DNA from: a virus
Virus record (IMG/VR): IMGVR_UViG_3300027859_000022
Location: 1 to 53,112 of that record
Strand: one strand, 5' to 3'
DNA: 53,112 nt
Positions within the stretch are counted from its first letter, which is position 1. Every line of letters starts with the position of its first letter. Under the pieces are notes generated by a model. It searched no databases and had not been told where the DNA came from. It saw only the letters and a list, made by a program, of their open reading frames with translations. Shown piece by piece: positions 1-53,112 of the stretch. The position numbers were made by a program, and so were the translations under genes.

Positions 1-956
1 TGGAGTCTGGTAAGGAATTTGCTTCAAAAGCAGATTTAGAAAAGATGGATGTTACAAATTTTATCAAAGATTATGGAGCTGAAGTTTATCAAACAGGTAT
101 TTTGCAGACTAAGGTTAAAACTTTGCAGAAAGCTTTGAAAAATACAAAGGATGCTGCCGAAAAAACAAAAATTAAAAATGATATTAAATCTTTACAAACA
201 GATATAAGAAAGTCTATTGATACTTTAGAAAAATCTATAGGCGATATGGATGTTAATTTCGGCTTACCTAAGTTTAGTGATGTAAATAAACCAGGCACAA
301 AAGAAGCTTTTAAAAAGTTTTTGAGAAAAGAATATTATGACCAATATAGACCAGGTTTGGCAAATATGGATGCAGATAGAATTATCAAAAAATCTGATCT
401 AGCTAAAGGCAGGGTACCATCTACTCTGAATTATTTAAGAGATAGTATGCCAGGCAGAGGCAAACAGTTTTTAAACGAAGGTGTGCCAGAAGATGCAATC
501 TTCAACAAAATTATTTCTGCAAGACCGATAACCAATAAACTTTACAGAAGTCCTTTTGATGAAGGTGGAGGTTCAAAAGGGTTTACCACTAATTATATCG
601 AACCTGTTGTAAGAAGAGACTTGGCTGAAGCTATTGACGAAGGGTACGACATTTTTAGAGTAACTTCTGGTAAATCTATGTCTAAGACTAAAGAAGTAGC
701 TCCAAAGGTTTATGATGAATTGATACCCAACGCACTCAAAAAAATATTTAAACAAGAAGGTCTAGATCCTAACGAATATATATTCCAAATAAGTGATGTT
801 GGACAAATCGCAACCGATACAGGAGATAGTCGTCAAATACATGCCCTTACAGGTACTTTTGTAAAAATTGATGACAAGCTCAGAGAAATATTTAGAAAAA
901 GTGGACTACCTACTTATAGAAAAGGTGGAATAGTAAATGCTATACAAAGTTTATGA
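1..956 (+). CDS. 3' part of a 356-aa pre-terminase protein cut by the window edge
   Basis: The frame is open from base 3, before the first ATG at 45, so the start lies outside the left edge. Joined to the partial gene at 52998-53112 it makes one continuous 356-residue protein (115 + 956 bases = 357 codons). Visible features are a Lys-rich helical stretch at about residues 60-110 of the joined protein and a C-terminal third with 'EGYDIFRVTSGK' followed by 'YDELIPNALKKIF', reminiscent of a motif I recall from large phage polyproteins. It ends in a Gly-Gly 'RKGGIV' tail. The stop overlaps the TerL start (ATGA). It is probably a virion or packaging-associated protein; the function is not recognised. 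Confidence 0.75.
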   Translation, partial: ESGKEFASKADLEKMDVTNFIKDYGAEVYQTGILQTKVKTLQKALKNTKDAAEKTKIKNDIKSLQTDIRKSIDTLEKSIGDMDVNFGLPKFSDVNKPGTKEAFKKFLRKEYYDQYRPGLANMDADRIIKKSDLAKGRVPSTLNYLRDSMPGRGKQFLNEGVPEDAIFNKIISARPITNKLYRSPFDEGGGSKGFTTNYIEPVVRRDLAEAIDEGYDIFRVTSGKSMSKTKEVAPKVYDELIPNALKKIFKQEGLDPNEYIFQISDVGQIATDTGDSRQIHALTGTFVKIDDKLREIFRKSGLPTYRKGGIVNAIQSL

Positions 957-2413
957 GTTTCAATCACTTATCAGATGCGGAGATAAAAGAAGCCTTAGCT
1001 TTACGAGAAAGATTAGACTTACTTAAAAAACAAGAAATCTGCAAAACCAATTTTTTAGAATTTATAGACCACATGTGGGATGGGTTTATTTGTGGTCGTC
1101 ATCATAAAATCTTTGCTGAAAAACTAGAAGGTATTGCTAATGGCACGATCAAAAGATTGATTGTCAATATGCCACCAAGACACACAAAGTCTGAATTTGC
1201 TTCCACATATTTTCCAGCTTGGATTATGGGAAGGGATCCGAGTAGAAAAATTATGCAAACTACGCATACAGGAGAACTTGCTGTTAGGTTCGGTAGAAAA
1301 GTTAGAAACATGATGGATAGCGATATTTATAAACAAATATTTCCTGAAGTAAGTTTATCGTCTGACAGTAAATCAGCAGGTCGTTGGGAAACTAATAAAA
1401 GTGGTGAGTATTTTGCAGCTGGTGTCGGAGGAGCAATTACGGGTCGTGGTGCGGATTTATTAATTATTGATGATCCTCATTCTGAACAAGATGCTATGAG
1501 TCCGACAGCCATGGAGTCTTGTTGGGAATGGTACACTTCTGGACCAAGACAAAGGTTACAACCAGGCGGATCTATTGTCCTAGTTATGACAAGATGGAGT
1601 GGTATAGATTTAACAGCTAAGTTATTAGAAGCTCAGAAAGAGGCTTTAGCAGATCAATGGGAGATTGTAGAGTTCCCAGCTATTTTTCCTGAAACCGAAA
1701 ATCCTTTATGGGAAGAGTTTTGGTCATTAGAAGAATTGTTAAAGGTAAAAGCATCTTTGCCTGTTATGAAATGGAATGCTCAATGGATGCAAACTCCAAC
1801 TTCCGAAGAGGGCTCGATAGTTAAACGTGAATGGTGGCAAAAATGGGAAAGCGATACTTTGCCTAATGTAAGCTACATAATTCAATCTTACGATACTGCT
1901 TTTTCTAAAAAAGAAAATGCTGACTACTCTGCTATTTCAACTTGGGGCGTGTTTAGACCTGATGAGGATTCACCAGATTCGATTATACTTTTAGATTGTC
2001 AAAAAGGCAGATACGATTTTCCTGAGCTTAAAAGATTAGCTATGGAAGAATATAAATATTGGGAGCCTGATATGGTGTTAATTGAAGCAAAAGCTTCGGG
2101 TACGCCTTTGACTCACGAACTTAGAAGATTGGGTATTCCTGTTGTTAATTACTCTCCTACAAGAGGACACGATAAAACCACTCGAATGCACTCTGTTGCA
2201 CCTATCTTTGAAAGTGGGTTAGTGTATGCTCCACAAAAAGCTTTTGCGGAAGAAATGATAGAAGAGTGTGCTTCTTTTCCTTTTGGTGCTAATGATGATT
2301 TATGCGATACTATGACTCAAGCCTTGATTAGATTTAGAGAAGGTGGGTTATTATCATTACATGATGATTACGAGGACAATGATCAGGCACCAATAGTTAG
2401 AAGTTATTATTGA
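953..2413 (+). CDS. terL: Terminase large subunit (ATPase and nuclease)
   Basis: This is the DNA-packaging motor: an ATPase that threads DNA into the prohead and a nuclease that cuts the concatemer. The 486 residues are a normal length. Visible motifs are the variant Walker A MPPRHTKSE (73-81), Walker B LLIIDDPH (169-176), a motif III-like VMTRW (211-215), and the RNase H-like nuclease residues D314 (YDTAFS), E378 (EAKASG) and D449/D452 (DDLCDT). The start is set by a 4-base ATGA overlap with the preceding gene. The small subunit is not adjacent; a TerS-like gene lies at 43.4 kb. Confidence 0.97.
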   Translation: MSFNHLSDAEIKEALALRERLDLLKKQEICKTNFLEFIDHMWDGFICGRHHKIFAEKLEGIANGTIKRLIVNMPPRHTKSEFASTYFPAWIMGRDPSRKIMQTTHTGELAVRFGRKVRNMMDSDIYKQIFPEVSLSSDSKSAGRWETNKSGEYFAAGVGGAITGRGADLLIIDDPHSEQDAMSPTAMESCWEWYTSGPRQRLQPGGSIVLVMTRWSGIDLTAKLLEAQKEALADQWEIVEFPAIFPETENPLWEEFWSLEELLKVKASLPVMKWNAQWMQTPTSEEGSIVKREWWQKWESDTLPNVSYIIQSYDTAFSKKENADYSAISTWGVFRPDEDSPDSIILLDCQKGRYDFPELKRLAMEEYKYWEPDMVLIEAKASGTPLTHELRRLGIPVVNYSPTRGHDKTTRMHSVAPIFESGLVYAPQKAFAEEMIEECASFPFGANDDLCDTMTQALIRFREGGLLSLHDDYEDNDQAPIVRSYY

Positions 2414-2583
2414 TGGATATATTTATTACGCAATATATAAGTGAAAATAGAATTGAAGATGGGCCATGTATTTATGCAGAATCTTTACAGTCTGCAACTG
2501 AACAAGCTAATTTTCTTAATTTAGAGATAATTGGTAGAATGAAGTATGATGGCGATATTGAAGATTTAAGAACGATACATTAA
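2413..2583 (+). CDS. Small conserved-type protein between terminase and portal (56 aa)
   Basis: This 56-residue ORF starts on the last base of the TerL stop codon (TGATG) and ends two bases before the portal start, so it fills the gap exactly. The product begins MDIFITQYIS, then has a GPCIYAESLQSA segment and a C-terminal LEIIGRMKYDG. Small proteins of this layout, with a 'GP-I-A' segment and a final beta strand, recur next to terminase genes in marine phages (recall). The function is unknown; translational coupling is likely. Confidence 0.7.
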   Translation: MDIFITQYISENRIEDGPCIYAESLQSATEQANFLNLEIIGRMKYDGDIEDLRTIH

Positions 2584-2585
2584 CT

Positions 2586-5063
2586 ATGGCTATAGAGAAC
2601 CAACCGATTGCTCCCGTCAGTTTAAATGAGGAGAAACCAAGATCAGATGAAGAACAGCAGTTAGTAGAAATAGCTGACGCAGTTGCTTTAGGTGAGGATA
2701 ACGAAGGCTTTACTATTTTAGAAGATGGTAGTGCAGTTCTTGGTCAAGAAGAAATGCCTATGGTTAATAATGATTTCAATACAAATCTTGCTGAACTTAT
2801 TGATCCAGACGAACTAAATAAAATATCTTCTCAGTTAACTGAAGGTATTGAAAAAGATAAATCTTCTAGAGAAGATTGGGAAAAAACCTATCAAGATGGT
2901 CTGAAGTATTTAGGGATGAAATTTGATAACGAAAGATCCGAACCCTTTGCAGGAGCATCTGGCGTTATTCATCCTTTACTAGGTGAAGCAGTAACTTCTT
3001 TTCAAGCTCAAGCTTACAAAGAATTATTACCTGCTAACGGACCAGTCAAGACTCAAGTAGTAGGAGAGTATAATTCTGTAGTTGAAGAACAAGCTCAACG
3101 AGTTAAAGAGTTTATGAACTATCAAATAACTCATGTGATGGAAGAGTATGACGCTGAGTTAGATCAATTATTGTTTTATTTACCTCTTGCAGGTTCTGCA
3201 TTTAAAAAAGTTTATTATGATGAAGTGATGGGTAGAGCTGTATCTAAATTTGTAGCTCCTGAAGATTTAATAGTCCCTTACTACACAACTGATTTAGAAA
3301 GTTGTCCTAGAATAACTAACATAATAAAAATGCCTGAGAATGAAGTTAGAAAACTTCAAGCACAAGGTTTTTATAGAAATGTAAATATAGATTATGGAGT
3401 ATCTGCCGAAGAATCTTCTCAGGTAAAAGAAGAAATAGAAGAACTCGCAGGTATGGAACAAAATTATGATACTTCTGAAGTAACAGTTTTATACGAAGTT
3501 CATTGTAATTTAGATTTAGAAGGCTTTGAAGATGCTAATAATCAAGGTCAATTAACAGGCGTAAAATTGCCTTATATAGTAACCATAGATTCAAACTCTC
3601 AACAAGTTTTATCAATTAGAAGAAACTTTTTAGAACAAGATCCTTATAAGAGTAAAATAGAATACTTTGTGCATTTTAAATTTTTACCAGGATTAGGGTT
3701 TTATGGATTTGGTTTAACCCACATGATAGGTGGGTTATCGAAAGCATCTACATCTATACTAAGGCAACTTATAGACGCAGGAACTCTTGCGAATCTACCT
3801 GCTGGATTCAAAACAAGAGGGATTAGAATACGAGATGAAGATTCTCCTATTCAGCCTGGAGAATTTAGGGATGTAGATGCACCTGGCGGTTCATTAGCAG
3901 ATGCAATACAACCACTACCGTTTAAAGAGCCAAGTCAAACTTTATTGTCTTTACTATCAGTTCTTGTAAATTCAGGAAAACAGTTTGCCTCTATTGCTGA
4001 AATAAATACAGGACAAGGTAATCCTCAAGCTCCAGTTGGAACAACTATGGCTTTATTAGAAAGGTCAACAAAAGTTTTATCTGCAATTCATAAAAGATTA
4101 CATTCTGCACAAAGAAAAGAATTTAAATTATTGGCAAAAGTATTTAAAGAATATCTTCCGCCTGAGTACCCTTATATGACTGCTAACGGAGGTGGTCAAT
4201 TAAAAATTACTGACTTTGATGATCGTGTGGACATAATTCCTATATCTAATCCCGACATATTTAGTTCAGCACAAAGAATAGCTATGGCTCAAGAAATGAT
4301 GAATTTAGTTCAATCAAATCCACAAATACATGGGCCTAATGGTATTTACGAATCTTACCGAAGGATGTATGCTGCTATAGGAGTTGATAACATAGATTCA
4401 TTATTACAACCACCTCCTCCTACAGATCCAATTCCTACTGAGGCAGGTGTAGAAAATAACACATTATTGCTTGGTGGAACTGCTAAAGCTTTTCCTGAAC
4501 AAAACCATGATGCACATATTGAGATACACAAATCTCTTTTAAAAACATCACCAGTTCAATCAAACTTACAAGTACAGGCAAATATTTTTTCTCATATTAT
4601 GGAACACTTACAAATGAAAGCTGATGGAATAGCCCAATCGCAAATGCCTCCTGAAGCTTTAACTCAGTATCAACAATTACAACAAGCTTCACAACAAACT
4701 TCAGGTCAAGAACAACAACAATTAGTACAACAAGCTGCACAAATACTAGGTCAATTTAGTGCTCCAATATTAGCTCAATTAGTTGCTGAATTTACTGAAA
4801 CCGTATCTTCGCCAGAAGATGAAGATCCTTTAGTAACAATTAGAAAGCAAGAGTTAGCTCTTAAAGGTCAAGAATTAGCACAAGAACAAAGACAATTTGC
4901 TGCAGATCAAGAAAGAAAAATTCAAGAAAGCCAAGCAAGAATAAGTGTTGATAAAGAAAGAATTGATGCTTCTGAAGATATAGCTAGGATGAAAGATGAT
5001 ACTGCTCAAGACAGATTAGAACAACAAAGGGTTTTTAAATCTATAGATTTACAAAATAAATAA
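2586..5063 (+). CDS. Portal protein with long C-terminal coiled coil
   Basis: This is the dodecameric head-tail connector through which DNA enters and leaves. The 825 residues match the large podovirus-type portals. The order is an acidic N terminus (1-60), the portal core from about 90 (EPFAGASGVIHPLL) through the wing and stem to about 620, a Gln-rich stretch at about 680-735 and a charged coiled coil at 747-825. The last two fit the extended C-terminal barrel of P22-like portals (inference). It sits directly after TerL and before the scaffold and capsid genes, the classic position. Confidence 0.93.
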   Translation: MAIENQPIAPVSLNEEKPRSDEEQQLVEIADAVALGEDNEGFTILEDGSAVLGQEEMPMVNNDFNTNLAELIDPDELNKISSQLTEGIEKDKSSREDWEKTYQDGLKYLGMKFDNERSEPFAGASGVIHPLLGEAVTSFQAQAYKELLPANGPVKTQVVGEYNSVVEEQAQRVKEFMNYQITHVMEEYDAELDQLLFYLPLAGSAFKKVYYDEVMGRAVSKFVAPEDLIVPYYTTDLESCPRITNIIKMPENEVRKLQAQGFYRNVNIDYGVSAEESSQVKEEIEELAGMEQNYDTSEVTVLYEVHCNLDLEGFEDANNQGQLTGVKLPYIVTIDSNSQQVLSIRRNFLEQDPYKSKIEYFVHFKFLPGLGFYGFGLTHMIGGLSKASTSILRQLIDAGTLANLPAGFKTRGIRIRDEDSPIQPGEFRDVDAPGGSLADAIQPLPFKEPSQTLLSLLSVLVNSGKQFASIAEINTGQGNPQAPVGTTMALLERSTKVLSAIHKRLHSAQRKEFKLLAKVFKEYLPPEYPYMTANGGGQLKITDFDDRVDIIPISNPDIFSSAQRIAMAQEMMNLVQSNPQIHGPNGIYESYRRMYAAIGVDNIDSLLQPPPPTDPIPTEAGVENNTLLLGGTAKAFPEQNHDAHIEIHKSLLKTSPVQSNLQVQANIFSHIMEHLQMKADGIAQSQMPPEALTQYQQLQQASQQTSGQEQQQLVQQAAQILGQFSAPILAQLVAEFTETVSSPEDEDPLVTIRKQELALKGQELAQEQRQFAADQERKIQESQARISVDKERIDASEDIARMKDDTAQDRLEQQRVFKSIDLQNK

Positions 5064-5099
5064 TTTACTTTTTTACAATTTATACAATAGAATAGCAAA

Positions 5100-5258
5100 A
5101 TGAAAAGTTCAATTAAATATCAAGGCAAAGGAACTGTTAAGTTAAAACAACAAAAAAGTGTTTCAGCTAGTACAACTCCTACGCCAGGAATGGGTAAAGG
5201 TAAGGTCAAAGGAAGTGGTATTGCGGAAACGGGTACTAAATTCAATGGCGTTTATTAA
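5100..5258 (+). CDS. Small basic Gly/Lys-rich protein (52 aa)
   Basis: This 52-residue ORF lies between the portal and the next gene; its TAA shares one base with the following ATG. The product is basic, with a Thr/Pro spacer and a C-terminal GMGKGKVKGSG / GTKFNGVY tail. It resembles the short 'GSG-A--GTKF' tail peptides of other marine phage virion-region proteins and the Gly-Gly tails seen elsewhere in this window. The function is unknown. Confidence 0.6.
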   Translation: MKSSIKYQGKGTVKLKQQKSVSASTTPTPGMGKGKVKGSGIAETGTKFNGVY

Positions 5259-5467
5259 TGTCCATATTTGATTTAAGAGAAAAATATTTAAAATCTCTTA
5301 GAGAACGACAAGAGGATGTCAAAACCCAAATGTTAAATGGGGTAAAAGACATGTCTCAATATGAATTTTTGCGTGGGCGACACAGTTCTCTCGTTGACGC
5401 AGAAAGTATTTTTAGAGAACTGCTTGGAAAAGAGTATGAAGAGCCAGAACAAAGTGGTAGTCCCTGA
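5258..5467 (+). CDS. Small helical protein (69 aa), head region
   Basis: A 69-residue, highly charged and mostly helical product. It starts on the last base of the preceding stop and its 3' end overlaps the GroES-like gene by 32 bases. Short helical proteins of this type next to the portal are common in marine phages (recall). No motif points to a function. Confidence 0.7.
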   Translation: MSIFDLREKYLKSLRERQEDVKTQMLNGVKDMSQYEFLRGRHSSLVDAESIFRELLGKEYEEPEQSGSP

Positions 5468-5927
5468 CCACATAGCCAAAGAAATAGAAGAATCTCAACA
5501 AGAAGTACAGCCTGAAGAAACAGAAGCTGACCAAGCTTACATTGAAGAGAGCAAAAGAGTTTTAGATCCAACTTTATTAGAAACATCTTTATTAGAAAGA
5601 ATGCCACAACCTTCGGGTTATAGGATTCTTGTCTTACCTTACAAAGGTAAAGGTGTGTCTGATGGAGGTATATTATTAACACAACAGCATGTAGAAAGAG
5701 AGTCTTTGGCTTCTGTATGTGCTTATGTAGTTAAGATGGGGCCTCTTTGCTATAAAGATAAATCTAAATTTGGAGGTACCTCTTGGTGCCATGAAAAACA
5801 ATGGGTATTGATAGGTAGATACGCTGGTTGTCGTTTTAAGTTAGGTGATGAAGCCGAATGCAGACTTATAAATGATGATGAAGTTTTAGCTACTATTAAA
5901 GATCCTGATGATATAGTTGCTGTATAG
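5436..5927 (+). CDS. GroES-like co-chaperonin
   Basis: The product (163 aa from ATG 5436) has a GroES/Cpn10-like beta-barrel at about residues 57-163, including SGYRILVLPYKGKG, a mobile-loop-like GILLTQQHVERES, and VLIGRYAGCRFKLGDEAECRLINDDEVLATI. The first 55 residues are an acidic extension not typical of bacterial GroES. An upstream ATG at 5361 gives non-family sequence inside the previous gene, so the internal start is preferred. Lying just before the scaffold and capsid genes, it probably helps host GroEL fold capsid protein, like T4 gp31 (inference). No GroEL gene is present. Confidence 0.82.
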   Translation: MKSQNKVVVPDHIAKEIEESQQEVQPEETEADQAYIEESKRVLDPTLLETSLLERMPQPSGYRILVLPYKGKGVSDGGILLTQQHVERESLASVCAYVVKMGPLCYKDKSKFGGTSWCHEKQWVLIGRYAGCRFKLGDEAECRLINDDEVLATIKDPDDIVAV

Positions 5928-5936
5928 GAGGTTTAT

Positions 5937-6827
5937 ATGTCTGAGTTAATACAAGAAGAAAACTTGCAAGAATCTACGGATAATGTGGATGAAATTGAAG
6001 TTATAGAGGAAGAACAAACTGAAATTCAAAACGAAGAGTCTGTCGAAAATGAACAGCCTGAAGAGGTAAAAGCAGAAACAGATGATGAGCTTGAAAATTA
6101 TTCAGATAATGTTCAGAAAAGAATAAACAATCTTACAAGAAAGCTTAGAGAAGCCGAAAGAGGTAGAGATTCTGCACTTAATTATGCTAACAGCATGAAA
6201 TCAGAATACGATAGCCTTAGAGGTAAAAGCGAAAAGATAAATCAAGATTACTATGCAGAAGCAGAGACAAGACTTCAAAGTCAAAAGGCACAAGCTACAA
6301 GAGTTTTAGCTGAAGCTCAAGAGGCTCAAGATTTTGAAAAAGCTGCAAAAGCAACAAGCGTTTTATCTACTATTGCAGTTGAAGAAAATAGAATCAGGAC
6401 AGCTAGGGAAAAACCTACTAATGAAACTATAATTCCACAACCAAACTTACAACAAGAACAATTACCTCAGCCTGATGTAAAAGCAGAAGCTTGGGCTGAT
6501 AAGAATAATTGGTTTGGCGAAGATAGAATTAGGACTCTTGCTGCATTTACAATACACGATGATTTAGTTCAAGAAGGTTTTGACGGTCAGACTGATGAGT
6601 ATTACAATGAATTAGATAAAAGATTGAGAACTAAGTTCCCAAATGATTTTGGTGTAGAAACTGAGATTGCTCAAACACCACAAGCTACTCAAAGAGTGGC
6701 TTCTGCTGCTAGAGCAGATTCTCAAGGTTCTAACAAAAAGCAGGTTAGACTTTCTCCTTCAGAGGTAGAAATGGCTAAAAAACTAAACGTACCTCTTAAA
6801 GAGTACGCAAAATTTGTTAAAAGGTAA
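5937..6827 (+). CDS. Scaffolding / capsid assembly protein
   Basis: The 296 residues have a very acidic N terminus (1-55, many Glu), a long charged helix (about 60-160: NNLTRKLREAERGRDSALNYA and so on), a Pro/Gln linker, and a C-terminal region ending with a short basic segment (QVRLSPSEVEMAKKLNVPLKEYAKFVKR end). This is the typical architecture of phage scaffolds, whose basic C terminus contacts coat protein. Its position before the capsid gene agrees. A strong ribosome site (AGGAGG, 5927-5932) precedes the ATG. No protease signature is visible. Confidence 0.8.
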   Translation: MSELIQEENLQESTDNVDEIEVIEEEQTEIQNEESVENEQPEEVKAETDDELENYSDNVQKRINNLTRKLREAERGRDSALNYANSMKSEYDSLRGKSEKINQDYYAEAETRLQSQKAQATRVLAEAQEAQDFEKAAKATSVLSTIAVEENRIRTAREKPTNETIIPQPNLQQEQLPQPDVKAEAWADKNNWFGEDRIRTLAAFTIHDDLVQEGFDGQTDEYYNELDKRLRTKFPNDFGVETEIAQTPQATQRVASAARADSQGSNKKQVRLSPSEVEMAKKLNVPLKEYAKFVKR

Positions 6828-6831
6828 AAAC

Positions 6832-7314
6832 ATGACAAAGAAAACAACAGATAACCAACAAGAATTTAACAGAGCTCCACGTTCTGCGGACACACGAGAG
6901 TCCCTTGAATCTCGCAAACCTTGGCAACGCCCATCAACTCTAGAAACTCCAGAACCTCCTGAAGGTTATGAATACAGATGGATTCGTGCTGAAATCGCTA
7001 ACCAACCCGACAAGAAAAATGTTATGTCTCGATTAAGAGAAGGCTTTGAACTTGTAAGGGCTGAGGAAATTCAAAATTTTGAACTACCAACGATTCAGGA
7101 TGGAAAACATGCAGGAGTTATTAGTGTAGGTGGACTTTTATTAGCTAAGATTCCTTTAGAAACTCGACAAGAAAGAAATAATTATTTCACAGATAGGTCG
7201 CAAACTATGCAACAAGCAATAGATAATGATTTAATGAAGGAATCTGATGATCGTTCTCCAATAGAGAGGCCAAGAAGATCATCTAGCGTTACTTTTGGTG
7301 GCGGTAAAAGATAA
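6832..7314 (+). CDS. Conserved-type head-region protein (160 aa)
   Basis: ATG 6832 follows the scaffold stop by four bases; an ATG 18 bases upstream lies inside the scaffold gene and is less likely. The product has a polar N terminus, a core containing PPEGYEYRWIRAEI and RLREGFELVRAEEI, and a basic Ser/Gly tail (PRRSSSVTFGGGKR). Proteins of this type sit between scaffold and capsid in marine phages (recall), but I know no function. Confidence 0.7.
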   Translation: MTKKTTDNQQEFNRAPRSADTRESLESRKPWQRPSTLETPEPPEGYEYRWIRAEIANQPDKKNVMSRLREGFELVRAEEIQNFELPTIQDGKHAGVISVGGLLLAKIPLETRQERNNYFTDRSQTMQQAIDNDLMKESDDRSPIERPRRSSSVTFGGGKR

Positions 7315-7363
7315 ATGGGAGTATCGCTGTTTACTAAACTTTCATAATTAAAAGGTATTTATT

Positions 7364-7933
7364 ATGGCAAATAAAGATGCACCTTTCGGTTTTAAGCTAG
7401 TAGGCAGATTAGGTTCAAGTGTCCAAAATAATGGAACTACAGAATACGAAATAGCCTCTGGTGCAACTGGAAGTATATTCTCAGGCGACCCTGTAAGAAT
7501 GACTGCTGCTGGTTCAATACTCGTATGTGATGCTGCGGGTGAGCAACCAATATTGGGAATTTTTAGGGGTTGTAAATTTGTTGATACTGACGGACAAGTT
7601 GTGTTTAAAGCACACTATCCATCAGGACAAACATCTACAAGTACAATTACTGCTTTAGTTGAAGATGACCCAAACAATCTTTACGAAGTACAATGTACTG
7701 GTTCTCTTGCGTTAGCTGCGGTTGGTGCTAACGTAGATCTAGCTTATACAGCTGGTTCTACTGTTACTGGCCAATCAAAAGCTGAAGTAGATTCAGGAGC
7801 AACTTCTGCTGCTGAAAACTTCAGAATTGTTGGGTTCTCAAAAGACCCTGACAATGACGAAAGAGGTTCTGCTAACGTGAATGTGGTCGTTAAAATTAAC
7901 GAACACTTCTACTCAACTACTACAGGGGTATAA
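7364..7933 (+). CDS. Capsid decoration-like structural protein
   Basis: The 189 residues are rich in Gly, Ala, Ser, Thr and Val, with beta-strand patterning and a start (MANKDAPFGFKLV) typical of phage head proteins. It ends two bases before the major capsid gene. Composition and position suggest a capsid decoration or head-stabilising protein (inference). No enzymatic motif is visible. Confidence 0.6.
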   Translation: MANKDAPFGFKLVGRLGSSVQNNGTTEYEIASGATGSIFSGDPVRMTAAGSILVCDAAGEQPILGIFRGCKFVDTDGQVVFKAHYPSGQTSTSTITALVEDDPNNLYEVQCTGSLALAAVGANVDLAYTAGSTVTGQSKAEVDSGATSAAENFRIVGFSKDPDNDERGSANVNVVVKINEHFYSTTTGV

Positions 7934-7935
7934 CC

Positions 7936-8841
7936 ATGGCAATTAATAGAGCACAATTAGCTAAAGAGTTAGAGCCAGGTCTAAACGCACTTTTTGGTAT
8001 GGAGTACAACCGATACGACAACGAACATTCTGAAATCTTTGAAGAAAATAGTTCTGATAGAGCTTTTGAAGAAGAAGTAATGATTGTTGGTTTTGGTAAT
8101 GCCCCAACTAAAGCAGAAGGTGCTGGCGTAGCTTTTGATAATGCAACTGAAGGATTTACAGCTCGTTATGAACACGAAACTGTAGCTCTTGCTTTCGCAT
8201 TAACTGAAGAAGCAGTTGAAGATAATTTGTATGACCGTTTAGGTTCGAGATATACCAAAGCATTAGCTAGAAGTATGGCTCATACTAAACAAATTAAAGC
8301 TGCAAATATTCTGAACAACGCATTTAGCACTAGCTTTCCTGGTGGAGATGGTAAGCCGTTAATCGCTACTGACCACCCGTTAAGCACTGGTACTGCTGCT
8401 AACAGAGCAACAACTTTTGCTGACCTTAACGAAACATCTTTAGAAGATGCTTTGATAAGGGTTTCAACTCAAACTGATGATCGTGGTTTGAACATAGCTT
8501 TACAAGGAACTAAATTGATTATTCCACCACAATTACAATTCGTGGCGGATCGTCTTTTAAATACTCCTGGTAGAGTTGCTACTTCAGACAACGACATTAA
8601 CTCAATCAGAAACCAAGGAATGCTTCCTCAAGGATATGTGGTAAACCACTACCTTGTAGATCCAGATGCATTCTTCTTGAAAACAGATGTTCCTGACGGG
8701 TTTAAAATGTTTGTTAGAAGTCCTTTACAAACTGCATTAGAAGGTGATTTTGATACTGGAAACATGAGATATAAAGCCAGAGAGAGATATTCATTTGGAT
8801 TCTCTAACTGGAGATGTGTTGACGGTTCTCAAGGAGCTTAA
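7936..8841 (+). CDS. Major capsid protein
   Basis: The 301-residue product has the pattern of an HK97-fold coat protein: helical N terminus (QLAKELEPGLNALFGMEY), E-loop-like acidic region, a long helix (RLGSRYTKALARSMAHTKQIKAANILN) and a C-terminal beta region (KTDVPDGFKMFVRSPLQTA). It lies after the portal, chaperonin and scaffold genes and is followed at once by a terminator, as expected for the most abundant transcript. No cleaved delta domain is obvious, which fits a separate scaffold gene. Confidence 0.88.
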   Translation: MAINRAQLAKELEPGLNALFGMEYNRYDNEHSEIFEENSSDRAFEEEVMIVGFGNAPTKAEGAGVAFDNATEGFTARYEHETVALAFALTEEAVEDNLYDRLGSRYTKALARSMAHTKQIKAANILNNAFSTSFPGGDGKPLIATDHPLSTGTAANRATTFADLNETSLEDALIRVSTQTDDRGLNIALQGTKLIIPPQLQFVADRLLNTPGRVATSDNDINSIRNQGMLPQGYVVNHYLVDPDAFFLKTDVPDGFKMFVRSPLQTALEGDFDTGNMRYKARERYSFGFSNWRCVDGSQGA

Positions 8842-8855
8842 TAACGAATAAAGAA

Positions 8856-8882
8856 GGGAGGGCTTAGGCTCTCCCTTTTTTT
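8856..8882 (+). terminator. Intrinsic terminator after the capsid gene
   Basis: GGGAGGGC (8856-8863) pairs with GCTCTCCC (8868-8875) around a 4-base loop, with one G-T pair, followed by seven T residues (8876-8882). It lies between the capsid stop and the next ATG at 8886. Confidence 0.88.
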
Positions 8883-8885
8883 AAA

Positions 8886-9302
8886 ATGTGGTTACACGAA
8901 CCAAATAATTTATCTGAAACCCCTTGTGTGGGTAGATGTACCACCTCTGTAATACCATTTGACGATGTATGCAAAGGTTGTGGGAGAACTGTCGCAGAAA
9001 TTAGAGATTGGGGCAGTTATACTGAATTAGAAAAAAAATTAATTAATATTAGAAACTCAAGAAAATACGAAATTAGACAAGTGAAACAATTTAAAATTAT
9101 GACCGACAAAGAAAAAAGCGAAGATATAAGAGGAAGATTAGTTACGACAAGATGTTTAATAGAAATGATTGGCGAAGATTTAATAAAAACTTATGGTAAA
9201 AATAATTTAACAAAAGAAGCTTACGAAAAATTATATGAAGCACATAAGTCAGTTTTAGAAGCTACAGAAAAATTACCTATTGAACATGACAAAGCCGTGT
9301 AA
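8886..9302 (+). CDS. DUF1289-like four-cysteine protein with helical C-terminal extension
   Basis: Residues 13-42 carry PCVGRC (C14, C18) and CKGCGRTVAEIRDW (C29, C32), the layout of DUF1289, a family of short metal-binding proteins in proteobacteria. The remaining 95 residues are helical and charged and have no recognised family; an internal ATG at 9099 could mark a second translation start. The gene begins four bases after the T-run of the terminator and has no clear separate ribosome site. The metal (Zn or Fe-S) cannot be told from the sequence. Confidence 0.75.
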   Translation: MWLHEPNNLSETPCVGRCTTSVIPFDDVCKGCGRTVAEIRDWGSYTELEKKLINIRNSRKYEIRQVKQFKIMTDKEKSEDIRGRLVTTRCLIEMIGEDLIKTYGKNNLTKEAYEKLYEAHKSVLEATEKLPIEHDKAV

Positions 9303-9395
9303 TAAAATTAATTCATCTAGGATTAATTAACTGTTTTATAGACTGACCTAGCAGACAAGCCAAGACTATAAGACTTATTTCCCAAGGAGGAAATT

Positions 9396-9902
9396 ATGGC
9401 AAAATCAACATTCTCAGGGCCAGTTAAATCTATCTCTGGTTTTATAACTGCTGGTAGTACATCAGTAGTAAGCTTAACTGCTGATACATCTCTAACAGTT
9501 GATGCACATGCAGGTAAAATTTTAACTTGTAATGATGCAGACGGTAAATTTACTTTACCAAGTATTGTTACTACAAGTCCTTCAGATCCAACAGATCCAA
9601 ACCAAGCTAATAATTTAGGAGCTTCTTTCTTCTTTTTTGTTGAAACTGCTGCTACTGATTTAGATATTAAAACAGACGGTACTGACAAATTTGTTGGAGG
9701 TTTATACATAGGTGTAAACAACAGCACAGGTAAAACTTTTATTTCAGGAGCATCTAATGATGTAATTACCCTGAATGGTTCAACCAAAGGTGGTATTGCT
9801 GGAAGTATTATTAAAGTTACAGCAGTTGCTTCTGCTAAGTATGCCGTTGAAGGTATTGTCTTAGGATCAGGAACTCTAGTAACTATGTTTGCTGACGCAT
9901 AA
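9396..9902 (+). CDS. Virion structural protein, decoration-like (168 aa)
   Basis: Ser/Thr/Gly/Ala-rich, beta-patterned 168-residue product preceded by a strong AAGGAGG ribosome site (9384-9390). The composition and length fit small head or decoration proteins in this part of marine phage genomes (recall). No catalytic motif is visible. The 93 bases upstream contain no gene and could hold a processing site or weak promoter, but I see no clear -35/-10 pair. Confidence 0.62.
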   Translation: MAKSTFSGPVKSISGFITAGSTSVVSLTADTSLTVDAHAGKILTCNDADGKFTLPSIVTTSPSDPTDPNQANNLGASFFFFVETAATDLDIKTDGTDKFVGGLYIGVNNSTGKTFISGASNDVITLNGSTKGGIAGSIIKVTAVASAKYAVEGIVLGSGTLVTMFADA

Positions 9903-9912
9903 GGAGTAAATT

Positions 9913-10320
9913 ATGGCTGATACAGTAACATCACAAACCATCCAAGATGGTGAAAGAGTTGCTATTATGAAATTCACTAATGTTTCAGATGGAACTGGTG
10001 AATCTGCTGTAAAAAAAGTAGATGTCTCTGCTTTGGCTAGTAGTAGTCAAGGCAAGACATGTACTTCAGTTAAAGTAGCTAAAATATGGTGGGCTTGTAG
10101 AGGTATGGGTGTCAATATTGAATTTGATGCTTCTACTAATGTTTTAATAACAGGCTTACCTTCTGACTCTACTGGTGATGAATATTACTCTGACGTTTTT
10201 ACTGGTATTCCAAACAATGCGGGATCTGGTAAAACTGGTGATATTGATTTCACTACAGTAGGACATAGTTCAGGAGATACTTATTCTATTATTTTAGAAT
10301 TAGTAAAAGACTACGAATAA
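9913..10320 (+). CDS. Small virion structural protein (135 aa)
   Basis: A beta-rich 135-residue product with AKIWWACRGMGVNIEFDAS in the middle. It has its own ribosome site (AAGGAG before 9913), and its stop shares a base with the next ATG. It resembles conserved structural proteins found after capsid genes in marine phages (recall), without a defined role. Confidence 0.62.
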   Translation: MADTVTSQTIQDGERVAIMKFTNVSDGTGESAVKKVDVSALASSSQGKTCTSVKVAKIWWACRGMGVNIEFDASTNVLITGLPSDSTGDEYYSDVFTGIPNNAGSGKTGDIDFTTVGHSSGDTYSIILELVKDYE

Positions 10321-10598
10321 TGGCTGAATATAAAGGCAAAAAAGTAACTTTGAATAGTCCAAGAGCTCTCCGTCAAGGAGAGCCTGGCTATGGCAAAAAA
10401 AGAAAAGTTGTTTTCGTTATGGGATGTAGTAGCGAAAGCAAAAGAGTAAAAAGAATTACATTTGGTGATGCCAAATTAGGTATGCACAAAAATACAAAAT
10501 CAAGAAAAAAATCTTATTGTGCTAGAAGTGGCGGAATGAAAGGCACGACAGATAGATGTAGTGCTAACTATTGGGCTAGAAAAGATTGGGATTGTTAA
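10320..10598 (+). CDS. Small basic protein with FGD...RKKSYCAR...YWARKDW pattern
   Basis: The 92 residues are strongly basic, with VKRITFGDAKLGMHKN, then SRKKSYCARSGG and a C-terminal ANYWARKDWDC. The order 'FGD - RRKSF-AR - YW--K-W' matches a small family I recall from cyanophages and other marine phages, of unknown function. The conserved Cys, Arg and Trp residues suggest nucleic acid or metal binding (inference). It is the first of four basic proteins in a row. Confidence 0.65.
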   Translation: MAEYKGKKVTLNSPRALRQGEPGYGKKRKVVFVMGCSSESKRVKRITFGDAKLGMHKNTKSRKKSYCARSGGMKGTTDRCSANYWARKDWDC

Positions 10599-10599
10599 T

Positions 10600-10818
10600 A
10601 TGGGTGAAAAAACAAAAAAAGACGCTTGTTATCACAAAGTAAAAGCCAGATATGATGTTTGGCCTTCTGCTTATGCAAGTGGAGCTTTAAGTAAATGTAG
10701 AAAAGTAGGAGCTGCAAATTGGGGCAATTCTAAAAAGAAAAAACCAGTTAAAAAATCAACAGGTGGTTTAGTTTCTGTTAGAGGTCAAGGTGCAGTTATG
10801 AAAGAAAGATTAAGGTAA
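10600..10818 (+). CDS. Small basic DUF5872-like protein (72 aa)
   Basis: ATG 10600 lies two bases after the previous stop; an upstream start at 10561 would overlap that gene and lacks the family pattern. Residues 5-40 have DACYHKVKARYDVWPSAYASGAL and CRKVGAANWGN, which I recall from DUF5872-type proteins of cyanophages and large viruses. The C terminus is Lys-rich and ends GGLVSVRGQGAVM-RLR, the same kind of Gly-Gly tail as the next protein. Function unknown. Confidence 0.72.
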   Translation: MGEKTKKDACYHKVKARYDVWPSAYASGALSKCRKVGAANWGNSKKKKPVKKSTGGLVSVRGQGAVMKERLR

Positions 10819-11219
10819 TGTCTAAAAATTCATTAAGAGATTGGTTTGCAAAAAATGACGGAAAAGGATGGGTTGACTGTAAAACAGGAAAACCATGTGG
10901 TCGTAAAAAAGGCGAAAAAAGAGCATATCCCGCTTGTCGCCCAACTATGGCTCAATGTACTTCAGCAGCCAAAAAGAAAACTGGCCCAAAAAGAATTAAT
11001 TGGCAAAAAAAATCAACAGGTGGTGAAATGGTAAAAGATAAAAGCAAAGCAGATTTAAATAAAGACGGCAAACTTTCTTCTTACGAAAAGAAAAGAGGTA
11101 TGGCTATTGAAAAAGCTATGGCTCAACAAAATAGAGTAAAAATGAAAAATGGCGGATTTATTGCAAAAGGTTGCGGTCAAGTAATGAATAACCGTAGAAA
11201 AGTAACAAGCATATCTTGA
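10818..11219 (+). CDS. Basic protein with DUF5872-like region, EF-hand loop and Gly-Gly tail
   Basis: Three parts are visible. Residues 5-62 have LRDWF, GWVDCKTGKPCGR and YPACRPT-AQC, a pattern I recall from marine phage and large-virus proteins. Residues 79-90 (DLNKDGKLSSYE) form a textbook 12-residue EF-hand calcium loop with D1, N3, D5, K7, S9 and E12, followed by a helix. Residues 111-133 (NGGFIAKGCGQVMNNRRK) form a terminal tail shared in style with the preceding protein. Start and stop overlap or abut the neighbours. A structural or DNA-associated role is plausible, not shown. Confidence 0.72.
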   Translation: MSKNSLRDWFAKNDGKGWVDCKTGKPCGRKKGEKRAYPACRPTMAQCTSAAKKKTGPKRINWQKKSTGGEMVKDKSKADLNKDGKLSSYEKKRGMAIEKAMAQQNRVKMKNGGFIAKGCGQVMNNRRKVTSIS

Positions 11220-11226
11220 GGTAAAA

Positions 11227-11445
11227 ATGACTTTTAAAAAAACAAAAGGGTATAGCGTGAAAAAGATGTCCAAAGGCGGAGCTTTAATGAAGAAGTCCAA
11301 GGGCGGAGCTATGATGAAGAAATCAAAAGGTGGATCTATATTAAAGAAATCCAAAGGCGGTTCTTTAATGAAGAAATCAAAAGGGGGTTCTATGATGAAA
11401 AAATCTAAGGGCGGAGCTTTAAACAAAAACAGTAAAAAGAAATAA
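11227..11445 (+). CDS. Lysine-rich protein built from nine-residue repeats (72 aa)
   Basis: A 72-residue product with almost no acidic residues. From residue 12 it consists of six nine-residue units of the form MKKSKGG-(A/S)-x, the first degenerate, and ends in a Lys cluster. Nucleotide units of 27 bases vary at synonymous positions, so the repeat is selected at protein level and is not just a recent slippage product. The composition resembles histone-tail-like or DNA-condensing peptides. A ribosome site (GAGGTAAAA) precedes the ATG. Function unknown. Confidence 0.78.
   Translation: MTFKKTKGYSVKKMSKGGALMKKSKGGAMMKKSKGGSILKKSKGGSLMKKSKGGSMMKKSKGGALNKNSKKK
11260..11421 (+). repeat. 27-bp coding tandem repeat, six units
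   Basis: Six consecutive 27-base units encode the KKSKGG repeats; codons differ between units (aagtccaagggc, aaatcaaaaggt, aaatccaaaggc). Confidence 0.85.
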
Positions 11446-11474
11446 CTTTTTAGTTTAAAAAACAACTTACATTT

Positions 11475-12149
11475 ATGTCATACTTACTTAGTAATGTCCC
11501 ACATTTTAAATGTTGGGTAAGAAGGGAATTTACTCACAATCACGAAAAATACCATGACGAGTATTTACATGCTTTAGTTATTGCAGTTAATACTATTCCA
11601 GATAGGTCTTTGAGTTTTCAAGTAGTCTTTACGGGTTGTGAGTCAGATTGTGAAGATAACAACGAGCCGAATATCCATGGCGGAGCTATGTGGGCTAGAA
11701 TGCCTATTCAGGCTTTAGTGGCTGATATTCCTATGGATGATTTTCCTAAACCAATGGAAGATCATATTGCACAACCTTGGGATTGTGAATCTAGAAACCA
11801 CTCAGTAATAGTTATGGATAGAGTAAGCTCATCACCTTGGCTTTGTAAATTAGATGGCGAATTTTTTAAAGGAAGATATTTGTTTACTGTTGATTATACT
11901 GACTCCGATATTGCTGACGATAGTGCACAACATAAACAATCTCATGTATTATATATAACAGAAGATTGTAAATGGAAAGGTAACTTAGTAGCCTTACCAA
12001 ACAACAGAGTAAGGGCTACAAGTCCTGCTCTTTGGGTAACAGGAGATGGTGCTCCTGACTTTAAACCTTCACAATGGACACATTCTGCTGAAGGACACGA
12101 AAGTTACTTAGATCCTGCAATAACTTTTGATAACTTATATGAAGATTAA
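11475..12149 (+). CDS. Conserved-type marine phage protein, neck region (224 aa)
   Basis: The 224 residues begin MSYLLSNVPHFKCWVRREFTH, a start I recall from proteins shared by several cyanophages and pelagiphages, and contain GRYLFTVDYTDSD and QPWDC blocks and a final LPNNRVRATSPALW segment. Six cysteines are present. It precedes the first adaptor gene (overlap of one base), so a structural or neck role is likely. No enzyme motif recognised. Confidence 0.7.
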   Translation: MSYLLSNVPHFKCWVRREFTHNHEKYHDEYLHALVIAVNTIPDRSLSFQVVFTGCESDCEDNNEPNIHGGAMWARMPIQALVADIPMDDFPKPMEDHIAQPWDCESRNHSVIVMDRVSSSPWLCKLDGEFFKGRYLFTVDYTDSDIADDSAQHKQSHVLYITEDCKWKGNLVALPNNRVRATSPALWVTGDGAPDFKPSQWTHSAEGHESYLDPAITFDNLYED

Positions 12150-12820
12150 TGGCATTATCAGGTAGCACAAATTTTGAACCAAATGTAACTGAGTTTATAG
12201 AAGAGGCTTTTGAAAGATGCGGTATAGAGCTCAGAACTGGGTATGATTTAAGAACTGCAAAAAGGTCTATTAACATCATGTTAGCTGAGTGGGCTAACAG
12301 AGGTCTTAATCAATGGACTATTGAGCAAACTACTCAAACAGTAACAGAAGGAACCAATAGCTACAGTTTAAATTCTAATGTAATTGATATTTTAGATATG
12401 GTTGTTAGAAGAACAACTAATTCTGTAAATACAGACACTAATATGAGCAGAATAAGTAGAAGTGAGTATTTAAATATTCCAAACAAAGATACAAAAGCTA
12501 GACCTAATCAATTCTTTTTTGACAAGCAAACAACACCTGCAATAAAGGTTTATCCTACACCAGAAAATTCTACAGACATTTTGGTTTTTAATAAGTTAGT
12601 TAGAATGGATGATGCTGATACTGCAACAAACACAATGGATTTACCTTTTAGATTTTATCCATGTTTTGCAGCAGGTCTTGCTTACTATATAAGTATAAAA
12701 AGAGCTCCGCAAAGAACAGCAGAACTAAAAGCAATCTACGAAGAAGAATTTAGAAGAGCTGCTGACCAAGACGAAGATAAAGCTTCTTTTAGATTAAGGC
12801 CTTATTTAAGGAATGTCTAA
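12149..12820 (+). CDS. Head-tail adaptor, P22 gp4-like
   Basis: The 223-residue product has a helical N-terminal half (EFIEEAFERCGIELRTGYDLRTAKRSIN...LAEWANRGLNQWTI), then a beta region (NSYSLNSNVIDILDMVVRR) and a C-terminal helix with EEEFRRAADQD. This matches podovirus adaptor proteins of the P22 gp4 type that bind below the portal (recall). A second adaptor-like gene follows at 13623. Both ends overlap neighbours by one base. Confidence 0.74.
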   Translation: MALSGSTNFEPNVTEFIEEAFERCGIELRTGYDLRTAKRSINIMLAEWANRGLNQWTIEQTTQTVTEGTNSYSLNSNVIDILDMVVRRTTNSVNTDTNMSRISRSEYLNIPNKDTKARPNQFFFDKQTTPAIKVYPTPENSTDILVFNKLVRMDDADTATNTMDLPFRFYPCFAAGLAYYISIKRAPQRTAELKAIYEEEFRRAADQDEDKASFRLRPYLRNV

Positions 12821-13605
12821 TGGCTTATGCAAGTGGTAAATTTGCATACGCTTTATGTGATAGATGCGGGTTTCGATATAAGTACAAAGATTTAAGAAAA
12901 GAATGGAATGGTGCTAAAACTTGTCGTTCTTGTTATGAAGAAAAACATCCTCAATTAGAAACTACGAGAAATGTTATAGATCCAGAAGCTTTGTATGAAG
13001 CTAGACCTAATACAGATAGGGAGGTTGGAAACGGTAGGGTTTCAACTAATAATGATTTAGTAGGCAGAACATTTGTAGGTTTTAAAACAAATGTATCTTT
13101 AGGAACTTTAACGGTTACAGAAAATGATAGTGGTACATCTCAAAACCTAAGTTCTCAAGAAGCTACAGCTAGTTTAGGATCTGTTTCAGTAACAGGTAAT
13201 ATAGGAATTAATGTTTCTATATCTCTTAACGAAGCTACAGCTTCAACAGGAGCAGTAACTATTAATTCAAATGTAGCCACTTACTTAGTAGAAGTTGCTT
13301 CTTACCTAGGTTCTAACAAATACTTTATAGATAGTCTTGTTACTCCTACTTTGACTTTATCTGAGGGAAGCACTTACATATTTGACCAATCTCAATCAAG
13401 TAATGCAGGACATCCTTTAAGATTTTCAACAACATCTGATGGCACACATAATAGTGGTACAGAGTACACTACAGGAGTTACAACAAATGGAACACCAGGA
13501 AGTTCAGGAGCATATACTCAAATAGTAGTTGCGGTAGGAGCACCTACACTTTACTATTATTGTACTAACCACTCAGGTATGGGAGGTCAAGCAAATACTC
13601 CTTAA
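12820..13605 (+). CDS. Virion protein with zinc ribbon, repeats and cupredoxin-like domain
   Basis: Residues 13-38 carry C13-x2-C16 and C35-x2-C38, a zinc-ribbon-like site. Residues about 85-145 contain short beta repeats (TASLGSVSV, TASTGAVTI). Residues about 150-261 look like a cupredoxin fold, with H198 (GHPLRF) and a final YYYCTNHSGMGG bearing C248, H251 and M254, the order of type 1 copper ligands. Domains with this YYYC--HSGM motif recur in marine phage structural proteins (recall). It lies between two adaptor genes, so it is probably a neck or tail protein. Copper binding is inference. Confidence 0.75.
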   Translation: MAYASGKFAYALCDRCGFRYKYKDLRKEWNGAKTCRSCYEEKHPQLETTRNVIDPEALYEARPNTDREVGNGRVSTNNDLVGRTFVGFKTNVSLGTLTVTENDSGTSQNLSSQEATASLGSVSVTGNIGINVSISLNEATASTGAVTINSNVATYLVEVASYLGSNKYFIDSLVTPTLTLSEGSTYIFDQSQSSNAGHPLRFSTTSDGTHNSGTEYTTGVTTNGTPGSSGAYTQIVVAVGAPTLYYYCTNHSGMGGQANTP

Positions 13606-13622
13606 TTTGATATAATTTAATT

Positions 13623-14297
13623 ATGACTTTATCTGAATTGAAAACCCTAATACAAAATTATGTAGAGAATGATGAAACTACCTTTACAAGCACTTTGAAT
13701 GACATTATTAAAAATGCAGAGGAAAGAATTTTTGAATTAGTGCAATTTGATTTTTTCAAAAAAAATGTAACTGGTGTTTTAACTACAGGTAATAGATTTT
13801 TAACTGCACCATCAGATTATGTTTTATCTACTTACTTAGCTGTAAAAGATAGTAATGGAGATTACACATATTTAGAAAAAAAACATTCATCTTTTATGCA
13901 AGAATACTCTGTTGATCCAACAGACGCTTCTCTTAGAGGAAAACCTTTATATTATGCTGATTACGATAAAGAATTATCTACAGCATCTGATAATGGCTCA
14001 ACCTTAGTATTAGCACCTGTACCAGATAGTAATTACGCAGTTGAGTTGCAATATGTTTATAAACCAGCTTCCATTGTTACAAACACAACAGGTACTTGGC
14101 TATCTACAAACGCTAGAAATGGTTTGTTATTTGCTTGTTTATCTGAAGCTTATTTATTTATGAAAGGAGATGCTCAGTTGCAAGAGCAATACGAAAGAAG
14201 ATTTCAAGAAGAAATATCAAGATTGAAAAATAGAGCTGAAGGCAGAGGAAGAAGAGATGAATATCGCTTTGATTCTTTGCGTTCTCAAATAACCTAG
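13623..14297 (+). CDS. Head-tail adaptor / neck protein
   Basis: The 224 residues have an N-terminal helical part (ELKTLIQNYVENDETTFTSTLNDIIKNAEERI), a middle beta region with APSDYVLSTYLAV, and a C-terminal helix (YERRFQEEISRLKNRAEGRGRRDEYR). The layout matches phage adaptor proteins that join portal and tail hub. A spacing of 17 bases follows the previous gene, with ATG 13623 just after a TAATTTAATT stretch. It may be a distant paralogue of the adaptor at 12149. Confidence 0.72.
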   Translation: MTLSELKTLIQNYVENDETTFTSTLNDIIKNAEERIFELVQFDFFKKNVTGVLTTGNRFLTAPSDYVLSTYLAVKDSNGDYTYLEKKHSSFMQEYSVDPTDASLRGKPLYYADYDKELSTASDNGSTLVLAPVPDSNYAVELQYVYKPASIVTNTTGTWLSTNARNGLLFACLSEAYLFMKGDAQLQEQYERRFQEEISRLKNRAEGRGRRDEYRFDSLRSQIT

Positions 14298-14308
14298 AGG
14301 AGGTAAAA

Positions 14309-15046
14309 ATGGAGAAGATAGAATCCCTAAAGGGCAAAACCGTAGCTATAGTAGGTATGGGAAGAAGTTGGCACGACTACAATTTAGCTAAATCACATGG
14401 CATACACTTTGACGAAGTTTGGGCTATAAATTCTGTTGCAAGTGTAATATTTCACGATAGAGTTTTTATGATGGATCCTCCATCAAGATTTTTAGATAGT
14501 GATGATGCGGGAGGTCAAACCGACACTATGCGAAAACTTTTACAAAAACATGACAAGCCAATATATTCTTGTATTACAGACGAAAGATGCCCAACTGTAG
14601 TTGAGTACCCAATAAGAGAATTAGTAAGAGATACGCATTGTTATTATTTAAATAATACAGTCGCTTATGCAATAGCTTTTGCTTATTGGAATGAAATAGC
14701 AAATCTTAAAATGTTTGGTATTGATTTTAGTTATAAAGGTAATTTGCACTTTGCAGAAGCTGGTAGAGGATGTTGTGAATTTTGGTTAGATAAGTGTATG
14801 CACAAAGATATTCAGGTAGAAGTTGCTAACAGTTCTGCTTTATTAGATTCAAATGAAGATGCTCAGGATAAATTGTATGGTTACCACAGACTAAAAGATC
14901 CTATGGTTGTTGTCTTAGACGAAGAAAAAAAATTAAAAGTTTTAAAGAAAAGTGAATACGAATCTTCTATAACTAGGTCAGAAAGAACACCTGTTATGGT
15001 AGATAGAAATGATCCTAATGTTCTTGGAGAGCCAAAAAAATGGTAG
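14309..15046 (+). CDS. Rossmann-like protein, DUF115/MptE-like
   Basis: Residues 8-22 (GKTVAIVGMGRSWHDY) form a beta strand, a Gly-x-Gly loop and a helix as in nucleotide or sugar-nucleotide binding folds; a second strand ends DEVWAINSVAS. Later blocks are VFMMDPPSRF, NNTVAYAIAFAYW and KMFGIDFSY. This looks like the DUF115/MptE-like or sialyltransferase-like group (tentative). A ribosome site AGAGGAGG precedes the ATG. In a structural operon it may modify a virion or surface glycan, which is inference. Confidence 0.55.
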   Translation: MEKIESLKGKTVAIVGMGRSWHDYNLAKSHGIHFDEVWAINSVASVIFHDRVFMMDPPSRFLDSDDAGGQTDTMRKLLQKHDKPIYSCITDERCPTVVEYPIRELVRDTHCYYLNNTVAYAIAFAYWNEIANLKMFGIDFSYKGNLHFAEAGRGCCEFWLDKCMHKDIQVEVANSSALLDSNEDAQDKLYGYHRLKDPMVVVLDEEKKLKVLKKSEYESSITRSERTPVMVDRNDPNVLGEPKKW

Positions 15047-15333
15047 ATGAAATAACGCCAGGGGTTTCTTTTGAGCTTGGCTTGGTCGAAACTAAAACCA
15101 CCAATAATGGAGGTCATTCTCCTGAATTTTGGGCGGAAAGATTAACAGAAAAAATAGTTGGGTATTCTGAAGATAATGAACCTCATGTAAAAGAACAGGC
15201 TAAAGCTTTTAGAGATGTAATTTACAAAGTTTGTTTAATTTACATAAAAAATGCTATAAAATCATATCAATCCACTTTAAAACAAGATTTAATTAAAAGT
15301 GGAGAAAACGAATTAGCAAAAATTATTAAATAA
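15040..15333 (+). CDS. Small conserved-type helical protein (97 aa)
   Basis: A 97-residue helical protein overlapping the previous gene by seven bases. The segment NNGGHSPEFWAERLTEKIVGYSEDNEPHVKEQA resembles a small protein I recall next to tail genes in marine phages. No function is known; it may be a chaperone or minor tail component. Confidence 0.65.
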   Translation: MVDEITPGVSFELGLVETKTTNNGGHSPEFWAERLTEKIVGYSEDNEPHVKEQAKAFRDVIYKVCLIYIKNAIKSYQSTLKQDLIKSGENELAKIIK

Positions 15334-15348
15334 AATTAAAGGTAAATC

Positions 15349-15777
15349 ATGGCTATTACTTCCACACTAACCTCTAGTTTTAAGAAAGAATTACTGCTTG
15401 GTAATCACAATTTTACCAATAGTTCGGGAGATACTTATAAACTAGCTTTATACACAAGTTCCGCTACATTAGGGGCAACTACCACTTCTTTTACTACAAC
15501 AGGTCAAGCAAGTGGTACTAACTACACATCTGGTGGTGGTACTTTAACTAATGTAACTCCAACTATAAGTGGCACAACTGCTATAACTGATTTTTCAGAT
15601 TTAACATTTAGTACGGCAACAATAACAGCTAGAGGTTGTATGATCTATAACAGTTCTGATTCTAATAAGTCAGTAGCTACTATTGATTTTGGTGGAGATA
15701 AAACTTCAACTGCTGGAGACTTTACAATAGTTTTTCCTGCGGCAGCAGCTAGTACAGCCATTATAAGAATAGCTTAG
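15349..15777 (+). CDS. Tail-region structural protein (142 aa)
   Basis: Beta-rich and Thr/Ser/Gly-rich, 142 residues, with YKLALYTSSATLG, ARGCMIYNSSDSN and a closing FTIVFPAAA. Proteins of this composition are common immediately upstream of fibre genes in marine phages (recall). A base or collar role is inferred from position. Confidence 0.68.
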   Translation: MAITSTLTSSFKKELLLGNHNFTNSSGDTYKLALYTSSATLGATTTSFTTTGQASGTNYTSGGGTLTNVTPTISGTTAITDFSDLTFSTATITARGCMIYNSSDSNKSVATIDFGGDKTSTAGDFTIVFPAAAASTAIIRIA

Positions 15778-15786
15778 GAGGAGGGC

Positions 15787-17223
15787 ATGGCTCTTGTCCT
15801 TAACGATAGGGTAAAAGAAACCACTACTACTACAGGCACAGGCACCGTAAATTTAGCTGGAGCAGAAACAGGCTTTGAATCTTTTGTAGCTGGAATTGGT
15901 AATTCTAATACCTGCTATTACACGATTGCTCATCAATCAGCAGATGAATTTGAAGTAGGTTTAGGAACAGTTACAGATGCCTCTCCCGATACATTGGCTA
16001 GAACTACAGTTATAAGCAGTTCTAATTCTGATTCCGCAGTTAATTTTTCTTCAGGAACTAAAGATGTATTTTGTACATTACCTGCAAGTAAAGCTGTATT
16101 TCTTAATAGCTCTGCGGATATAAACCTTGCGGATAGTAGTAAAATTTTATTAGGAGCAGGAGATGATTTACAAATTTATCATGACGGCAATAATAGTATT
16201 ATTGCTGATGAAGGAACTGGTGGTTTATTTTTAAGAGGAACAAATACTGTAGATATACAAAGTGCACTAGGACATAACTACTTAAAATCTACAATAAGTG
16301 CAGGAACTCAAATTTATTACGATAACTCAGAAAAGTTTGCAACTGTATCAGGCGGAGTAAAAGTTACAGGTAACATTGAGAATGCTTCTGGAGATATGAC
16401 TCTTGATGTTGCAGGGGATATTATTCTTGATGCTGATGGCGGAAGTATTTCACTTAAAGATAATGGTACAGAAATAGGTCTTTTTACTTTAGACAATTCT
16501 GGTTATTTTGATATTTTTTCTTCTGTATCAGATGCTGATTTAAGAATAAGAGGAAACGATGGTGGCTCAACAATAAATGCTCTTACTTTTGATATGTCTG
16601 ATGCAGGAAGAGCTATATTTAATGGTTCTGTTGATATTGGAGGTACTTCGATTACGAGAACAGGAGATTTAACTTTAGATGTATCTGGAGATATTATTTT
16701 AGATGCTGGTGGAGAACACATAAGGTTTTATGATGACGGCAATGAGTGGGGAAACATTGAAAGTGGCTCTTCAAACTTTAATTTAACAGTTACAGGGCAA
16801 GACAACGATTTTGTATTTTTAGGAAATGATGGTGGCTCAGGTATTATTGCTTTAAGAATTGATATGTCAGATGCAGGAGCATTAATTTGTAATGGTAATA
16901 TCACAGCTTTTGGAAGTACATCAGATATAAGATTAAAAGAAAATATTGAAGTTATTCCTGATGCTATTAATAAAGTAAAACAATTAAAAGGAATTACTTT
17001 TAATTACAAAAAAGATGGAAAGAAAAGCACAGGTTTAATAGCACAAGATTTAGAAAAAGTATTACCAGAAGCAGTTTACGAAACTTCTGATGTAGATGAT
17101 GAAGATAAACACTTAGCTGTTCGTTACGGGAATACAGTAGGTTTATTAGTCGAAGCTATAAAAGAACAACAAGAACAAATAGAAACTCTTACAGCTAGAG
17201 TAAAAGAATTAGAAGGTAAATAA
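15787..17223 (+). CDS. Tail fibre/spike with C-terminal S74 intramolecular chaperone (fibre 1)
   Basis: 478 residues. The N-terminal part is beta-rich with repeated blocks (DMTLDVAGDIILDADGG, DLTLDVSGDIILDAGGE) typical of trimeric fibres. Residues 379-478 are a Peptidase_S74 intramolecular chaperone: SDIRLKENIE at the self-cleavage site, GLIAQDLEKVLPEAV, and YGNTVGLLVEAIKEQ leading into a terminal coiled coil. The chaperone trimerises the fibre and then cleaves itself off. A ribosome site TAGGAGGAGG lies just upstream. It should bind host surface polymers. Confidence 0.88.
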   Translation: MALVLNDRVKETTTTTGTGTVNLAGAETGFESFVAGIGNSNTCYYTIAHQSADEFEVGLGTVTDASPDTLARTTVISSSNSDSAVNFSSGTKDVFCTLPASKAVFLNSSADINLADSSKILLGAGDDLQIYHDGNNSIIADEGTGGLFLRGTNTVDIQSALGHNYLKSTISAGTQIYYDNSEKFATVSGGVKVTGNIENASGDMTLDVAGDIILDADGGSISLKDNGTEIGLFTLDNSGYFDIFSSVSDADLRIRGNDGGSTINALTFDMSDAGRAIFNGSVDIGGTSITRTGDLTLDVSGDIILDAGGEHIRFYDDGNEWGNIESGSSNFNLTVTGQDNDFVFLGNDGGSGIIALRIDMSDAGALICNGNITAFGSTSDIRLKENIEVIPDAINKVKQLKGITFNYKKDGKKSTGLIAQDLEKVLPEAVYETSDVDDEDKHLAVRYGNTVGLLVEAIKEQQEQIETLTARVKELEGK

Positions 17224-17861
17224 TGGCTACTCCAAGTTCAGGTGCCATAAGTTTAAATGAAATGCACGTTGAAGTAGGTGGTTCTTCTGGATCTACAGTA
17301 TCAATTAATGATTCCGATATAAGAGCATTAACAGGCAAAAGCTCAGGTGCTACAGCTTCTTGGAACGACTACTATGACAAAGCAAAAGATTGGAGTATCT
17401 CAATGACTGTTGGTGCAACAAATGTTTTTACTGCCGCAGGTGATTATAATGCTGAGTCAAATATAAGATATAAGGGATATAACACTACTTTTAGACCCAG
17501 CGGTACTAATTATGGTTCTATGAATGACTACGCTGACTCTGATTTTTTAGGTGGACAAACTATAGAAACTTTTAACGTATCTGGAAATAGTACAGTCACT
17601 ACGTCTCAAGCAACTACAATGTTGTTTGCGACTGACAGTTCTTCAGCACTTGTTGCGAATAATGATACTGCATTTAAAAAAGTTACTATAAACAGTAATG
17701 TTTACAACAGAAGTGATGCTACTTATACAGGTGCTTCTGGAGATAGAAGTCAATGGCAATGGGCAATAAATCAAACTGTTGCAGACGATAATACTTCTGC
17801 TCAAACTCCTTTTACTGCTCCAGGTAACTCTTGTTCTATTGTTTTTAGTAGAAACCCATGA
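17223..17861 (+). CDS. Fibre-associated protein, paralogue A (212 aa)
   Basis: The N-terminal 50 residues (GAISLNEMHVEVGG, VSINDSDIRALTG, SWNDYYD) form a short domain also found at the start of the protein at 21122. The rest is beta-rich and Ser/Thr/Asn-rich. It starts on the last base of the fibre 1 stop. Both copies directly follow an S74 fibre, so a tip or attachment protein for that fibre is likely (inference). Confidence 0.7.
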   Translation: MATPSSGAISLNEMHVEVGGSSGSTVSINDSDIRALTGKSSGATASWNDYYDKAKDWSISMTVGATNVFTAAGDYNAESNIRYKGYNTTFRPSGTNYGSMNDYADSDFLGGQTIETFNVSGNSTVTTSQATTMLFATDSSSALVANNDTAFKKVTINSNVYNRSDATYTGASGDRSQWQWAINQTVADDNTSAQTPFTAPGNSCSIVFSRNP

Positions 17862-18883
17862 GCAAAATAAAACTAGCAAAATATACAGAAGAATTTGGAA
17901 ATATAGGGATAAATCCTGACGTTGATGAAAAAGACAAACCCTTTAATAGAATATCTTTATGGGTACAAGATCCAATTACAAAACAAAATTTGCGTTATGA
18001 ATGGAACAAAACAGATAGCGGAATAATTCTTACTGAAGAAGGTGATGACACTTATGTAGAAACTAAAGATGTCGAGTATTATCAAAAATTGTGGGAAGCA
18101 AATACCTATCAAGAATTTTTAGCTCTTTCTACTTTAATACCACCTAAAGAAACAGATACTTATAACATTGAAAATAATATGGCTGTGCCAAAAAGCACCA
18201 ACACTTATGATGAAGTTTATGTAAACAAAAAATTAGTAAGAACTGATTACAATATAGGACTATGGCAATCTGATAAGTTAATAGAAGAAGTAGAAAAAGT
18301 ATTTGGCAAAGACCAAGAATGGAAGGGCAATAGATTTAATATTATTGGTACTTATCAAGAACATGATGATGCACCTTTAAGACCACCATACACGAATGTA
18401 AAAACATATAGTTGGTACAATGTTTTTACAGATGTTCCGACAGAAACATTGAATGCTTTTAAAGTTCCTGATGTGGGCTACACATACAAAGAATGGAACG
18501 CTATAAAATACAATACAGTAACAGGTAAAAAGCAATTTAAGTTGGTTATAGCAGATACGGAACATACAAGTAATTATCAAAAGCACCCTAACACTTTTAT
18601 ACCAAGACCTGAAGTTCCTGTTTATGCACCATCAACTTTCTTTTTTGCAAAAATTTTTAATGAAGATGGTACAGAAGCAGATGAGTATGACGTTTTCTTT
18701 ACAACCACTAAAGATATTATGAAAGAATTTTGTAAAGAAAAAAATTTAAATTTTCCTGTTCCTGAAAACAGAGAAGATGATTTTATTTGGATATACGGCT
18801 TAGTTTATGATAAAAAAACTTTAGAAATTAAACAGGTAAAAGGCTATATTCGTTATCCTACAGACCAAGGCGAATGGCTATAA
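17858..18883 (+). CDS. Unknown tail-region protein (341 aa)
   Basis: 341 residues rich in aromatic and charged residues, with KLAKYTEEFGNIGINPDVDE, TYSWYNVFTDVPTETL and DDFIWIYGLVYDKK blocks. The start overlaps the previous gene (ATGA). I do not recognise a family; no transmembrane segment or catalytic motif is evident. It lies between fibre-type proteins and could be a fibre connector or receptor-binding accessory. Confidence 0.65.
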   Translation: MSKIKLAKYTEEFGNIGINPDVDEKDKPFNRISLWVQDPITKQNLRYEWNKTDSGIILTEEGDDTYVETKDVEYYQKLWEANTYQEFLALSTLIPPKETDTYNIENNMAVPKSTNTYDEVYVNKKLVRTDYNIGLWQSDKLIEEVEKVFGKDQEWKGNRFNIIGTYQEHDDAPLRPPYTNVKTYSWYNVFTDVPTETLNAFKVPDVGYTYKEWNAIKYNTVTGKKQFKLVIADTEHTSNYQKHPNTFIPRPEVPVYAPSTFFFAKIFNEDGTEADEYDVFFTTTKDIMKEFCKEKNLNFPVPENREDDFIWIYGLVYDKKTLEIKQVKGYIRYPTDQGEWL

Positions 18884-18978
18884 AGTTAGACACAAAAAAA
18901 ATAGACAAAAAATTCTACAAAAAAGTAGAAGAAGAAAAAAAATTACGCAAGGAATTTAGAAAAAAATTTTATAATTAA
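18874..18978 (+). CDS. Possible lysine-rich micro-protein (34 aa)
   Basis: A 34-residue ORF that begins inside the end of the preceding gene and ends two bases before the next ATG, so it spans the whole gap. The product is over a third Lys, with a KKVEEEKKLRKEF helix. It is either a coupled micro-gene or a chance ORF in A-rich DNA; there is no clear ribosome site. Confidence 0.35.
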   Translation: MAIKLDTKKIDKKFYKKVEEEKKLRKEFRKKFYN

Positions 18979-18980
18979 TT

Positions 18981-19946
18981 ATGTTTGGTAATAGTGCATT
19001 TGCAGAAACTCCTTTCGCAGCTCTTGGAGGGGTTGACGGAAGTGTAAGTGTAAGTTTAACTGGTCAAGCTGGCACAAGTGCTGTTGGCTCTTTTACTTTT
19101 ATAGCAAAAGCAAATGTAACTCCTAGTTCTCAAGTTGGTACATCAGCTTTAGGTTCAATTACATCTATTGCTAAAGCTATAACTTCTATAAGCGGAAATT
19201 CATCAACAAGTTCATTAGGCACTATTTCAACAGATGCTGAAGCAAATGTAACTCCAAGCGGTCAATCAATAACAAGTGCAGTAAGTAGTGTAGGTGTAAA
19301 TGGAAGTGTTGTTGCAGTTTTACCAAGTGTTTCAGCAAATGTTGGCTCTGTAAGTGTAAGCATTACGGCAAAAGCAAATGTTTCAATACCTTTGGCTGAT
19401 GAAGGAGAATCTGCTTTAGGTAGCGTTGCTACTATATCTAAATCTAATGTTACTCCAACTACTTTAGTAGCTACTGCAAATGTAGGATCTACAACTCAAA
19501 AAGGTTTTGCAAATACAAATTTATCAAGCCAAATTGGCACAACATCTTTAGGAACGCCTAGTACTTCTATAAGTATTTCAGTTTCTTTAAGCGGAGTTGC
19601 TGCAACAAGCTCTGTAGGAACAGTTACTCAAAAATCATCAAATAAAGTATCTGTATCAGGTTTAACTGCAACTGGCTCACTTGGATTACCAACTTTTATA
19701 GGTAAAGCTAATATTTCTGTTGTTGGGGTACAATCTATTGGTTCTGTAGGTACAGTATTAGTTTGGTCAGATGTAAATCAAAGTCAAAGCTCTAATTTTA
19801 ATCAAACTACTAATACTCAAACACCTAGTTGGTCAGGTACAAGTGAAGATCAAAGTTCCAACTTTAGTCAAACTACTAGCACACAAACACCTAGTTGGTC
19901 GGATGTAAATGATTCAGAAACGCCTTCTTGGGAAGAAGTAGCTTAA
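18981..19946 (+). CDS. Repeat-rich tail protein (321 aa)
   Basis: After an N terminus MFGNSAFAETPFAALG, the protein consists of about ten beta-type units of 20-27 residues with a common core 'T-S-x-LGS-x-x-x-x-A-KANVTPS'. The C terminus has two units ending TQTPSWS plus a third short one (ETPSWEEVA). It is almost free of Cys and rich in Ser, Thr and Val, as in adhesin-like fibre shafts. It sits between the two fibre modules; a fibre or appendage protein is inferred. Confidence 0.72.
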   Translation: MFGNSAFAETPFAALGGVDGSVSVSLTGQAGTSAVGSFTFIAKANVTPSSQVGTSALGSITSIAKAITSISGNSSTSSLGTISTDAEANVTPSGQSITSAVSSVGVNGSVVAVLPSVSANVGSVSVSITAKANVSIPLADEGESALGSVATISKSNVTPTTLVATANVGSTTQKGFANTNLSSQIGTTSLGTPSTSISISVSLSGVAATSSVGTVTQKSSNKVSVSGLTATGSLGLPTFIGKANISVVGVQSIGSVGTVLVWSDVNQSQSSNFNQTTNTQTPSWSGTSEDQSSNFSQTTSTQTPSWSDVNDSETPSWEEVA

Positions 19947-19983
19947 AAACAATAATTTAATTATAATTTAACAGAGGTTAAAA

Positions 19984-21138
19984 ATGGCTAGTTCATACGA
20001 AAACGATTTAAGATTGGAGGAAATGGGTACAGGAGAACAAATTGGTTCTTGGGGTACTACAACAAATACAAATTTAAGTCTGATTGCAGAGGCTTTTTCT
20101 TATCAAACAGAGGCAACTTTTAGTTCAGATGCAGATGTAACTGCAACAATAGCTGATGGAGCTTCAGATAAAGCTAGAGCTTTTTATTTAAAAGTTACAT
20201 CTTCAGGCAGTTTGTCTGCAACTAGAACTTTAACAATAGCTCCAAATACGCTGTCTAAAGTAATTTTTATTGAGAATGCCACTACAGGATCTCAATCTAT
20301 AAATATATCTCAAGGATCAGGTGCAAATGTAACTGTTGGTAATGGTCTTACAAAAGCATGTATTTTAGACGGAGGTGGTTCAGGTGCTGTAGTTTATGAT
20401 ATGTTTGATAAAATTGATTTAGGTGCTAATGCTAAATTAAATGGTGGAGATTTTGGTGTTACTGCATCTTCAACAACAACTTTTACCAATAAAACTTTTG
20501 ATGCAGACGCAACGGGTAATAGCTTAACTAATGTGGAAGATGCCAATATTAAATCAGGTGCTGCAATAGATGCTACTAAAATAGCAGATGGTTCAGTAAC
20601 AAGTACAGAGTTTCAATATATCAATACACTTTCATCTAACGCACAAACTCAAATAAATGCAAAATTAAGTAATACTGTTGATACTTATGCAACTTCAAGT
20701 GAAGGTGATGAAAGATTTTATTTTGCCAATAGTGGTGAAACTTATTACAAAGCAGATGGCAGTCATATTTTTAGGAATGCTTCAAATGCTAACATGGCTA
20801 CTATTGACACTAGCGGTAATTTTGTAGCTACAGGTAATGTTTCTGCTTATTCTGATTTAGCACTCAAAGAAGATATTTACCAAATTGAAAATGCCTTAGA
20901 AAAAGTAAAAAAATTAAGAGGTGTACATTTTACTCGTAAGTCCGACAATACAAAAGAAATTGGAGTTGTAGCTAACGAAGTAGAAAAAGTAATTCCAGAG
21001 CTAGTAGATGAACATCAAGATAAAGATTTAGGTGTAGTAAAAACTATGAAGTATGCAAATACTGTTGGTTTGTTAATTGAAGCGGTAAAAGATTTAAGCA
21101 AACAAGTAGAAGAATTAAAAAATGTCTCTAGCGACTAG
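19984..21138 (+). CDS. Tail fibre with S74 intramolecular chaperone (fibre 2)
   Basis: 384 residues. The N-terminal 140 residues (ENDLRLEEMGTGEQIGSWGTTTN, then beta repeats to GAVVYDMFDKIDLG) match a fibre N-terminal domain I recall from many marine phages, probably the virion attachment part. Residues 290-384 are an S74-type chaperone (SDLALKEDI, GVVANEVEKVIPELV, YANTVGLLIEAVKDL) ending in a coiled coil. The SD-x-x-LKE start differs slightly from the usual RLK motif. A second fibre implies a branched or two-receptor system (inference). Confidence 0.85.
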   Translation: MASSYENDLRLEEMGTGEQIGSWGTTTNTNLSLIAEAFSYQTEATFSSDADVTATIADGASDKARAFYLKVTSSGSLSATRTLTIAPNTLSKVIFIENATTGSQSINISQGSGANVTVGNGLTKACILDGGGSGAVVYDMFDKIDLGANAKLNGGDFGVTASSTTTFTNKTFDADATGNSLTNVEDANIKSGAAIDATKIADGSVTSTEFQYINTLSSNAQTQINAKLSNTVDTYATSSEGDERFYFANSGETYYKADGSHIFRNASNANMATIDTSGNFVATGNVSAYSDLALKEDIYQIENALEKVKKLRGVHFTRKSDNTKEIGVVANEVEKVIPELVDEHQDKDLGVVKTMKYANTVGLLIEAVKDLSKQVEELKNVSSD

Positions 21139-21841
21139 CGGTTTAATAACTCTTGACCAAATACATCAAGAAGCAGGTGGTACAACCACAACGGCTTGTT
21201 CTATAAACGACCAAGACATAAGAAATTTATATGAAGCTCCTGGCAAAACTATAAATAACACTCAAGGAACTGCAATAGATTTTGGAGATTTTCATGGAGC
21301 TTCTAATGATCCAAGAATAAGCTTAACTGGCTCTCCAAGTTTAAATGGAACTTTAACTATTAACGAAAATTATCAAACAACTTACATAGTTAATAGCCAA
21401 ATAACTACAAGGTATAACGGGTTTGTTGCTAGTAGCTATGGTTCTTCAGGAAGCTCTGGAGGTGGCACAAAAGGAGCTTGGTTAAATGGTTCTGAAACTT
21501 GGATGAATGTAGGAGTGGAAGCTTTTTACTGTTATAGCACTCCATACGTTCTTGGTATGTTTAATCCTAATAATACTTATAGTTTTGTAATAGATAAGCC
21601 TGTTTTTAACTCTGGTTGGACTTCTATTTCTTTATATCATCCTTACAGTAATTATAGCAATCCTTATGTATTTACAAGAGCTTCTGCAAGTTATTCTTAT
21701 ACTCAATCGCAAACAGGAGTTACAATTTGGAGTTGGATATTAAATGCTGACCAATCCTCCGCTTCTAATAACTTATTACTTGGCTCTCCTAGAACTAATG
21801 CTCTTCAAGGGACAAGCTATCAAACTTTAGTAATAGCATGA
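21122..21841 (+). CDS. Fibre-associated protein, paralogue B (239 aa)
   Basis: Residues 5-55 (GLITLDQIHQEAGG, CSINDQDIRNLYE, DFGDFHGAS) align with the N terminus of the protein at 17223. The remaining 180 residues are Ser/Tyr/Asn-rich beta sequence unlike paralogue A, as if a conserved anchor carries different tips. It overlaps fibre 2 by 17 bases. Confidence 0.7.
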   Translation: MSLATSGLITLDQIHQEAGGTTTTACSINDQDIRNLYEAPGKTINNTQGTAIDFGDFHGASNDPRISLTGSPSLNGTLTINENYQTTYIVNSQITTRYNGFVASSYGSSGSSGGGTKGAWLNGSETWMNVGVEAFYCYSTPYVLGMFNPNNTYSFVIDKPVFNSGWTSISLYHPYSNYSNPYVFTRASASYSYTQSQTGVTIWSWILNADQSSASNNLLLGSPRTNALQGTSYQTLVIA

Positions 21842-21857
21842 TATATTAGGAGGTATT

Positions 21858-21992
21858 ATGGAAATTATTATTTGGATAGGTCTATCTTTAATTATTGCAA
21901 AAGCTTTATTAAAAGCTGTAAGACCTGATATAAATAGATATGTAAACAATAAAACTAAAGACTATTGGAATAGTTTAAAGGATTATTTTTAA
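21858..21992 (+). CDS. Small membrane protein before the lysis genes (44 aa)
   Basis: A 44-residue ORF with a strong AGGAGG site (21849-21854). Residues 2-19 are hydrophobic (EIIIWIGLSLIIAKALL), followed by a charged tail. Its stop shares a base with the next gene. Its place before the holin-like and lysozyme genes suggests a lysis role such as holin, pinholin or antiholin (inference). Confidence 0.65.
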   Translation: MEIIIWIGLSLIIAKALLKAVRPDINRYVNNKTKDYWNSLKDYF

Positions 21993-22201
21993 TGTCAAGA
22001 TCTACAGTAAACGAAGTTGACAAAAGGCTTTCAGCACATGAAGCTGCTTGTGAACAGCGTTGGCGAGAAAATTGGAGAAGATTGGAAAATATTGAAAATG
22101 GCATAATGTCTTTAAACAAACTGATTAGAAACAGTTTAATCTTTTCTCTTACTATATTTTTGGGAATTACAGGATTTCTAACAAAATTTATCTTTTTTTA
22201 A
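21992..22201 (+). CDS. Holin-like protein, C-terminal membrane segment (69 aa)
   Basis: Residues 1-45 are a charged helix (VDKRLSAHEAACEQRWRENWRRLENIENG); residues 47-69 are a hydrophobic membrane segment (NSLIFSLTIFLGITGFLT). This 'CEQRW...R' helix plus one membrane span is a pattern I recall from small proteins next to endolysins in marine phages. The lysozyme starts at the next base after its stop. Holin or lysis regulator, by position. Confidence 0.65.
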   Translation: MSRSTVNEVDKRLSAHEAACEQRWRENWRRLENIENGIMSLNKLIRNSLIFSLTIFLGITGFLTKFIFF

Positions 22202-22624
22202 ATGCAAGAACTTTTAAATCTGTTAAAGCTTCACGAAGGCTTTGTAAGCCATTGTTATGATTGTAGTGAAGGCTACAAAACTATTGGGTTTGGCAGACTT
22301 ATTGATAAAAAACTAGGCGGAGGTATTACGGAAGAGGAAGCAGAGTATTTACTCAAAAATGATGTAAATAAATCTGTAGTTGTTTTACAAAATAAATTAG
22401 ATTTTTTTTCAGAACTATCAGAAGTAAGAAAAACTGTTTTAATTGATATGTATTTTAATATGGGGAACAGATTGTTTAAATTTGAAAAGACACTTGAGCA
22501 TATTAAAAACAAAAATTTTACTAAAGCCGCAGAAGAAATGTTGAACAGCAGATGGGCTGGCCAAGTTGGTCAAAGAGCTGTAAGGCTTTCAGAAATGATG
22601 GAGTCTGATGAATACCCTTTTTGA
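22202..22624 (+). CDS. Endolysin, T4-type lysozyme (GH24)
   Basis: Peptidoglycan muramidase of 140 residues. The catalytic triad is in register with T4 lysozyme: E12 (LHEGF), D20 (CYDC) and T27 (YKTIGFG). The C-terminal half has DMYFNMG and RWAGQVGQRAVRLSEMM, as in GH24. No signal peptide, so export to the cell wall needs a holin. It directly follows two small membrane proteins in a lysis cassette. Confidence 0.92.
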   Translation: MQELLNLLKLHEGFVSHCYDCSEGYKTIGFGRLIDKKLGGGITEEEAEYLLKNDVNKSVVVLQNKLDFFSELSEVRKTVLIDMYFNMGNRLFKFEKTLEHIKNKNFTKAAEEMLNSRWAGQVGQRAVRLSEMMESDEYPF

Positions 22625-22626
22625 AT

Positions 22627-23058
22627 ATGACTCGCCAAACAGAACGGATTGGAAGATCAGGCGAATACGCAGTCGCTAGTTTTTTAAGTTTAGAAAGCGA
22701 TACCGTTCATGTCTTACCACATGGTAGTCACGCTGACATAATATTTGAAATAAATGACATTATGTACAAATGCCAAGTAAAAACTTGTTCTAAAAAGAAA
22801 ATGTGTCATAAAACTCACAAAAGAGTAAATTGGTGTTTTGACATGCGTAGAGGGGCTAATACAAAGCTTAGAGATTATAAAAAAGGTATGGTTGACCTTT
22901 ATGCTTTTTATTGTTTGGAATACAATACAATAGTATTTAAAATTTTTAAGGATGGCAAAAGAACAAAAATAACTTTTAAAGACTTTCTTATGAAAAACAT
23001 AAATTCTAAAGAAAGTTTGTATGATGCTCTTGATAAAATAAAAAATGGCTTTAATTAA
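22627..23058 (+). CDS. PD-(D/E)XK-type nuclease, Holliday-resolvase-like
   Basis: 143 residues from ATG 22627; a TTG six bases upstream overlaps the lysozyme stop and is less likely. The N terminus has GRSGEYAVASFL (E13), then HADIIFEI (D37) and CQVKT (Q50, K52), an E-D-(E/Q)xK arrangement as in resolvase-like nucleases. Q replaces the usual E of the last pair, which some family members also show. The 3' end overlaps the tail hub gene by 14 bases. It may trim DNA branches before packaging or attack host DNA. Confidence 0.65.
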   Translation: MTRQTERIGRSGEYAVASFLSLESDTVHVLPHGSHADIIFEINDIMYKCQVKTCSKKKMCHKTHKRVNWCFDMRRGANTKLRDYKKGMVDLYAFYCLEYNTIVFKIFKDGKRTKITFKDFLMKNINSKESLYDALDKIKNGFN

Positions 23059-24907
23059 GTATAAATTCAAACCTGGTATAAATAGAGAAGGAACTTCTTA
23101 TTCTAATGAAGGGGGTTGGTTTGATTGTAATTTAGTTAGATTTAGAATGGGATTACCTGAAAAATTTGGTGGTTGGGCTAAATTAGTAACTTCTACCTTC
23201 AAAGGTACTGCACGTTCTCTATTTAATTGGATTGCTCTTGATGGTGCTAGATATTTAGGGATAGGAACGCATTTAAAATTTTATATACAATCAGGATCTT
23301 CTTTTCACGATATTACACCTATAAGAAAAACTGTATCAGGAAGTATAACCTTTACCAAAACAACTAATGGTTCTAGTTCGATAAAAGTAACTGATGCTGG
23401 ACATGGTGCTAACCCTGGAGATTTTGTAACTTATAGTGGTGCAAGTACCTTGGGTGGAAACATAACCGCAGCAGTTTTAAATCAAGAGTATCAAATACAG
23501 TCTATTTCAACTGCAAACGGTAATGAATATTTTATAAATGCAGTTGATACAAGTGGCAACGCTGTAACAGCTAATTCAAGTGACAACACTAGCGGAAGTG
23601 CAAATGCTGAATACCAAATTATAACAGGCTTGGATGTTTTTGTAGAAGGTACTGGTTGGGGTTCTGGTGCTTGGAGTGCAGGTGGTTGGGGATCATCTAG
23701 TCCTCTTTCTGCTTCAAACCAATTAAGAATTTGGTCGCAAGATAACTACGGAGAAGATTTAGTTATGGGCGTTAGAGGAGGAGGTATTTTTAGATGGGAT
23801 GAATCTTCTGGTACAAACACAAGAGCTGTTGAATTAAGTTCAATTACTGGAGCAAATTTAGTTCCAACTAAATGTATTAAAGTTTTAACTTCTGAAACGA
23901 ATAGACACTTAATAGTTTTAGGAGCAGATCCTATAAGTTCAGGAGTTCGTACAGGTGCTTTAGATCCTATGTTAGTTGCCTTTTCTTCTTCAGAAGATTT
24001 GTTAGATTTTGAGCCAAGAACAACAAATACCGCAGGTAGTGTAAGACTTTCGTCAGGTTCTCAGATTGTTGGTGGGATAAAAGCTAGACAAGAAGTTGTT
24101 ATTTTTACTGATACTTCAATTTACAGTATGACAAATATAGGGCCGCCTTTGGTTTTTGCTATTAATCTAATTGATGAAGCTGCTGGATTAATAGGCCCTA
24201 ACGCTTGTGTAAATGGCCCAGAGGGTGTTTATTTTATGGGTAAAGATGCTTTTTATGTTTATAAAGGAGCAGTTAGCGAATTACCTTGTACCGTAAAAAA
24301 TTATGTTTTTTCAGATTTTAATACAGCACAAGCATACAAGACTTTTGCTTTTACTAATAAACAACATTCTGAAATAGGTTGGTTCTATCCTAGTAGCTCC
24401 TCTCAAGAAAACGATAGGTATGTTATTTACAACTACCAAGAAGCAGTTTGGTATTATGGGCAGCTTACTAGAACATGTTGGTTAGATACAGGAGTTGTAT
24501 CTTATCCACAAGCTACTGCTAATAATTACTTATATCAGCACGAAGTTGGGTTTAATGATGATGGTAGTGAAATGCAAAATGTATTTATTGAGTCTGGTGA
24601 TTTAGATATACAAGATGGAGAAAACTTTTCTTTTTTAAAAAGGCTAGTACCTGATGTCAAGTTTCTTACAAGCGATAGTTCAACTAATGTAAATATAGAA
24701 ACTAAGGTTAGAAACTTTCCTGGCGACAGTCTTTCTTCTGTAGCAACTTCAACTATCAGCCCAACTACAAAACAATCCCATATAAGAGGCAGAGGGAGGC
24801 AAGTGGTTTTTAAAATTAAATCAAATGATGGTGATTCAGGAAATGATGGAGTTGGATGGAGATTAGGAGATACTAGATTAGACATACAGCCTGATGGCAG
24901 AAGATAA
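23045..24907 (+). CDS. Tail hub / DNA stabilisation protein, P22 gp10-like
   Basis: 620 residues, beta-rich, starting ALIKYKFKPGINREGTSYSNEGGWFDCNLVRFR, a start typical of podovirus hub proteins of the P22 gp10 type, which plug the tail below the adaptors. Later blocks include GPPLVFAINLIDEAAGLIGPNA and RYVIYNYQEAVWYYG. The C-terminal 80 residues (RGRGRQVVFKIKS...GWRLGDTRLDIQPDGRR) are also characteristic. With two adaptor genes upstream this supports a short-tailed morphology. Confidence 0.78.
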   Translation: MALIKYKFKPGINREGTSYSNEGGWFDCNLVRFRMGLPEKFGGWAKLVTSTFKGTARSLFNWIALDGARYLGIGTHLKFYIQSGSSFHDITPIRKTVSGSITFTKTTNGSSSIKVTDAGHGANPGDFVTYSGASTLGGNITAAVLNQEYQIQSISTANGNEYFINAVDTSGNAVTANSSDNTSGSANAEYQIITGLDVFVEGTGWGSGAWSAGGWGSSSPLSASNQLRIWSQDNYGEDLVMGVRGGGIFRWDESSGTNTRAVELSSITGANLVPTKCIKVLTSETNRHLIVLGADPISSGVRTGALDPMLVAFSSSEDLLDFEPRTTNTAGSVRLSSGSQIVGGIKARQEVVIFTDTSIYSMTNIGPPLVFAINLIDEAAGLIGPNACVNGPEGVYFMGKDAFYVYKGAVSELPCTVKNYVFSDFNTAQAYKTFAFTNKQHSEIGWFYPSSSSQENDRYVIYNYQEAVWYYGQLTRTCWLDTGVVSYPQATANNYLYQHEVGFNDDGSEMQNVFIESGDLDIQDGENFSFLKRLVPDVKFLTSDSSTNVNIETKVRNFPGDSLSSVATSTISPTTKQSHIRGRGRQVVFKIKSNDGDSGNDGVGWRLGDTRLDIQPDGRR

Positions 24908-25296
24908 TGTCCAGATTATTAAAAACAGCTTTGCCTTTTGCTACAACAGAAGTTTCTCCACAACTTTATAATAGATTAGTAAGAATACTTGAGTTAAATG
25001 TAGGTAGCTTTGATCCTGATAGGACACCACACTTCACACAAACTGAATTAAATACTTTAGATTTTCAAGAAGGTGATGTAATATGGAATACAACTGTTGG
25101 CTCTTTACAAGCTTATTTAGGCAACAGATTTGTTCAGTTAACAGAACCAACTGTAAAAAGTGCTGGTTTTGAACTGCTTGGCTCAGTAGGTACGTTGAAA
25201 ACAACTGTAAAAAGTTCTGGTTTTGTACTGCTTGGCTCAGTAGGTACGTTAAAAATAGACGTAAAACTTAGTGGTGGTATTAAAATAGAGTTGTAG
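24907..25296 (+). CDS. Small tail protein with C-terminal duplicated repeat (129 aa)
   Basis: The N-terminal 80 residues (LLKTALPFATTEVSPQLYNRLVRILELNVG...LGNRFVQLTEP) are a unit I recall beside hub genes in marine phages. The C terminus carries two 18-residue copies of TVKS-GF-LLGSVGTLK. The same LGSVGT core occurs in the proteins at 12820 and 18981. It starts on the last base of the hub stop. Probably structural. Confidence 0.66.
   Translation: MSRLLKTALPFATTEVSPQLYNRLVRILELNVGSFDPDRTPHFTQTELNTLDFQEGDVIWNTTVGSLQAYLGNRFVQLTEPTVKSAGFELLGSVGTLKTTVKSSGFVLLGSVGTLKIDVKLSGGIKIEL
25150..25257 (+). repeat. 54-bp tandem duplication in coding sequence
   Basis: Copies at 25150-25203 and 25204-25257 differ at four positions. 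The length is a multiple of three, so the frame is kept. A recent in-frame duplication. Confidence 0.88.
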
Positions 25297-25326
25297 CCCC
25301 ACTATTGCTTATAATAAAATAACAAG

Positions 25327-26100
25327 ATGAATGAACAAATAACTGGTCTTGCAAGTTTAGGAAGATACGAAGATAACAGAATAGCACACGTTGCTGATGG
25401 GGAAATGATTGTTCCACCATTAGCTATTTCTTTAGCTACGAGAAGGCAAATATTCAGAGACATGTTAAATCAGGGCATTAACCCTGCTAATTATATTGTG
25501 GGTAGCTCTATGGGTATCAACCCTAATTCAGGATTGCCAGAGTTTTTTTTAAAAAAACTTGTAAAAAAAATAATAAAACCAGTAAAAAAAGTAGTTAAAT
25601 TTCAAACAGGATTAGTAAAAAAAGTAGTCAAAAGTAAATTATTTAAAAAATTAGCACCTTATGCAGGAATAATAGCAGCTCCTTTTACAGGAGGATTATC
25701 TGCAGCTTTAATTGGAGGTCTAGGTGGTTTAGCCTCAGGTAAAGGTTTGAAAGGTGGAATTATGGGAGCTCTTGGAGGATTTGGTGCTAGTGCTGCTTTA
25801 GGAAAATTAGGACTTACAGCTTCTGCTATTAAAGGGGCTGGTGGATTAGGTGCTGCTTTAAAAGCCGTTCCTGCTAAATTAGGATTAGGTAGTGGTGGTA
25901 TTAAAAGTTTATTTGCAGGTAAAGGCGGTTTTAGTAGTCTTTTAGGAGGAGGAAGCGGTACAGGAGGTTTTAGTAGTCTTTTAGGAGGAGGAAGCGGTAC
26001 AGGAGGTTTTAGTAGTCTTTTAGGAGATATCAAGTTTACTTGGATCAAGTCAAAGCCCTCTTATGACATTAGCAAAAAGTGCAATATCAGGAGATTCTAA
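25327..26100 (+). CDS. Internal virion or tail protein, N-terminal half (frame broken near its end)
   Basis: Residues 1-60 (ITGLASLGRYEDNRIAHVADGEMIVPP) match the N terminus of a marine phage protein whose C terminus normally ends with the GPGTGTSDDIPAMLSDGEFV block. Here that block is in the next frame, in the gene at 26063. Residues 70-110 are Lys-rich and 110-195 are Gly/Ala-rich hydrophobic. Three copies of a 13-residue repeat (GGFSSLLGGGSGT) follow. The last 26 residues look non-native, and the +1 frame continues the repeat. It is probably one gene split by an indel or a programmed shift. Confidence 0.62.
   Translation: MNEQITGLASLGRYEDNRIAHVADGEMIVPPLAISLATRRQIFRDMLNQGINPANYIVGSSMGINPNSGLPEFFLKKLVKKIIKPVKKVVKFQTGLVKKVVKSKLFKKLAPYAGIIAAPFTGGLSAALIGGLGGLASGKGLKGGIMGALGGFGASAALGKLGLTASAIKGAGGLGAALKAVPAKLGLGSGGIKSLFAGKGGFSSLLGGGSGTGGFSSLLGGGSGTGGFSSLLGDIKFTWIKSKPSYDISKKCNIRRF
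25924..26025 (+). repeat. 39-bp coding tandem repeat (2.6 copies)
   Basis: Units begin at 25924, 25963 and 26002, each coding GGFSSLLGGGSGT; the third is partial and runs into the frame break. Confidence 0.9.
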
Positions 26101-27457
26101 TCCTTTAAAAACTCTTGCATTAGGCAGAATGGGTAGATCAAGTAATCCATTATTAAGAATGGTTAGTAATGCTTATGGTCAACAAGTAAGCGATCCTAAT
26201 GATCCAGACGCAATGAATCGTGAGTACGATCTTTATAATGAAAATCTCATGAAACAATTTTACGACCAACAAATGAAAAATGCCGCTGGAGTTGCTGTTC
26301 CAGCAGGAGCATTAAGTTATTACGCAGCAAAAAAAGAAGCTGACAATCCTTTACAAGATGTAAGAGACACCATTAGACCAGATTTAAGAATGGCTGATGT
26401 ATATGGTCAAGGGGGCTTTGATTTAGGATTTAAAGGTTATTCTGACGGTGGGCCAGTTAGGGCTTTACAAAATAACCCTTTATTTAAATTTAGAAGAGCT
26501 TTGCCTTCATATAGCCCTGATGCAAAATTTATAGATGGTGTGGGTATTGAAGATGTTGCTAAAGATGTAGGTTCTTCTTTGTATGACATATATCAAATAA
26601 CTCAAAGTCCTGAACAAATTGGTGTTCTTGCAGCTAGAGCTCAACAAGATTTTGGAAAAGTTATGGCAGAAGCTCAAGAACTTTTTAATGATGGAACTAA
26701 ACCTATTCAAGAATTTGTAGATAAAGTAAGACAAGGTTATAGAATGGAAAAAGAAAAAGAAATGATAGGGTATTCTGGAGGTGGAGAAGTTTTAGAAAAA
26801 AGGTTAGCTCCAGGTTCTTTAGCAGCACCAGCAAGAGGTGTATTAGCTCCAAGTTCTTTAGCAGCAGCAGGAAGAGGTGCATTAGCCCCAGCTCAATCCA
26901 CTTTATATGCAGCGGCAAGAGGTGCATTTCCAATAGCTAGTATGGCAGCAAGATTTAATCCTTATGGTGCTGCTCTTGGTAGTGCTATTTCATTATATAG
27001 TTTATATAAAATGTCTCAAGATCCTGAACAAGTTGGAGCTCTTGCAGCTAGAGCTCAAAAAGATTTTGAAGAAACTATGGCAGAAGCCCAACAAATTTTT
27101 AATGATGGAACTCAGCCAATCAAAGAATTTATAGATAAAGTAAGACAAGGCTATATGACGGAAAAAGAAAGAGAAATGACAGGTTATGCTGAAGGCGGAG
27201 AAGTTTTAGATATGAGAGATGGCGGAGAATCTATTGGACCAGGAACAGGAACTTCTGACGACATACCAGCTATGTTATCTGATGGTGAGTTTGTTATGAC
27301 TGCTTCTGCTAATAATGGTATGGGCGGTTATAAAATTACTAAAGAAAAAGATAGTCTAACTCTAATACCAAACGGTAAGCCAAGTAGAAAAAAAGGTGCA
27401 CAGAATATGATGAACCTTATGAAAACTTTTGAAAAATACAACGAAGGTAAAGCATAA
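26063..27457 (+). CDS. Internal virion or tail protein, C-terminal half with internal duplication
   Basis: 464 residues from ATG 26063, though the frame is open from 26024 and reads ISSLLGSSQSPLM there, in continuity with the previous gene's repeat. Residues 182-244 and 320-382 are an internal duplication (PEQ-G-LAARAQ-DF...FNDGT-PI-EF-DKVRQGY). Ala-rich repeats lie between. Residues 392-414 carry GPGTGTSDDIPAMLSDGEF, a block I recall in many marine phage virion proteins. The two halves are best read as one ~700-residue product. Role: probably an internal core or ejection protein. Confidence 0.65.
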   Translation: MTLAKSAISGDSNPLKTLALGRMGRSSNPLLRMVSNAYGQQVSDPNDPDAMNREYDLYNENLMKQFYDQQMKNAAGVAVPAGALSYYAAKKEADNPLQDVRDTIRPDLRMADVYGQGGFDLGFKGYSDGGPVRALQNNPLFKFRRALPSYSPDAKFIDGVGIEDVAKDVGSSLYDIYQITQSPEQIGVLAARAQQDFGKVMAEAQELFNDGTKPIQEFVDKVRQGYRMEKEKEMIGYSGGGEVLEKRLAPGSLAAPARGVLAPSSLAAAGRGALAPAQSTLYAAARGAFPIASMAARFNPYGAALGSAISLYSLYKMSQDPEQVGALAARAQKDFEETMAEAQQIFNDGTQPIKEFIDKVRQGYMTEKEREMTGYAEGGEVLDMRDGGESIGPGTGTSDDIPAMLSDGEFVMTASANNGMGGYKITKEKDSLTLIPNGKPSRKKGAQNMMNLMKTFEKYNEGKA

Positions 27458-28518
27458 TGAGTTACGGCATACCCACTCTTGCACCTGGACAAAAAGTATC
27501 TGACGTTATAGGAGATCCTTATACCCGAAGTTTATACTTTGGCACAAGCACAACTCCTGGTTTTATAAACCAACTGCAACAAGTTGCTAGAAAAAGATTT
27601 GCTGAACCTCTTCCTGAGTTAAAAATAACAGACCTAACAGATTTAGAACAAGCAGGATTAGATAGATTAAAAAGTGGTATTGGTGGTTACGAAAGATTTC
27701 TAACTTCAGGTGAAGATCAATTAAGTGCAATAAGAAATCTACAAGATCCTTTTGCTTTCAGACAATTTGAAAGTCCTTACCAACAAGCAGTAATTGATCA
27801 AGCTACTGAGGATGCAATAAGAGGCTTTGATATGTCTGAGAATCGTAGAAGATTTAGAGATTTACAAACAGGCGGAGAATCTGCTTTTGGCTCAAGAGCA
27901 AGATTAGGTGCACAAGACAGAATGGAAGAATTTAGCAGAGGTTTGACCAAAGAACTTGCAGGTTTGAGACAAGCTGGCTATCAGGATTCTTTACAAAGAG
28001 TTCAAGATCAAATTAACACAAGAAGAAATTTATTTGGAGACTTCAGAAATCTTGCGGGAGATACTCAAAGATTATCTCAGGCAGGAATTCAAAATATTAT
28101 GAGTATAGGTAACCTTCCTAGAAAATTAGATGACGCTAGAAACTTAGCAGCTTTCAATAGGGCAACTTTACAAAGAAATGATCCTTTGGCTGTTATGCAG
28201 GGCTTGAGTCAAATTTTGCCAAATTATTCTCCATCTACAGCTACAGTAGATTCACAATACGGCAGGAGACCAAATCCTACAGCAGTAGGTTTGGGTAGTT
28301 TTTTAAATACTTTTTCTCAATTTATGCCTAACTTAAATACATTTCCTAGACAGCCTATGGAGCCTAATGTTTATGGTCAAAACCCTACTAATCAAAACAA
28401 CCAACCACAAGCTCAAAATGTTCCGCAAAATAATCAACCTATTTCTATTTATAATCCTCAAAACAATTCGCAAACACAACCTTATGGATATTATAATCCT
28501 GCTCCTCAATATTTCTAA
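27457..28518 (+). CDS. Virion-associated protein, internal core candidate (353 aa)
   Basis: 353 residues. The middle is helical and Arg/Gln-rich (FRQFESPYQQAVIDQATEDAIRGFDMSENRRRFRDLQTGGESAFGSRARLGAQ); the last 70 residues are a low-complexity Asn/Gln/Pro tail. This type of protein precedes ejection proteins in marine podoviruses (recall). Starts and stops overlap neighbours by one base (TAATG), suggesting translational coupling. Confidence 0.65.
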   Translation: MSYGIPTLAPGQKVSDVIGDPYTRSLYFGTSTTPGFINQLQQVARKRFAEPLPELKITDLTDLEQAGLDRLKSGIGGYERFLTSGEDQLSAIRNLQDPFAFRQFESPYQQAVIDQATEDAIRGFDMSENRRRFRDLQTGGESAFGSRARLGAQDRMEEFSRGLTKELAGLRQAGYQDSLQRVQDQINTRRNLFGDFRNLAGDTQRLSQAGIQNIMSIGNLPRKLDDARNLAAFNRATLQRNDPLAVMQGLSQILPNYSPSTATVDSQYGRRPNPTAVGLGSFLNTFSQFMPNLNTFPRQPMEPNVYGQNPTNQNNQPQAQNVPQNNQPISIYNPQNNSQTQPYGYYNPAPQYF

Positions 28519-30490
28519 TGGCAATAACAGATAGAGAAATGTTTCGACAAACTTCAATTATAAGTCCTGATGTTACTGTTATTGGAGAAAGTGGAGGTGG
28601 AGTAAGGCCACAAAAAGTCCTGATGTTACTGTTATTGGAGAAAGTGGAGGTGGAGTAAGGCCACAAATAGATATTCCGCCACCTTCTGCTGAGATAGATA
28701 TTGGCGGTTTTGATCAGCCAGAGTTTGAGGTTAATCCTATTATTAGCGGTTTAACTTTAGACAAAAATGTCAATCCAGATATACCTGACACTAGCAATCA
28801 AATAATTTTATCTACAGGTGAAGTTATAACTATTAATCCCGAAAAATTAAAAAACATTGTAAATAGTGATTCGATTTTTACTTTAGATGTTTTTGGAATG
28901 TTAAATAATCCTAAAGTAACTCTAGGCAGTAATGTAAGAAGTATTTTACAAGAGGCTATGGGAGGTAGAGAATCATCAATAAATTATGATGATTATATAG
29001 GAGGTGTAGGTAATATACCAGCAGATATACATCTTTTGGGAAGGATGTTTAAGGAAAGAGGACTTCAAACCGCAGAAGATATGCTTAATTTCTTTGGTAG
29101 CAATATAGATGCAATTATAAAAAATCCTCAACTTAGAGGTTTATATAAGAAAAAATTAGAAGAGGAACAAATGGAAAGAATTTCCAAAGGAGAGATTCCT
29201 GAATATGTACCTTTTGATTTTTTTAAATCTCCTTTGAGAGAAGGCGATATGTCTTATGTTGAAGCTCAACTTTCAGGTATGAAAAATCCTGAAGAGCTAG
29301 ATGAAATGTATAGAGCAGCTCAATTACAAAGCGAAATTGACGATTTAGATAAACCTAGTCAAACAGACATGGAATCTGATGTAACCGAAGAGTTACCTAC
29401 AGAAGAAATAGCAGCTAACACCATTGAAACACAAGATAGTGTGGATGAGCTTCCTTCTGATGTAGATACTCAAGCTGACTTAGAACGAAGAATAAAAGAG
29501 GGTCAAGCACAAGCTGAATTAGATAAAGTGGACAGATCTACTTTGACCAAAAAAGAAAGAGAAGATAGGATTAGAGAAGATATAGACGAAACTGAATTTG
29601 TAGTAAGTAAAGAGCAACAAGATAAGTTTTTTGCTGATGAACAAAAGTACATAAAAGATTTAGCTATTGCAGAAACTTTTGGTGGTCAAAAATTCAAAGA
29701 TTACTTAGGCAGTATAGGTAAACAGTTGGTAAGAACTGGATCATTTATGGGAATACCATTAGGTACAGCAGACTTTGTAGAAAGTGAAGAAGGCAAAAGA
29801 GCTGCTGAAGCTAAACTAGAAGGTGAATTTGCTATAGAACAATTAAAGCAAACTGGCGAAGATACTAGTGGAATAGAATTAAAACCATCTGAATTTTTGA
29901 AAGTAGGTGCTGAAATACAAGAAGAAGTACCTTTCTTTGAAGGAAATATTCAAGCAGTAAAACTTTTAGAAAAAGCTATAGATATTGTTGAAAAAAATCC
30001 AGACACAGTTACTGGTGCTAGGGGATTGTTTTCAAAGTATGTGGATGATGTAAGAAACTTGATGGGAATGGGTGTAACGAATTTTGATAAATTGCCACCG
30101 TATGTACAAGTTGCGACTATTATTGAAACTATAAGACAAAAAAACCTACAAGCTGTTTTAGGCGAATCAGGAAGAACTATTTCAGATAGAGATAGGCAAA
30201 TTATAACTAAAGTGTTTGGTGATTTAAGAAGTGGTTTTGCTTCTACTGGAGAATTGAAAAAACTTTTACTTCAATCTTTGGCTGGTTTTAAAGAAAGTGG
30301 CAAAGCTTACCAAGTTAGCATAAGAAGTAACTTAGCTATGGTGAAAGCAGATCCTAGATATAGAGCACAAGCTGAGCCTTATTATGATCCTAAATTTGAT
30401 AAATATAATTTAGATTATGACGCTTTGACTGAAGCTATAATAAATACTAAGAGACTTTTAGATACTGATATTATTGATATAGATTTGTAA
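28518..30490 (+). pseudogene. Internal virion protein gene disrupted by a 53-bp tandem duplication
   Basis: ATG 28518 overlaps the previous stop (TAATG). The frame reads MAITDREMFRQTSIISPDVTV... then stops soon after entering a second exact copy of a 53-bp segment. Removing one copy restores a single frame of 639 residues to 30490. As written, only the portion from ATG 28898 (530 aa) is an uninterrupted ORF with a start codon. The product is acidic and helical, with a Glu-rich linker and a C-terminal helical domain (GARGLFSKYVDDVRNLMG...GESGRTISDRDRQIITKVFGDLRSG). Likely an internal or ejection protein. The duplication may be a real mutation or an assembly artefact. Confidence 0.82.
28562..28667 (+). 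repeat. Perfect 53-bp tandem duplication (frameshifting)
   Basis: 28562-28614 and 28615-28667 are identical. Fifty-three is not a multiple of three, so the second copy shifts the frame of the gene starting at 28518. Confidence 0.97.
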
Positions 30491-30494
30491 TGAC

Positions 30495-33400
30495 ATGCCA
30501 ACTTATAATGTAAATGTAACCGACACAGAATCTTTACAAGTCGAAGCTGAATCTCCTGATGAAGCAAGAGCTAAAGTAAAAGCGATAATTGCAGAAAGAA
30601 CTTTAGCTCCACAAGCTGACAATATATTTTTTAATTACGATAGCGGAGTCAAAAACGCAAAGTTGAGATTTGATTTAGGACTTGCAGAAAACGAAGTAGA
30701 GAGAGAAAAAATACTTAGTAAGTATGTAGGTAACGAATACGCAGTTGATTCTTCAGGACAGTTAGCTTTGACACCAGAAGGCATGAAAATGCTAGGTCTT
30801 GCAGATCAAGTCAGGACTATAAAATTAAAAAATGGCCAGGAACTAGAACAAAATACCGTTATAGATGAAAGGACTTTTGGTTTTAACAGATATGATCTTG
30901 CAGATTTTTCAGGCGTAGTAGGCCCTATATTTGGTAGTGTAATAGCCTTAGTTCCTCAGTTAAGAGTAGCCAAAGTCTTAGCAAATCTTTTAGGTGGCAG
31001 ACCTGCTTTGTCTAACATGTTGCTTTCAGGATTAGGTGGAGCTGCAGGTAAAGGTGTTGAGGAGGCTTATGAAATTAATAAAGGTTATCAAGCACAAACT
31101 AGAGATGAGCTAAGAAATCTTTTAGCTTATGAAGGTGGTTTAGGCTTTGTTGGACAAGGGCTTGGCGAAGGTCTTTTTAAATTTTATTCTTTACTGTTAG
31201 GCAAACAAGCTCCTTTTGATAATTTAAGATTTCAACAACAAGCCATAAAAGGTAGATCTATTTTAGACATTATGAAACTAGATGAATCTTTTGGTAGAGA
31301 GGCTACAGAAAGAGAAATTAAAAAAGCTATAGCTCAGGGTAAAGTAGGTAAAAATGAAGTAAAAGCTTTACCATCACAATCAGCTTTGAATAGAGTTATA
31401 GCAGGTAGATTACAAGCTGTTTCAGAAACAGTTCTTGGTAATAAAAGAGTCCTAAGTACCAAAGCTTATCTAAGAGAAGAAATAGACAGACTAAACAGAC
31501 TTATCAACGGAGAAAACTTTGCTGGTGAAGAATTTGTAAAAGAATCTACTAGAGAACAAATTACAGGAGCTTTAAGTGCCGCAAGACAAAAATTAAGTTC
31601 AGCAGAAATTCAAACCAATAAACAGGTAAACAGCCTTGTACAAGAACTTATGGAAGGTATAACTTCTGCTGATGATTTTGGTAGTGCTTTAAATAGGAAG
31701 CAAATTGGAGAAATTTTAATAGACAGCCTTTCGGAATCACACAAAGCAGTAGAAGATCAGTTGAAGAAAAAATATATTAATGTTGATAAGATGCTTCTTG
31801 CAGTAGGAAAAGATGATCCTGAATTGCTTGAAGGTATAGCAAGATCTATAAACGAACATATTTCCGAATCCATTGGAAAAATAGCACAAGCTTACGGTAA
31901 AAAATACGGAAGAAATCCTTTAGAGCAAACAATTAAAGCTCCAAGAGAAATTGATGATCATACTTCAGACGAAGTAACAAATTTTGTAGAGGGCTTGTTA
32001 ATAAGAAAAAGAAGAATAGATGAAGCTTTGAATTATGAAGGTGGGTTTTTAAAGTATTGGGAAGATTTAGATCCAAGAGCTTTAAATCCAAAATTTCCTG
32101 AAATAGGTAGAGCACAAAAAGAACAACTTTTATTTGGTGAAAACTTACAAAGAATTAGAAACGATTTATCTACTTTGAAAGGACAAAGATTAAATAGCTT
32201 AAATGTCGGAAGAAATACTTCTTTATTAGACGACATCATTAAGATATTAGATAACCCAGAAGATGTTATTCATAATCCTGGCTTATTAAATATTCTAGAA
32301 AATCCAAACAGTTTAGTTAAGATGTTTACCAAAAAAGGAGAGGTAAAAGGCTATATAAATAAAAGATTAGATAAAACCGCATCTAGAGAAATTGCTAAAG
32401 CAGTAGAAGAATTGAGGTCAGCAAATAGGTTAGCAAGAGAAAGACTAGCTCCTTATGATTCTTTAAAAATAAAACAAATAATTGGTGAGTCGCAACAAGG
32501 TAATTACAACATCAATAGCGTTTATGATGAATTTATATTGTCAGGATCTAAAGACACAAAACCCTTTGAAGATTTTTTTAAAGCTATAAGAGATCATGAA
32601 GATTATTTGAGAAAAACTTATGGAAACGATCCAAAACTTCTAGCACAAAAACTTGAAAAATTTGGCGGAGAGCAATACATAAAAACACAATTACAAAGAA
32701 AGGTTTTACATGACGCTTGGCGTGAGTCTTACGACAAAACAAGCAAGTCTTTAGATTTCAAAAAATTTGCAGATGAGATATTAAAATTTGATAGGACAAA
32801 AGAAGGGAAAATGGAAATTATCTTTGGGGCGAACTACAAAAATATTTTAGACACAGTTACTCAATTAAGAAGAATAACTCCAAGCATGTATAACAAACAA
32901 CCAATAGAGCTAGAAAATTTAATTAACCAAATTGTAGAAACTGATGGCGGACTTAGAGATACTGCTACTGCACAAAAATTTTTGGATGCTTTGAAAAATA
33001 AATCTGTCGCTGCAAAAGAAAGAATTGCTTTTGAGCAAAATTCTATTATAAAAAGATTAGATGTTTCAGGAACTGACGAGATTGCAGATGTAGTATTCAA
33101 ACCAAATAGTGCTGCTAACATTCAGATAGTTAAAGATACTGTAGATCCAGAAACATTCATTGAAATACAACAAGCTAGTTTATCTAAATTGCTAAAAGAT
33201 TCTTTTGATCCATCCAAAGAAAAAATTACAGATATATTTAAACCTGACAGACTGAGAAGGACTTTAGATAGTTATGGAGATTCGACACTAGAGGCTATGT
33301 TTGGTAAAGAATCATTGATGGGTTTTAGAGCATTACAAAGAGCTTTAGATGGTTTAACTATAGAAAAGTCAGCAGGTACTCTTGTAGCTGCGGGTATTGC

Positions 33401-33839
33401 AGTAAACGCTTTAAGCATAGGTATGTTGCCAACTGTTGCAGGATTAGCACTTATGAGACAAGCTTTTTCAAGTCCTAGAATTTTAAATATATTAGCTAGT
33501 AAAGATCCTAAAGCTATTGGTAGAACAATTCAGTTCTTTATTAGGACTGCTAGACAACTTGGCATAAGATTAGTTGGTGATGCTATTTCTGAAGGAAGAG
33601 AACAAGCAGAACGTGGCATTGAAAGAGGTCAAGAAGAGTTGCAAGATATGCGAAACCAAAATCCAGATGTTAAATCTTTTGAAGAATCTTTAAGAAATTT
33701 AAGAGAGCAAAGCCAAAGAGACATTAGAAACTTACAATCTAGCACTCCTTTGCCTGAAGTAGAGCCCGTTAGCGTAGATCCGCTTTCTCCTGAAAGATTG
33801 GATTTTGCAGAAAGATTGGCTAATAGACCTGTTATTTAA
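30495..33839 (+). CDS. Large internal virion / DNA ejection protein (1114 aa)
   Basis: 1114 residues, the largest gene. The N-terminal 80 residues (YNVNVTDTESLQVEAESPDEARAKVKAI...) form a small beta-alpha domain and a segment LRFDLGLAENEVEREKIL that I recall from other marine phage internal proteins. Residues about 136-185 and 955-985 are hydrophobic (GVVGPIFGSVIALVPQL; GTLVAAGIAVNALSIGMLP) and could enter membranes; between them is long charged helix. Architecture and last place in the late operon fit T7 gp16-like ejection proteins, although no lysozyme motif is present. Confidence 0.76.
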   Translation: MPTYNVNVTDTESLQVEAESPDEARAKVKAIIAERTLAPQADNIFFNYDSGVKNAKLRFDLGLAENEVEREKILSKYVGNEYAVDSSGQLALTPEGMKMLGLADQVRTIKLKNGQELEQNTVIDERTFGFNRYDLADFSGVVGPIFGSVIALVPQLRVAKVLANLLGGRPALSNMLLSGLGGAAGKGVEEAYEINKGYQAQTRDELRNLLAYEGGLGFVGQGLGEGLFKFYSLLLGKQAPFDNLRFQQQAIKGRSILDIMKLDESFGREATEREIKKAIAQGKVGKNEVKALPSQSALNRVIAGRLQAVSETVLGNKRVLSTKAYLREEIDRLNRLINGENFAGEEFVKESTREQITGALSAARQKLSSAEIQTNKQVNSLVQELMEGITSADDFGSALNRKQIGEILIDSLSESHKAVEDQLKKKYINVDKMLLAVGKDDPELLEGIARSINEHISESIGKIAQAYGKKYGRNPLEQTIKAPREIDDHTSDEVTNFVEGLLIRKRRIDEALNYEGGFLKYWEDLDPRALNPKFPEIGRAQKEQLLFGENLQRIRNDLSTLKGQRLNSLNVGRNTSLLDDIIKILDNPEDVIHNPGLLNILENPNSLVKMFTKKGEVKGYINKRLDKTASREIAKAVEELRSANRLARERLAPYDSLKIKQIIGESQQGNYNINSVYDEFILSGSKDTKPFEDFFKAIRDHEDYLRKTYGNDPKLLAQKLEKFGGEQYIKTQLQRKVLHDAWRESYDKTSKSLDFKKFADEILKFDRTKEGKMEIIFGANYKNILDTVTQLRRITPSMYNKQPIELENLINQIVETDGGLRDTATAQKFLDALKNKSVAAKERIAFEQNSIIKRLDVSGTDEIADVVFKPNSAANIQIVKDTVDPETFIEIQQASLSKLLKDSFDPSKEKITDIFKPDRLRRTLDSYGDSTLEAMFGKESLMGFRALQRALDGLTIEKSAGTLVAAGIAVNALSIGMLPTVAGLALMRQAFSSPRILNILASKDPKAIGRTIQFFIRTARQLGIRLVGDAISEGREQAERGIERGQEELQDMRNQNPDVKSFEESLRNLREQSQRDIRNLQSSTPLPEVEPVSVDPLSPERLDFAERLANRPVI

Positions 33840-34053
33840 CAATCAAATCTAATTTTCTTTTTTTAAATAATTCCATCATGTTTTCATATCCTTTTGGATA
33901 TATATCTTTGCACATGTGTATCACTTGATAATTTGTATTGTAATGATCGTAAAGATTATCTAAAGTTTTAATGTTTGGAATGTTAAAACTTAAAATCTTA
34001 AAACAATCTTTTGCAAAAGTTTCTCTTTCTTTATTTGTAAGCGTCTTTAACAT
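33832..34053 (-). CDS. Small unknown protein (73 aa), end of the replication/lysis arm
   Basis: 73 residues, basic and helical (ERETFAKDCFKILSFN...CKDIYPKGYENMMELFKKRKL). The gene is tail to tail with the late operon and overlaps it by eight bases, so no intergenic terminator separates them. Its start overlaps the holin gene by 23 bases. No family recognised. Confidence 0.6.
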   Translation of the reverse strand: MLKTLTNKERETFAKDCFKILSFNIPNIKTLDNLYDHYNTNYQVIHMCKDIYPKGYENMMELFKKRKLDLIVK

Positions 34054-34459
34054 TCCCCTCTACCATATTATTACGAGCTACACCTTTCCATTTTTCAGCA
34101 GTTCTTAAACCACCGAGACCAAGTAAAGATAAAGTCAAAGTCATTAAGCCTTCAGTATTTAAAACTGGTGGCTGTATTGATGAGCCTGAAATAACTACTA
34201 TCCAATTCATCAAAGGTGCTAAAAAGTATTGCCACATCAAGGCCAATGCACAAATCCAGAGGATCGCAGGGCGGCTTCCCGAAACAAAAATACTAGGATG
34301 TTTGGCTTGTTCTAAATTAATTTCTGCTTGAGCTTTTTGCAAATCAATCATTTGTGATTTGATACTAGCTTCTAGTTCCATACGCTTAGTTTTATCAGGT
34401 ATAGCCTTACCAATTAAATCACTTATTGGTTTAAAAAATTTATCAATCATCTGTTTCAC
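34031..34459 (-). CDS. Holin, GTA/3TM-type
   Basis: 142 residues. An amphipathic charged helix (about 25-52) is followed by HPSIFVSGSRPAILWICALALMW (membrane, 64-90) and a second hydrophobic stretch (104-119: GLMTLTLSLLGLGGL) ending R-AEKWKG. This pattern matches the GTA_holin_3TM family of proteobacterial phages and gene transfer agents. It sits on the strand opposite the lysozyme, away from the late lysis cassette. A second set of small membrane proteins is next to the lysozyme, so the roles may be split. Confidence 0.8.
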   Translation of the reverse strand: MKQMIDKFFKPISDLIGKAIPDKTKRMELEASIKSQMIDLQKAQAEINLEQAKHPSIFVSGSRPAILWICALALMWQYFLAPLMNWIVVISGSSIQPPVLNTEGLMTLTLSLLGLGGLRTAEKWKGVARNNMVEGNVKDAYK

Positions 34460-34805
34460 CTCGCAGTATTTTTTCTAATTTAGCTTTTTTCTCCTCTGTA
34501 CTATCAACATGTAAATCTTTATCAATTATTTTTTCTAACTTTAAATAATCAATCCTTTGATTTGGAACATATCTCCAAGTATAGCCATCCTTAGCAGTTA
34601 CGCCAAAGACAGAAGTAGTCATGCCGATTTTTATTACAACAGCCTCCTCTCCATCAAGTTTTACTTTATCGCCTTCTTTAAATTGTGGATTCATTTTAAA
34701 GTTCAATCCTTTGATAAAACTTACTGACCAATCCTTTAAGGCTAATCCTGAAATAACTGAAGCAACAAAAATAGACAGCTCTAAGTAGTATTGCTCTATA
34801 TTCAT
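34443..34805 (-). CDS. Mini MscS-like membrane protein (120 aa)
   Basis: Residues 8-24 are hydrophobic. Residues 34-86 (LNFKMNPQFKEGDKVKLDGEEAVVIKIGMTTSVFGV...RYVPNQRI) fit the beta domain of MscS-type mechanosensitive channels: 'F-x-GD-V', a Gly-turn, 'V--I--T' and 'PN--I'. Full MscS proteins have at least three membrane helices and a large C-terminal domain, which are absent here. It overlaps the holin gene by 17 bases, so it may affect membrane tension or lysis timing (inference). Confidence 0.68.
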   Translation of the reverse strand: MNIEQYYLELSIFVASVISGLALKDWSVSFIKGLNFKMNPQFKEGDKVKLDGEEAVVIKIGMTTSVFGVTAKDGYTWRYVPNQRIDYLKLEKIIDKDLHVDSTEEKKAKLEKILRGETDD

Positions 34806-34815
34806 ATAGCATATT

Positions 34816-35277
34816 CTAAAACCCTATTTCCTCTCTGTCCAAACCTAATGGCTTATCTGACAAACATTTACATATATCTTTTGGGAAGTGTACATAAGGC
34901 TCATTATCTTCTTCAAATTTAGGATCTTCTTTAAGATTCATCCTAATGTCATACTCATGTTCTGGATTCCATTGATGATACCAAACACTATCTTTCATAG
35001 CCCAAACAATAATAAAAGGGACATTTGTACCTTTTGCAAAAGAAGCTCCTTTTCTAAGTTTATTTGCAGACACAATAAAAGTTTCATACTTAGTTGCAGG
35101 AAAAGAACGACATTTAACTTCGCACCAAAAACAATTATTTTTAGACTCTATCCAATAATCTAAGCTGTAATTGGTTGGCAACTTATGGCAAGTTACTCCC
35201 CACAGCCCTTCTAAAAAACCTGCTACTCGTTCTTCCCGTTTCTGATCATCTTTGGTTTCTAAGCTTGGTGTTTTCAT
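34816..35277 (-). CDS. PD-(D/E)XK-type nuclease
   Basis: 153 residues with E15/E16 (KREERVAGFLEG), D40 (YSLDYWIE) and E53-x-K55 (FWCEVKCR), the E-D-ExK order of PD-(D/E)XK nucleases, followed by KYETFIVSANKL and PFIIVWAMKD as in resolvase-like members. Directly downstream of the primase-helicase gene (two-base gap). A recombination or replication-fork nuclease is the simplest reading. Confidence 0.72.
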   Translation of the reverse strand: MKTPSLETKDDQKREERVAGFLEGLWGVTCHKLPTNYSLDYWIESKNNCFWCEVKCRSFPATKYETFIVSANKLRKGASFAKGTNVPFIIVWAMKDSVWYHQWNPEHEYDIRMNLKEDPKFEEDNEPYVHFPKDICKCLSDKPLGLDREEIGF

Positions 35278-35279
35278 AG

Positions 35280-37409
35280 CTACTCCTCAAAAAAGTTTGG
35301 ATCTACAGCAACTAATCTTTTAGTTGGCCTTCCTTTTCCTCCCACTTTGACTTCTACCTCTTGAATTTCTCTAGCATTCATAAGCCTTTCTATTATTTCT
35401 TTTACTTCATAAGACTTCATACTTCTAAACAGTTCATGTCTATCAACTTCTCTTTTTGATATACCCTCCCCATTTCTTGACCTAATAAAAGACAGCACTT
35501 GTTTTATTTTTGATTCTATTGCTGAACTTGCAACTCTATCTCTACAAGCTTCTATAAACAGCAAGTCATAGTATCTGACAAAATCAACACACCATTTCAT
35601 AATGTCCCCTGGAATCTTTTTTGCTTTGGGATTCTCCGCAAGAGTAACTGAAAGGGATAGTCGCATGGCTTTTTCTCTAGATCTTGATAGTAATGGCTCT
35701 AAGTTATCTTTCTCAAGTATATCTTGCCTTTTAACAATCTCAGATGCAAAGTCCTGCAGCACTAATTCTGCGTCTTGGTCAAAGTCTAGTACAACTTGCT
35801 CCAAATCAATATCGGCATTGTCAATAGCTACTTCATAAAAATCATTTATAGGTCGCCTTACATAATTAACCCAATTAACAATTCTTAATGGTGCATCTCT
35901 GAACTTTTTAAGTTGTGCAACTCTTCTTGGTTCTTTTGATTCTACAATTAAAAATCTGTTAAGAAATCCGTCTGCTATTCTTCCGCTGTTGAGAGCTTTA
36001 TAAAAGTTTTTAGGCACCGATAAACCAACTAGAGTTATGTTTGGCTTGTGTGTAAGTCGATTCATAAATTGGTCTTTATATTGGTCTGGAACATTCATTA
36101 AAGAATAATTATCAGGTCTTAAAGTACCATGACACCTACCCCAAGCTTCCATTAAAGTTTGAAGTCCATCTTCTCTATTAAAATTTTGTTGTCCGCCTAT
36201 TGACTCCAACCTTTTACCAAACTCATCCATAATGGTAATTTGTGTTGGTCTTTGTCTAAGTATTGAGTGCACAGCTCCACTTGAAGTATAGCCATCTCCT
36301 ACTATCAGCTTTGAATGTTGTGATTCGTTTAGTATGGTTTCTACAAATGTTTTTATGTTTTCTTTTCCTTGTCCTGACTTGGCAATACACATAAAAAACA
36401 AACTAGAAAAATTATTCATATTAGTTCTATAAACTCTGCCACAAGATACTGATGCCAAAGATAAAGCAGCGACCATAGATAATTCAGGTTGTGGTACTTG
36501 TGCAATATCTTCGCAAAAGTTATACATGTCTTTTAATAATCCAGGTGGATCATATAAATCTTTTGGTGGTTTTATATTATCAACTGCTTGAACAAACAAA
36601 GGAGCTTTTTGATTTTTTCTGTCATGTGTAGATTTCACGCTATCAACAACTTGATCAATTTCTCTGATAGTAAGTGGCGGATTATTATTAGTGTTCCACG
36701 ATCTTAAAAAGAATTTTGTAAAGTTAAGGTTTACATTTTTAGAAATCATATAACCTGCAATCCTTGCTGCCTGATCATTCCTTGATCCTTCATTAACTCC
36801 ATCAAGAGAGAAAGGTACAGTTATATTTTTATCTTTGGCACCTGACTCTTTAGGTACACCTGTAATTTTGTACCATTCTTTTTCCGTAAAATCAGGTAAA
36901 TCTCCAATATCATAAACACTCCATCCATCAAGAAAAACAGGTTTGTAAATTGCACCGTTTGCATGTCTATTGTAAGGAGCAATAATTAATCCGCCTTCTC
37001 CTCTAATATCAATAAGTCTTTCTATTGGCGTTTCATTTGTTCTTCTTGTGGCAAAGGTCGTAAAGTTTTGTGGATTATTGTAATAGAAGTGCATACCCTT
37101 ACCTGTAATAACTTTGTAAGGAGTTACTGGTAAATTTTCTTCTACCCAAGTCATAGCCTCAGGCGTGTCTGCATCTACTACAATAAATTTTCCACAAACT
37201 ATAGCAACGACAAGATCATCTCTATCTTTAAACCACTCTTCAACTTTTTCTCTTTCAGGTCTTTTGGTTTTGTATTCTTCCCAAGAGCCTAAATTTTTAG
37301 GGGGCTTTTTATCTTTCCTCTGCAAAGGAATTACACTAAGACCTTCTTCATAATAAGCCATAGCTAATTCATAAGGAGAGTCCTCCTCTGATAAATTTAT
37401 TTGAAACAT
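35280..37409 (-). CDS. Primase-polymerase / helicase (PrimPol + DUF3987-like ATPase)
   Basis: 709 residues. N-terminal PrimPol domain: VVDADTP (D79, D81), GKGMHFYY (H107) and LIDIRGEGG (D134), the three catalytic motifs of archaeo-eukaryotic primases. A PriCT-like helical segment follows at about 205-260 (NEGSRNDQAARIAGYM). The C-terminal part is an ATPase/helicase with the variant Walker A AKSGQGKEN (343-351) and Walker B TIMDE (392-396), then a winged-helix-like C terminus. It should prime and unwind phage DNA. No phage DNA polymerase gene is present, so a host polymerase is probably recruited. Confidence 0.87.
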   Translation of the reverse strand: MFQINLSEEDSPYELAMAYYEEGLSVIPLQRKDKKPPKNLGSWEEYKTKRPEREKVEEWFKDRDDLVVAIVCGKFIVVDADTPEAMTWVEENLPVTPYKVITGKGMHFYYNNPQNFTTFATRRTNETPIERLIDIRGEGGLIIAPYNRHANGAIYKPVFLDGWSVYDIGDLPDFTEKEWYKITGVPKESGAKDKNITVPFSLDGVNEGSRNDQAARIAGYMISKNVNLNFTKFFLRSWNTNNNPPLTIREIDQVVDSVKSTHDRKNQKAPLFVQAVDNIKPPKDLYDPPGLLKDMYNFCEDIAQVPQPELSMVAALSLASVSCGRVYRTNMNNFSSLFFMCIAKSGQGKENIKTFVETILNESQHSKLIVGDGYTSSGAVHSILRQRPTQITIMDEFGKRLESIGGQQNFNREDGLQTLMEAWGRCHGTLRPDNYSLMNVPDQYKDQFMNRLTHKPNITLVGLSVPKNFYKALNSGRIADGFLNRFLIVESKEPRRVAQLKKFRDAPLRIVNWVNYVRRPINDFYEVAIDNADIDLEQVVLDFDQDAELVLQDFASEIVKRQDILEKDNLEPLLSRSREKAMRLSLSVTLAENPKAKKIPGDIMKWCVDFVRYYDLLFIEACRDRVASSAIESKIKQVLSFIRSRNGEGISKREVDRHELFRSMKSYEVKEIIERLMNAREIQEVEVKVGGKGRPTKRLVAVDPNFFEE

Positions 37410-37730
37410 TTAAGATTGAAGATCTTTTATGTTTCCAAATATAGATTCGTAAGTAAGCTTACCCTCTGTCGCTTTAATTATTTGATGAGCTTGTTTTATA
37501 GATGGATTTCTATATCCATAACGCCAAGCTTTAATAGACGCTTCAGAACAATCAAAAGTTGATGCAGACTCCTTAACTCCTAAAAACTCAATATAGTCTT
37601 TAAGTGAGTAGTGCTTTACTTTTTTGTTTTGAAACTCTGGCTCATGTCCAGATTTTTTTAGATTTTTTAGTGCTTCATCCGACAGTTTTTTTTGTCGGTG
37701 ATAGTAATTAGCTTTCCAAATTTCATTCAT
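37410..37730 (-). CDS. HTH transcriptional regulator (106 aa)
   Basis: 106 residues. Residues 40-90 (YSLKDYIEFLGVKESASTFDCSEASIKAWRYGYRNPSIKQAHQIIKATEG) show the helix-turn-helix pattern of Cro/YdaS-like regulators, with an 'ASIKAWRYG--NPS' recognition region. It is the first gene of its operon and faces the Sak4 gene across 87 bases that contain overlapping promoters with TAGTA direct repeats. It probably represses or switches those promoters and may bind the TAGTA box of other promoters. Confidence 0.72.
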   Translation of the reverse strand: MNEIWKANYYHRQKKLSDEALKNLKKSGHEPEFQNKKVKHYSLKDYIEFLGVKESASTFDCSEASIKAWRYGYRNPSIKQAHQIIKATEGKLTYESIFGNIKDLQS

Positions 37731-37752
37731 TTTTTGCTCCTCTTAATAAATG

Positions 37753-37781
37753 TTTACACATAGTATAGTATAGTCTATAAT
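37753..37781 (+). promoter_or_regulatory. Promoter of the Sak4-SSB operon
   Basis: TTTACA (37753-37758), 17 bases, TATAAT (37776-37781); TAGTA begins two bases after the -35, and a second TAGTA follows at 37766-37770. Start of transcription expected near 37788, 30 bases before GTG 37818. Confidence 0.85.
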
Positions 37782-37788
37782 CTTTCAA
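37760..37788 (-). promoter_or_regulatory. Promoter of the HTH-primase operon, overlapping the divergent one
   Basis: On the - strand: TTGAAA (37788-37783), 17 bases, TACTAT (37765-37760). Its -10 lies inside the spacer of the + promoter and its -35 just beyond that promoter's -10, so two polymerases cannot occupy both. Confidence 0.6.
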
Positions 37789-37817
37789 GTTCATTAATTA
37801 AAACAGAGAGGTGAAGA

Positions 37818-38552
37818 GTGAGCATAAAAAATAAAATTGTTACGCCTAGTCAGTTAGTAGATGATCAAGGAGCTAAAATCCTTATCTTTGGCGAAGCTGG
37901 TTCAGGTAAAACAACTATATGTGAAACAGCTCCAGGTAAGACATTAGTCATATCTGCTGAAGCTGGTTTACTTTCTATTAAAGACTCTAAGAATGTTGAT
38001 GCTTTAGAAGTTAAAGAAGCTGCTGAAGTTATGGAAATTCATAGACTTTTAGAATCTGGTGAGATTAAGTACGACACCGTTTGTCTCGATTCAATATCTG
38101 AGATAAGTGAAATCTTACTTAATTTTGAAAAATCAAGAAACAAAGATCCTAGAGCTGCATACGGTAATGTACAAGAAAGCATGACCAATGTTATGAGAGC
38201 TTACAGAGATTTGAAGATGCATGTGGTCTTTTTAGCTAAAAGCGAAAGGACTATTGCTGACGGCATTCCTAATTATGAACCAAAAATGGTTGGTACTAAA
38301 TTAGGTCAAGCTGTTACATATTTCTTTGACGAAGTTTTATCTTTAAGAATAATTGAAGATCAAGACGAAGAAGGTAATGTAATCAAAAGAAGATGGTTGC
38401 AAACTGAAACTGGTCAAGGTCATGTGGCTAAAGATAGAAGTGGTAAGTTAAATCCATTTGAAGAACCTAATCTTACAAAGCTTATTGATAAGTTAGGATT
38501 TGGAGGGGTTAAACAAACCACGCAAGAAGAACCTTTAACTAAAGCGGGGTAA
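37818..38552 (+). CDS. Sak4-like RecA-fold ATPase (single-strand annealing)
   Basis: 244 residues starting at GTG, with a GAGAGG-type ribosome site upstream. Walker A GEAGSGKT (25-32), Walker B TVCLDS (87-92, D91), and MHVVFLAKSE further on, a one-domain RecA-like ATPase of the Sak4 group used in phage recombination. The SSB-like gene follows after two bases, the usual Sak4 partner. The C terminus is a short acidic, Pro-containing tail. Confidence 0.82.
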   Translation: MSIKNKIVTPSQLVDDQGAKILIFGEAGSGKTTICETAPGKTLVISAEAGLLSIKDSKNVDALEVKEAAEVMEIHRLLESGEIKYDTVCLDSISEISEILLNFEKSRNKDPRAAYGNVQESMTNVMRAYRDLKMHVVFLAKSERTIADGIPNYEPKMVGTKLGQAVTYFFDEVLSLRIIEDQDEEGNVIKRRWLQTETGQGHVAKDRSGKLNPFEEPNLTKLIDKLGFGGVKQTTQEEPLTKAG

Positions 38553-38554
38553 TA

Positions 38555-39034
38555 ATGGTAGATTTTGCAGACGTAGATTTCATTGATAGTATTGATGAAA
38601 TGCCTATAGGCCCAAGTGTGGCACCTGAAGGAACTTATCCTTGTAAGGTAATTGAAAGTGTTAAGTACCAATCTAAATCAGGTAATAATACTTTGAAGAT
38701 TACTTTCCAAGTAGATAACGGTAAGTATAAAGATCATGTTGAATACTTTAGTCTTTGGCACCCAACCGAAGATGTTAGAAGGATTGCAACTGAAAAGTTT
38801 ACTAGATTAGCTAAAGCTGTCGGGTTTAAAAAGTACCCAGATGATGCTTCAGCTTATGTTGGTAAAGAATTACTAATGAATCTCAGAAATGTAGATGAAG
38901 ATTGGAAAGATAATGACGGTAATACTCGTACTACGACAAAAACTGTCGTCAGGTCTTATGAATTTAAGAACGACTTTCCTCAATCATCTGAGTCTGCGTC
39001 AGAAGATTCAGAAGTAAGTCCACCTCCTTTTTGA
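38555..39034 (+). CDS. ssDNA-binding protein, DUF669-like
   Basis: 159 residues. The central part (PEGTYPCKVIESVKYQSKSGNNTLKITFQV...DHVEYFSLWHP) is the beta-barrel of DUF669-type phage single-strand binding proteins. The C terminus is acidic (SESASEDSEV) and ends PPPF, like the SSB tip that recruits replication proteins. It is paired with Sak4 in one operon. The last 55 bases overlap the convergent gene on the other strand. Confidence 0.8.
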   Translation: MVDFADVDFIDSIDEMPIGPSVAPEGTYPCKVIESVKYQSKSGNNTLKITFQVDNGKYKDHVEYFSLWHPTEDVRRIATEKFTRLAKAVGFKKYPDDASAYVGKELLMNLRNVDEDWKDNDGNTRTTTKTVVRSYEFKNDFPQSSESASEDSEVSPPPF

Positions 39035-39306
39035 TTGATAAAATCGAAGGGGGAGTCTTGTATATGCTCTCCCTTCACCAACACCCCAACAGAATCATCT
39101 AATAACTTTCTAATAATAGCAGGAAACTCTGCTCTTTCTGGCTGCATGTCCATAGTCCAAACTAAATCTGAAAAAGATTGTTTGATTTCTTCGTAACTAG
39201 GCACTATTTGACAAAAGTAAGTCTCTAATTCTTTATTTTTTTTTGATAATTCATCAACTTTTTTTTCTAAATTTTCTATATAAACATCTTTATCTAGTTC
39301 TTTCAT
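38980..39306 (-). CDS. Coiled-coil protein at convergent junction (108 aa)
   Basis: 108 residues. The N-terminal 30 are a coiled coil (IENLEKKVDELSKKNKELETYF) and the rest is polar. The 3' end overlaps the SSB gene by 55 bases on the opposite strand. It is the last gene of the - strand run from 42724. No family recognised. Confidence 0.6.
   Translation of the reverse strand: MKELDKDVYIENLEKKVDELSKKNKELETYFCQIVPSYEEIKQSFSDLVWTMDMQPERAEFPAIIRKLLDDSVGVLVKGEHIQDSPFDFINQKGGGLTSESSDADSDD
39046..39076. other. Hairpin at the convergent operon junction
   Basis: GAAGGGGGAG (39046-39055) pairs with CTCTCCCTTC (39067-39076), ten pairs with one G-T, loop of 11. It lacks a T-run on the + side. It lies inside the - strand gene and just after the SSB gene. 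A weak or factor-dependent terminator is possible. Confidence 0.45.
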
Positions 39307-39458
39307 CTTCCTTGCCCTCTATATTTTAATTTTTGTTGTCTCCTCTTATGCTTGTTCATTGTGCTAGTCATAGTATTTTTATGAATACCCTGGCTTGTTT
39401 TTTTTCCTCTAGATCCACAAACAGATTTGTGTTCTTGAAAATGTTTTGTTTTTTGCAT
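39303..39458 (-). CDS. Small basic protein (51 aa)
   Basis: 51-residue ORF with start overlapping the previous stop (TAATG) and stop overlapping the next start (ATGA). Strongly basic (CGSRGKKTSQGIHKN, NKHKRRQQKLKYRGQGR), a nucleic-acid-binding type of composition. No family recognised. Exact gene coupling on both sides supports it. Confidence 0.62.
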   Translation of the reverse strand: MQKTKHFQEHKSVCGSRGKKTSQGIHKNTMTSTMNKHKRRQQKLKYRGQGR

Positions 39459-39712
39459 TATCTTAAGTTCGCTTTTATTATGTGAAAAGCTACATTTATT
39501 TTATCTAGTTTATATTCTATTTTCTTTAGTTTTTCTTTATTTCCCGTATCTGTCCACGCAAAAGAAACCTCATCTATAAAATCTTCTATAATTTTTAAAG
39601 ACTCTAATAGGGCCTCGTCAGCTTCAGATTTTGTGTGTTGTTCTTTTAAATTGTTCCAAAGAGCTTGATTAAATTCTTTCTCTGCTTTTTTATTTTTCTT
39701 CTTTTTCTTCAT
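39458..39712 (-). CDS. Small helical protein (84 aa)
   Basis: 84 residues. A Lys-rich start (MKKKKKNKKAEKEF) is followed by acidic helices (TKSEADEALLESLKIIEDFIDEVSFAW). It overlaps the upstream micro-gene by 23 bases. Function unknown. Confidence 0.62.
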   Translation of the reverse strand: MKKKKKNKKAEKEFNQALWNNLKEQHTKSEADEALLESLKIIEDFIDEVSFAWTDTGNKEKLKKIEYKLDKINVAFHIIKANLR

Positions 39713-39812
39713 CTTCCCAATTTTGTATTTGTTCTAATAGGTGCTCAGGCAATACAACTTCATTGTTTGCTACTTTATTTTCAAGATAATCTTTTAATTT
39801 TTGTAATATCAT
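39690..39812 (-). CDS. Micro-protein after the methyltransferase (40 aa)
   Basis: 40-residue acidic, helical product (MILQKLKDYLENKV...NWEDEEKEEK) starting in ATGA overlap with the methyltransferase stop. Unknown function; coupling supports translation. Confidence 0.55.
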   Translation of the reverse strand: MILQKLKDYLENKVANNEVVLPEHLLEQIQNWEDEEKEEK

Positions 39813-41125
39813 TTTAGATCCATATTTTTTAAAATGTGTGCGATAACATCTATAGTCCAACCGTTGCCTAACATTTTTAGTCTTTGCGAGTTTGATACAT
39901 GGTTAGTGTAATTATCAGGAACTGTTTGAAGGCGTTCACATTCTATTGGTAAAAGTTTTCTCCAAGATAAATCTTCTACTACAACACTATCCTTTTGTAC
40001 TGATCCTATTGAATTACTTTTTTGATCTTTTCTTAGCTCTAGCATTTGCTCAGGCTTTGAGTCTTTCCATTTTACCCTTTGCCCTTTATCGTCATAAGAC
40101 CTTGCTCTCCAAGCTCCTGATAAAACTTTAGGCTCACGATTACCACCTCCCATTGTATTTAATGTTGGCGACTTGCCTTCTGGTGAGTAAACTCTTTTTA
40201 GTATGTCGTGTCCATTTATGTCAACAGCTACGCCAACTTGCATAGGCGTGGTTGCTTTTTCATTTACCCACATGTTTCCATTGCTGATATTTGTTCTTAG
40301 CGTAGTGGATTTATTACCTTTAATTTCTTTTTTATTATAAGGATCATTGAATTTAGCATTTTTATTTTCGACATATTTTTCTACGGAGTTTTTAGATATG
40401 TATTTTTTGTTTAAAGCATAAAGGCTATCTGTCGATTGTTTGTATTGATTTGCAAGTAAAGCCCCACTCTTTTCTTGGCCAGGTTTAAAAGCTCTGGATC
40501 TTGGGTTATCTTTTGCTCTTTTATTTGCAAGATCAGATAAAGCATAACTTTCTGTATTTTCTTTAATAAGAATATCTTCCAAAATAATATTTTTATCTAT
40601 TGGCTGCTCTATGTTTGGTATGTTAGTCCAATACAATCTCAGTCTATTTTGAGCTGATACAAGAGCTGAATTAATTAAAATGGGCTTTATCTTACCTTCA
40701 AATAAATCGCCACCTTGAAACTCAGGATAGCAAACAGAAACCTGGTTTGTTATTACATCTTGAAACTCTTGTTTCATTCTGACATTTTCTAATAAAAAAT
40801 ATTTTGGCTTTATTTCTTTTAATAACCTAATGAACTCAAAAAATAGTGCAGACCTTGGATCGTCAAAAGCCAACTGTTTGCCAGCAAAAGAAAAACCCTG
40901 ACAAGGAGAACCAGCAAGTATTAAATCTACATCTTTGAAATCTTTTGGATCTAAATTACAAACATCTCCAACTTGGATTGTGTCGGGAAAATTAGCTTGG
41001 GCTACTTGAATTGCAAACTTGTCTATTTCACTTGCATAATAAGTATCTACCTCAATACCAAGTCTTTTTAGAGCTAACTGACCACAACTCATTCCATCAA
41101 ACAAACTTAGAACTCTAATCCCCAT
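39809..41125 (-). CDS. C5 cytosine DNA methyltransferase
   Basis: 438 residues with motif I LFDGMSCGQLAL (8-19), motif IV GSPCQGFSFAG (72-82, catalytic C75), motif VI ENV (113-115), motif VIII QNRLRLYW (159-166) and C-terminal motifs ERLQTVPDNYT and MLGNGWT-DVI. The target-recognition region is at about 200-380. It transfers methyl from SAM to cytosine C5 in a specific site, which may protect phage DNA from restriction or mark promoters. No restriction partner is visible. The recognition site cannot be read from the sequence. Confidence 0.94.
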   Translation of the reverse strand: MGIRVLSLFDGMSCGQLALKRLGIEVDTYYASEIDKFAIQVAQANFPDTIQVGDVCNLDPKDFKDVDLILAGSPCQGFSFAGKQLAFDDPRSALFFEFIRLLKEIKPKYFLLENVRMKQEFQDVITNQVSVCYPEFQGGDLFEGKIKPILINSALVSAQNRLRLYWTNIPNIEQPIDKNIILEDILIKENTESYALSDLANKRAKDNPRSRAFKPGQEKSGALLANQYKQSTDSLYALNKKYISKNSVEKYVENKNAKFNDPYNKKEIKGNKSTTLRTNISNGNMWVNEKATTPMQVGVAVDINGHDILKRVYSPEGKSPTLNTMGGGNREPKVLSGAWRARSYDDKGQRVKWKDSKPEQMLELRKDQKSNSIGSVQKDSVVVEDLSWRKLLPIECERLQTVPDNYTNHVSNSQRLKMLGNGWTIDVIAHILKNMDLK

Positions 41126-41318
41126 CTGTCCTAGTATAATAAATAGTAAAAGATTTTGTAGCTTTATTAGTAATCTTTTTAATGAAACAATCAGGCGATA
41201 AAGCTTTTACCTTATTGAAAGCATGTTCAAAAGAAACACAGTCAGATGCCTGAATAATTTTTAACTTATCTCCTTGCTGAACTTCAGCTTGATAATCGTG
41301 TCTAACCTCTAAGGTCAT
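41115..41318 (-). CDS. Small unknown protein (67 aa)
   Basis: 67 residues, mixed alpha/beta, with GDKLKIIQASDCVSFEHAFNKV and FTIYYTRTDGD. It overlaps the methyltransferase start by 11 bases and could be its accessory protein. No recognised family. Confidence 0.6.
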   Translation of the reverse strand: MTLEVRHDYQAEVQQGDKLKIIQASDCVSFEHAFNKVKALSPDCFIKKITNKATKSFTIYYTRTDGD

Positions 41319-41442
41319 CTTTAATATTAAGTATGTGTTTAGATCTTGCTACTGGATCTGCTATATACATCCGATAAATGCAATCATCTTTGCCGTCAAA
41401 ACCTAATATAACTTCCCCTTCAATTCTGTAATAAGCGATCAT
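41302..41442 (-). CDS. Micro-protein (46 aa)
   Basis: 46 residues (MIAYYRIEGEVILGFDGKDDC...), beta-type, with a clear ribosome site (AAAGGAG) six bases before the ATG. Overlaps the next gene by 17 bases. Unknown function. Confidence 0.55.
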   Translation of the reverse strand: MIAYYRIEGEVILGFDGKDDCIYRMYIADPVARSKHILNIKDDLRG

Positions 41443-41530
41443 TTTTTCTCCTTTTTTTAACATGTTTTTGTAATCTTAACAAAGTTTGATCTGTTAATTT
41501 ACCTGCATATTTTATTTTTGTGTTAGTCAT
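41420..41530 (-). CDS. Basic micro-protein (36 aa)
   Basis: 36 residues, Lys/Arg-rich (QKHVKKRRKNDRLL), with GGAGAAGTAT before the ATG. It overlaps both neighbours. Unknown function. Confidence 0.5.
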   Translation of the reverse strand: MTNTKIKYAGKLTDQTLLRLQKHVKKRRKNDRLLQN

Positions 41531-41630
41531 ATACTTCTCCAAATACAATCCAAACATCTATATTTGCTAACAAAAATATTAAAGATCCTGCTAAGAAAAG
41601 TATTATGTAATCTTTTGCAGTAAGTTTCAT
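41523..41630 (-). CDS. Membrane micro-protein (35 aa)
   Basis: 35 residues with a hydrophobic core (YIILFLAGSLIFLLA), one membrane span with a short charged start. Overlaps the next gene by eight bases and the previous one by four. Confidence 0.55.
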   Translation of the reverse strand: MKLTAKDYIILFLAGSLIFLLANIDVWIVFGEVYD

Positions 41631-41725
41631 AAACTAACAATACCGACTGCTATATTCCAAGACATAATCAGTAGCCCTATCAAGATGCAAATCCCCAAAG
41701 CTATAGCCCACTTATCTTCTCTCAT
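41627..41725 (-). CDS. Membrane micro-protein (32 aa)
   Basis: 32 residues, charged start (MREDKW) then one hydrophobic span (AIALGICILIGLLIM). Start overlaps the exonuclease stop (TGATG), stop overlaps the next start (ATGA). Confidence 0.55.
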   Translation of the reverse strand: MREDKWAIALGICILIGLLIMSWNIAVGIVSL

Positions 41726-42609
41726 CAAATCTCTCTGTCGTTGTCCTCTCTGAGCTTAATTTCTACAAGATTAGGAGAATTGTAGATCATAGGCTCTTCG
41801 CCCTTCATAACATCTCTATATAGCCCTAAAGTGCCTTCTAATGCTATCCACCCAGCTACTAAATCTTTTTCAGACATTTTGAAGATTTTACTAGCATAAG
41901 GTTTCTTTTTTTCTTGTGCGACAAAGTAAAACCCTTCTACCTTAAATCCTGCCTTTTCATACCCTCTTTTGTACCAAGACGCTTGTAAATCATAGCCGTA
42001 CTTACGAACAGAGCTTAGAAATCCTTTAGGCGAACAATCCATTGTAGTTTTGTAATCAACAATAATTATATTCTTTTCGGAATACGGCTGACCTATTGGG
42101 TGTCTAATAACATCAGATCTTAACTTGCAAAGTGTTTCTCCTTCATACCAATAAAATGACGACTCATATGGACTTTCAAATATAGAAGGATAATCAAGCT
42201 CATTTGGATTGAGGTACTTACTTGCCTCAGGAATAAGTGCATCTTGCATGGCAAAAATATCTTCTTTTTGTTGATTATTAATGACGGTATAACCTCTTTG
42301 CTCATAGTCTGCTTTTAACGACTTATTGGCACTTGTATAAGGAGATCCGACAATAACTGCTATATCCTTATCAAAAGCCTCTTGACCTTCAACTATAAGG
42401 GCGTGGGCTGCTGTCCCAAACCTTAGAGCTGGAGAGTCCTCTATCTCTTGATATAAAGCATGTACTTGGCTATCCATAAACTTTCTTATGGTTGACGAAC
42501 TTACGCCTGGACTGTTGTGATAAAAGCTATTGGTTAGCTTTGGGAAATAATATGCTTCATTCAAAACATAATTTTTATGTGGCTCTAGTATTTCAGGCAG
42601 ACTTTGCAT
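41725..42609 (-). CDS. RecE/Exo VIII-like PD-(D/E)XK exonuclease
   Basis: 294 residues with the RecE/Cas4-like order: GTAAH (65-69), CKLRSD (161-166, D166), VDYKT (184-188, D185 and K187) and DLQASWY (207-213, Q209), then EKKKPYA. This is a 5'-3' exonuclease fold that prepares single strands for the Sak4 annealing protein; the pair forms a phage recombination system. A GAGGAGGAG ribosome site lies inside the upstream small gene. Confidence 0.84.
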   Translation of the reverse strand: MQSLPEILEPHKNYVLNEAYYFPKLTNSFYHNSPGVSSSTIRKFMDSQVHALYQEIEDSPALRFGTAAHALIVEGQEAFDKDIAVIVGSPYTSANKSLKADYEQRGYTVINNQQKEDIFAMQDALIPEASKYLNPNELDYPSIFESPYESSFYWYEGETLCKLRSDVIRHPIGQPYSEKNIIIVDYKTTMDCSPKGFLSSVRKYGYDLQASWYKRGYEKAGFKVEGFYFVAQEKKKPYASKIFKMSEKDLVAGWIALEGTLGLYRDVMKGEEPMIYNSPNLVEIKLREDNDREI

Positions 42610-42724
42610 GTTGCTCCTCCTCTTTTAATTTTTGTTTAATTTCCTTAATCCATTCTTTAGTTCTTGCTAAGTCAAACTCAGCCATAGCTAACTGATGAAT
42701 TAAATCCTCTTCTTCTCTTTTCAT
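42593..42724 (-). CDS. Small helical protein (43 aa), first gene of the operon
   Basis: 43-residue charged helix (MKREEEDLIHQLAMAEFDLAR...), ATG about 14 bases after the predicted transcription start. It overlaps the exonuclease gene by 17 bases and contains its ribosome site, so it may act as a leader for coupling. Confidence 0.6.
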   Translation of the reverse strand: MKREEEDLIHQLAMAEFDLARTKEWIKEIKQKLKEEEQHAKSA

Positions 42725-42744
42725 AAACTCTTACCTCTGCTTGT

Positions 42745-42774
42745 ATTATATACACAATTAGTATAATATGTCCA
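42745..42774 (-). promoter_or_regulatory. Promoter of the exonuclease-methyltransferase operon
   Basis: On the - strand: TGGACA (42774-42769), 18 bases, TATAAT (42750-42745). The + strand here reads TATATACACA (42747-42756), an element repeated in the right arm. Confidence 0.72.
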
Positions 42775-42863
42775 CTATTCGTAATTAAGGGGAGATTTTT
42801 TAAGTTGCTCCTCTTAGTTCTAGTGCCGTTCATGTCATTCTCCCAAATTAACGGCTAAGGTTT

Positions 42864-42892
42864 CGGAGAGAGCCTGGCTAGAAATCTCTCCG
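42864..42892 (+). other. Hairpin in the divergent gap 42725-42930
   Basis: CGGAGAGA (42864-42871) and TCTCTCCG (42885-42892) form a perfect 8-bp stem with a 13-base loop that contains GCCTGGC. No T-run follows. The 206-base gap holds this hairpin, the - promoter and a TATAAT at 42920; otherwise nothing is recognised. Confidence 0.6.
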
Positions 42893-42919
42893 CCCTTTCC
42901 TATAGTCGTTAAGTATGTA

Positions 42920-42925
42920 TATAAT
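42920..42925 (+). promoter_or_regulatory. -10 box just before gene 42931
   Basis: TATAAT only five bases before the ATG. With a start six to seven bases downstream, the mRNA would be nearly leaderless. No good -35 is present 17 bases upstream. Confidence 0.4.
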
Positions 42926-42930
42926 CTGTT

Positions 42931-43224
42931 ATGGCTTACGAAGTTATAAATTTTACTGAAAAATTAGGGCCGCCTACTACTCAAGAACTTATAAGCAAAT
43001 GCGATAGCATAGTAGATAATCATTGCATAAGAGGAGAGTCGGAACTTATGACTAGCCTTTGTATGCTTTCTTATGCTTTGCAAAAGATAATGCAGATCAC
43101 ACAGTCGGAACAAGAAACAGTACGCCTGGTTAATGAAACTTTAGATGCTCATTTACCTGATAATTACATAGGGGAAGAAGGTATATATTTTACTGCTGAT
43201 TTTGAATTAGATCCTGAAAATTAA
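42931..43224 (+). CDS. Unknown small protein (97 aa) upstream of the small terminase
   Basis: 97 residues, helical, acidic at the C terminus (VINFTEKLGPPTTQELISKCDSIVDNHCIRGES, LNDAH-like helices, DFELDPEN). No family recognised. It has its own -10 box and is followed by a terminator hairpin, so it is monocistronic. Confidence 0.62.
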   Translation: MAYEVINFTEKLGPPTTQELISKCDSIVDNHCIRGESELMTSLCMLSYALQKIMQITQSEQETVRLVNETLDAHLPDNYIGEEGIYFTADFELDPEN

Positions 43225-43231
43225 TATTGTC

Positions 43232-43271
43232 GGGTTTTTGTCATGGTGTTTATGACAACGCAAACCCTTTA
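43232..43271 (+). terminator. Terminator after gene 42931
   Basis: GGGTTTTTGTCAT (43232-43244) pairs with ATGACAA-(3-base bulge)-AAACCC (43252-43267), followed by TTTAT. A GTCGG motif begins at 43229, close to the stop codon. Confidence 0.65.
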
Positions 43272-43355
43272 TTTATAAGGCTTTCATTAATATTTTATTT
43301 TTTTCATTTTTGTCATAAGAATAATAAGAAAATACCCCTTAATACTCTAAAGTTC

Positions 43356-43385
43356 TTGACAACTAAACAGTCGGGAGTGTACCCT
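43356..43385 (+). promoter_or_regulatory. Possible promoter for the small terminase gene
   Basis: TTGACA (43356-43361), 18 bases, TACCCT (43380-43385). A good -35 with a poor -10. The spacer contains GTCGGG. Confidence 0.35.
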
Positions 43386-43445
43386 TGCTACACACTATTG
43401 GGAGAATGGTGGGAGGAGGTCGTATTAGAATACGCTAAAAAAATC

Positions 43446-43982
43446 ATGGCAGATTATCAAAAGAAACATGATACAACTTACGAAGGCAATCTACTTGCTG
43501 AAAAAGATACTCCTCCTATCGAAACTTGCAACCTAGACAAGAAACTCAATCGCAGACAAAGAATATTCATTTGGACTGCTGTAAATAATCCTAGACTATC
43601 TCTGATCGAGTCGGCTGCGAAGGCAGGTTATAAAGATCCACGACAGGCCGCAAACAAGCTCATGAGCAATCCTTTAATTAGATCCGAATACAATTACCTG
43701 ATGAATGAAGTTAAGAAGAAGTACGAGCTTAATTATGATCGGGCAGTTCAAGATTTGTACGACATTCGGGATAAAGCTTTGGAAGCTGGATCCTTTAATG
43801 CAGCAATCTCAGCTCAGAATAGTTTGCTTAGAGTCGGGGGACTTATTGTTGACCGTAAGGAAGTTATGTTCGGAAAAATTGACCAAATGAGTAGAGAAGA
43901 AGTCGAGGGCCGCTTAGAAACGCTGCTTGGTCAGACAATAGAGGCACAAGTTATTCAAGATAGCACAAGTTATTCAAGATAA
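43446..43982 (+). pseudogene. terS: Terminase small subunit, C terminus altered by a 19-bp duplication
   Basis: From ATG 43446 the product has 178 residues: a polar N terminus, a Terminase_2-type HTH (RQRIFIWTAVNNPRLSLIESAAKAGYKDPRQAANKLM, about 38-75) and a helical oligomerisation region (VQDLYDIRDKALEAG...SLLRVGGLIVD). It should recognise pac/cos DNA for TerL. The frame extends upstream to a TTG at 43227 but that part has no family character; AGGAGG at 43414 sits too far from the ATG. An exact 19-bp tandem duplication at the end shifts the frame; removing one copy gives an acidic tail ending at 44034 (189 aa). The core is probably still functional. Confidence 0.8.
43944..43981 (+). repeat. 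Perfect 19-bp tandem duplication (frameshifting)
   Basis: 43944-43962 and 43963-43981 are identical (gcacaagttattcaagata). Nineteen is not a multiple of three. Confidence 0.96.
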
Positions 43983-44100
43983 CGCTTTAGAAAATGATGA
44001 TGTGAGTGATCTAGAAAGTGAAGTAGAGCAATAAAAGGGGAGAAAAAGACAAGTATCACTCTACTTCGGTTATATTTTAACTGCTAATTACACCTCTTGT

Positions 44101-44172
44101 CTAACCAAAATAGTAATCAATTAAGACAACTATTCCGATTAATGCAACCAGCACTATTTCCCAAAACACCAT
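44101..44172 (-). CDS. Membrane micro-protein (23 aa), paralogue of the one at 49386
   Basis: 23 residues: MVFW, then EIVLVALIGIVVLIDYY, a single membrane span with an Asp near its end. It starts on the last base of the preceding gene's stop (TAATG). The protein at 49386-49460 has EIVLLTLIALVVLVDYL at the same place, too similar for chance. Last gene of the - strand block. Confidence 0.6.
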   Translation of the reverse strand: MVFWEIVLVALIGIVVLIDYYFG

Positions 44173-44534
44173 TAATGACTAATGAGTGCTTTGATTTTAT
44201 TAACTTGGAAAACCATTTGCAGTTTATCTAAGTCTTTTTTAGAGTGTCCACCGACATTCCATTCGGTAATCTGATCAACTTCTAATCCGTCATCTCCTAG
44301 ATAGTTCTTGCCATTCTTCCAATTATAAATATGTAAGTATGTGCCGTCTTGGAATTCAATATCCCATTCGACATCTGTCTTACCGTCTGAAGTAGATAAA
44401 TCTATCTTCATTGGCTCTCCAAAAGAGTCGATTAACTCTTGATAAGAACATTTTAAATAGCCAATTAAACTTGATCCAAAGATCGCATTTTCATTGACAC
44501 CTTCATTATGTGTAATGAACATATATGGTTTCAT
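44172..44534 (-). CDS. Conserved-type small protein (120 aa)
   Basis: ATG 44534 has a strong AGAGGAGGT site; an upstream ATG at 44570 is less likely. 120 residues with GSSLIGYLKCSYQELIDSFGEP, TDVEWDIEFQDGTYLHIYNWKNG and LDKLQMVF. I recall a family with this 'Y-ELI--FGEP...W-I-F-DG' pattern in diverse phages and plasmids, function unknown. Confidence 0.74.
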   Translation of the reverse strand: MKPYMFITHNEGVNENAIFGSSLIGYLKCSYQELIDSFGEPMKIDLSTSDGKTDVEWDIEFQDGTYLHIYNWKNGKNYLGDDGLEVDQITEWNVGGHSKKDLDKLQMVFQVNKIKALISH

Positions 44535-44749
44535 ATTACCTCCTCTGTTTCTAATACTATACCAATCCATTTTACATTCCTCATGCTCTTTAAAGCTTGA
44601 GAAAGTAAACTGAAATCTGCTTGATTATCCACCGAAATCCAAACTATTGGTTTATTACCTAACTTGGCTTTTCTTGGATTGAGATCGCTTTGTATCGTTC
44701 TCAGATACTCTATAGCGTCTTGTACTTGTTTAAGTTTTAAGTTCTGCAT
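44531..44749 (-). CDS. Small protein (72 aa)
   Basis: 72 residues starting at ATG 44749, which shares a base with the upstream stop. A helix (LKQVQDAIEYLRTIQSDLNP) is followed by beta strands (KPIVWISVDNQADFSLLSQALKSM). Four-base overlap with the next gene. Unknown function. Confidence 0.62.
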   Translation of the reverse strand: MQNLKLKQVQDAIEYLRTIQSDLNPRKAKLGNKPIVWISVDNQADFSLLSQALKSMRNVKWIGIVLETEEVI

Positions 44750-44946
44750 TAATCTTTGTAATAAAAATCTTCTGAACATTCTATTAAAAATTTTACTTCT
44801 AATAAGTTATCTAATTCTTCTTGCCACCTTTCTTCTTTTGGCTCTGATTTAATTTGATTATTAGCAACTCCAATTAGACATTTAACAACTGCTAAAGCTG
44901 TTTCTAGTTCCTTGCTTGTTCTTTTGTGTGTAAGCTCTATACTCAT
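44749..44946 (-). CDS. Small helical protein (65 aa)
   Basis: 65 residues, two helices (SKELETALAVVKCLIGVANN; EERWQEELDNLLEVKFLIEC). Overlaps both neighbours (ATGA and TAATG). Unknown function. Confidence 0.62.
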   Translation of the reverse strand: MSIELTHKRTSKELETALAVVKCLIGVANNQIKSEPKEERWQEELDNLLEVKFLIECSEDFYYKD

Positions 44947-45377
44947 GAGATCTCCTCTTTTTTAATAAATATTTCTCTTATGTCCTCTATAAAATATTGC
45001 ATAGTTTCTAAATCAACCTCGACTCCATCTCTTAGTTCAGATATTTGACTATGTACCCATTCAATTTTTTCGTAATCAGTCATGCGACCTTCCTTCCACA
45101 AGTTTAATTGTTCATCAATTATTGATGATAAATCCGAATAAAATTTTAAAGCTTCTTTGCGATCAGAAGTACAAAAACCTTCCATACAATCCATAGTGAA
45201 ATAATTATCTTCGTCAATTTGCAACTCGTCTTTTAGTTTATTTTTAATTACTTGGTCTATATCTTCAGTAATATCCCATTCGACAAAGTATCTAGTCTGT
45301 TTATCTTGACCTATTTCTTGTTCAAAATTACACCAAATTTCTTGATCTATATCTCCATGTTCTTTGTAAGTTCTCAT
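44943..45377 (-). CDS. Acidic protein of the early block (144 aa)
   Basis: 144 residues, strongly acidic (DIDQEIWCNFEQEIGQD, EWDITEDIDQVIKNKL, DLETMQYFIEDIREIF). No recognised domain. Acidic early proteins of phages often bind host enzymes or mimic DNA; here that is only a possibility. Confidence 0.62.
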   Translation of the reverse strand: MRTYKEHGDIDQEIWCNFEQEIGQDKQTRYFVEWDITEDIDQVIKNKLKDELQIDEDNYFTMDCMEGFCTSDRKEALKFYSDLSSIIDEQLNLWKEGRMTDYEKIEWVHSQISELRDGVEVDLETMQYFIEDIREIFIKKEEIS

Positions 45378-45387
45378 ATCTACTCCT

Positions 45388-45576
45388 CTAAGTAATTATT
45401 GAAACAAATTCTTTGTTATCGTCTTGTTGCACATCATCAATCTCAAGCCATTCATCTGCAAATACAGGTTTATCATTTTCCCAATCGCACACAACAAGTT
45501 TATCTTGCACTTGAATATCGACTATGGCTTTTGGATTGCATTCTTTTAATCTTTTTATTAGTTCGTGTACTCTCAT
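45388..45576 (-). CDS. Small phage protein of the 'V-ELI--L' type (62 aa)
   Basis: 62 residues starting MRVHELIKRLKECNPKAIVDIQV, a start I recall from small phage proteins of unknown function. Acidic C-terminal half. Ribosome site GGAGG before the ATG. Confidence 0.65.
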   Translation of the reverse strand: MRVHELIKRLKECNPKAIVDIQVQDKLVVCDWENDKPVFADEWLEIDDVQQDDNKEFVSIIT

Positions 45577-45776
45577 ACTTCCTCCTTATCAATTAAAAAC
45601 TCTCCAAATAAATCATTAGCAAGTTCGCTACATTTTTCTGCAAAACAATCTTGGTAATCATCAAGAAAATCTTCCCATTCATCATCACTTAATTCATTTT
45701 CTAGGTCTAAGTGTTCCTTCTTCATATATTGGTAAAGGGTATTACTTAGTTCTTGGTTTAGTTTAGGTATTTCCAT
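45573..45776 (-). CDS. Small acidic protein (67 aa)
   Basis: 67 residues, helical and acidic (LENELSDDEWEDFLDDYQDCFAEKC). ATGA overlap with the next gene. Function unknown. Confidence 0.62.
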   Translation of the reverse strand: MEIPKLNQELSNTLYQYMKKEHLDLENELSDDEWEDFLDDYQDCFAEKCSELANDLFGEFLIDKEEV

Positions 45777-45934
45777 TATGCGTCCTCCACTTCAAAAAAA
45801 TTACTAGGATAAGGACTGCATTCTTCAGAAGTATCTATAAAATGCTGTGCCTCCTTTTCACTATCAAAAACATGTTCAAGCAAATAAGAGTCCATAGTGT
45901 CTGTATATCTAATTTTAAATTTAAGTTTACTCAT
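45776..45934 (-). CDS. Small protein (52 aa)
   Basis: 52 residues with a beta start (MSKLKFKIRYTDTMDSYLLE), then SEKEAQHFIDTSEECSPYP. GGAGAAAG lies before the ATG, and its stop shares a base with the next start. Confidence 0.58.
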   Translation of the reverse strand: MSKLKFKIRYTDTMDSYLLEHVFDSEKEAQHFIDTSEECSPYPSNFFEVEDA

Positions 45935-45944
45935 GCTTTCTCCT

Positions 45945-46232
45945 TTAAATTAATTCTTTATCGTGTTCGTAAGTTCCCTCATTCATGCTTTCCACCCATT
46001 TCCACTTGCCTTCAATCCTGTAAAGAATATCTTTGCAACATGACATACCATGAACAACCAAAGCTATATCGCCACTCCAAGCAGGACAGTCAGGCATATA
46101 CCCTTTTAAAACAACTACATTGGTTAAGCTATTTTCACAAAAATACTCTCCATGCTTATCTTCTATAAATCCATAAATATCATTTAACTCTTTTGCTATC
46201 TCTTTAAGATCATTAATTGTTGGCTCACTCAT
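45945..46232 (-). CDS. Small protein (95 aa)
   Basis: 95 residues with five Cys (EYFCEN, MPDCPAWSGD, MSCCKDIL) and an acidic, aromatic C terminus (KWKWVESMNEGTYEHDKELI). No recognised family. Confidence 0.6.
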   Translation of the reverse strand: MSEPTINDLKEIAKELNDIYGFIEDKHGEYFCENSLTNVVVLKGYMPDCPAWSGDIALVVHGMSCCKDILYRIEGKWKWVESMNEGTYEHDKELI

Positions 46233-46420
46233 AAGTTCTCCTTGTTAAAAATTTCTACATTGTGTTCTATTATTTGAAAGTCTGTAATTTTTTCAGACAC
46301 GAGTCCATAGCCATCCCTTTGTTTATTATTTTCTTTTAACCACTCGTCAGGGTTATCTGTGATAGCAACTAAATCTCTATCGCCATAACTGTCATAAAAA
46401 TAAATTAAATATAGTTTCAT
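46229..46420 (-). CDS. Small protein (63 aa)
   Basis: 63 residues, beta start (MKLYLIYFYDSYGDRDLVAITDNPDEWLKENN), resembling small phage proteins that begin with an aromatic strand. ATGA overlap with the next gene. Confidence 0.6.
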   Translation of the reverse strand: MKLYLIYFYDSYGDRDLVAITDNPDEWLKENNKQRDGYGLVSEKITDFQIIEHNVEIFNKENL

Positions 46421-46734
46421 TGTTCCTCCTCTTGTAAAAAAATATCTTGGTTATCTGATTGAATGCTTTGGTACTTATCGGGATTTTCTTGCATATCTTC
46501 GGAAGTCCATTTCTCTGCTAAATCCCAATCTTCTTCTTCGCTTGTGTTGTAAGGCAAATGATCTTTTGGATCAAATTCTTCTACATCTATAGCAGGATAT
46601 AATCTATCGTTCATATCTTGATCTAAAAGAAGTTCTGCTTTACCTTCGGCTTGTAATAAATCATCTGCTAATACTTTGTAATAGCCAACATAATCTGCCC
46701 TAACTCTAATATAAAAAGTTTTTTGATCTTTCAT
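46417..46734 (-). CDS. Acidic small protein (105 aa)
   Basis: 105 residues from ATG 46734; a TTG two codons upstream is less likely because the ATG forms an ATGA overlap with the previous gene. Starts MKDQKTFYIRVRADYVGYYKVLADDLLQAEGKAE, then acidic (EEDWDLAEKW). Unknown function. Confidence 0.62.
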   Translation of the reverse strand: MKDQKTFYIRVRADYVGYYKVLADDLLQAEGKAELLLDQDMNDRLYPAIDVEEFDPKDHLPYNTSEEEDWDLAEKWTSEDMQENPDKYQSIQSDNQDIFLQEEEQ

Positions 46735-47009
46735 TTGCAAAACCTCTCAACAATATCTAGTTCTTCTCTAGTTATAGATTGGACTCGTTTAACCATGTAT
46801 AAAACACCATTCCAATCGTATGTATGCTCATCTTCAAAGTTTTCTTCAATTTGCTCATCTTCAAGTCCAAAAAAATCAATGAGTATGTCTTTATCAGTTA
46901 TGATCCCATTCTCATAATCTTTATAACTCATGTGGAAATAATCTGTTTCTCGATGCTCATTCCCACCGTCTAAAATTGCAAAATTTACATATATTAAATT
47001 TTCTGTCAT
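46731..47009 (-). CDS. Acidic small protein (92 aa)
   Basis: 92 residues, with NLIYVNFAILDGGNEHRETDYFHMSYKDYENG and a Glu-rich segment (EDEQIEENFEDEHTYDW). Unknown function. Confidence 0.6.
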   Translation of the reverse strand: MTENLIYVNFAILDGGNEHRETDYFHMSYKDYENGIITDKDILIDFFGLEDEQIEENFEDEHTYDWNGVLYMVKRVQSITREELDIVERFCK

Positions 47010-47176
47010 TAGTTCTCCTCTACTGCTCTGTAGTCTGTTTTTCTAGTAATAAACATTTCTGCTTGGTACTTGTGGTTAAAATCAGCTACGGTTTTTCTAG
47101 TTTCAACATCAACCACCACATAAGATGTATCGACTTGGTTTCCTCTTTTCCTTATTACTTCAACTATATTGAACAT
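47009..47176 (-). CDS. Small protein (55 aa)
   Basis: 55 residues, beta-type (MFNIVEVIRKRGNQVDTSYVVVDVETRKT), with strong AGGAGGAG before the ATG. Its stop shares a base with the next start. Basic, unlike its neighbours. Confidence 0.6.
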   Translation of the reverse strand: MFNIVEVIRKRGNQVDTSYVVVDVETRKTVADFNHKYQAEMFITRKTDYRAVEEN

Positions 47177-47184
47177 ATCTCCTC

Positions 47185-47457
47185 CTATTCTTGTTTGTTA
47201 ATAAAATCTTCAATGTAATCAAGAGTTTCATCAGGCGTTGCTCTATCCCAATAAGTTCTTGCTTTGTCCCATTCGTCAGACGACATAATATCTTCACAAC
47301 AATCAAACATTTTGTTGGTTAAATAACATTCGTCTATTTCGCCACACCACCAATCGTCATATTGTTTTTCGGTTTGTTCGTCTGATAAATTTCTAGTATC
47401 AATAATTTGTATTATTGATCTGATTTCTTTTCTTAATAAGCTTTTATTACTGCTCAT
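47185..47457 (-). CDS. Acidic small protein (90 aa)
   Basis: 90 residues, helical and acidic, Trp- and Cys-rich (YDDWWCGEIDECYLTNKMFDCCEDIMSSDEWDKA). Shares a base with the upstream stop. Unknown. Confidence 0.6.
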   Translation of the reverse strand: MSSNKSLLRKEIRSIIQIIDTRNLSDEQTEKQYDDWWCGEIDECYLTNKMFDCCEDIMSSDEWDKARTYWDRATPDETLDYIEDFINKQE

Positions 47458-47642
47458 TATCCTAACTCCTCGTCATTCCACTCGAATTCCCAACCAAGTT
47501 TAAGGCATAACTTTTTGTAAGTTTTTCTCCCACTTGTAGTCATTGATTGATAATCCCAACCTAGATCGTCAACCAAATTCACAATAATTGTGTATTCCTT
47601 TAATCCTATTTTTGAAATAAGTTTTTTTGCATTTTTATTCAT
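47457..47642 (-). CDS. Small protein (61 aa)
   Basis: 61 residues (KNAKKLISKIGLKEYTIIVNLVDDLGWDYQSMTTSGRKTYKKLC). Shares one base with both neighbours. Unknown. Confidence 0.6.
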   Translation of the reverse strand: MNKNAKKLISKIGLKEYTIIVNLVDDLGWDYQSMTTSGRKTYKKLCLKLGWEFEWNDEELG

Positions 47643-47887
47643 TAGTCCTCCCTCACTATATTGAATTTTTGTTTAAGAAAGTTTTCTACTTCCCAAACTA
47701 TTTCGTCAAAAATTATTTGTCCTTCTGTAGTGAAATGACTAATTCCGTCTTGATCAGAAATAAGTTCGTCAAACTCAGTCAGTCCATTTACCGTTGGTGT
47801 GTTAAATTTTTTTATCATTACACTAGCTGAAAATTCATCAACCAATTCAAGATAATCTTCAGGTTTTAATATCGTTTTGCCACTCAT
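47642..47887 (-). CDS. First gene of the - strand small-gene block (81 aa)
   Basis: 81 residues, mixed alpha/beta (MSGKTILKPEDYLELVDEFSASVMIKKF, QIIFDEIVWEVENFLKQ). Preceded by AAAGGAG and by a promoter and TAGTA box. No recognised family. Confidence 0.62.
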   Translation of the reverse strand: MSGKTILKPEDYLELVDEFSASVMIKKFNTPTVNGLTEFDELISDQDGISHFTTEGQIIFDEIVWEVENFLKQKFNIVRED

Positions 47888-47928
47888 TAGTTTAATTCTC
47901 CTTTTAAATAATTGATTACTATTTGTAT

Positions 47929-47956
47929 ATTATAGACACTAATCAAGAGATTACAA
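47929..47956 (-). promoter_or_regulatory. Promoter of the - strand small-gene block
   Basis: On the - strand: TTGTAA (47956-47951), 16 bases, TATAAT (47934-47929). ACAAATAGTA (47926-47917 on this strand) sits at the expected transcription start, fitting an operator. Confidence 0.65.
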
Positions 47957-47990
47957 TAAGTATCTATAAAAAATAATAAAAAATATTCAG

Positions 47991-48097
47991 TCGTTGCTAT
48001 CAGAAAAGGAAATCGCATTACCCCTCTCTTTTGATCGCTTACTGTAAAAAAAAGCAGTTTTTCCTAACTGAATAGGATCAACAAAGTCGGCTCACAT
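47991..48097. repeat. 107-bp direct repeat, copy 1
   Basis: Differs from copy 2 (48107-48213) only at two adjacent bases near its start; spacer of nine bases. Contains cattacccctctc, a run of eight A, GCAGTTTTTCC and GTCGGCTCACAT at its end. Confidence 0.93.
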
Positions 48098-48106
48098 AAT
48101 ATCTAA

Positions 48107-48213
48107 TCGTTGTAATCAGAAAAGGAAATCGCATTACCCCTCTCTTTTGATCGCTTACTGTAAAAAAAAGCAGTTTTTCCTAACTGAATAGGATCAACAA
48201 AGTCGGCTCACAT
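48107..48213. repeat. 107-bp direct repeat, copy 2
   Basis: Second copy; immediately followed by GTCGGGAGTCGG. Confidence 0.93.
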
Positions 48214-48339
48214 GTCGGGAGTCGGTTTAGGAATTGTCGGGTAAAGTTTTTGGAGTATATACACATAAGTTTAACACAACTGATCCTTCAGGCCAGGGGA
48301 TCTTTTCTTGGATCTCAAACCTGCCAGGATGATTTTTGG

Positions 48340-48368
48340 TTTACAAATAGTATAACTAAAAGTTATAA
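48340..48368 (+). promoter_or_regulatory. Upstream tandem promoter with TAGTA box
   Basis: TTTACA (48340-48345), AA, TAGTA, then TTATAA at 48363-48368 (17-base spacer). Confidence 0.6.
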
Positions 48369-48407
48369 GAATTGTTTACTTTATGTAAAATTAATCTAAA
48401 TAAATAG

Positions 48408-48436
48408 TTGACAAATAGTAAACTGTCTGACATAAT
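48408..48436 (+). promoter_or_regulatory. Promoter of gene 48468 with TAGTA box
   Basis: TTGACA (48408-48413), AA, TAGTA, 17-base spacer in all, CATAAT (48431-48436). Transcript start near 48443. Confidence 0.82.
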
Positions 48437-48467
48437 ACACTCATAACTTAAACAAAAGGGAGACATT

Positions 48468-48710
48468 ATGACTAAAAAAGATTACGAACTAATAGCTAAA
48501 GCGATCAAAGATAATACCGAATGGGTGCGAGTTGATGACGGATATGGCGAAACTCTTGAAGAAAGAAAAATACATCCCGTTGATATTATGGTCACTCTAT
48601 CGATTGCTTTTGAAAAAGAAAATCCAAATTTTGACCAATACAAATTTTTTGATGCTTGTAAAAAACCTTATCCTGAAGATTGGAAACCCGAAAAAACTAC
48701 AGAAGAATAA
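48468..48710 (+). CDS. Cassette gene 1, small protein (80 aa)
   Basis: 80 residues with AAGGGAG before the ATG. Acidic and helical (DYELIAKAIKDNTEWV, HPVDIMVTLSIAFEKENPNFDQYKFFDACKKPYPEDWKP). The 'KDYELIAKAI' start is common in small phage proteins. Own promoter and a strong terminator; unknown function. Confidence 0.68.
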   Translation: MTKKDYELIAKAIKDNTEWVRVDDGYGETLEERKIHPVDIMVTLSIAFEKENPNFDQYKFFDACKKPYPEDWKPEKTTEE

Positions 48711-48726
48711 AGTCGGGAGCAGTCGG

Positions 48727-48751
48727 GGGGAGCTTTTGCTCCCCTTTTTTT
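48727..48751 (+). terminator. Strong intrinsic terminator of cassette 1
   Basis: GGGGAGC-TTTT-GCTCCCC (48727-48744) followed by seven T. GTCGG motifs at 48712 and 48722 lie immediately upstream. Confidence 0.95.
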
Positions 48752-48846
48752 GTTTTAAAAAAAATCTAAAGTACACAATAAAGATCACAAGCTCCTCCAG
48801 CCAGGTAGATCTTGTTCTGCGTGTTCTCCAGGGGTAAAAACAATAG

Positions 48847-48875
48847 TTGACAATTAGTAGCCAAGTAGATATTAT
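48847..48875 (+). promoter_or_regulatory. Promoter of cassette 2 with TAGTA box
   Basis: TTGACA (48847-48852), AT, TAGTA, TATTAT at 48870-48875, 17-base spacer. GCCAGG (48798) and CCAGG (48829) upstream. Confidence 0.8.
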
Positions 48876-48905
48876 TTAAGTTCACTAATTAACGGAGAAA
48901 AAGAT

Positions 48906-49064
48906 ATGAGTGAGAAACTTAAATATGTATGGAAAGAAAATAAGTACGGGCATTACCGTATATCTATAGTATCTATAGATGGTCTAGAGTTTAATTCTCT
49001 ACGCCAAGCAAAAGTTCATATTAAAAATAAAAAGGCGAGAGCTAGGAGGAGATTGAATGGCTGA
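48906..49064 (+). CDS. Cassette 2 gene, small basic protein (52 aa)
   Basis: 52 residues, ATG after CGGAG. Beta start (LKYVWKENKYGHYRISIVSIDGLEF) and a basic tail (KNKKARARRRLNG), suggesting nucleic acid binding. Overlaps the next gene by eight bases and holds its AGGAGG site. Confidence 0.65.
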   Translation: MSEKLKYVWKENKYGHYRISIVSIDGLEFNSLRQAKVHIKNKKARARRRLNG

Positions 49065-49389
49065 TTTAAAAAGTTCAACAGACGAAAGACTTTACGAGAT
49101 GTGTAAAGACATTCAAGAAAACATTCCTAACTATCAATTTCATGATCCAGAAGATGACAACTATCTTGAAGTATATGATGAAAAATATATTGTTGGTATA
49201 GATGGCGAGTTTCAAGACTGTATCCTGATGGTTGCAGGTGGTGGTCCAGTTATATGGATTGATACTTGGAGTCAAGAGGTCCAGGGGTATTGGGGTACGG
49301 ATAAAGTAGCTCTGCCGATATATGACTACGAGCATATAAAAGACCACTTTGAAGAAATGTGCGTGGGTAAAACTATAGGTCTTTCATGA
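49057..49389 (+). CDS. Cassette 2 gene, acidic protein (110 aa)
   Basis: 110 residues, acidic, with DERLYEMCKDIQENIPNYQFHDPEDDNYLEVYDEKYIVGIDG and GGGPVIWIDTWSQEVQGYWG. Has GGAGG before the ATG. Its TGA overlaps the micro-gene start (ATGA). Unknown. Confidence 0.65.
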   Translation: MADLKSSTDERLYEMCKDIQENIPNYQFHDPEDDNYLEVYDEKYIVGIDGEFQDCILMVAGGGPVIWIDTWSQEVQGYWGTDKVALPIYDYEHIKDHFEEMCVGKTIGLS

Positions 49390-49460
49390 TGATGGAAATG
49401 GAAATAGTTTTACTGACCTTAATAGCTCTAGTAGTGTTGGTTGATTACTTACTAAGCTAG
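49386..49460 (+). CDS. Membrane micro-protein (24 aa), paralogue of the one at 44101
   Basis: 24 residues with three in-frame ATGs, then EIVLLTLIALVVLVDYL, one membrane span with an Asp near its end. Coupled to the upstream gene. Compare EIVLVALIGIVVLIDYY at 44101-44172 in the other arm. Confidence 0.6.
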   Translation: MMMEMEIVLLTLIALVVLVDYLLS

Positions 49461-49479
49461 TCGGAGTCGGAGCAATCGG

Positions 49480-49509
49480 GGGCAGTTTTCGGACTGCCCT
49501 CTCTTATTT
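49480..49509 (+). terminator. Terminator of cassette 2
   Basis: GGGCAGT (49480-49486) pairs with ACTGCCC (49493-49499), six-base loop, then TCTCTTATTT. GTCGG motifs at 49460 and 49466 precede it. Confidence 0.75.
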
Positions 49510-49588
49510 GGATCTGAATATAAACACACAAAAACAACCAGCCAGGTATGCCAGGAGAGGAAGTGGGTTTGGATATGTTTTTGTTTTG

Positions 49589-49617
49589 TTTACAAATAGT
49601 ATATTTACTGTTATAAT
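49589..49617 (+). promoter_or_regulatory. Promoter of cassette 3 with TAGTA box
   Basis: TTTACA (49589-49594), AA, TAGTA, TATAAT at 49612-49617 with a 17-base spacer. GCCAGG occurs at 49541 and 49549. Confidence 0.88.
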
Positions 49618-49639
49618 AAAATCTTTACGGAGAAACATT

Positions 49640-49939
49640 ATGAAACTATTAAAAGATGCTAAAGCTAATTTGACTGACGAGCTTATAGATGTTGTTCTTA
49701 AATCAGAAACTGATGATAAAGAATATGATGTTGGTTATTACTTTGGAGTTAAGACAGTAATTCAAAATAAAGAGATAAAAGATGCCGTAGCAGGTATTAG
49801 CTATATAGTTGGAGAGGTTGAAGAGAAACATTATGCTGAACATTATAATGTTGAAAATCCTAACGACATTCCAACAGAAGAACTGCAAGAGCATGTTTAC
49901 AAATATATCAGAATTCTTGTAGATAATTTTGGAGCTTAG
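49640..49939 (+). CDS. Cassette 3 gene (99 aa)
   Basis: 99 residues from ATG 49640 after ACGGAGAAAC; the frame is open upstream to 49508 but that part covers the promoter. Acidic, helical (DAKANLTDELIDVVLKSETDDKEYDVGYYFG, EEHVYKYIRILVDNFG-like end). Unknown function. Confidence 0.66.
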   Translation: MKLLKDAKANLTDELIDVVLKSETDDKEYDVGYYFGVKTVIQNKEIKDAVAGISYIVGEVEEKHYAEHYNVENPNDIPTEELQEHVYKYIRILVDNFGA

Positions 49940-49940
49940 T

Positions 49941-50195
49941 ATGTCGGAATACCTAGATAGAATAAACCATCACGAGTTTGATATGAAGATTGGACTTAAG
50001 CAAGGCACATTTGAAATGTTCGGACACATCAACTCTGATGGGGATATTGACTACGATTTCTTCTTAGACCAAAAGCATTTAGATTGTGGCTGTCTTATGA
50101 TTTCGGTTGCAGATAGTAGCGAGTCGTATTGGTGGGAATGGATTGTTTGCGATATTTTAAAAACATACGATTTCAATAAAAAAAGATTTCTTTAG
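49941..50195 (+). CDS. Cassette 3 gene, paralogue of cassette 4 protein (84 aa)
   Basis: 84 residues from ATG 49941 (two bases after the previous stop). Shares 'LKQGTFEMF--INS-G--DY-FFLDQ--LD-G' and a WEWIVCDILKTYDF end with the protein at 50370. Acidic, aromatic, beta-type. A duplicated small gene of unknown role. Confidence 0.68.
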   Translation: MSEYLDRINHHEFDMKIGLKQGTFEMFGHINSDGDIDYDFFLDQKHLDCGCLMISVADSSESYWWEWIVCDILKTYDFNKKRFL

Positions 50196-50210
50196 TCGGA
50201 GTCGGAGGTC

Positions 50211-50241
50211 GGGCAACTCTTAGGGGTTGTCCTTTCTTTTT
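50211..50241 (+). terminator. Terminator of cassette 3
   Basis: GGGCAAC (50211-50217) pairs with GTTGTCC (50226-50232), then TTTCTTTTT. GTCGG motifs at 50195, 50201 and 50208. Confidence 0.78.
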
Positions 50242-50315
50242 GCCTGAAGGATATATATACACAAATAATCACAAATTTATGATCCAGGCAAGTTGTTGTG
50301 CTAGTTCTCTCTAAG

Positions 50316-50344
50316 TTTACTTTTAGTAATAACCAGGTTATAAT
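50316..50344 (+). promoter_or_regulatory. Promoter of cassette 4 with TAGTA box
   Basis: TTTACT (50316-50321), TT, TAGTA, TATAAT at 50339-50344 with a 17-base spacer. TATATACACA at 50254-50263 and CCAGG at 50284 upstream. Confidence 0.82.
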
Positions 50345-50369
50345 AAATAAAACTTAAATGGAGAATAAT

Positions 50370-50675
50370 ATGAGTGAGGAGTATCAAGACTATATTGTTG
50401 ACGGTTTGCCTGAATACAATTTTAAGCTAGAACTTAAACAGGGGACATTTGAAATGTTTGCAACTATCAATAGCTATGGCTTTATGGACTATAACTTCTT
50501 CCTGGATCAACAGCTTTTAGATGGTGGTGTGTACGGAGGATATTGGTGTAAGTCAGATAGCTATGGCGACTTCAATGAAAGTGATGAGAGCAGTCTTTAT
50601 GAGCAAGAGTGGGGTTATCTCTGCTCATTCGTTCTTAAAGATTACGACTTTGAAAATAAAACTTGGGGTGTGTAA
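50370..50675 (+). CDS. Cassette 4 gene, paralogue of cassette 3 protein (101 aa)
   Basis: 101 residues from ATG 50370 (GGAGAATAAT before it). Middle part ELKQGTFEMFATINSYGFMDYNFFLDQQLLDGG closely matches the protein at 49941; a Ser/Gly/Tyr insertion (GGYWCKSDSYGDFNESDESS) distinguishes it. Unknown. Confidence 0.68.
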   Translation: MSEEYQDYIVDGLPEYNFKLELKQGTFEMFATINSYGFMDYNFFLDQQLLDGGVYGGYWCKSDSYGDFNESDESSLYEQEWGYLCSFVLKDYDFENKTWGV

Positions 50676-51013
50676 TGACGACAAAAGTGTATTGTGATGA
50701 ATGCGATAAAGTTTTACATGTAAATTGTGCAGGTGGTGTCGGAACAGAAGTAGATGTGGAGATGCCAAATGCTGATTATGTTTTAAGGATTGGAGATTTT
50801 GACACAGATTTATACTTGTGTCCAGCTTGGAATACGAATGACTTTCATGTCTGTCTTGATTGCTACTACGAGAAGTATGTGTGCAAAGAAGGTTGGGTAG
50901 ATGTGTCGGCTCAACTGTTTGAGTTCATGCAAGAGATTGGAATGGAAGAACAGTATGCAGATACTAGAAAACACCTGACTGATATGATCCAGAGGGGTAT
51001 TGACAAAAAGTAG
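50675..51013 (+). CDS. Cysteine-rich, zinc-ribbon-like protein (112 aa)
   Basis: 112 residues from ATG 50675, which shares a base with the previous stop. Residues 6-9 (CDEC) and CLDC near residue 66, with CP and C-EGW nearby, suggest a zinc-binding site. Acidic C-terminal helix. Possibly a regulator or host-takeover protein; unproven. Confidence 0.64.
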   Translation: MTTKVYCDECDKVLHVNCAGGVGTEVDVEMPNADYVLRIGDFDTDLYLCPAWNTNDFHVCLDCYYEKYVCKEGWVDVSAQLFEFMQEIGMEEQYADTRKHLTDMIQRGIDKK

Positions 51014-51077
51014 AAAGTAGCTATACTAACTTGGTCAATAATAGCTTTTGCTATTCTTGGTCATAATGTCCCAAATT

Positions 51078-51110
51078 GAAACCTCTAGTCTCGGCTAGGG
51101 GTTTCTCTTT
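51078..51110 (+). terminator. Terminator of cassette 4
   Basis: GAAACCTCTAG (51078-51088) pairs with CTAGGGGTTTC (51095-51105), eleven pairs with one G-T, six-base loop, then TCTTTA. Confidence 0.82.
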
Positions 51111-51289
51111 ATGGGCGAAGGTAAGTCGGCAGTCGGGTGTCGGGTTTTCTTTTGTACGGGATTTACAGGGGAGCTGGGGTATGTCCACAATATAAACACA
51201 ATATTTTTTTTAGGATCCTGTGGGTAAATTTGGGGATTGGGGTTTGAAAAGACAGGCCAGACTTATTTAAATTATTTTTGCTTTGAGGG

Positions 51290-51318
51290 TTTACATTAAG
51301 TAATCTATTTGTTATTGT
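51290..51318 (+). promoter_or_regulatory. Promoter of cassette 5
   Basis: TTTACA (51290-51295), TT, AAGTA (variant of the box), TATTGT at 51313-51318, 17-base spacer. Confidence 0.7.
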
Positions 51319-51347
51319 GTGCTTATAAACAATTAAAGGAGGACATT

Positions 51348-51692
51348 ATGGTTTATATAAGAGAATGGGAAGTAGAAAAAGTATTTCAATCTTTATTGTC
51401 ATTAAATGATGAAAAGAAATATTTACTTTTAAATGATTATAGAGAGTTGCAAAAAATTCAAAGTGATTATGCAAAAGAAATAAAACCACTTGAAAACAAA
51501 ATAAAAAAACTAGAAGAAAAAATAAATCAAAAAAGAACTACTGTATCTCAATATAGAAGAAGTTATATGTGTAGGCATTTAAAACAATTAGATTTGCCTG
51601 TTTCAAAAATGGAAAAATTTGTGCATGACAGTTTTACTATTTTGGAAGAACAAATAAGACTTTTAGCTTTTAAAAAAGAGGAGGATAAGTAA
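51348..51692 (+). CDS. Coiled-coil protein (114 aa)
   Basis: 114 residues from ATG 51348 behind AGGAGGACATT. Residues 40-70 (KEIKPLENKIKKLEEKINQKRTT) form a basic coiled coil. The next gene's start shares a base with its stop. No family recognised. Confidence 0.68.
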   Translation: MVYIREWEVEKVFQSLLSLNDEKKYLLLNDYRELQKIQSDYAKEIKPLENKIKKLEEKINQKRTTVSQYRRSYMCRHLKQLDLPVSKMEKFVHDSFTILEEQIRLLAFKKEEDK

Positions 51693-52081
51693 TGAAAGGA
51701 TATATTATTGATAGTAATTTAAAGGGCGTTTTTCCAATAGATATTAGAAGTGATATGGATTACAAAGACATCTATAAGTATTTACATACAGATGTTAAGC
51801 GAGTAAGTGCTTTTGATGCAGTTCGGGTAAGAGGTACTAATGATTTGATTTATGTTGATGACGAGGGTTTATTAACTAGGGAGAATTATATGTTTGTTTT
51901 TGATCACTTGGACAAACATCATCTATTCGGGAATGGCTTAATACTTGGTACTGATACTGAAGGAGAAAGCATGACTCCCGAAATGTCATTAAATTGGTAT
52001 AGAGATAAAATTACCTTTGCAGATGAGTTGGTTTTGTGTGAGGACTATTTAGTTCCTCCTGTCTTTGTGCCTATTAAATAA
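51692..52081 (+). CDS. DUF3846-like protein (129 aa)
   Basis: 129 residues. The middle (VRGTNDLIYVDDEGLLTRENYMFVFDH...FGNGLILGTDTEGE) has the order 'E-DEG-L-N...I-G--ILG' of DUF3846, small proteins found on phages and plasmids near replication or anti-restriction genes. The match is partial; function unknown. Confidence 0.52.
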   Translation: MKGYIIDSNLKGVFPIDIRSDMDYKDIYKYLHTDVKRVSAFDAVRVRGTNDLIYVDDEGLLTRENYMFVFDHLDKHHLFGNGLILGTDTEGESMTPEMSLNWYRDKITFADELVLCEDYLVPPVFVPIK

Positions 52082-52083
52082 AT

Positions 52084-52113
52084 TTTACTTTTAGTATCTA
52101 CTCGTGGTAAGCT
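52084..52113 (+). promoter_or_regulatory. Weak promoter of gene 52146 with TAGTA box
   Basis: TTTACT (52084-52089), TT, TAGTA, then TAAGCT at 52108-52113 with an 18-base spacer. Poor -10. Confidence 0.5.
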
Positions 52114-52145
52114 TACCTTATTAACTAATCAATTAAGGAGACATT

Positions 52146-52388
52146 ATGAGAGTTAAAAAACTATTAATAAAAGTAGAGTTAGAGAATGGTGCCGAATGTA
52201 ATTTCGTTGAGTATCAAGCTTTTAGCTTAGTAATAAATGGCACACCTTATATTGTGAACGGAGAGTTCGATACTATCGATATGGAACGAGTTGTTCGCAT
52301 GACTGAGGACAGCATAAGGAGAGAGGGCAACACCATTGTTAATGGGCAAGTCCAAAATCCTAGATTGGAGAATGATTTAGACAGCTAG
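52146..52388 (+). CDS. Small protein (80 aa), last right-arm gene
   Basis: 80 residues with AAGGAG before the ATG. Beta-rich N-terminal half (KKLLIKVELENGAECNFVEYQAFSLVINGTPYIVNG), acidic C terminus. Unknown. A strong terminator follows, separating it from the late block. Confidence 0.66.
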   Translation: MRVKKLLIKVELENGAECNFVEYQAFSLVINGTPYIVNGEFDTIDMERVVRMTEDSIRREGNTIVNGQVQNPRLENDLDS

Positions 52389-52408
52389 AACAATTCTCCC
52401 TAGTTGGA

Positions 52409-52442
52409 AGAGTCAAGCAGAAATGCTTGGCTCTTTTTTTTT
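52409..52442 (+). terminator. Strong intrinsic terminator before the late operon
   Basis: AGAGTCAAGCA (52409-52419), GAAA loop, TGCTTGGCTCT (52424-52434) with one G-T pair, then T through 52442. Confidence 0.95.
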
Positions 52443-52566
52443 GGGACTCTTATTGGTCGGGAAAAATGATGCAGGTCGGCAGCTCTCTGGGTCGGCACCC
52501 CAAAATGGTATATATACACAAAGGTAGGTACAAGCACAATAATACACACAAACAATAACAATCATT

Positions 52567-52596
52567 TTAACAATTCTTCTTTTTGGGTTATATTAT
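52567..52596 (+). promoter_or_regulatory. Probable late-operon promoter
   Basis: TTAACA (52567-52572), 18 bases, TATTAT (52591-52596). No TAGTA two bases after the -35. It precedes the structural operon and is the only clear promoter in front of it. The gap 52389-52686 also holds TATATACACA (52511-52520) and GTCGG at 52456, 52475 and 52491. Confidence 0.62.
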
Positions 52597-52615
52597 GCTC
52601 ATGTATGGCATAAGT

Positions 52616-52669
52616 AGTAGGCTCAGACTTTTCCTAAACTCTTCTCCTCTAGATTTGTTTGGGCCTACT
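52616..52669 (+). promoter_or_regulatory. Leader hairpin of the late operon
   Basis: AGTAGGCTC (52616-52624) pairs with GGGCCTACT (52661-52669), nine pairs with one T-G, enclosing 36 bases. It lies between the promoter and the first late gene. Confidence 0.45.
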
Positions 52670-52686
52670 CACTACGGAGTAAAGAT

Positions 52687-52998
52687 ATGGAAAACATGAT
52701 GAATCCAGGAATGGGTATGAACGAAGAATTAGAAACTTTATCAAGTCAAGATATGGATGAGGCAAAAGCAGCTATGGGCGAACTCATCAATATGATCGCA
52801 GAAATGAAAGCTGCTGGCATGTCAGATGAAGAAATAAATCAATTTTTAAGTGAGTTTGGTTTGACTTTAGAAGAAGTTTTAATGGCAGACCAAGCATTAA
52901 AAAATCCTGAAATGTTAAATGATCCTAACATGATGGGTGGACAGCCTGAAATGGCTCAAAACAATCAAATTCAAGCACAATTAGATGAATTAATGTAA
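52687..52998 (+). CDS. First late gene: Met-rich small helical protein (103 aa)
   Basis: 103 residues (MENMMNPGMGMNEELETLSSQDMDEAKAAMGELINMIAEMKAAGMSDEEI...), Met-, Glu- and Gln-rich and helical, behind CGGAGTAAAG. I recall short Met/Gln-rich proteins of this style near terminase genes in marine phages. Its stop shares a base with the next start. Function unknown. Confidence 0.7.
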   Translation: MENMMNPGMGMNEELETLSSQDMDEAKAAMGELINMIAEMKAAGMSDEEINQFLSEFGLTLEEVLMADQALKNPEMLNDPNMMGGQPEMAQNNQIQAQLDELM

Positions 52999-53112
52999 TG
53001 GCTAGACAACGTTCTGATTTAGATAATAATATTTTAAGTTCCCTAGGGGAAGCAGTAGTAACTGAAACTGACAAGATTTTAGAAAACCCTAGTATGATTG
53101 ACCTCTTTCCGA
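52998..53112 (+). CDS. 5' part of the gene that continues at base 1
   Basis: Starts on the last base of the previous stop (TAATG) and is open to the window end: 38 codons plus one base (ARQRSDLDNNILSSLGEA...). The leftover A plus the first two bases of the window make ATG, and the frame matches the open frame at 1-956. The joined protein is 356 residues. Confidence 0.78.
   Translation, partial: MARQRSDLDNNILSSLGEAVVTETDKILENPSMIDLFP

Follow-up and report, generated by a model that had tools for sequence, protein, structure and literature searches.

Why does one short motif, GTCGG, recur between the small plus-strand genes at the right end of this phage genome, and what reads it? In the first-pass annotation of the window (the whole 53,112-nt stretch of DNA analysed here), GTCGG was taken as an intergenic element of boxed regulatory cassettes, each with a hairpin terminator, an A-rich element, CCAGG sites and a promoter. 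The repetition itself is confirmed. All of the implied positions are present, and the seven gaps of 48.2–52.7 kb carry 16 plus-strand copies and no reverse complement, compared with a mean of 0.66 (maximum 6) when these gaps alone were shuffled 2000 times. Across the whole window, both strands together hold 45 copies against 14.0 ± 3.3 in dinucleotide shuffles, and close pairs of the form GTCGG-N1-3-GTCGG number six where 0.00 are expected. Tandem copies are spaced 5–8 bp apart with a mode of 7, many being at 5, 6 or 8, and two of the copies, at 48086 and 48202, belong to a tandem duplication in the divergent region that separates the minus and plus gene blocks:

47982–48213, plus strand: 116-bp tandem duplication, two copies at 96–98%, AAAGTCGGCTCACAT in each
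48202–48240, plus strand: GTCGG array 1 (48202, 48214, 48221, 48236)
48712–48726, plus strand: GTCGG array 2 (48712, 48722), immediately past a stop codon
49460–49470, plus strand: GTCGG array 3 (49460, 49466)
50195–50212, plus strand: GTCGG array 4 (50195, 50201, 50208)
51125–51143, plus strand: GTCGG array 5 (51125, 51132, 51139), exact 7-bp period
52456–52495, plus strand: GTCGG array 6 (52456, 52475, 52491)

The companion elements also exceed shuffled gaps, TATAWACAC occurring five times (0.03 expected) and CCAGG eight times (0.98 expected, maximum 6), neither of them in reverse. The A-rich element, TATATACACA, has exact copies at the four sites originally listed and its variant, TATAAACACA, lies at 49519 as described, although the second variant begins at 51191 rather than 51189; the two forms together number six where 0.47 are expected. 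The association with GTCGG extends to relatives, in which GTCGG lies no more than 75 bp upstream of 32 of 35 distinct TATAWACAC sites. CCAGG, however, shows no enrichment over the genome as a whole (45 vs 40), and the 51.1 and 52.5 kb gaps lack it. Terminator-like hairpins are in excess (13 vs 5.4 ± 2.7) and present in five gaps; at 48.7, 49.5 and 50.2 kb they come after the GTCGG run, at 51.1 and 52.4 kb before it, and the 48.2 kb gap has no strong hairpin.

42747–42756, plus strand: TATATACACA element ahead of the terS block, no GTCGG array adjoining
48256–48265, plus strand: TATATACACA element
48725–48746, plus strand: intrinsic terminator-like hairpin
49478–49501, plus strand: intrinsic terminator-like hairpin
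49519–49528, plus strand: TATAAACACA element
50211–50232, plus strand: intrinsic terminator-like hairpin
50254–50263, plus strand: TATATACACA element, with GATCCAGG after it at 50281
51078–51105, plus strand: intrinsic terminator-like hairpin, upstream of array 5
51191–51200, plus strand: TATAAACACA element
52406–52437, plus strand: intrinsic terminator-like hairpin, upstream of array 6
52511–52520, plus strand: TATATACACA element

The common regulatory feature of the cassettes is not GTCGG but a promoter/operator box, TTKACWNWTAGTA, lying over the -35 element. Outside the cassettes it has only one further exact copy, at 37753, ahead of the gene for the phage's repressor:

37410–37730, minus strand: HTH repressor gene, product 106 aa (phrog_35 transcriptional repressor, E = 2.4e-7)
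37753–37765: operator TTTACACATAGTA, 23 bp upstream of the repressor gene
48340–48352, plus strand: operator-like TTTACAAATAGTA
48408–48436, plus strand: promoter TTGACA-17-CATAAT with operator TTGACAAATAGTA
48468–48710, plus strand: small orphan gene, 80 aa, no convincing family match
48847–48875, plus strand: promoter with operator TTGACAATTAGTA
49589–49617, plus strand: promoter with operator TTTACAAATAGTA
50316–50344, plus strand: promoter with operator TTTACTTTTAGTA
51290–51318, plus strand: promoter-like site with one-mismatch operator TTTACATTAAGTA
52084–52096, plus strand: operator TTTACTTTTAGTA ahead of the gene at 52146–52388, in a gap without GTCGG

Exact operator sites number seven in the window, eight in the related genome G001 and six in the TMED104 phage, and in all three one site lies beside the repressor gene and all others in the cassette arm. 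This is the distribution of a repressor regulon, in which the repressor gene and its target promoters share one operator that is absent elsewhere, and the repressor at 37.4–37.7 kb probably binds the operator-like box; no clear box common to the distant relatives G012 and G009, whose repressors are 47–50% identical, was found. Together with the terminators and promoter-like sites, the patchy homology of the arm among close relatives fits moron cassettes of variable presence, and the small plus-strand genes are indeed, as first described, a string of separately promoted, usually terminated units of one design. Little is known of how genes are controlled in this phage group, for which the operator-repressor pair defines a small-gene regulon.

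GTCGG itself follows a different geography. Between 42.9 and 53.1 kb, 27 copies are on the plus strand and one on the minus, as against 6 and 11 in the rest of the window, and the motif also occurs within genes, which the intergenic description had missed: in terS and its upstream ORF (43038–43833) and at 49943, 50738 and 50905. On the circular map, the right-hand landmark of the array interval is terL:

953–2413, plus strand: terL, terminase large subunit (PHROG phrog_38, E = 4.9e-110)
43038–43374, plus strand: GTCGG copies upstream of terS at 43038 and 43104 (both in the ORF at 42931–43224), 43229 and 43370
43446–43982, plus strand: terS, terminase small subunit (phrog_51, E = 1.8e-10; Pfam Terminase_2, E = 1.1e-4, below the curated cut-off)
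43610–43614, plus strand: GTCGG within terS, same codon column occupied in 7 of 33 relatives
43833–43837, plus strand: GTCGG within terS (Val-Gly codons), kept in 31 of 33 relatives

Long relatives have the same polarity and the same placement between terS and terL, and in the 52-kb relative G012, 26 of 28 GTCGGG are on the plus strand of that interval. In 33 relatives GTCGG peaks within terS (63 vs 0 antisense) and again 2–5 kb past it, the density being 3.8 per kb in terS and 5–7 per kb at 2–3.5 kb beyond, with about 0–0.5 per kb on the minus strand. In terS coding DNA there are 23 copies and none antisense, against an expectation of 0.4 from pooled codon usage or of 4.9 from shuffled codons; the same coding-level test finds no excess in the remainder of the genome outside the interval. 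Among 33 TerS genes with a mean amino acid identity of 85%, the Val133 codon is GTC in 31 and the Ser152-Arg153 codons spell GTCGG in 24, whereas the top codon at other conserved Val or Ser columns reaches fractions of only 0.31–0.61. Two GTCGG copies in terS are therefore maintained at synonymous sites across 33 phages.

In the relatives tested, minus-strand genes within the interval carry 43 GTCGG on the genome plus strand and two on the opposite strand (5.1 expected), and a 3.9-kb minus-strand block of G009 has 12 antisense copies and no sense copy, so the motif cannot work there as a box in sense mRNA. This bears on the idea, toward which the first-pass annotation leaned, of an element at mRNA 3' ends, either a set of RNA-protein binding repeats or a terminator accessory, which would agree with the three window gaps in which an array begins at a stop codon and is followed by a hairpin; with the hairpin order reversed in two other gaps, and the antisense copies ruling out an RNA-level model, we consider this the least credible of the alternatives. 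A search of the right arm against Rfam gave no match, and hence no known RNA element there, and a phage megablast with the right half of the window as query also returned nothing. GTCGG is a polar, DNA-level element of the whole terS-to-terL interval, irrespective of cassettes. The synonymous constraint, the antisense copies and the confinement to this interval do not support its original assignment as a cassette box or terminator element, and the earlier regulatory interpretation survives in part, with its observation intact. One-way orientation, packing between the terminase genes and conservation inside one of them make it probable that the motif is a signal read on DNA, as opposed to a switch for individual small genes.

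The most likely reader would be the phage's own TerS, which would make the whole stretch from terS to terL an extended packaging-initiation (pac) region, labelling DNA as the phage's own and giving packaging its direction. An N-terminal HTH is predicted in the window TerS (helices 36–47, 53–60 and 65–74 of an AlphaFold2 model with a mean pLDDT of 60 and 74–86 in the HTH blocks), and by alignment in the TerS of all clades; a structure search of the model against the PDB gave no significant match, the best being the NV1 small terminase (E = 1.5). The end overlaps of G001 and the TMED104 phage, 77 and 99 bp with different breakpoints, indicate circular maps, which are compatible with headful packaging. 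Published pac regions likewise lie in or adjoin terS: that of P22 is within the gene, and that of SPP1 comprises three sets of direct repeats at its start (PMC9611059, PMC4737164). Here, too, the motif is found in and beside terS and is constrained independently of coding. Against this, a pac site of up to ~9 kb with more than 20 copies would be very long, every arrayed gap in the window leads into a promoter-like site, so that the arrays themselves may have a transcriptional role, and in vitro the binding of published TerS proteins to pac is weak or non-specific (PMC9611059, PMC4737164). On balance, we tentatively favour, at somewhat less than even confidence, a packaging-initiation region read by the small terminase as the explanation of the arrays. 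The locus as a whole would then have two superimposed layers: a pac-type GTCGG interval, likely read by TerS, with single copies in terS and in coding DNA close to it and tandem arrays in the gaps, which would simply offer room for them; and, in the same gaps, ordinary cassette machinery, a terminator and then a promoter overlapped by the operator-like box.

The promoter-proximal position of the arrays invites another reading, in which cooperative binding by a phage-encoded regulator or partition-type protein would govern DNA compaction or the promoters of the cassettes. A model for this is omega, the RHH protein of pSM19035, which binds WATCACW heptads, direct or inverted, upstream of promoters, and a modal 7-bp spacing, arrays that precede promoters, and TATATACACA and CACAA blocks between array and promoter would all suit such a protein. 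However, no promoter accompanies the single, widely spaced, synonymously conserved terS copies or the copies antisense to minus-strand genes, a Pfam scan of window ORFs, some of the small ones among them, recognised no RHH gene, and the cassette promoters already possess their own operator with a likely cognate repressor; we regard this as rather unlikely, if worth keeping in mind. It is more doubtful still that the arrays are iterons or primase or initiator landing sites, with one strand setting the polarity, beside an AT-rich TATATACACA unwinding region. The combination of array and AT-rich block resembles an origin, cumulative GC skew turns 46–48 kb from terL, beside the arrays, and different initiators could account for different pentamers, but the skew merely tracks gene direction, five or six arrays per genome plus copies inside terS would be unusual for an origin, and there is no mirror-image GTCGG across, as a bidirectional origin would need. 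Finally, the first-pass annotation had raised the question of whether genes come and go along with the elements that flank them, and the arrays might be boundary repeats of recombination cassettes, with small genes exchanged as units. Of 27 homology breakpoints, 12 are no more than 50 bp away from an element, where 23% would be expected (p = 0.015), a weak effect against a uniform null that lends slight support to linked gain and loss; since copies also lie inside the terS core gene and no recombinase site geometry (attC, att) was seen, boundary repeats are improbable.

Other clades carry different pentamers in the same place. In the HTVC027P clade the pentamer at the equivalent position is GCTTG, and elsewhere CTTGC or CTGCG, with a modal spacing of 7 bp for GTCGG (51 cases), GCTTG (165 at exactly 7 bp) and CTTGC (7). 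GCTTG arrays are present at 16 of 17 HTVC027P-clade loci and in 4 of 47 control stretches downstream of terL, and a strict array test in the window's own clade gives 9 of 23 loci and none of 36 controls. In the L276 clade only 3 of 28 loci have arrays, some of which (TGAGG) resemble coding low complexity. One apparent reversal of polarity, in L290 (CAAGC 22 vs 6), involves an array block inverted relative to L291, with a junction that cuts short a VRR nuclease-like gene and the gene after it; it looks like a single-cell amplification chimera and is not counted as a real exception. Several of these comparisons count against a pac region. The HTVC023P clade has no arrays at any of 22 loci (its TAGGAA repeats are not consistent within the clade) although its TerS is homologous; in the HTVC027P clade the motif is absent from terS, which is reversed in direction, the HTVC027P-like L291 having it only next to terS, outside the gene; GCTTG is common to phages with TerS only ~31–37% identical; and the TerS of L277 and L286 are alike in helix 3 yet paired with different pentamers.

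The motifs are also specific to phage. In three Pelagibacteraceae single-cell genomes and in MAG TMED104, whose link to its phage rests on binning only, heptads or pairs are found on the phage contig alone; in one Pelagibacteraceae single-cell genome GCTTG is exactly as frequent as expected (z = 0.3), and in the MAG GTCGG falls slightly short (z = -1.2). A Chi-like motif recognised by the host, protecting or directing incoming linear DNA, would equally be short, polar, clustered in position and indifferent to coding direction, but the searches of these host genomes speak against a host Chi or host-shared repeat, and HTVC023P, which has its isolation strain in common with HTVC027P, lacks arrays, leaving such a motif very improbable.

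It is tempting to speculate that a large marine podovirus lineage marks its terminase interval with polar pentamer arrays whose sequence is clade-specific while their ~7-bp spacing, place and polarity are constant, a fast-evolving self-recognition code, new for phages, for packaging or another DNA-translocating machine; this is a possibility we advance more tentatively than the two-layered reading. We found no published description of such arrays. With the DNA-binding mechanism of TerS termed unclear and controversial in review (PMC9611059), homologous terminases accompanied by different, easily read pentamers in one place would make recognition testable in culturable pelagiphages such as HTVC027P. 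The arrays also provide a marker by which this group of ocean phages can be recognised from sequence, and are a clear example of regulatory-looking boxes that turn out to be DNA-level signals.

Among known systems, Chi and KOPS motifs are similarly short, polar and insensitive to coding direction, but the pentamers here are not enriched in the tested host genomes and are tandemly arrayed in a single interval. Stoperator orientation goes with transcription. In cluster A mycobacteriophages these numerous asymmetric sites, spread over the genome much as here, are bound by the immunity repressor and act on transcription (PMC9283540, PMC6550527), whereas GTCGG does not follow transcription, is antisense to whole gene blocks and is confined to terS-terL, and the phage repressor appears to have its own separate operator, TTKACWNWTAGTA. 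The omega arrays, or parS, of pSM19035 (PMC9499535) share tandem repeats at 7 bp, for GTCGG as the modal spacing, in several promoter-upstream arrays; those here have one polarity only and single copies inside genes too, with no RHH gene recognised. The HTVC023P-type pelagiphages (HTVC023P, HTVC027P; PMC9599517) have a TerL 57–63% identical to that of the window and share with it the variable gene region that separates terS from terL, with GCTTG heptads in HTVC027P, no arrays in HTVC023P and GTCGG in the window; we found no mention of intergenic elements or permutation in the paper describing them. The pac of P1 has repeated hexamers in pacA. Like it and the pac sites of the headful phages P22 and SPP1, the elements here are short, phage-specific, DNA-level repeats in or beside the small-terminase gene, with an HTH TerS adjacent; unlike them, they would serve packaging, as we infer, through more than 20 strictly polar pentamers spread over up to ~9 kb and across many intergenic gaps, in a sequence that changes from clade to clade.

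The phage genome (an IMG/VR virus record of 53,112 bp, 34% GC) contains no tRNA genes, and its TerL is 57–63% identical to those of the cultured pelagiphages HTVC023P and HTVC027P. The circular gene order is as follows:

start of the order, + strand: terL and structural genes
34–42.7 kb, mostly - strand: replication and recombination genes
43.4–44.0 kb, + strand: terS
44.2–47.9 kb, - strand: block of small genes
48.4–52.4 kb, + strand: string of small genes, leading back to terL

Two small paralogous genes stand in tandem (49944–50195 and 50358–50675; 72% DNA identity over 109 nt) and have relatives in close phages only, and 49389–49460 probably encodes a 23-aa hydrophobic single-transmembrane peptide, MMEMEIVLLTLIALVVLVDYLLS; the first GTCGG shares bases with the stop codon of this peptide. 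A perfect 19-bp tandem duplication lies at the terS 3' end (43944–43981), and a 116-bp one (96–98%; 47982–48213) lies in the divergent region separating the minus and plus gene blocks, GTCGG ending each copy. GATCC/GGATC is the top over-represented 5-mer by Markov z-score (93 copies, z 6.1), as it is in the TMED104 phage (z 6.8), and a C5 cytosine methylase gene is found at 39809–41125.

The recurring elements that the first-pass annotation described in the right-arm gaps all occur, at frequencies well beyond chance: with 2000 dinucleotide shuffles of the gaps alone as control, GTCGG occurs 16 times versus 0.66, TATAWACAC (standing for the A-rich element TATATACACA) 5 versus 0.03, and CCAGG 8 versus 0.98, while the opposite strand of the gaps has no copy of any of the three. 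Among relatives, GTCGG lies at most 75 bp upstream of 32 of 35 distinct TATAWACAC sites, and within 95 bp downstream of these sites are found CCAGG (at 16) and GATC (at 21); in the closer relatives, the composite element that runs from array through TATATACACA, CACAA and GATC or CCAGG to promoter is thus genuine.

The shared regulatory design once proposed for the cassettes holds for a different element, the box TTKACWNWTAGTA, which lies across the -35 in the cassette promoters. The exact copies and the candidate regulon are:

37753: TTKACWNWTAGTA, lying 23 bp ahead of where the 106-aa HTH repressor gene starts
48340, 48408, 48847, 49589, 50316, 52084: TTKACWNWTAGTA, cassette arm
37410–37765: repressor gene (product phrog_35, E=2.4e-7) and its own operator-like box
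48340–52096: cassette promoters

The copy at 37753 also covers the -35 promoter element of the divergent Sak4/SSB operon, and with one mismatch allowed the window has 17 sites versus 6.2 expected. Since the same pattern recurs in the relative G001 (1+7 sites) and in the TMED104 phage (1+5), each of which has one site at a distance of 23 bp from the repressor gene and all its others in the cassette arm, the Sak4 operon likely belongs with the small genes to one regulon, with predicted repressor binding. Alternatively, TTKACWNWTAGTA may be a phage promoter consensus; under either reading it, and not GTCGG, is the shared design of the cassettes.

GTCGG is not the cassette box that had been suggested but a polar word of the terS–terL interval, where the window has 27 on + and 1 on - (outside, 6 and 11); it is likewise confined to this interval in long relatives. 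In the relative G009, a 3.9-kb block of minus-strand genes carries GTCGG 12 times, read on the genome + strand, and lacks CCGAC. Across eleven sequences of the W-clade, to which the window's TerL belongs, the counts are 43 versus 2 (5.1 expected) in the interval's minus-strand genes and 23 versus 0 in terS (expected 0.4 from the phages' own codon usage, 4.9 from shuffled own codons), and genes beyond the interval have no excess; class totals are approximate, coming from mechanical longest-ORF calls, while the block in G009 and the terS genes were inspected. A TerS profile scan confirmed 565 contigs, from which 48 loci were used, 33 after dereplication. In these 33 the codon positions of the two main terS copies are fixed: Val133 is GTC in 31 and Ser152-Arg153 reads AGTCGG in 24, whereas other conserved Val/Ser columns keep their top codon in 31–61% of sequences; what is under selection here is the DNA word and not the TerS protein. 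Aligned on the terS end, + strand density is 3.8/kb over the last 500 bp of terS, about 0.2–0.5/kb for the next 1.5 kb, and climbs to 5–7/kb at 2–3.5 kb before decaying; the - strand stays at 0–0.5/kb up to 6 kb.

The place of the arrays is conserved and the word is not. HTVC027P-type loci (TerL 85–99% identity) have no GTCGG enrichment and carry (GCTTGNN)n arrays in the terS–terL interval in 16 of 17 with at least 4 kb upstream, at exact 7-bp spacing (165 cases). Further clades have arrays of CTTGC, CTGCG or TTAAC type (15/32 in the clade of locus L286), and HTVC023P-type loci have none (0/22); control stretches downstream of terL gave 0/36, 4/47, 0/33, 2/54 and 0/48. A second heptad array, TAGACNN, comes immediately after the GTCGG arrays in a subset of relatives (L035 at 5578–5660, L034, L050), with TAGAC counts from 20 versus 2 to 21 versus 7. 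HTVC023P itself (L089, 11700–12570) has ACTAGGAAAA repeats upstream of terS and, a short way downstream, 2.9 copies of a 33-bp tandem repeat, neither consistent in its clade. A conserved ~200-aa gene (MLKKEAREITGGLSKPSKMPGPAHNLPAVACKTGAKL...) adjoins GCTTG/CTTGC arrays in loci L291, L286, L276 and L087, accompanied in L291 and L087 by a VRR-NUC-like gene. Relative to L291, the single-cell assembly L290 (1–4000) has the array-bearing block inverted with respect to terL and junction genes truncated, and is probably an amplification chimera.

Every GCTTG heptad in three Pelagibacteraceae single-cell genomes lies on a phage contig, as does every GTCGG pair of MAG TMED104 (on its 53-kb phage contig), and neither word is enriched in the sampled host DNA. 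Searches of open-licence papers, some on pelagiphages, turned up no description of GTCGG phage repeats or of the GCTTG heptad, which does not prove absence.

We tentatively favour an extended pac region spanning terS–terL, which the HTH protein TerS would read, because the word is polar, DNA-acting, phage-specific, centred on this interval and swapped as a set between clades, and because TerS is encoded at the interval edge in every clade. The pac sites described in the literature are located within the terS gene or adjacent to it, and some have direct repeats (PMC9611059, PMC4737164); two complete relatives are circular assemblies whose breakpoints differ, as would fit headful packaging. Against an extended pac region stand its length, the HTVC023P exception, the fact that phages whose TerS are quite dissimilar share GCTTG, and the weak specificity that known TerS show in vitro (PMC9611059, PMC4737164). 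A less likely reader of the arrays is a regulator that binds cooperatively, as the omega protein does; the 7-bp register would suit it as well.
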